Positions 1 through 31,381 of a stretch of DNA of 31,381 nt are shown in pieces (the first letter of the stretch is position 1; each line of letters opens with the position of its first letter). The DNA comes from Pilasporangium apinafurcum (taxonomy: Eukaryota; Oomycota; Peronosporomycetes; Pythiales; Pythiaceae). Location: contig BCKE01000084.1 of NCBI GenBank assembly GCA_001600495.1, forward strand, positions 84,189 to 115,569, in the 5' to 3' direction. Below the pieces are notes generated by a model that worked only from the letters and a program-made list of their open reading frames with translations, searched no databases and was not told the origin of the DNA. A program made the translations under genes and the position numbers.

Positions 1-428
1 CACGAATAGCGGATTTTTTGGATTTTGGCCAACCTAAGAATTAGGCTGTTTTTGGCTCCCTTGACTTGCGGATTGCTTGTTAAAACAATAATTCAGTTCA
101 TAATATTCCTCCAAAATAGTCTCTTTCGGTTTTTCGCTTTCCTTTCCTCTTGATTGACGACGTCCGTCGCCAATCGATCGCACTTCCTCACTGCACAACA
201 GTATACGTCAGTAAAAGGATTACCATTTTACACCTTGTGCACACTTGTAACAGTTCCTCGCCTGGCCTTGAGTTTCTGTGTTTTTCCGCATACGCGATCT
301 CCCATCTCGAGTTGTTCTATCAGTATTTGTCGTATTTTGATGGCACTGACAAACCTGAAATCTACTTTATTTTATCCAATAGAAGGTACCCACAAATTCG
401 CTCTCACAACTAACTAATAACAGTCTCA
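1..428. other. Intergenic, nothing convincing
   Basis: AT-rich stretch at the left edge. Two overlapping open frames of about 87 codons (150-413 and 154-417, plus strand) run through each other and look like no known protein. Neither has a convincing start context or coding-like composition. I see no RNA gene or repeat here. Confidence 0.5.
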
Positions 429-566
429 ATGTTGTACAACTCATTGTACAAGCGGGGAATAAAGGTTAAAAGCTACCCTGAAGTTTTATCGTTGGCAGAA
501 AATGGTGTCAAGGCCCTTACTACCGAAGTGTTAAACACTATTTTTGCACACTATGGATCTAGCTGA
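429..566 (+). pseudogene. Small ORF, possible gene relic (45 codons)
   Basis: A short open frame from ATG 429 to TGA 564-566 encodes about 45 residues of coding-like composition, including the stretch YPEVLSLAENGVKALTTEV. An in-frame stop lies just upstream of the ATG, so it does not extend to the left. I do not recognise it. It may be the tail of a decayed gene, since the flanking DNA has no matching reading frame. It could also be a chance ORF. Confidence 0.2.
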
Positions 567-569
567 AGT

Positions 570-1640
570 TGTGGTTGATTTGAATATGATCATCGTGGTC
601 GTTTCATCTGTTGTGACATATTAGACAGTTCAGTAGCGCTGGGCGATGGTGATGTCGAACAAAAAACTCGTTTCTGACCACGACCAGACGACGAAGCGTA
701 ACGAAACTAAGCTGATCACCTATATACAACTTGAGATAAGTTCTCTGGTATGGCCATTCACAATGATTCCATGTAGCTAGAAACAGCAGCTGAAGAACTA
801 TGCTGCTTGGTTCTCACTATAAAAGAAATGATTGGATACCCAGATTGTAATAATGAGTAATTTTGCGGCGAAAAGTCATGCATACATCGATACTGCGGCA
901 GGATTTGATCATGATTGCTGCTAAGAATCAGGAATACTACCATAACGCCATTGATATGCCACAATTCCAACCAGAATGAGCCAACTTGGAACAATGTTGA
1001 CTTTTTGGATAATTGGCAAGTACTTCAATCATCTAGGATTGAAGTGGCTGCATTTTGACGGCCATTATTTGTTACGAGTTGTACTGCCGTCTTCGTCAAC
1101 TTGATGCTGCACTCCGTTGCATCCATGCCTGAGTTTTGCACTACAAAACCTAAAATTCCGGATCAAAGTCTTCCATGAAGACCAAAATAAACCACGAGAC
1201 AGAAAGCCTATAACGGCCCAATCAAGTGCACTTCGACGTGTAATACGAAAAAGTCAGTAATCTACTCATTGTGACTGGGACATCAAACCAGGTAGCAAAA
1301 GGATCGACCAAAATAATACCTTGATTTTCATTGAACTGTCTACTCCAATTCTCTGATGCACTATTGTTAGGAACGAGGTGATAAACTGGGTCATCTGCTC
1401 ATGACTTTACTATATTGATTCTAGTCATTTTTAGCTCGTTGGAAAGTGCTCTCAGTTGCAATCCTCGATTTCTCATCCAGTTTTCAACTAAAAATACGTT
1501 ACTACCTTTATTTCTGGACTCGGTGTTCAATGGTTGAGCGTTGCTGTAGCATTTGGTCAATTGCTTTCCCGTATATTCCTTATTTCCCTTGTTGATGAAT
1601 CAAACGTCCTCCAGCAGGTAATTGAATTCATCTCATTCAT
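570..1640 (-). pseudogene. Decayed coding sequence, minus strand, unrecognised
   Basis: Read on the minus strand, about 1620 down to 1140 stays in one frame interrupted by only a few stops. The translation has coding-like segments such as NVFLVENWMRNRGLQLRALS and ASENWSRQFNENQGIILVDP. Further down, open segments continue in other frames, including one of 78 codons at 758-994. This fits a gene that has accumulated stops and frameshifts. I do not recognise the family and cannot place its ends. Its 5' side faces the first copy of the membrane-protein array, which starts at 1796 on the other strand. Confidence 0.3.
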
Positions 1641-1795
1641 TTAATGGTAAAATACACAAGCAAGTTAACCCAATTGTGTGCTGTCATTCTTAGCGTCTTC
1701 TATCAAGCCTCGAAAATCATTCACCGAGATTAACTTATATTGGCGACAAACAACAGCGCTAACACAAAAGAAGCGGCTTGTCATTAAGACCGAAA

Positions 1796-4045
1796 ATGAC
1801 GCTCTCGCTACGGAAGTTCATCATTCTTGCGTTTAACCTCGTGTCGACTTTCCTTGCACTCTTGACGGGATTATAAGAGAACCCTGTGATCGTGTATATT
1901 ACGGGCAAATACACCAACACCCGCTCGCGCTTGTAACAGAGCGCGATTAACTATGACATCGTACGGATGGACCAGCTTCGTCCAGAAACGCTAGTCGACT
2001 TAACCGATCCCGGTAAGAACTATCGCTTCTTTCCAGCACCCGCTCGCAACACTGCTAACATCGGCAATGATTAGAGCACATGTGTGCGGGTAAACTCGAT
2101 CAACGCCACAATGCTCAACATCTACTTCGACGATTTATGGGGAAAGGACCACGACGCACGCAGATCGATCTCTATAGCATCTTGGCTCCGAGTGGCTAGG
2201 TTATCAACTTTCTTACAGAATGGGTCACTACCTGCATTGAGATGCACGGAAATGCCTCGCAATGTCATTGCCACATCTTGGATAAGTTTGATGATTTGCA
2301 TGAGAATCGGCTGATTCAAGTAGGAGTCGCAGAGGCGTATGGAAAATCTGGGGCTTTTTTCCTGAGATGTCTCGGCCGGTCAGCGGAATCGTTCTCGTAC
2401 ATGATTGACACGATTCAGCTGATGAATTACTGAGCTGGTGGGCGGAAACTTTATCTAGTTCTTTGCAAGTCATTGTATCGCCAACTACGCTATACGAACT
2501 GAGGACTGGAAGTGGAGTCTCTTTGAGGTTCAATCGGTTGATAACTATGCTGAGGTCGTTGACGCCATCGACAATGACGGTTGGCTTACGTTAGGGGTGT
2601 CGACCGTTTATCGTATTGCCTCGATGGGCCTAATTTCGCATGGCATTTTTGCGGCTATTATGCAAACTAAAACTATGCCTTACGTGCCGAAAATTCAACG
2701 CTTCATCAGCGACCACAAGTATTTGCGGCACATTCTACTGACCATGTTCTTTCCTTCAGTGTTTCCTGTGGAAGGCACAACTGTCGTGCATTTCAAAGGC
2801 TCGGTACTCATGGAGTCGGATCTTTGGATGAACCACTGGCTGTATCTGCTGCTTTCGATCATCGATGGGCTAGTCAACATGCAGTTGACCTACGTCATCT
2901 TCCAAACCGGAACCTGGATGCTGAGTCTGAAGGTCAACTTTGAGAATTTCATCTTCATGGCATCAGCGCTGACCAAAATGACATGGCTTATGTGCTTTGT
3001 GCATATGATTATCCGCTGGATGCTCAAGGTCATTGTGCGTGGTATGAAGTCGCTCAAGATCGTGCGACCAGTGCTACGCGAGAAACTCGAGTGGTGCGTC
3101 GACATGTCGGCCATTTTCTTGAGCTACAAAGTTTACAGCCTCTTACACTTTGTGCTGCTTTACCTGCAGCTGTTAACACACAATAACACGACGTTTCAGG
3201 TGCGGTAGGTGACGCTGAAAAGAGGCGTTTACGGTGGCGCGCCCAATATTGTGGAATTTTGGAGTAGTAAACTCACCTGCGATTTCTTTATGCTGCTTTC
3301 GATCATGACACTCATTGGGTACATATTTGGGACGTTAATGCTCTTCATGAAATACAAATACGTCGCCAACAACAGTGCCATGCAAATCCTCCAACGACGC
3401 TACGTCTTCGTTGGTTGGGATGCGTTGGTGGCGATGGAAGTGTTAGGCATCGATCCACTGTCTCCAAAAGGAGTCGTCGACGACATTGCAGTCACTAATT
3501 GCTCGCTGGGCTCGTTGTTACGAGATATGTATATCTCTGATCCAAGTGGACTCGTAACGCTGATAGGGGACTACCTCTTCGTCGGCAACGGCTTCTCCAA
3601 GGAGCCAATTTTGTTCCGATATCCTGTGAAGAAGGCAATCACAATGGGATTATGTGCCAGTTCCAGAGCCACGGATAATCGATCGTAGCAGGCAGCAACG
3701 ACACCCTCAGCACAGATGTCCAAAGTAGCGGACGTGCACCTGTGCTCATCGACAGATGAACCACAATCTTTACTCTCCGTTTGTGATCAAACGGCAGGTG
3801 AGAACACTCTTGAGTCACTGCAAGGGGACCAGAGCAGCAAAAGCATATTTGAACGGTATCTACAAGTCTTTACCGATGGTCGCTTTGGCCATTTACTGTT
3901 TGTAGATCAAAACAAGCCGGGTAACGTGCAGAAGAACGCCAACACGGGGCTGAGGGAGCACGCTGTGAGGGATGCGTTGTCATACATTTCTATCTTGGAT
4001 ACCAAACCGCTCTTGAGCAATGACAAGAAACTTCGCTTAAAGTAA
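1796..4045 (+). pseudogene. Pseudogene, first copy of the tandem multi-pass membrane-protein family
   Basis: The sequence aligns end to end with the intact genes at 5468-7693 and 8482-10761. It starts with ATG at 1796 (MTLSLRKFIILAFNL) and ends at TAA 4043-4045, a span of 749 codons plus the stop, so family length is kept. It is broken by in-frame stops at 1874, 1934, 2072, 2456, 3206 and 3686, and by two more (2197, 2431) inside a segment shifted by a 1-base deletion near 2140-2180 and restored by a 1-base insertion near 2440-2455. Several stops replace family Gln, Arg or Trp codons. The second ectodomain cysteine is also lost. The 3' half is better kept, with open stretches of 203, 159 and 109 codons. 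An expressed full-length product is very unlikely. Confidence 0.93.
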
Positions 4046-4509
4046 ATAGGAAACCATGCAAGTTTTGTACTTGCTATCAATCCCTTCGCTTTTGTGCTTC
4101 TGTCCGTGTCTCTAAGGAACCAGTAATGATGTACTTAGCAATATACAACCTCGATAGACGAACTGCTGACACAGTACACTTTGACAACCGTGGTATGCGA
4201 ATATGTAATAATATTGAAATCTCTTACACTTCAAGAATCATATGAGCTATCGAAATGTCGATACTCCAGAGAGGACCTCCTGTTTTTTGTTCAGGTCCAA
4301 CTCAACAGCAAAAGCTAGCTAAGACTAGATAACCGTAGAGTAGCCATCTTCGACAACTGGACTCATCGGGTCCAGGAGAGTAGATCTTCATTCTTAAGAA
4401 AGATGCTTCTAGTGTGATACTTACCTTCCTTTCACATTGATACTACCACGCCACACTTTCTGGACAGTTGCTTTGACTCTCCACGCACTCGATTTCCTTA
4501 CATCCATTC
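4046..4509. other. Intergenic spacer after the pseudogene
   Basis: About 460 bases with no open frame of note, no RNA gene and no repeat that I can see. Confidence 0.5.
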
Positions 4510-5254
4510 TTGAAAAGAAGAATGGCGCCGAAAAGAGTTCATTGCGAAGAATTTGAAACGAGTTTCTACTTTATCGATAGGGATTGTTTTGTTTCAAAAA
4601 ACGCGTCAAAATGTATCCTAGAGATAGGAGAAATGGGAGAAAGGTCTTTAAGGTTTCATTACGTGCTGTGCTGCAGCAGCATATTGATGGTGCTAGAGCG
4701 CATGGATAATGACCCTTGGTCTACCTGGAATGACTACTTCCACCAATTTCAACTTCAAACAATGCCATTTAGAACTCAATTTTTCATCGAAATTAGAGTA
4801 TACCTTCCTACGGTTGCTGTAAGACGTATGGCGCGCGAATATCGTTGATATTTCCGAATTTATAGTAGTTCGTGCTCATACCATGCAGCTACTAGACCTC
4901 ACAATACAAGGCATCCGTCAGACCAGCTCTAGAGGATTTGACAAAGTCATACAGGAATACATTCTATTGAATGGATTTGTGCTGAAGCCATCCAAAAAGA
5001 CCGAGACCTCCATTATCTTTCAGTTGCGTGTCTGTGTTGAGTGTGTCGTAACTGGATTTGCTTTAAAAGCCAATCTTGTCGAAAAGTCTACTTCTACGTG
5101 CAGCTGTCATGTAAAAGACAAAGGCACCAAACATATGAAGGTTCATAATGTTTCTTCAGAAAAGACCCACACTGAATGCGATCGAAAGAAGGCCCACGAA
5201 GCAGAATGTGATAGGTCGATCAAGTTTTTAATGTTCAAAGAAGACTTGAGCTGA
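4510..5254 (+). pseudogene. Probable frameshifted gene relic, unrecognised
   Basis: Two open frames follow each other: 4510-4848 (112 codons) and 4883-5254 (123 codons). The second frame is already open before its ATG (reading NIVDISEFIVVRAHT), so the two look like halves of one coding sequence split by a +1 shift between about 4820 and 4848. The first half carries GEMGERSLRFHYVL; the second carries GFDKVIQEYILLNGFVLKPS. The joined architecture faintly resembles the START-like proteins that are common in oomycetes, but no diagnostic residue supports that. It sits between two copies of the membrane-protein family and does not resemble them. A two-exon gene is possible but no clear splice pair is seen. 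Confidence 0.3.
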
Positions 5255-5425
5255 TGTGTCCATTTCTCGAAACGCTTAGACTGTACACAACAACTTACCA
5301 TTTAGGCTAAGAGTGTAATGGATTCTTGCGAGACGTCGCTTTCCTCGTCGTTTCATAACAGGTATGTATGTGTGCCGCAAGTCGTTGATTCACCAAACGA
5401 CACCGCGTTTACGGTTCTGTTGGCT

Positions 5426-5433
5426 TATAAAAA
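5426..5433 (+). promoter_or_regulatory. TATA-like element upstream of the second family copy
   Basis: TATAAAAA lies about 35 bases upstream of the ATG at 5468, the only such motif close to this gene. It may be a core promoter element. Oomycete promoters often lack TATA and use an initiator, and the same bases could instead lie in a short 5' intron, so this is weak. Confidence 0.25.
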
Positions 5434-5467
5434 TCAATAAAGCTGCAAGAAACAAGAAAAGCTCACA

Positions 5468-7693
5468 ATGAGGTTCTCTGTGCGAAGAATCCTCATCCTG
5501 GCCTTTAATCTCACGTCCACATTTCTCACGCTTTTTACGGGGTTGCGTGAAAACCCATTGGTCGTGTATGTCACAGGCAAGTACGATAGTCTACGCTCTC
5601 GGTTAATCCAGGGCGCCATCAACTACGACACCATTCGCTCGGATTTGATGCGCCCAGGGATGCTTGTTGATTTGGCTGAAGTTGGCAGAAACTATCGCTT
5701 TTTCTCCGCTCCTACAAGACGCTTTAGTAACATGGGTGAAGACCAAAACGTGTGTCTGCGTGTCAACTCGATCAATTCTTCGATTATCAATGTCTACTTC
5801 GATGATTTCTGGGGGAAAGGGCCACGACGAACGCAAATTAAATTGTATAGCATCTCGCCACCTTCTTGTGATATCGTCAACCTCGATCCAGAGTGGATGA
5901 CGAATTGTGTAGAGATTCACGGCGGCTCCCCACAATGCCATCACTACATTTTTGACAACTTTGAAGACCTGCGCGAGAATCGGTTGGCACAAACCAGCAT
6001 CTTGGCTGATTTTGGGAAACCTGGTTTGCCATTTCTCAAGTGCATTGGGCGACCAGAGAAGCCATTTTCGTTCATTACCGACATGATCCAATTTCAAAAC
6101 TACTGGGCTGGAGGAGGTGAATTCATCCAGCTCTTCGCAAGTCAGTGTATTGCACGGCCGTTGATTAGAACAGATGATTGGAAGTACAGTCTCTTCCAGG
6201 TGGAGGCAATGAATGATGAATCTATAGTTGTGAACGCCATTGAGAGCAACAGCTGGCTCGGTGTCGTTATCACAGGTCTCTATGGCGTCGTATCCATAGC
6301 GTTAATCGTGCATGGCATCTTCGCGGCGATCACGCAGACGAAAGCTGTGATGTATGTACCTAACTCTATGCGCTTCATCAAAGACCAAAAGTACTTGCGC
6401 TATCTCCTGCCAACTATGTTCATTCCCACTACCTTCCCCGTCGAAGATTCCACCGTCATTCAATTCAAAGGTTCGGTGCTCATGGGCTCGGATCTCTGGA
6501 TGAATCATTGGCTGTACCTGACCACTAGCATCTTTGATGCCATCTTCAACATCGAGCTCACTTACGTCACGTTTCAAACGGGTACATATATGCTCAGTAT
6601 GCACGTCAATTTCGAGAATTTTATCTTCACAGCTTCAGCGATGACCAAGATGACGTGGTTTATGTGCTTCACTCACACGCTCATTCGCTGGATGATGAAG
6701 ATCGTAGTGCAAGGACTCAAGTCACTTCGTATAATCCGTCCCGGGCTTCGTGAACAAATGGATTGGTACATCGATGCCTCGACAGTATTTTTGAGCTATA
6801 AAGTCTACAGCATTATGCTGTTCGTGTTGCTCTACTTCCTGCTGGTTGTTCACGGCAACACCACTTTCCAGGTGCGGCAAGTGCCTGCCAAAAAAGGCGT
6901 CTTTGGTGGTGCTCCCAATCTCGCCAAATTTTGGGGCAGCGAACTCACGTGTGATTTCTTCACGATACTTTCCATCATGTTGCTCATCGGGTATACTGTC
7001 GGAACGTTGCTGTTATTCACAAAATACAAATATGTGACCAATAACAGCATCATTAAACTCCTGCAACAGCGATATATTTTTGTGGGGTGGGATGCACTGG
7101 TGGCGATGGAAGCGTTGGGTATCGATCCAATGATACCAGATCGAGTGATCGATGGTGTTGCGTTGACCAATTGTTCGATTGGCTCGTTGATACGAGAGAT
7201 GTACATCTCCGGTCCAAGTGGCTTGGTGACGCTTGCCGGTGATTATCTCTTTGAGAGAAACGGGTTCTCCAAAGAACCTGTGCTATTCCGCTACCCTGTG
7301 AAGAAAGCCATTGCGATGGGGCTCTGCTATAGTACCAGAGACGGACGCTCCACCATCTCCTCCAAAATCGGCGTGCAGTTCTCAAAGACGGCAGCTTCCT
7401 ACATGAAAACGACCAGTGTTCCGTCCGTGACTGAGGGTGCGGAAGAAGCATTGAAGCAACAAACTAAAACATCTCAAGGTACCAACAAAAGCATCTTCGA
7501 GCGGGTGCTACAGGTCTTTACTCACGGTCGGTATGGGCAGATGCTACTGATCGATGACCAGGAACCGGGGAAACTGCAGAAGAATGCCGAGACGGGGCTC
7601 ACTGAGTACGTCGTACAGGATGCACTGTCCTTCATTGGTATCTTGGACATCAGACCGTTGCTCGCGAATGAAAAGAAACTCCGTATTAAGTAG
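5468..7693 (+). CDS. Multi-pass membrane protein of an unrecognised tandem family, copy 2 (741 aa)
   Basis: An intact single-exon gene. Residues ~6-26 form a membrane anchor or signal anchor (ILILAFNLTSTFLTLFTG). Residues ~30-255 form a probable ectodomain with cysteines at 96, 134, 147, 157, 192 and 227. Hydrophobic segments follow at about 263-287, 310-325, 341-369, 383-407, 438-462 and 493-518, giving about seven membrane passes. The C-terminal ~220 residues are soluble and include GWDALVAMEALGIDP, SGPSGLVTLAGDYLFE and a conserved terminal block ending LDIRPLLANEKKLRIK. It is collinear without gaps with copy 3 up to residue ~620. Function is unknown; a surface receptor, channel or transporter are all possible. 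The ATG at 5468 matches the start in the other copies. Confidence 0.9.
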   Translation: MRFSVRRILILAFNLTSTFLTLFTGLRENPLVVYVTGKYDSLRSRLIQGAINYDTIRSDLMRPGMLVDLAEVGRNYRFFSAPTRRFSNMGEDQNVCLRVNSINSSIINVYFDDFWGKGPRRTQIKLYSISPPSCDIVNLDPEWMTNCVEIHGGSPQCHHYIFDNFEDLRENRLAQTSILADFGKPGLPFLKCIGRPEKPFSFITDMIQFQNYWAGGGEFIQLFASQCIARPLIRTDDWKYSLFQVEAMNDESIVVNAIESNSWLGVVITGLYGVVSIALIVHGIFAAITQTKAVMYVPNSMRFIKDQKYLRYLLPTMFIPTTFPVEDSTVIQFKGSVLMGSDLWMNHWLYLTTSIFDAIFNIELTYVTFQTGTYMLSMHVNFENFIFTASAMTKMTWFMCFTHTLIRWMMKIVVQGLKSLRIIRPGLREQMDWYIDASTVFLSYKVYSIMLFVLLYFLLVVHGNTTFQVRQVPAKKGVFGGAPNLAKFWGSELTCDFFTILSIMLLIGYTVGTLLLFTKYKYVTNNSIIKLLQQRYIFVGWDALVAMEALGIDPMIPDRVIDGVALTNCSIGSLIREMYISGPSGLVTLAGDYLFERNGFSKEPVLFRYPVKKAIAMGLCYSTRDGRSTISSKIGVQFSKTAASYMKTTSVPSVTEGAEEALKQQTKTSQGTNKSIFERVLQVFTHGRYGQMLLIDDQEPGKLQKNAETGLTEYVVQDALSFIGILDIRPLLANEKKLRIK

Positions 7694-8481
7694 GTAGTAA
7701 TTAAACTTAAAACTAGTCCTCCATTGCTCGACCTTCATCGCATGTTTCACTATATCTACTTATGCGTGGCAGTGAGATTCACAACCGTTTTCGAGACATA
7801 TATCCATCAGAACGATACCAGAAGCCTGGATAACTGTATGCAGTTGTAGACATTCCTGTCAGTCAGGACTACAACGCGATATTTCAGCTCCACATAGAAT
7901 CAGAAATATTGGGAAACAACTAACAACAAAAAGCACCCACTTTCAGGGTAGAACTTCGTTATTCTCACAATAGCGCGACATTGCCGACATTAAAGACTTC
8001 TGAAGTGTTGAAAAAAAGAGAAAAAAAACGTTTGAGTGTTGTTTTCTTGGGACATTTGAGCCCCAGTTGAATGATGTTTTTGATCGTCATGCTTCCCAAT
8101 CAGTGCGTCAGATGAGCGAAGTATGGACTCAGAAAGGATAGTTAGTCCGACGTCGAAAGACAAATATTTATAGTCGAAACTGTAAGCACACATCATGTTT
8201 GGGTCTTATGCAAGTATCCGTCTGTCAGTTTCTTCAGATCCGCGTGTGGTCCCATTCGGGCAGAAATAGAAAGCCATTTTGGAACAAATCGACATCACCG
8301 TATCTTTGTTTTCTGGAAAAGACCATGTACCAATTTACCACATAAACTTTGTCTTGGTCTTAAAATACCCATCCGTTAAAAAAAAGATATCAAGTACAGA
8401 CAATTTATGATCGAGGTACATGTGCCCATTGCCACCAGACCATTGTGGGATTGTTGGTAGCCAGAGAAAGAAACGGGCAAC
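7694..8481. other. Spacer between copies 2 and 3
   Basis: About 790 bases without a supported gene. It does not visibly repeat the spacer upstream of copy 2, so duplication of the array did not leave an obvious repeated spacer. The promoter of copy 3 must lie here; no TATA box is evident near 8482. Confidence 0.5.
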
Positions 8482-10761
8482 ATGGGGGTACCTGTGCGCA
8501 AGATTATCGTCTTGGCCTTCAACATCCTCTCGATGTTCCTTACACTTTTCACGGGGCTGCGTGAGAACCCGCTCATCGTGTACACAACCGGCAAGTACGA
8601 GAATATCCGCTCTCGGTTGATCGAAGGTGCCATCAGCTACGACATCGTCCCCATGGAATTGCTGCGGCCAGGTATGCTCGTCAATCTCTCGTATGTCGGC
8701 GAGCACTACCGCTTCTTCTCCAACCCCACACGCAGGTTCGCTAATGTCGGTGAAGATCGTAGCACGTGCATGCGCGTAAACTCGGTCAACGGTTCGGTCA
8801 TGAACATTTACTTTGACGATTTCTGGGGCAAAGGTCCAAGAAGAACACAACTCAACCTCTACAGCATCTCAGCTCCTTCTTGCAAAGTGATCAATTTCTT
8901 ACCAGAGTGGGTCCAAGACTGTCGCGCCACACACATAAACCCAACCGAGTGTCATCGATATATTCTGGAAAACTTTGATGAGTTATTGGACGACCCAACC
9001 ATCCAAACTGGGATTGTCTCGGATAATGGTAAGATAGGCCACCCATTCCTTAAGTGTGCACGACGACCAGAAGAGAATTTCAACTATATCACCGATATGA
9101 TGATCCACTACAACTACTGGTCTGGTGGCAAGCGGTACGTGCAGTTCCACACGAGTGACTGCCAGGCAAAGCATATCATGAGGGACCCCAAGTGGCAATG
9201 GAGTTTGTTTGAGGCTGAATCCTTGACGGACAGTGCTGTCGTCATCGGTGCGATTGATAACGAAGGTTGGATCAAGGTGATTGTGACTTTTCTCTATGGA
9301 ATTGTCTCAATTGGTTTGATCCTATACGGCCTCTTCTCCGTGATTGCACAGACCAAAATCGTACTCTACGCACCAAAGGCACAGCGGTTCATCAAAGATC
9401 AAAAGTATTTCCGCTATATCTTGCCGATGATCGCAATTCCAACAATGTTCCCAGTCGATGGAACAAACGTCATTCACTTTAAGGGCTCAATACTGATGGG
9501 CTCGGACGTTTGGATGAACCACTGGCTGTTCATCTGGTTAAGTATTGCCGATTCGGTCGTGAACGTGAAATTGACGTATGTGATTTTTCAGACTGGTACG
9601 TGGATGCTCGCGCAGAAGATCAATTTTGAAAATTTCATCTTCATGGCTTCGGCGCTCACCAAGATGACGTGGCTCATGTGCTTTATCCACACGGTCATTC
9701 GTCTGCTCATGAAGGTCACAGTGCGTGCGTTAAAGGCCCTCAAGATCGTCGAGCCAGCGTTTCGCGAGAAACTGGATTGGTACGTCGACGCGTCCGCCCT
9801 TTTCCTCAGTTTTAAAGTGTACAGCTCGATGCTCTTCGTGCTGCTCTACCTCCTCGTGCTCGTAAATGGCAACACCACATTCATGGTGCGGCAGGTACCG
9901 GCAAAGCGAGGTGTCTTTGGCGGAGCCCCGAATCTTGCCAAGTTCTGGGGTAGTGAGCTCATGTGTGATTTCTTCGTGCTGCTTTCAATCCTGACCGTCC
10001 TTGGATTTATAGCCGGAACGCTCATATTGTTCACAAAATACAAGTACGTGGCGAGCAACAGTATCATCAAATTATTGCAGCGGCGGTACTTCTTTGTTGG
10101 TTGGGATCCATTAATCGCAATGGAGGCCCTCGGAATTGATCCAGTAGCTCCTAATGGCATTGTTGAAGAAGCGGCAGTTGCGAATTGTTCGGTTGGCTCT
10201 TTGCTGCGGCAAATGTATGTCTCCGGCCCAAGTGGACTCGTGACATTAGCAGGCGATTATCTTTTTGAGGATGGTGGTTTCTCAAAAGAGCCATTGCTAT
10301 TTCGATACCCAGTGAAGCGCGCGATTGCTATGGGACTTTGTCGCAGCTCACGTGCGACCGTTCAATCATACCAAGCTGGGGGTACGGTGGGGGTTCCAAA
10401 GAGTGCGCTCAACTACGTGCGGAATACTGAGCATGCATCAACCGCGACGGATTATTGCGAAGATCCACTTGGAAAATCCCAACCTGACACCACCAATAAT
10501 GAAGAAGGGAAGAAAAAAGAAGAGACAACAAACATCACCCAGCAACTAACGATGAAAAGTATTTTCAATCGCCAATTGCGATTGTTCTCCAATGGCGTGT
10601 TTGGCCACATGCTGCTGGTCGATGAAACGGAACCAGGTAAGTTGCAAAAAAATCCGCAGACAGCACTCATGGAGTATGTTGTGCGAGATGCGCTGTCGTA
10701 CATCGCTATCTTAGACATTAAACCACTGCTTGGCAATACTAAGAAACTCCGCATTAGATAG
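8482..10761 (+). CDS. Multi-pass membrane protein of an unrecognised tandem family, copy 3 (759 aa)
   Basis: An intact single-exon gene with the same layout as copy 2: N-terminal membrane segment at residues ~6-26, ectodomain with cysteines at 96, 134, 147, 157, 192 and 227, and hydrophobic segments at about 263-287, 310-325, 341-369, 383-407, 438-462 and 493-518. Near-invariant blocks include YFDDFWGKGPRRTQ, FKGSILMGSD, VNGNTTFMVRQVPAKRGVFG and GGFSKEPLLFRYPVKRAIAM. The region between residues ~620 and 690 differs in length and sequence from copy 2 and holds a Lys/Glu-rich patch (NNEEGKKKEETTN). The last ~65 residues are conserved again. There is an upstream in-frame stop near 8458, so the ATG at 8482 is the natural start unless the transcript is spliced 5'. 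Function is unknown. Confidence 0.9.
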   Translation: MGVPVRKIIVLAFNILSMFLTLFTGLRENPLIVYTTGKYENIRSRLIEGAISYDIVPMELLRPGMLVNLSYVGEHYRFFSNPTRRFANVGEDRSTCMRVNSVNGSVMNIYFDDFWGKGPRRTQLNLYSISAPSCKVINFLPEWVQDCRATHINPTECHRYILENFDELLDDPTIQTGIVSDNGKIGHPFLKCARRPEENFNYITDMMIHYNYWSGGKRYVQFHTSDCQAKHIMRDPKWQWSLFEAESLTDSAVVIGAIDNEGWIKVIVTFLYGIVSIGLILYGLFSVIAQTKIVLYAPKAQRFIKDQKYFRYILPMIAIPTMFPVDGTNVIHFKGSILMGSDVWMNHWLFIWLSIADSVVNVKLTYVIFQTGTWMLAQKINFENFIFMASALTKMTWLMCFIHTVIRLLMKVTVRALKALKIVEPAFREKLDWYVDASALFLSFKVYSSMLFVLLYLLVLVNGNTTFMVRQVPAKRGVFGGAPNLAKFWGSELMCDFFVLLSILTVLGFIAGTLILFTKYKYVASNSIIKLLQRRYFFVGWDPLIAMEALGIDPVAPNGIVEEAAVANCSVGSLLRQMYVSGPSGLVTLAGDYLFEDGGFSKEPLLFRYPVKRAIAMGLCRSSRATVQSYQAGGTVGVPKSALNYVRNTEHASTATDYCEDPLGKSQPDTTNNEEGKKKEETTNITQQLTMKSIFNRQLRLFSNGVFGHMLLVDETEPGKLQKNPQTALMEYVVRDALSYIAILDIKPLLGNTKKLRIR

Positions 10762-10931
10762 TTAGATATCCACATAGTGCGAGTCCAAATACTTATTTAC
10801 AATAGATTGCCATATCCAATTTGCCTTTTCTCCGTCCACTCTCTTTCCCAAATCCAATCCGACAGATCTTGAGCATGACCTCCCGACCATGCAAATATAA
10901 CAAACAGTCGAAGATGATTCACATACACATG

Positions 10932-13900
10932 TTAGCTCAATGATGAATGACTGAGTGCTGGGGAGGCTTGACAATCTTTTGTTTTTTGAATACGAGGATA
11001 CAAATGACCTTGGAACTGCAAATCGTCGCCTGTCTTCGCTTTGAGTTCTTGAGCAAGCTCCTGGCATTTGGTAGTGACTATGTCCATCTGCATGTGGATC
11101 TGTGCAGCAATGTATCTATGTCAGTCGTCACTTTTGAGACAAAAGCGAAATGAACATATTTATCCTGCAGGCGAAATATACACACACTTACCCAATCTAT
11201 ATATGCTTCTGATGTTCCGGTCGCGTCTGCTGGAGCCTCGATTTCGTGAGCGCTTAATATCATGTAGTCATTTGGCGTCAACCGACTTTCAATGTGCACA
11301 CGCTGATGCTCGACAAAATCATGCAGGGCTTGCTGCATGCGCTCACGGATCATCACTATCTCAGCCGCGCGTTCCCAGTATTGCAACGCCGTCTGAAAGG
11401 CATTAGCGTTTCGCAACTGCGCGTATTTCTCGAGCATTGCAAGTTTGTTGGAAAATGGAAACTCCAGAACCTGCCAGATCGCTTCCAATCGCGTTTGTAA
11501 TACCAGTGCATTCGCCGACTGCCCACTATTCGAGAATTGATGCAAGTTCGTTCCGCTGTGCTCAAATTGGCGAAGCATATGCTCGTTTCTTTTGTGCTTG
11601 TTCTTAATCGCTCTGGATTTCTTGAAATTGTCGTGCATATTTGCGGCAAAACTGCGTGCCGACTCGATCGAACGGAACGATAACGATGATAGCACCGACA
11701 TGGTTTCTAATCGATCAGTCCCCTCCCCTTCATCTTCGTCAGCACCATCGTCTTCCATGCCATTGGCAATCGTATCGTCATCCTCTTCATCAAGTTCTTC
11801 ATGCTCTTGAATAGTATCGTCAGATCGCTTCACATGATTTCCATATTCATCCAAGTCATGGGCCATTGAACTCTGTCCATCATCTCCTTGATACCATGTC
11901 CACGTCTGGGATGAATACCGTCGCTGTTCCATTCGTGCATTCGAATGGTGCCCAATCGTCGACAAATCAGTCGGCGCTGGCGCGCCAATGAGCTGCCCTT
12001 TACGAAATGCGCGTCGTGAACGGTCTTGACTCTGGAACAGCTTCCGTTTAATAGTCAATTGTTGCTCACTTTGTTTGCTTCGAGAGTGTAACGACGATCT
12101 CATGAGGTTCGGAATGGAAGAAGACGCTCCTAGGCGTCCTGTTCTTTGCGTGATGTTGTCGAAAGATGAGGAAACTAGTGATGGAGTTGAAAGCGATGGC
12201 TTGAGCGTTACAGAATTGTGCTTTTGCTCGCTCCTCTCTGTAATTGGAATGACAGATTCTTCATCCATTACTTGAGCTACAGTCTCTTTTTTAATGAACG
12301 TAGCAGGGCCGACCTTCCGGCCACTAGTTAAAATGCCTCCAACTTTTGCGCGTGAATCGCTTTTTATGGTCCGTGTGAGTTTATTATCCACGTTGAGACG
12401 GGTACGAATTTGTTCCTGCACCATCCGGTATTCTTGCTCCATCCGATTTTTTTTTTGAGTGATAGACTCAACATCATCACATGTATGTAGCATTTCCTCT
12501 GCTTCTATATCGAAGCGCAGATTCTGTGATGTCTGTATCTTATTCAGCAGGGCCTCAGAGATACATTTGTTGACTGGCACTGATCCTGTTCTGCTTTGGG
12601 CTGTAAAATAGCCGGTTGAGTCCCAACGTCGTCGCTGGCCGGCAATCCGCAACTCTTCCACTAGCCGCGCAGCAACGAACTGATAGCTTTTCGACCGTTC
12701 GACCCACTCTTCTGCTGCACTTATAGGTCGTCGCTCTTCACAATCAGTGTCTGTAATACTATTGATGTTCTTGTTGCTGTTACTATTGGACTGGTTCGTT
12801 CCCACCGTCACATTATATGATTTCGAAGGAGCCGCTCCATTCGATTCGACTGTTTCTGAGATTGCTGGAGAGGAAGAAGGCAAGCTACAGTAATTACTAC
12901 TTGATAAAATTTGAAGCACCTGCAAAATGTGCGGATGATGCGCCAGCATTTCCTCTCGGCTTCCATTAAGTCCACTATCGTCTTTGCTGTTGCTATTGCT
13001 TCTATTGGCTTCACTCTTCGTTTTTCGATCCTCCAGACGACTCAATGGCTTTTTTGTAAAGACTGAGACGACATTCTGTTGGTGTTCATCCTCGTGCTGC
13101 TTTTGATTCGATGTCTTCTTCTCGAGAGATGACAAAACTCGCGGTAGTGCTGGCTTCTGTCGCCACTTGCGCTGTTGCAAGTTGCCCGCTATCGTACTGT
13201 TTCCGAGAGAACGAGTAACCTTCTGATTAGTTCTCTGCTCAGCGTCTGCTCCATCATCATTCTCTTCACAGGATCGGGTGTTCGCTATATTCTTACTTTG
13301 TGTCAGGAACGCACTGAGCTTACCTGGCGGTCGACCAGCTCTATCGTCGTTATCAATCCCGAAGCCTGTGTCTAGGGCTAAGATCTCCTCAATCGCCTCA
13401 TCACGCAGTTTTTCCAGTTTACATCGCTTCTGCAACTCTACTAAACACAGTGCCTGTGCACGTTGATAATTCGCTGCCGAGTCGAAGATCCCGTTCGCGT
13501 CGAGCTCATTTTTGACGCGCATGAAATTCGCATCGATTTCCTGTATGATTTGCTGAATTTTTTCGTGAATCCTCAGCATCACTCGCTCTTTTTCTTCGAT
13601 CGTCAGGCGATTCATCGCGTTATCAAGCGGATCAAGCAGCATACTATTGCTGTGGGTTTTGGCTTCAAAGTCGCGCATCTTATGACTCAAGACCACATCC
13701 GGTAAATGAATTTTGTCATTGTTTGCCAACATCGAGATCAACGGTATTGCCGAGTTATGCTTCTTTTGACGTCCCATCAGTGCTCCTGATGGTTCGGAAG
13801 CTTTTGTTTTCTCCATTCCTGGGACTGCAACCTCGTTGGCTGCCATGCCATTTGAAGAGGTGGAGCTCCCATCTTTGCGTTCAGTACCAGAGGTGAAAAT

Positions 13901-14179
13901 GGAGACGCCTAGGCACAAGCATACCATCTATACATTAAACTCGATTAGCAACTAGCCATTTTTCTAGTATACACACTTCGAACCATCTTTTGCAGCCGCA
14001 GCTCGCCGTTGTGCTTTCTCCACTCGGTCTCGAAGCTTTGGAGGCAGACGTACGGGATCGAGACCCTGAGAGCATCGCGTATCTAGCAGAATATTGCGCA
14101 CCTTTTGGAGCGCATCCGACTCATCTGGAAGCAGCGAGGAGTCCAAATCTCCATTCGGCTCTTCTTCTCTTGATCTCAT
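10932..14179 (-). CDS. Large coiled-coil protein of unknown function (three-exon model, ~1029 aa)
   Basis: The exon model on the minus strand is 14179-13975, 13908-11192 and 11099-10932. The 66-nt first intron and 92-nt second intron both keep the frame. Exon 1 begins MRSREEEPNGDLDSSLLPDE. The last exon adds a coiled-coil-like end (MQMDIVTTKCQELAQELKAK) and replaces an intronic read-through tail. Helical charged segments sit at ~165-245 and ~545-575, an acidic run at ~768-802 (EELDEEDDDT), and a conserved-looking block TRLEAIWQVLEFPFSNKLAM near 874. Asn/Ser-rich low-complexity stretches separate them. No enzyme motif, signal peptide or membrane segment is seen. A structural or cytoskeletal role is a guess. 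An alternative first junction (13973/13927) also keeps frame but needs a 45-nt intron, shorter than any other here. It is convergent with copy 3, with 170 bp between stop codons. Confidence 0.75.
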
Positions 14180-14377
14180 ATCCTATTAAACAAAAGTCCA
14201 ATTCCCATTCATTTGCAAACAAACATCACAGCCAGCACATCTCGCGTAACATCACTGATTAATAACCGCTAGCGCCAAGAAAAGACCGACTGGTTGAATC
14301 AACAGATGCCACCATGAGAGGGCAAATAGTTAACTTAAAACGATGAACTGAGTGACGAAAAAGGGATACTATACTAC

Positions 14378-16975
14378 CTAACTGTGCGCATGGAGCTGCG
14401 TCGGTGTGTGATGACGATGATCCAGATGATGATGATGATAGTTGGAATTGGACGATGGATTGGATGAAAGAAAGACAGGATGTGGACTGGATGAACTATG
14501 ATGTGTGCGAAAAGTTGTACCTGTCGGAGTAGAATACGAAGAATATTGTTCCGAATGGCTCACTTGGTGTGGTTGATGGTTGTGATCTTTCTTCCAATGT
14601 GTAAACTCTGCGTTGTCATTCTGCGCCATCAACTCCACGTGTTGGTGCTTATGCTGATTTGCGAACAACACATCATCACCTGCAGGATTCTCGTGCGTTG
14701 TCATCACGTGGTAGTGGTCATGCTGGTTATCAAGCTTATGATGACCATCAACATGATACGCGTGAGCTTGATGATGATGCACATGGGCTGGATGATGATG
14801 GTGCTCGTTTTTCACCACTTGGATCGTCAAAAACTTCCCCAGTTGGGTGCGTTGCTGGAAAATCTCCCGTGTTTTCAACATCACCTCCTGTTCATGGGCC
14901 GACTCTGTCACCAATAAATGCAACGTCCCAACACAAACGTCGTTGGTATGCCGCCAGATATGCCATTGCTCCACTTCCAAGACACCTGGCACAAGCGTTC
15001 GCACTTCTTGCAACGCTCTAGCAATATCTTGTTCCATTCCTTTTGGCACACGCTGCAGTAATTGCAATAAAGTTTCCTTCAACAGCGATAGTGTACTGGC
15101 AAAAATCAACAGCGCTATCATTGCTGACGACAGAGGATCCGCCACATGCCAGCCTTTGTATTCAATCAGTAGCGACGAGATGATCACGCCAACACTCCCG
15201 AGCGTATCGGCCAATACATGCAAATACACACCGTACATGTTGCTGTTGCTGGCTGCGTTGGTTGCATGCTCTTCGCGCAACTCGGATTCCCCATGCGACT
15301 GCTGATCGTGACGGAAGTGACTATGGTCATGACTATGACTGTGACTATGACCATGTCCGCCACCACATCCATCTCCATGACTATGTCCATGGCCACTGTG
15401 CACTTGATCATGGAACCAAACCAAGCCTACAATGTTCACCGCCAACCCAATAACTGAGGTCAAGAGTAGATTGTCCGTTGACACTTCCGGTGGATCAAAG
15501 AACCGGGAAGATGCCTCTGCCAGCAGGTGGAACGAAATAAAGACGAGCAAGATTGAGTTCAGGAAGCCCGATAATACCTCCACGCGTCCATAGCCGTATG
15601 TGTATTGTGCATCGGCGGGAAGTTTGCCAACGTACGACGCCACAAGACCGATGATTAGCGCGCTGTTGTCAAACAGCATATGACCGGCGTCACCGATGAG
15701 TCCTAGAGAATTCGTCCACATTCCCACAATCAACTCCACAAACATATACGATACGTTGACCGAAAGAAACAGCAAAATCTTCCGGGAATCGTCTTTTTTC
15801 CATAGAACCGAGAGAATTTGACCTACAGATGTGCCGTTTGTGATGCTGCTGGTCGAGTGTGGGTGTGTTGAAGACCGATATGTGTCCAATTCAGCTTCAC
15901 CCGTCATATGTTCCTCCGAAATAGCTTTTCGCCACTGCATGAATTGTGCATAGACAATTACGAGTGATGCTAAGAAATCTGCTCCACAACGCAACCAGTC
16001 GTCCTGTGCAGCCGAAATCACAAGCGAACTAATCAATCCAGTCACAGAGCATGTCATCAGCGCCATCCAACGACTCTTTGAAGCTGCGAGACTAACATTA
16101 TTACGTGCGAAATAAAGCGATGTTAATTGGCAAGCGGCTGCTCCAAAGAGACATGCTGTCCACCACACTGTGCTCATTTCCTGCTCGCCTTTCCACCGCA
16201 TATTGAATGCATCTTGTTCATCTTCACTGGATCGCCACGAACCCCACCATGCCAATGGCAGTGTCAGAATCCACGAACATATCAGCGAAAGCAAATGGAA
16301 ATGCGGCGAGGTCGTTAGCAACATTTTGGATTCGGTGGTACGATGCTGCGCTTCCTGCATCGCCAACGCCAATCCGATTATCAGAAACGTATGCACCAGC
16401 GACCCGTATTCATACGCATCCACGCCAGCCACAAGCACATATCCGAGTAAAAGCAATATCCACGCTTGATGTGGCTCCTGCATCTTGCCACTTTGCTGGT
16501 AATTGCTCGTCATTAACGCATCTTTCATCGGTTGTAACAGCAATATATCGATATTCTCCAGTAAAAACGCAAATAAAAACCCAAAATGATGCAGTGCATC
16601 AGCACGAATCCAACACTGTACCAAAATACGTGCGCCATTCCAGAATAATCGTGTCAGCATCGAAGATGATAAACCAAGATTCGCCATTATAAACCCCTGG
16701 GTTGTGGTTTTTTGCTGGTCTTTTGTCCACCATTTTGCAACAAATTGTAGCAGCAACACAGAGAACAATAATCTCCCCAAGACTTGAAAATCATTCATAC
16801 CCACTGCGTGTTTCAGCGTGAGTTGCTGCAGAACCAGCATCGCAAACGACATCGCGGACGCGATGATCGTATCCCGCACGTACTGACTCTTGATCACGGC
16901 ATCGCTCGCAAATAAATCCATAATCTCTTCTTCTGGTTTTTTTTTCTCTCTTTTTCTCTGGATGCAGAAAAGCAA
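14378..16975 (-). CDS. Zinc transporter, CDF/SLC30 family, ZnT5/Msc2-like (865 aa)
   Basis: This is probably a secretory-pathway Zn2+/H+ antiporter. Residues ~25-350 carry a long hydrophobic N-terminal extension with about nine membrane segments, as in ZnT5 and yeast Msc2. The CDF domain follows (~400-722). The zinc site is visible as D429 with H432-x3-D436 in TM II (GDAGHMLFDNSAL) and H586-x3-D590 in TM V (HVLADTLGSVGV). A His-rich cytosolic loop lies between TM IV and V (~526-556). The cytoplasmic CDF C-terminal domain spans ~640-722. It is followed by an unusual ~143-residue His-rich tail (residues 723-865). The in-frame Met at residue 19 (16921) is an alternative start, since the first 18 residues are mostly charged. 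No intron is needed. It lies ~200 bp downstream of, hence transcribed before, the coiled-coil gene on the same strand. Confidence 0.93.
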   Translation of the reverse strand: MLFCIQRKREKKKPEEEIMDLFASDAVIKSQYVRDTIIASAMSFAMLVLQQLTLKHAVGMNDFQVLGRLLFSVLLLQFVAKWWTKDQQKTTTQGFIMANLGLSSSMLTRLFWNGARILVQCWIRADALHHFGFLFAFLLENIDILLLQPMKDALMTSNYQQSGKMQEPHQAWILLLLGYVLVAGVDAYEYGSLVHTFLIIGLALAMQEAQHRTTESKMLLTTSPHFHLLSLICSWILTLPLAWWGSWRSSEDEQDAFNMRWKGEQEMSTVWWTACLFGAAACQLTSLYFARNNVSLAASKSRWMALMTCSVTGLISSLVISAAQDDWLRCGADFLASLVIVYAQFMQWRKAISEEHMTGEAELDTYRSSTHPHSTSSITNGTSVGQILSVLWKKDDSRKILLFLSVNVSYMFVELIVGMWTNSLGLIGDAGHMLFDNSALIIGLVASYVGKLPADAQYTYGYGRVEVLSGFLNSILLVFISFHLLAEASSRFFDPPEVSTDNLLLTSVIGLAVNIVGLVWFHDQVHSGHGHSHGDGCGGGHGHSHSHSHDHSHFRHDQQSHGESELREEHATNAASNSNMYGVYLHVLADTLGSVGVIISSLLIEYKGWHVADPLSSAMIALLIFASTLSLLKETLLQLLQRVPKGMEQDIARALQEVRTLVPGVLEVEQWHIWRHTNDVCVGTLHLLVTESAHEQEVMLKTREIFQQRTQLGKFLTIQVVKNEHHHHPAHVHHHQAHAYHVDGHHKLDNQHDHYHVMTTHENPAGDDVLFANQHKHQHVELMAQNDNAEFTHWKKDHNHQPHQVSHSEQYSSYSTPTGTTFRTHHSSSSPHPVFLSSNPSSNSNYHHHHLDHRHHTPTQLHAHS

Positions 16976-17225
16976 ACGAAAATGTGAGGATGTCTGGATT
17001 AAGTGCGTAGCAGCAGGAAGAGATCAAATGCGCAACTGACGAAGGAGAAACAAGTCGCTAGCTCTTTGAGATGATCACTTGTGTGTGATGCATAAGTGCA
17101 TTATTGAATCTCCTACAAATGGAGCCTTTTTACGGCCCATCAAGCCCAGTTTTACACTTTTGACCGGGCTTTTTACCAAATAACGATATTTTATTGGCTA
17201 TAAATAGAAATATATCGATAGCTGA
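16976..17225. promoter_or_regulatory. Upstream region of the zinc transporter gene
   Basis: About 250 bases between the transporter start and the next relic. It contains two similar pyrimidine-rich words (GCCTTTTTACGGCC near 17127 and GGGCTTTTTACC near 17166) and a TATAAATA at about 17201. The TATA-like word reads toward the plus strand, away from the transporter. No zinc-response element can be named. Confidence 0.25.
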
Positions 17226-17561
17226 TTGGTTGAAATTTTTCAAATAACCTATCAGCAGAAGCCAGCAAACCATAGGTCACAAGAGTGGGATGCAGATGAG
17301 TTACCTTGTGAAGGTCTGCAACATTTGACAAGATTCGATCCATGTGGTGGTTTGTATGAAAGCGAATTGATTAAAAGAGTGGACTCTCTTGCCCATTCAT
17401 GGGATACCGAGATTCAGTTTCAACTTTTATGTCAAGCTGTCCGTTTCCCCTGCTTTAATTTGCTGAGACCTCGATCTTGTTCCATCTTTCGCCGTGCTCA
17501 CTTGGTGCAAATTATTCCTGCGTGTTACTTTCATCCGACATGGTCGAGTCCTGTTGATTAG
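17226..17561 (+). pseudogene. Open frame without ATG, possible gene fragment (111 codons)
   Basis: This plus-strand frame is open for 111 codons but contains no ATG, beginning at a TTG. Its translation looks coding-like in the middle (LTRFDPCGGLYESELIKRVD). It may be an internal exon or relic of a lost gene. I do not recognise it, and no splice partners are evident. It lies between two minus-strand genes. Confidence 0.22.
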
Positions 17562-17648
17562 CCCAATGCTGGATCGCAGCCAAGAATGCACCGACACCTA
17601 CACGAGGGATTTATTTCAGAAGTAAGAGTTCGTGTTTACATCAAGCAG

Positions 17649-19939
17649 TCAACTCCACAATGCTTGCGCCAAAAATGTACCATCTCCAAAGGCAAGTTTC
17701 GCGGCACCAGCGGCAGGATCAAGTCCGAAATTGGCTAAAACAGAGTTGAAATTGCCCGTTTGCAAGGCACTCACAAGTGACCCAATGCTTTGGCGAAGCT
17801 GTGGGGACCGGATCTAACACCAGGTAGTCCAAACGAGTTGTAAAACAACTGAGGCGTAGGACTTATATGCAAGCTGTTGAACATGCTCATGCACACACTT
17901 ACGGTTGCTTGCAGTTCGTATTCATTTTGCGCACCTTCCGGAAGATGCTGAAGCAGTGACTCCACCACTTTTGGGTCATTTAAAAGACTGGAAACATTCT
18001 CCGCACTCAGCAGCATTGTCAAGTTGACAGGCTTCGGTTGCTTCGAGACGTTTGAAAAACAGAATGTTGTAAAGAGATATACAATAAAGAAACAGAGCAC
18101 GAAAGTTGCGTCCACTCACTGTCAGTGCTTGAACGGAAGCCATGGCACGTTGAAGGTCGGCCGCTGTGATTCCTCCTGTGGCAGGTGCATGTCCTGGTGC
18201 TGCTACAGCTGGCGAGGGATTCGACGGTTGTGGAGGAGCTGGTGGTGATGCTGGAGTTACTGCTGGAGCTGCTGATGGCGAACGAACCAAGGAAGAAGCA
18301 TCTGGGATGAACATATCAACAGGCATGCAAAGTAAATCAATTAATATGATGGAATGTAATTTTTTCGTCGATTTGGAGAAAGCAATGGTCTAAACAAAGC
18401 AATGCATAATCGAGCCGAGTCAGTAAAGGAGGTTCTGAACCAAATATCTCAAGAAAAAAGAACATATTTAACACTCACATGACAGCAGAGTTTTGGCATT
18501 GCGCATCGTTTAACCCTTCATTAAACACACTATCGAATGATCCTCTCCTCATTCGCCGACATGAGCTCAAGCCTTACTTTCTGGGCAAACATGTACTCTG
18601 CTTCGAGCATTTCGCCACTTCAGGGCTAAGCTGTGTGCAAGGGTCTTTTTAAGGCGATGTGTCCATGTTGCCTCTGCTCCCACTGCCACCATCATTTCCC
18701 TCTCGATCGTCGCTTCGGTCCCCGCTTTCACGTTCTGTATTACCTCCTTCCGAGTGCACCTCGCGCATGCTTTCTTCAATAGCAAGACGGAGTAGTTCTT
18801 CTTCCGACATCTCGTCTACTTCCATACCACTCACGTCGTCGTGATGTGTGGACGCAGTTGTGGCAGCAGTGGAACTCGCACCGCCGTTCTGCGATGCCTG
18901 GGAGGACGAAACCGCAGATGCAGCTGGCGAAGACGCCGCCGACTGACTCGCAGGGAGTCCCATGTTTTGTAATATGTTCTGCAGCTCCGACATTTGCACC
19001 GATTGACCACTAGCACCTCCACCACTGCGGCCGTGATCGCCAGCCCCCATCGCACTATAAGGCAAAGAAAGAAATGAAAAAGTTAAAAGTTTGACAAGCG
19101 ATGCAGGTGGCTATGAAAAGACATAACCTACCCGAGCATTTGCATGATCGCGTTGTGGTCCAATTGTACGTTGCCAGCTCCACCACGTCCACTTTCGCTG
19201 CTGGTACTAGATTGTTGTGCATTGTTCATGAAATCATTGATTTTCTTCGTTAATTCTTCGTCACGGGAGCTATCTTTGTTCTGTAACAGCAAGCGATAAG
19301 GACATTAAAATCAGTCTTACTTGCATCGAATACTGACAAAAGATTACAAGGCAGCGCGAACCTGCATCCAGAAGAAGAAGCGACGAGAAGAGTTCTTGTA
19401 TTGTAGCAAGTATACTCGATCGCCTTCACGGCCCGTATCAACTTTGCTAAACGTCGCGTCATCAGGAAATATGATGAAATCCTATCCCATGCCATCATGC
19501 ATGCACACAAAGCAACGCCAACAGTGATTAATACGCGTTACCAATTGGGCAAATGGTCATCAAATGTTCGCTTGATCAATATTATTTACCTCGGGGCTCG
19601 CACCCGTTTGACGATCCACCCATTGGAAGTGCAAAAGCTGGTCATCTCCGCGTGAGAGGCAAATCTTGCCCTTTTTCAGATCCGGTGTGATCAAAAACTT
19701 GCCGTTGGCCGCCGGGGAAACGACCATTTTACCCGCATTGAATGATACTAATTCATTCTAGAATTCAAAGAGATAGTCATATCATCCATCAGAACTCTAG
19801 ATACAAGTGCATACGACATGATGTTGCTTCGCACACAAAGTTGCAAATATGCCTAACTTGTTGTTGTTGGAAAACATACCCTTCCAGTGGCATTCGCACC
19901 GCCGAATACATTACCGAATTGTGGGAATATCGACGTCAT
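17649..19939 (-). CDS. ADRM1/RPN13: Proteasomal ubiquitin receptor Rpn13/ADRM1-like, with a UIM-like helix (8 exons, 430 aa)
   Basis: Minus-strand exons: 19939-19880, 19757-19590, 19481-19362, 19280-19132, 19054-18744, 18301-18120, 18040-17903, 17813-17649. All junctions are GT-AG and in frame. The start MTSIFPQFGNVFGGANATGR is typical of the family. The PRU domain (~21-120, LVSFNAGKMVVSP to RRFFFWMQ) binds ubiquitin and the proteasome base protein Rpn2. The DEUBAD domain (~334-425, VNLTMLLSAENVSSLLNDPK and SPQLRQSIGSLVSALQTG) recruits the deubiquitinase UCH37. Between them, MSEEELLRLAIEESMREV (~248-265) fits a ubiquitin-interacting motif, which human, yeast and plant Rpn13 lack as far as I know. 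Intron 5 is 442 nt, far longer than the rest (77-122). Reading on from exon 5 reaches a stop at 18649-18651, giving a possible short PRU+UIM form. Length is close to human ADRM1 (407 aa). Confidence 0.85.
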
Positions 19940-20090
19940 GTTGCCTCCAAGATCTTGTTCCTTGTTGAGCTTCTCTTTCCTTCCCCCTTTGCTTCCAGAA
20001 GTAATAGCATAATAACCAACGCTCCTAACCCGTTAAATAACGAAAAAAACGTTAGAATGACTTGTACACAATCAAAGGAAAACGACAAGC
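19940..20090. promoter_or_regulatory. Bidirectional promoter region between RPN13-like and SENP8-like genes
   Basis: Only 151 bases separate the two divergent start codons, so both promoters must share this interval. It contains the inverted repeat TAACG-A7-CGTTA at 20038-20054, with further GTTA/TAAC words next to it (20027-20035). Such words resemble Myb-type sites. Binding is inference. Confidence 0.4.
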
Positions 20091-20783
20091 ATGGCAGGGA
20101 GACAAGTGCTGAATTACCATGACGTGCAGCTGTATGATTCAGATGTTGCGCTGTTCGCGTCGAACCAGTGGCTGAACGACAACACACTCAACTTCTATTT
20201 CCAGTACTTGTACCACACACTCTGTGTGCCAACGTCACATGAAGAGGTTTTGTTCATGGACCCCGCTGTGGTGTCGTGCATGATGCTGCAGTGCGACGAT
20301 GACGACGAATATGAAGAGCTCGGTCGGGGCCTGCAGCTCGCGACAAAGCAGATCTGTTTCATTCCAGTGAATGATAATGAAGGTTTTTGGGCGGACAGTA
20401 GTCACTGGTCGCTTTTGGTCTATCGTACAGCGACCCACGAGTTCGAGCATTACGATTCCAGTGCAGGTCACAACACAAGCACTGCAAAAAAGATCGCCAA
20501 GACGTTTCAAAAGCTGCTGTATCACTCAGGGAACAACAAAGATGGCATCGAAATATCTGAGAGAAAAGTCGTGAATGTGGCAGAATCACCACAGCAGCGA
20601 AATGGATACGATTGTGGGATGTACGTGCTCGTTCTGTCTGAGTTCCTTTGTAGGAAGTACTTGAACGAGTCTTTGCAGCTGTCGATTCACGAGTATGTCA
20701 CTCCTGATCGAGTCACAGCACTACGCTTAGAGATACCCCAGCTCATTCGCAAATTGCAGGATGAAGCCAAGCAAGGATCATAG
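20091..20783 (+). CDS. SENP8: Ulp1/C48 cysteine protease, NEDD8-specific SENP8/NEDP1-like (230 aa)
   Basis: This predicted protease processes the NEDD8 precursor and removes NEDD8 from targets other than cullins, in cytosol and nucleus. The protein is a bare catalytic domain, as in human SENP8 (212 aa). The catalytic triad is visible: H105 in SSHWSLLVYR, D122 in FEHYDSSAG and C175 in GYDCGMYVL. The oxyanion Gln is Q169 in PQQRNGYDC. The N-terminal SNQWLNDNTLNFYFQYL matches the substrate-entry helix of the family. A SUMO protease is less likely because of the small size and SENP8-like NDN motif before the His. It is intronless. It starts 151 bp from the divergent Rpn13-like gene and is followed after 151 bp by the amidase gene on the same strand. 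Confidence 0.9.
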   Translation: MAGRQVLNYHDVQLYDSDVALFASNQWLNDNTLNFYFQYLYHTLCVPTSHEEVLFMDPAVVSCMMLQCDDDDEYEELGRGLQLATKQICFIPVNDNEGFWADSSHWSLLVYRTATHEFEHYDSSAGHNTSTAKKIAKTFQKLLYHSGNNKDGIEISERKVVNVAESPQQRNGYDCGMYVLVLSEFLCRKYLNESLQLSIHEYVTPDRVTALRLEIPQLIRKLQDEAKQGS

Positions 20784-20934
20784 AGGAGCGTATGATTCAA
20801 GTGGGTGTAGCAGAGGAGCTGAATACTATAACATTATTGGATTGGATGAAATTATATTTAATATTTTTTTTAGCCAATGATTTCAGTGTTGTCTGATTTG
20901 GATCATGTTGTGGGAAAACGTCAAGTAGAGGAGG

Positions 20935-22026
20935 ATGCATGTGATCATTGTCCAATATGGTAAGGCGCTGTGTGGTCTGTTTTCGTTGCCTTCGTGATAG
21001 AAAGCGAGTTAGGAGAATGACACGGTGTAGTGCTGATCTTCTTGTGTGTTGTTGTGTGCGGTTGTAGATCCCCAGATCAGTCAAGTAGAGCGCAACATGC
21101 AAGTATGTTAGTGACGTGATTTACAAGAAACACTTGATGCCATGTGGTTACTTTCTTTCTTTCTGCAATAAATAGTATGTGGATGGTATGATTGCTTCAC
21201 TCTCAAAAGAGGATCGCGTGGATATACTGATGCTCTCAGAGGTGCGTTAAGTTTGTGTTGTTGAGGGTTGATTATCGGCCATGATGACAACATTTTCTTA
21301 TTATGTTTCTTCATTCGTCCATTGAATACAATGTCATCGTAGATGGCGTTCACCGGCTATGTCTTTAAAGCAAAGCAAGATGTAGAGCAAGTGGCTGAAT
21401 TTGTCGGACAGGGAGAAACGTTTAAATGGTGTCAACACCATGCGCGCCGCTTAAATTGCCTTCTGACGTGTGGATACGTTGAAAAAGACGAAAGTGGCCA
21501 TCTTTACAACTCGATGTTGGTAATTAGTCCCGAGGGCGAACTCGTCTGTAATCCCCGAAAGACTTTTCTGTATGAGACCGATAAACTATGGGCAACACCT
21601 GGCGACGGTTTTAAGACATGGTACTGTCCCTGGTTAGACAAGAAGATCTCATTTGGGATCTGTATGGACATCAATCCTTACGATTTTGTGGCCCCATTTT
21701 CAGCGTACGAATTTGCATCTCAAGTCGTCGAACATGGGAGTGACTTAGTGCTCTTCGCTTGTGCCTGGTGTGACTTTGAGCCGGAAGAAACGGACACGTA
21801 CCCGACGCATTCGTATTGGACAACCCGCTTGACGCCAGTCGTCGATGCGCTGACAAAGAACGAATACCCGAAAAGTAATTGCTATTTTCTGTGCTCCAAC
21901 CGTATCGGTAGTGAAAATGGGACATTCTTCGTTGGTGCCAGTTGCGCCATGTCACTGAAGGAGCCGATGTTGCTTGCACATGCTGGTCGCCGCGAAGAAA
22001 AACTTTTGCGAGTGAAGTTGCCCTAA
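20935..22026 (+). CDS. NTA1: Nitrilase-type protein N-terminal Asn/Gln amidase, NTA1-like (4 exons, 269 aa)
   Basis: This enzyme deamidates N-terminal Asn or Gln to Asp or Glu, the first step of one branch of the Arg/N-degron pathway. Exons are 20935-20959, 21068-21102, 21176-21241 and 21343-22026; introns are 73-108 nt and in frame. The start MHVIIVQYDPQISQVERNMQ is the standard nitrilase N-terminus. Without the three small exons the catalytic Glu would be missing. The triad is E42 (DILMLSE, last codon of exon 3, followed by MAFTGYVF), K115 (NPRKTFLYETDKLW) and C149 (SFGICMDINPYDF). The TGYVF and DKLWATPG blocks point to Nta1 rather than omega-amidase or NIT1. Length is somewhat shorter than yeast Nta1. 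Exons of 25, 35 and 66 nt are unusually small for this region. Confidence 0.88.
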
Positions 22027-22436
22027 CGAAAATGTATATGTGTGATTCATTTTTTTTATATCAATCTTGAGGTAACTTGGAATATGTGATGGGATGTGGC
22101 AACAAGGAAGCAAATAAGCAATATTTGGTGTCGTGTTTGTTCATTCCGAGTCACGTCATTGCTGGTTTGGTTGTTTGTTTGTTTTTCAACGAAGCGAGCG
22201 TAAGGTTAACTCATCGAATGGGAACTTCAGTTAATATCGGAAACTCATCTTCTACAGATCTACGTCATGAGAGCAAAAAAAATGGAAAAATCTGCGAAAG
22301 ATACTTTTTTGCCGTTGTTGGGGGGCGGAAATCGTCTAGATTTCAGTGAGATATGGTAAATAGCCAAGTAAAAGAGATTAATGAATGGCGTCGTGCAGTG
22401 TAAATAAATTTGACCATGACATCATAACGCACCAGT
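22027..22436. other. Intergenic, gene-poor
   Basis: Open frames here (for example 22077-22349) have no recognisable content. The stretch just before 22437 has coding-like scraps in shifting frames and may be more of the transposase relic that follows. Confidence 0.4.
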
Positions 22437-22637
22437 CACTTCACAAGAACAAGTTGTGCATCGAGCATGCACACCAACTCGATGACCCAGGACTCTCACC
22501 AGATTCTCCGCTGCAACAACAGCGAGTACAAAATGACGTGGGAGCGAGATGTGAATGCGTCGAAGAATATGCTTACACTCGCCATGTGTCTCCTATATGG
22601 ACTTTCAAGACCATTAGAGCTACAACGGGGAGAATAG
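22437..22637 (+). pseudogene. Remnant of a TnpB/Fanzor-like transposon nuclease, C-terminal zinc ribbon
   Basis: An open frame of 66 codons ending at TAG 22635-22637 contains RCNNSEYKMTWERDVNASKN. This matches the end of the TnpB/OrfB zinc-ribbon and RuvC-III region, where RC..C followed by W-x-RDVNAA-x-N holds the last catalytic Asp. It continues into LYGLSRPLELQRGE. The preceding part reads FTRTSCASSMHTN, like the RTS-x-x-C-x-x-C half of the ribbon but with cysteines missing. No RuvC-I or -II motif can be read upstream. Oomycetes and other eukaryotes carry TnpB-like (Fanzor) genes in transposons, so this is probably a dead fragment of one. No terminal repeats were found. Confidence 0.5.
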
Positions 22638-23500
22638 AGTGTTGCAAGAGTGTACGTGGACAGCGGGGGAGTCTAACAATCTCTCAAACATCTTCACACG
22701 GTCTAGTCCGTATTCTGGTACCCGCCAGCAAAAGGGCATAGTACCCATACATGAATTTCGTGCTGACGTCTGTAGCCAGTGCTCACTTACGTCAGGTCTC
22801 TGACGCCTTCGTCGACAAGAGTAGACAAGTCGTTAGACGAGCGTCAGCAGAGCAAGAAGATGCGCGTCATTGTCCAAGTGCGAAGAAGCTGCGAGTGTGC
22901 GAAACGGATGGCAATCTTCTTGCTCGCGATGCTGCTTCTGGTGACGCCGCTTCGTCGCAACATGAGGTAAAAAAAAAAAAAGTGGGATCTTGTCGTCTAA
23001 AATCAAGAATATTCTACACACCTATTGATCTGCTAGATGCGTAAAGGAAAAATGCGTCACATATTTGTAGTGCCATGGCATTAACGGAAGCAGCGGGACT
23101 GTCATTATCCTCACGCATCCATGCACAGAGGAATGACATAATAAAATTTGCCGCATTAAATCAAGCATACAAAATTCTATGGTTGTATTAATCATTTGTC
23201 ACACATTATGCTATTTTATAGGTTTTGATCAAATGTATCGTCTTTAGTCACAGAAATCAACAAGTAAACCTTTTTCTGTTTTAAAAGAAATTTCGCAGCC
23301 CAGACTGATGGATGACGTCGACCCTGTGGGAACCACCAGTCCTAACCCTCACGGTTCTTTCTCACCTTGGAGTTGCCTCATCCTTGCTCCAAACCTACGA
23401 TAATATTTCACTAAAGTATAGTAATGTAGGTAAAAACCATAAAATATCACCAGATGTATATTTTAAACGAATATTTTTGTAAGTTTATCTCTGAAGTGCA
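22638..23500. other. Gene-poor spacer with one doubtful ORF
   Basis: The only notable content is an open frame at 22751-23044 (97 codons, MNFVLTSVASAHLRQVSDAF). It ends in a run of 13 adenines at 22970-22982 that would code for lysines. An ORF-ending intron could start at that run. No family is recognised. The rest is AT-rich without visible features. Confidence 0.35.
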
Positions 23501-23710
23501 ATGGTGACGCGTACTGCTCACAATTTGCATTGGGTAGCTTGACACTACGCTCGTCATTTACCAGCTCATGGTGTGCTGACACACCTCAAAAAGCTCAAGA
23601 GACCCGAAGAGCTCCGCTTCCCGGCGCTGAACCCACTCCAAGCACCGCCGCTCGATCCGCCTCTACCTGTGGATCGCAAAAGCAAGAAGTCTAGAGCCAC
23701 AGCTAACTAG
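23501..23710 (+). pseudogene. Small ORF interrupted by one TGA (69 codons), unrecognised
   Basis: From ATG 23501 to TAG 23708-23710 the frame is open except for one TGA at 23540-23542 (codon 14). The TGA may have arisen from CGA. The part after it has strongly coding-like composition (HLKKLKRPEELRFPALNPLQ, then a Pro-rich and basic end). It is clearly richer in G and C than the flanks. It resembles the complete frame of a small basic protein or the tail of a lost gene. I do not recognise it. Confidence 0.3.
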
Positions 23711-23980
23711 GGGGCTTTACAGCACAACAGTCCAGTGGCATTTCGATTCAGATTGCACATCCAGAACTGCTGGCTTTTGTGTAAAGGTAATTTCACAGTG
23801 AGAGTAGTTTCCTTTTAATCAGATTGGTGTGCTTGCTAATGGCTATTGAGAGAAAGCCTAACTTTTATGACTGTGGATTTTGCATGTCATTTTTAAAGGA
23901 AACAACATTGCCGAGCGCCAACGCAAGATATTTTATTTGGCAGTGCTGCCAAAGAACCAAGTTTTTGCAGCAATTTCTGG

Positions 23981-25606
23981 ATGCGTGTGAAGAAGTTAAA
24001 CACGAATAGGCGTCATAAAGCAGGGGAAGACGACGTGGTGGTGGCGGGGGAGAACGATCAGCAACAAAAGTGGGTTAGCCCAACCAAAGAGCAAGACGAT
24101 TTGACGAGTAGCTGTAGTACGGCGAGCAGCGGTGGAAGCAGTCCACGTGGGGAAGCACACGGCGTGGAGTTTGGTTCCAGCAGTCCGACCGATCCTAGTA
24201 GCGTGCTTCATCAAGTTCCGCTAAACCATCACTTCGCTGGCCATTCATCACAATCTCCTTCTAACCAAGAGCAATACACGCGCGGAGGTTCGAGTGCACC
24301 CGGAGGCGCATCTATTGTAAAGACTATGGCTCCAATGGTCATGTCAGCGAGAGATTCTGCTGGAAGAAGTGGAGTTCTTTCCTCTCCTTTCAACTCCAAG
24401 ACGACTTCTTCACCTTCATCCAGTTGGCGAAATCATGTGGGTGATTCTGTTCGTCAATCCATTCATGCAAAGATTGTGGAAACACTAAAGACACTGAAAC
24501 CAAATGCTCCAGAAAAAGTGTTGGAAAGGTTGCCTGGATTGGCCTATCGCATGGAGGAATCTCTATTTAAGATGGCCAAAAATCTGGACGAATATACTGA
24601 TCAGACAACGTTGCCTCAGAGACTCAATCTGATCCAAGAAAACAATGCCAAGCGATTACTTCAGCAGCATTCACCAGGGACAAAGCCCAAAGATACAGGT
24701 GCGAATGTTCCCAAACCACTCACGGAAGAGCAATCGCGCGTGGTATTTCACTGTTTGCAAACATGGCGTCAGAAATTGGTCAATATGTATGGGGTAGCTC
24801 CGTGGGAGATCCTGCCAAATCAGACCTTAGCAAAAGTTGCTGTCTATGTTCCGTCAACCGAACAGGAGCTTTCTATCTGTGGTGTTCATGATGAGCAACT
24901 GGCACGATTCGGTTCGTCGCTGTTGCAGGAGCTCCAACGTATTACTCAACGAAACACCCGGACGCCCATGGCTTCAGGATCTGTCTCCAAACGCGGCTTT
25001 ACTGCCGATAAAAACGTAAAAGGTGGTAGGAAAGCAGGCACTTCGGCCAAGAATGGTGATGCCAAAAAGCGCAAAACCAATGGGGAATATTCAAACAGCA
25101 ACTTGGCGGGCAACCCGCGCTTGGTTCCGGCTCCTCCAGCCAATTTTGCACAACCTCCAGGACATCCTGGTGGTGCAGCTTCGTTGCTGACGCCCTCACA
25201 GCTTCTGTTCCGTCCTGGCGGAATGGACACACTGCCTACATTGCTTCCATCAGCAACTTCTTCCACCAACAGTGGTAATAGTAAATCACCATTTGCATCA
25301 GCTAACGCAAGGCTATCCCCTGCAGCGCAGATCGTCCAACAACCATTCTTCTCCCGACTCCAGCAAAACTCACAGCAAGATGATCCAAGCAACAGTCAGG
25401 AGACTAACCACATGCATTTGCTGGCACAAGGTGTGGGTCATGTGAGCAAGCAACAACAAGACGCCAAGACGGTGGAAATGTACGAGAAGGAAATCCAAAC
25501 GTTACGATGGATGCTGCATCAATCCCAACAGGAGAAAACACAACTGGAGCTGGAAGTTCAGCGTCTGAGAAGTCAACTCACCAGGCACAATCCGAATGGG
25601 AACTAG
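23981..25606 (+). CDS. KIX and HRDC domain protein, probable transcription or DNA-associated factor (541 aa)
   Basis: Residues 1-145 are Ser/Gly/Gln-rich and probably disordered. A KIX-like three-helix domain covers ~149-215 (WRNHVGDSVRQSIHAKIVET, then PGLAYRMEESLFKMAKNLDE), similar to KIX_2 domains of MED15-type coactivators. An HRDC-like domain covers ~247-322 (VFHCLQTWRQKLVNMYGVAP, TLAKVAVYVPSTEQEL). HRDC domains normally accompany RecQ helicases or RNase D and contact nucleic acid or other proteins. A basic patch (KKRK, 362-365) may be a nuclear signal. The C-terminus (~494-535) is a coiled coil. No helicase or nuclease residues are present. There is an in-frame stop near 23896 and no other ATG before 23981. 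A TTTTTGCAG at 23964-23970 could be a splice acceptor, so an upstream exon is possible. Confidence 0.8.
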   Translation: MRVKKLNTNRRHKAGEDDVVVAGENDQQQKWVSPTKEQDDLTSSCSTASSGGSSPRGEAHGVEFGSSSPTDPSSVLHQVPLNHHFAGHSSQSPSNQEQYTRGGSSAPGGASIVKTMAPMVMSARDSAGRSGVLSSPFNSKTTSSPSSSWRNHVGDSVRQSIHAKIVETLKTLKPNAPEKVLERLPGLAYRMEESLFKMAKNLDEYTDQTTLPQRLNLIQENNAKRLLQQHSPGTKPKDTGANVPKPLTEEQSRVVFHCLQTWRQKLVNMYGVAPWEILPNQTLAKVAVYVPSTEQELSICGVHDEQLARFGSSLLQELQRITQRNTRTPMASGSVSKRGFTADKNVKGGRKAGTSAKNGDAKKRKTNGEYSNSNLAGNPRLVPAPPANFAQPPGHPGGAASLLTPSQLLFRPGGMDTLPTLLPSATSSTNSGNSKSPFASANARLSPAAQIVQQPFFSRLQQNSQQDDPSNSQETNHMHLLAQGVGHVSKQQQDAKTVEMYEKEIQTLRWMLHQSQQEKTQLELEVQRLRSQLTRHNPNGN

Positions 25607-25865
25607 CTTCAGGACGTTGAAGATAATTACGTATTGTGCTGCTCTTAATATTTAACATTCAATATGAATGGCACATTTTGCCATGTCCTGAACAAGTGGG
25701 TCAATTCACCAAATATTTTCATCATTTTATACACTTTGAAAATCAATATTATATTGCAGTTTTATGTGCTGGGAAGGCTTTTGTAATCAGATAACCTTGG
25801 ATTTTTGATGCCTTCATTGTTGCCCACGTGGTTTGCATTGGTTCGAATTGCGGTAATTGGAGAAT

Positions 25866-27631
25866 ATGGACCTGTTTCCGCTAGTGGAAGGCCAAACGCT
25901 CTTACATGACGGGCGCTATCGCTTCTTACGACGCATCGGCAGAGGCACATTCGCGTTCATTCTACGGTACGCTTTCTATACATGAAGAGTCTGATCACTA
26001 TATGCGAGAAAACAAAGCGTTAACTGTGATTGTTTTGCATTTGATTGTGTCAATTTAGTGCTATGGATATGCAAACAGAGCAACTTGTCGCTATCAAATG
26101 CATTCAAGAGCCCGAGTACAACACCATCGGCGTACGTGAAGCTAAGATCCTTCGTATGCTTAACGGCTGTGATCAATCCACTAGCTGTCCAGGTATGTGT
26201 ATGTATGCTGTTGTGAAAGTAACAAACATACCAAAGTGAGGTGTAGCTCATTCGATGCGTGATTATATTGCTCCCAGTTGTGCGGCTACTGCATACTTTC
26301 CAGGAACATGGCCACTACTGCCTCGTCTTGGAGCTGTTAGGAAGTTCTATCCTGAATGTGGCACAGTGGGGGGCTTGGCGTCAGGCACAACTCGATGTGC
26401 GACGGCATCCGTTTCTTATCCCATCACCGAACCAGCATAAGCTTCATTATCATGCTATTCGAAAGAGGCAAATACCAGCAAGGAGCCTGGCTATTAGTCA
26501 GCAGGATGCAGCAAAGTGTGTTCGTTTGTCATCGCTCCCTCTAGACGAGATTCGACAGGTGAATAGCTTGTGTCATGATTTTGGTGCTCAGCTTCTTTTA
26601 TTGATGAGAAGAAGACGCGCTCTTGTAGATCGCAGTTCATCTATGTTCAGCATTGGCATTTGTTCATGACCAGGTAAGACTCTTTTCGTATAGGTTGTGA
26701 AGAAAATTTTCTAACCTCTGATGGAATGGTTAATCAATTTGCATAGACCCTCATCCACTCCGATCTCAAGCCTGAAAACATTTGTCGAACGTCTATTGCT
26801 GGTTCGTCTTCTTCTAGCTCAATGGCCATCGTTAAACTTGTGGACTTTGGCAACTGTGTCGAAACCGAACAAATTCCTCTCTACGAAGCACAAAATGACC
26901 TCGATGGTGCAGGATTCGATCTGCAGACACTCACATACCGAGCACCAGAAGTAGCGGCTGGACTCATCATCTCGCCAGCGATGGACATGTGGTCACTTGG
27001 GTGCATTTTGGTTGAATGTGCAACTGGGGAACCATTCATCGCGCCATTATCACGTCCGATTGATTCAAGTGTCAACTTCGTTGAAAATGCGCAGCTGTTG
27101 CAGCAGATAGAGATACTCGTGAACGATGGCAAACCTCTCGATTCCACCTATCCGAACTATCGTCAGTCCCGATGTTACACGAAACGTCCTAATATAAAAA
27201 AGACAACGAGCAAGCCATCATTCACTTCACTCCGCGAACGGCTAGAAGCAGCAGTTCCCATATCGACAGAATCACATCGCCAGTTCCATGATTTTATCGG
27301 TGAGTTACTGGATACCAATCCAGGCACACGACTTTCTGCTAGAGATGCTCTCTTCCATCCGTTTTTGCAGGCATTTTTCCCGTTTCGAATGATGTTTGCA
27401 TCTAAATCAACGGTGAAGCCAGTCAGTAGAGCCGCAGTCAAATATGAAATGAGTGGCGGAGTTCTTTTGTCTCCGCTCCAGTATCAACCACGAATCCATG
27501 ACGAAGAGACGATCAGTTTACAGAGCAACAGCAAAAAGAAAAAGAGAGTTTCGAATGCCATTCCATCTACCACTAGTGTCAAGAAGCTACGCGATGCGCT
27601 CAAGCTCATTCCATCTGCTATGAAGGATTGA
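25866..27631 (+). CDS. CMGC protein kinase, DYRK/CLK-like (5 exons, 481 aa)
   Basis: Exons are 25866-25966, 26059-26192, 26278-26558, 26629-26673 and 26747-27631; introns of 70-92 nt all keep frame. Kinase landmarks: Gly loop IGRGTFAFIL (24-33), VAIK with Lys47, alpha-C Glu61 (REAKILRML), HYCLVLELLGSS hinge (91-102), catalytic loop HSDLKPEN with Asp193, DFG at 220-222, YRAPEV (APE 253-255) and DMWSLGCILVECATGEPF (265-282). HSDLKPEN (for HRDLKPEN) and the long stretch before APE fit the DYRK/CLK/PRP4 branch. The Tyr-x-Tyr of DYRKs is absent and TLTY precedes RAPE instead. A long proline- and basic-rich insert follows the hinge, and a Ser-rich insert (~203-212) separates HSDLKPEN from DFG. It is predicted active. 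The C-terminal ~100 residues are basic and unrecognised. Confidence 0.87.
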
Positions 27632-27679
27632 TCCTGATGTATGCTCTGCGAGATCCACCATATCGTTGATTTGATGTCC

Positions 27680-30600
27680 TTACGATGATTGTTTTATCAA
27701 ACTTTGCGAATATTGATCCCACGCGACCTCAAAGTGATGCATTCGAACGATGTTTGCGTTCGTGTCCTCTCGAAGCGCTCGCAAGCCTGCTTCTTTACAG
27801 ACAGCAGCAATGTCCGCTCCAGTAAAGGCTCGATTCCTAATGGATAACAAAACAAGTGATTTAACTTAAAGCTTTCGATCACAAATCAAAAATGTGATAT
27901 GTACCCTGTGGACCGCATTGTGAGTGCTCGGATATCAACGTCTGCGGCAAGTGGCATCTTTCTTGTATAATGTGCAAGGATTTCCTGCAAGTAAAAATGA
28001 TGGCATCAACAATCGTGTTCCAAAGGAAAATGCGAGCGACATGAGAGAATTATTTTACTGCTTACCTCTCTATCTACTTGCGTGGGAATCCCGATTTCAA
28101 TCATCTTATCGATGCGACCTGGTCGCACTAGTGCTGCGTCCAACGCTTCCAGACGATTTGTCGCGGCAATTACCAGAATTTCACCAGTACCAGAGGAAGA
28201 GACAGATTTTTGAGCGCCAACGCCATCCATTTCGTTTAGAAACGTTGACAATATCCGCGCATACACCCCACCACCGCTGTCTCCACCTCCACCATCGGCA
28301 CCATCAAAGGATCGTTTATGGGCGATAGCGTCAAACTCGTCAAAGAATAATATACACGGGGATGCGGCCCGAGCGCGGGCTGGATTGCAAGAGCATACGC
28401 ACAAGTTAACAGAAGTGATCAGAAATAACACAAACAGAATCCCATGCCGTATCAGTTTCGAGCACGTACCAAACAGTTGTCGTACAGCTTTTTCACTATC
28501 GCCAAAGTAACTGGACATGAGGTCGGATGACTGAAATGCACCTATATCTGTTAGTCGCTCAACGATCTCCAAGTTTTATATAGGATTAGAATCCATCTGC
28601 TTGCATTACCTTGACCATCACAAAGTTTGTTTGAGCTTGCGCAGCTAATACTTTGACGAGAAGCGATTTCCCGCACCCTGAAGGTCCATGAAGCAAAACT
28701 CCAGATGCATTTGAAATTCCCAGTCGCTGAGCGAGAAGGAAAGAATGGTGAAAAGCATCACTTCAGCTACTGTATTACAGAACAGCAAGAGAGAAAAAGA
28801 TCGTGCCACTTACATTCATGGCCGGTGTGGGACAGAACTTCCAGGAGACAAAATCCAGAAGCTGGTTTCGTACGTTCGTGTAGCCTGCAAAATCATACTC
28901 TTGCTTTTGTATTCCAGGGGACGCCACATTAAGCTCGCGGAGCTGCGATGGTTTAATTTGTTGTTGTGCAACAAGAAAATGATGCCAGGATATGCCACTG
29001 GGTGAAGTAGAAGCTGCATTGTTGGAATGCGTATTCGCCAGTACAGCAGCGTTTCGGCAAATCCGGACCAAATCTTTGGCAACATACCCACCTGTTAAAG
29101 CTGCTAGCCGCGTCGCGAAATTCCATGCAGCCGGAAATTTACGTGCTCGAGCGAGACCCAAGCTATTATAGCGTTTGATTGCCATTGGGGAGATCTCGGA
29201 TTCTGTTGCAGCATCTACCGAGAGCACACTCATGTGACGAGCAAGGATTTCGCATCGTATGGCTTCGGTCGGTACCAGCAATTCCATAATCTTCCCGAAT
29301 CGTCCGATTCGCTTTGCTGGAGCTGGGATATTCGTACCCATACTGGATGTCGTTCCTACGATGCATAGGCGCGTAGTTCCGTTGATCGAATCTAGTAATC
29401 GCAACATCGAGCTCGCTAATGGTGGTAAGACATCTCCACGGTCGTCATCATCAGTATTAGCACCTGTTGGAGATTGAAAGAGTACGTCAATATCATCGAT
29501 CAATACCACGCCAGCTATCAAGCCACTGTCACCATCCCGCTGCATGCTAAACCCAGGGAATTTTCGCTGCAACTGATTGACGAGAAATTCGTACGAGCTG
29601 GACAATTGAGATGTCTCCGATTCCATGAGCAGCGTCATACCATCTAATCGACATGTGGGGATTTTTTCTCGCACGATTTCTGTTTGAGTAACGTCAAGGG
29701 CCATCGTCTTTCCTACGCCATCTACTCCTGAGATGAGGATCCCTTGTGATCCAATCATGTCCATATGCGTTGTAGAAGATGTGGTTGGTAGTCGCTTGAG
29801 TACAAGCGCAATGTTCAGTAGCAACTCCTGTATGAAGCCAGCATAACCGGCAAAGCCTTGCTGCCACAGTCGTTGATCGAGTTCTTCCATAAAATGTTGC
29901 TTTTGTTCGTTTGGGATCTGCATGGCATTGTTTAAATGCAAAGCGGCCATTTGAGATTCGAGTGTCATCTCACTTTCTTCATCTTTTCCATCATCTCCAG
30001 CCACATCGCTCCAGCCTATGACATAAACAATCGGAAATGGCGAACACTCCTCTTGTTTTACTTGTTCTCCGTAATAAATAAACTCGATACGAAACACATA
30101 CGTCTCCTGTAGCAGCTGAATCGGGAGTAGTTGATGGCAGCGCATCATCTTTAAGGCAAACATTCGCGGTAATTGACGCTGAAGCACTTGAGTCAAGTTA
30201 ATTTTCCCCTGACGCACGCTCTCTGGCAGATATTCTACGCGTGAAATCACAGTAGCATCGCTAATTGCTGTTGATGTTGATGATAATGCTGAGCTGCTTG
30301 ATGTTCGCAAACTGATGGTCGAGAGTGGATACTTTCCTACCACACTCAAGTGAATGCGCGGTTGATTTAACAATGCACTAGCAGGACCTGAAGTCTGCAA
30401 ATCTGCAATCACCATTGTCACCATAGCTCCGTCGTCTAATAAAAGAGCGTGAAAGATCCACGCGCTCACTTGAACATGTCCAGCTTCCAATGTGCCTGAG
30501 CCGTTGGCACCATTTGTGTCAACTATTGATCTCCTGTCGATGATACATTCGAGCAATACTACAGAACGAGATGGACTGCACTCATGGGAAGAGCATTGCA

Positions 30601-30727
30601 CTTCGACCGTCATCAGCGGGTCCACATGATACTGCAAAGCGTCTTCAGATGCAATGAGGATTTGATGCGGCTGGAGTAACGATGCGGTCGGATCGCCATG
30701 ATGAACTTCCACCTGCCATGCTGTCAT
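27680..30727 (-). CDS. Tandem AAA ATPase, Cdc48-related, AFG2/SPATA5-like (6 exons, 880 aa)
   Basis: Minus-strand exons: 30727-28814, 28726-28610, 28530-28470, 28379-28066, 27984-27905, 27836-27680; introns of 68-90 nt, all in frame. An N-terminal region of ~320 residues precedes two AAA domains. D1 has Walker A GVDGVGKT (334-341) but Walker B ends DDID (411-414), lacking the catalytic Glu. D2 is canonical: GPSGCGKS (652-659), CILFFDEFDAI (706-716) and Arg-finger region VRPGRID. A Gly-rich insert (GADGGGGDSGGG) follows the D2 Walker B. The linker IKPSQLRELNV and the D2 ending FTGADIAAVCKEAGLRAL favour the AFG2A/AFG2B (SPATA5/SPATA5L1) group, which works in ribosome maturation. PEX1/PEX6 is the main alternative because of the degenerate D1 and FFDEF. 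The stop lies 48 bp from that of the convergent kinase gene. Confidence 0.85.
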
Positions 30728-31381
30728 TGTTTGTTATTTGGATGAAAACTGAACTACACTGCATTAGTGCGCCTTATCCGAATAGTAATCCTACTCAAAC
30801 AGTAGGTCAGCCTACTAGTATTGTGACATTTATGAGTTTTTGAGTACTATGATTGGACGAAAGTTTTATTTGAGAAATATTATTGGATGAAATACGAGAA
30901 ACTTGAAAGAACGTTGGTGGCGACTTGGTAGCAAAATGAAAAGTGAATTAGATGAAAGACTTAGTTCGCTAGCGCCACCATTGTATGCATGTTTCTACTA
31001 ATCTGATTATGCTCATTATTCTATTGTGATATTACGGATGAGAACGAAACCGTTGATCACCAATGTGAAAAGAGGGAACCTCACGTTGTGAATAAGGTCG
31101 CTCGGATTTCTCCAAGCACCTCCCGCAGCCCTTTTAGTCACCCGGCCATCAGTATGTTCCACACTAAAGGTCCCATACAATGGCGTCATGCAATCACACC
31201 TCAAATAGTTATATAGAATATAAAGAAACATCACATTAACTAGGCGAGCCCACATTATAGATATGTAACGGGACTCAGTCCTATCCTGCTTACAAGAGCT
31301 GGATGGATCTGAGCGAGAGGAAGCTTTACAACGACAACGAGACTCACACGAAACGTGAAGAGTCTGATGTCTAACGAGAGG
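30728..31381. other. Right-edge intergenic region
   Basis: This is upstream of the AAA ATPase gene, so its promoter must lie near 30730-30900. Open frames here (for example 31016-31255 minus, 79 codons) have no recognisable content. Nothing else is supported. Confidence 0.4.

Follow-up and report, generated by a model that had tools for sequence, protein, structure and literature searches.

A tandem gene array encoding a family of probably six-pass membrane proteins in an oomycete genome

Results

The window, as we refer to the whole analysed stretch of 31,381 nucleotides (G000:C84:84189-115569), is part of a 36.5-Mb genome of 136 contigs. Elicitins mark oomycetes, and the 50 elicitin matches in this genome, compared with none in any of 14 control genomes, identify it as that of an oomycete. 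Region 1796-10761 of the window contains three collinear copies of one gene, all in the same direction. Copy 2 (5468..7693, + strand) and copy 3 (8482..10761, + strand) are intact, and each consists of a single open frame, encoding 741 aa and 759 aa, respectively. Their products are 61% identical and align without a gap over the first 649 columns; the E value of 0 between them in a search of their own genome excludes a chance likeness. Copy 1 (1796..4042, + strand), delimited by tblastn segments, is a dead copy (pseudogene). Comparison with copy 2 by tblastn divides it into three segments with two frame changes and eight stops in total (three in 1796-2146, two in 2134-2442, and three in 2441-4042), the middle segment lying in another frame; a single-frame reading against copy 3 gives 12 stops. 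These results confirm a preliminary description of this DNA, in which an oomycete-like genome, three collinear copies with one of them dead, and about 620 gap-free residues between copies 2 and 3 had been noticed.

Directly upstream, the start of the window is adjoined by an assembly gap (L014 1-5189) that spans at least 5189 N, so that the number of three copies is a lower bound and the array may extend in that direction. Apart from self matches and an inverted match of 24 bases inside one flank, a comparison of the intergenic regions between the copies revealed no homology, and a scan of the window with Rfam gave no match. Two open reading frames between copies 1 and 2 (4510-4848 and 4883-5254, both on the + strand) are without a Pfam match, and a search of the rest of the genome at E values up to 1 gave no relative for the second of them.

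The protein of copy 3 starts with an N-terminal membrane segment (residues 8-27; 8503..8562, + strand; hydropathy), followed by an ectodomain of 234 residues (residues 28-261; 8563..9264, + strand), which agrees with the N-terminal segment and the ectodomain of about 235 residues described earlier. The membrane core (9265..10035, + strand), assigned by hydropathy with boundaries set by hand, comprises segments at residues 262-287, 345-369, 385-408, 438-463, and 492-518, and the C-terminal region (residues 519-759; 10036..10758, + strand) consists of a conserved part (519-624), a variable linker (625-692), and a conserved tail (693-759). At a mean hydropathy of 1.4, six segments are found in copy 3 after merging two overlapping stretches, and four in copy 2, in which the third and fourth segments pass only at 1.0. 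The threshold of 1.0 additionally admits weak stretches: one at 312-331, confined to copy 3, and two that both copies share, at about 536-561 and close to the C-terminus. We favour six membrane segments, namely one N-terminal and five further ones, rather than seven, although the number cannot be fixed by hydropathy alone. The earlier plan of membrane segments with an ectodomain is upheld, and the number of further segments, earlier given as about six, is in our judgement of the hydropathy five. With boundaries set by hand and for the favoured six-segment topology only, lysines and arginines flanking the segments number 15 inside vs. 7 outside in copy 3, and 14 vs. 5 in copy 2. The loop between segments 5 and 6 (residues 464-491, ...VRQVPAKRGVFGGAPN...; 9871..9954, + strand), of about 28 residues, is polar, conserved, and has a net charge of +4; its placement outside in the six-segment model runs against the positive-inside rule.

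Protein searches of the own genome indicate six loci of the family in all, three of them in the window, a count that is a lower bound. A close paralog (C6:531785-534816) contains one N gap as well as isolated Ns at scattered positions. A diverged paralog (C28:18031-24412) is represented by two ends on either side of a gap of 5600 N, so that either one gene or two may be present. The last locus, on contig C39 (L012 4075-5648, - strand), is a heavily decayed relic with several stops, in which the motifs TKMT, KxYS, and RQVPAxRG are still recognisable, as is, in part, the loop that joins segments 5 and 6.

Six cysteines of the ectodomain occupy identical positions in both intact copies, and the C6 paralog has the four of them that its available sequence covers; copies 2 and 3 and the C6 paralog have all retained the sequon N103. 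Among columns with at least three sequences, in which the dead copy was counted as a row where present, invariant ones are the most frequent in segment 4 (17/24), the conserved C-terminal part (70/106), the loop between segments 5 and 6 (17/28), and the short loop between segments 3 and 4 (9/15), and the rarest in the linker (3/45). Segment 5 is middling (12/26), and the respective values are 6/20 for segment 2, 14/25 for segment 3, 14/27 for segment 6, and 38/66 for the tail. Conserved charged or polar residues also occur within segments 3 to 5, e.g., N361, K394, H403, and K445.

Copies 2 and 3 differ with a pN of 0.253 and a pS of 0.749, which indicates that synonymous sites are saturated and that purifying selection has acted on average. 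Their ectodomains are less conserved (126 of 231 residues identical) than their membrane cores (170 of 263), and in the ectodomain a pN of 0.296 and a pS of 0.766 indicate purifying selection averaged over the region. In a comparison of the core over 256 residues (250 comparable with C6), from which the C28 and C39 loci were left out, identity was 65.6-69.2% in all six pairs formed by copy 2, copy 3, the dead copy, and the C6 paralog, with 53-59% of third and 14-16% of second positions differing. The tandem copies therefore resemble one another no more than they resemble the C6 copy on another contig, and the nearly equal identities indicate that the duplications among these four loci are old and about equally deep. 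The coding pattern retained by the dead copy suggests that its death may have come late relative to its age. The family had been described as turning over; the dead copy and the C39 relic testify to loss, while the about equal and deep divergence of the four compared loci speaks against a fast turnover.

The preliminary description had found no family that could be named and had advised profile searches and a structure prediction. Neither Pfam nor NCBIfam gave a match for the whole proteins of copies 2 and 3. With nine family sequences (two whole proteins and seven pieces) and E values up to 10, Pfam returned only Guanylin (0.013) and DUF996 (1.7), each for one family member, although most matches with E values higher than about 0.1 are removed by the HMMER filters at this setting. 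A search of three proteins against PHROGs gave a single match at E 0.17 and named no family, and searches of the PDB by sequence and profile gave nothing better than E 0.33. None of these searches put a name to the family. No relatives were found in viral contigs, bacterial and archaeal genomes, or phage records, which by their descriptions are not collections of eukaryotic genomes, and in a literature search we recognised no publication dealing with this membrane family. Structure models were obtained with confidence too low for a fold to be read: the pLDDT was 31.6 for the full-length protein (two-row alignment) and 42.6 for the membrane core (three-row alignment), which in our opinion reflects the small number of relatives in the alignments. 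In the low-confidence core model, helices overlap the positions of the copy 3 core segments. A Foldseek search with this model gave no match at E ≤ 0.001 (best E 0.62), which we regard as uninformative.

Discussion

Results of our analysis point, as a reading that is plausible rather than probable, to a small and old family of paralogous oomycete membrane proteins, probably with six passes, that may work in sensing and transducing. The anatomy of these proteins, as deduced from hydropathy and charge, is probably that of an N-terminus inside, a first segment, an ectodomain of about 234 residues, five further segments, and a cytosolic C-terminus of about 240 residues. We infer that they are of the surface type, and a receptor role is possible. 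The best description is that of a surface sensor, possibly a channel, in which the ectodomain is placed as in polycystins and mucolipins, with no detectable relation to them. Such a protein would sit in the plasma membrane or in a vacuole-type membrane, where the ectodomain between segments 1 and 2 would bind an outside ligand or report on the lumen. The transducing part would comprise segments 3 to 6 and the basic, conserved loop that joins segments 5 and 6, and would act as a gated permeation path or as a conformational switch; the conserved C-terminal region could couple it to cytosolic partners. No functional signature was found in the family, and the evidence shows that it is unnamed in the searched libraries, not yet that it represents a new mechanism. 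Oomycetes, whose surface sensing is in our judgement poorly mapped, include destructive pathogens, and structural and functional work could sensibly be directed at an old, constrained, nameless family of membrane proteins that have an outside domain.

In polycystin and mucolipin channels of the TRP superfamily, six segments are arranged with a large ectodomain between the first and the second and with both ends in the cytosol. The segment count and ectodomain placement that we favour agree with this layout, which is why four of the PKD-type proteins behind the 15 PKD_channel matches (Pfam PF08016) in the own genome were chosen and aligned for a profile comparison. PKD-type channels of oomycetes (PKDRR) have been described (PMC7399828) and are, like the family studied here, oomycete membrane proteins. 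That the family is itself a divergent member of this cation-channel superfamily, with its ectodomain between S1 and S2, is nevertheless unlikely. None of the nine family sequences matched the PKD_channel profile at E values up to 10, within the limit set by the HMMER filters above about 0.1, and hhalign gave a probability of only 0.1% against the four proteins, with a thin profile (Neff 1.4). The C-terminus is different as well, and the short, polar loop with a net charge of +4 stands where those channels have their pore loop, which is usually unlike it; by eye, no pore helix or filter is recognisable in residues 464-491. The family works at most like polycystin and mucolipin channels. The idea of a novel class of ligand-gated six-pass channels or receptors that exists solely in oomycetes or stramenopiles, in which a polycystin-like plan was reached independently and the working part is the basic, highly conserved loop joining segments 5 and 6, has a similarly small chance of being correct.

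The conserved charged and polar residues of segments 3 to 5 would also suit a transporter, a scramblase, or a lipid-handling protein with the ectodomain as its regulator, but the segments are few and no transporter family was matched in Pfam or NCBIfam, which makes this explanation somewhat unlikely. A G-protein-coupled-type receptor with seven segments, an N-terminal ectodomain, and a signal anchor appears very unlikely. The long ectodomain and cytosolic tail would fit it, and the weak stretches at 312-331 of copy 3 and at about 536-561 of both copies could supply one more segment; both stretches, however, pass the loose threshold only, the former is absent in copy 2 and would, as a segment, be expected to place basic loops outside, and no GPCR family is among the Pfam matches of the nine sequences at E values up to 10. 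Least likely of all is a fast-evolving adhesion or host-contact surface family, even though the tandem copies, the loss of some members, and the lower conservation of the ectodomain than of the core are of the kind that it would predict. The ectodomain has on average been under purifying selection, and the Pfam scan of the nine sequences revealed no adhesion domain. The adhesion system considered in the preliminary description finds no evidence in the sequence. The reading as an old family of probable six-pass sensors is the one that we prefer.

Two further observations concern neighbouring genes. In the window, the open reading frame 23981-25606 (+ strand) combines KIX_2 and HRDC domains, a pairing that looks unusual. 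Beside the C6 paralog, three open reading frames (L013 882-1724 and 3002-3628, both on the - strand, and 3809-4324 on the + strand) are alike by eye and perhaps form another small local gene family.
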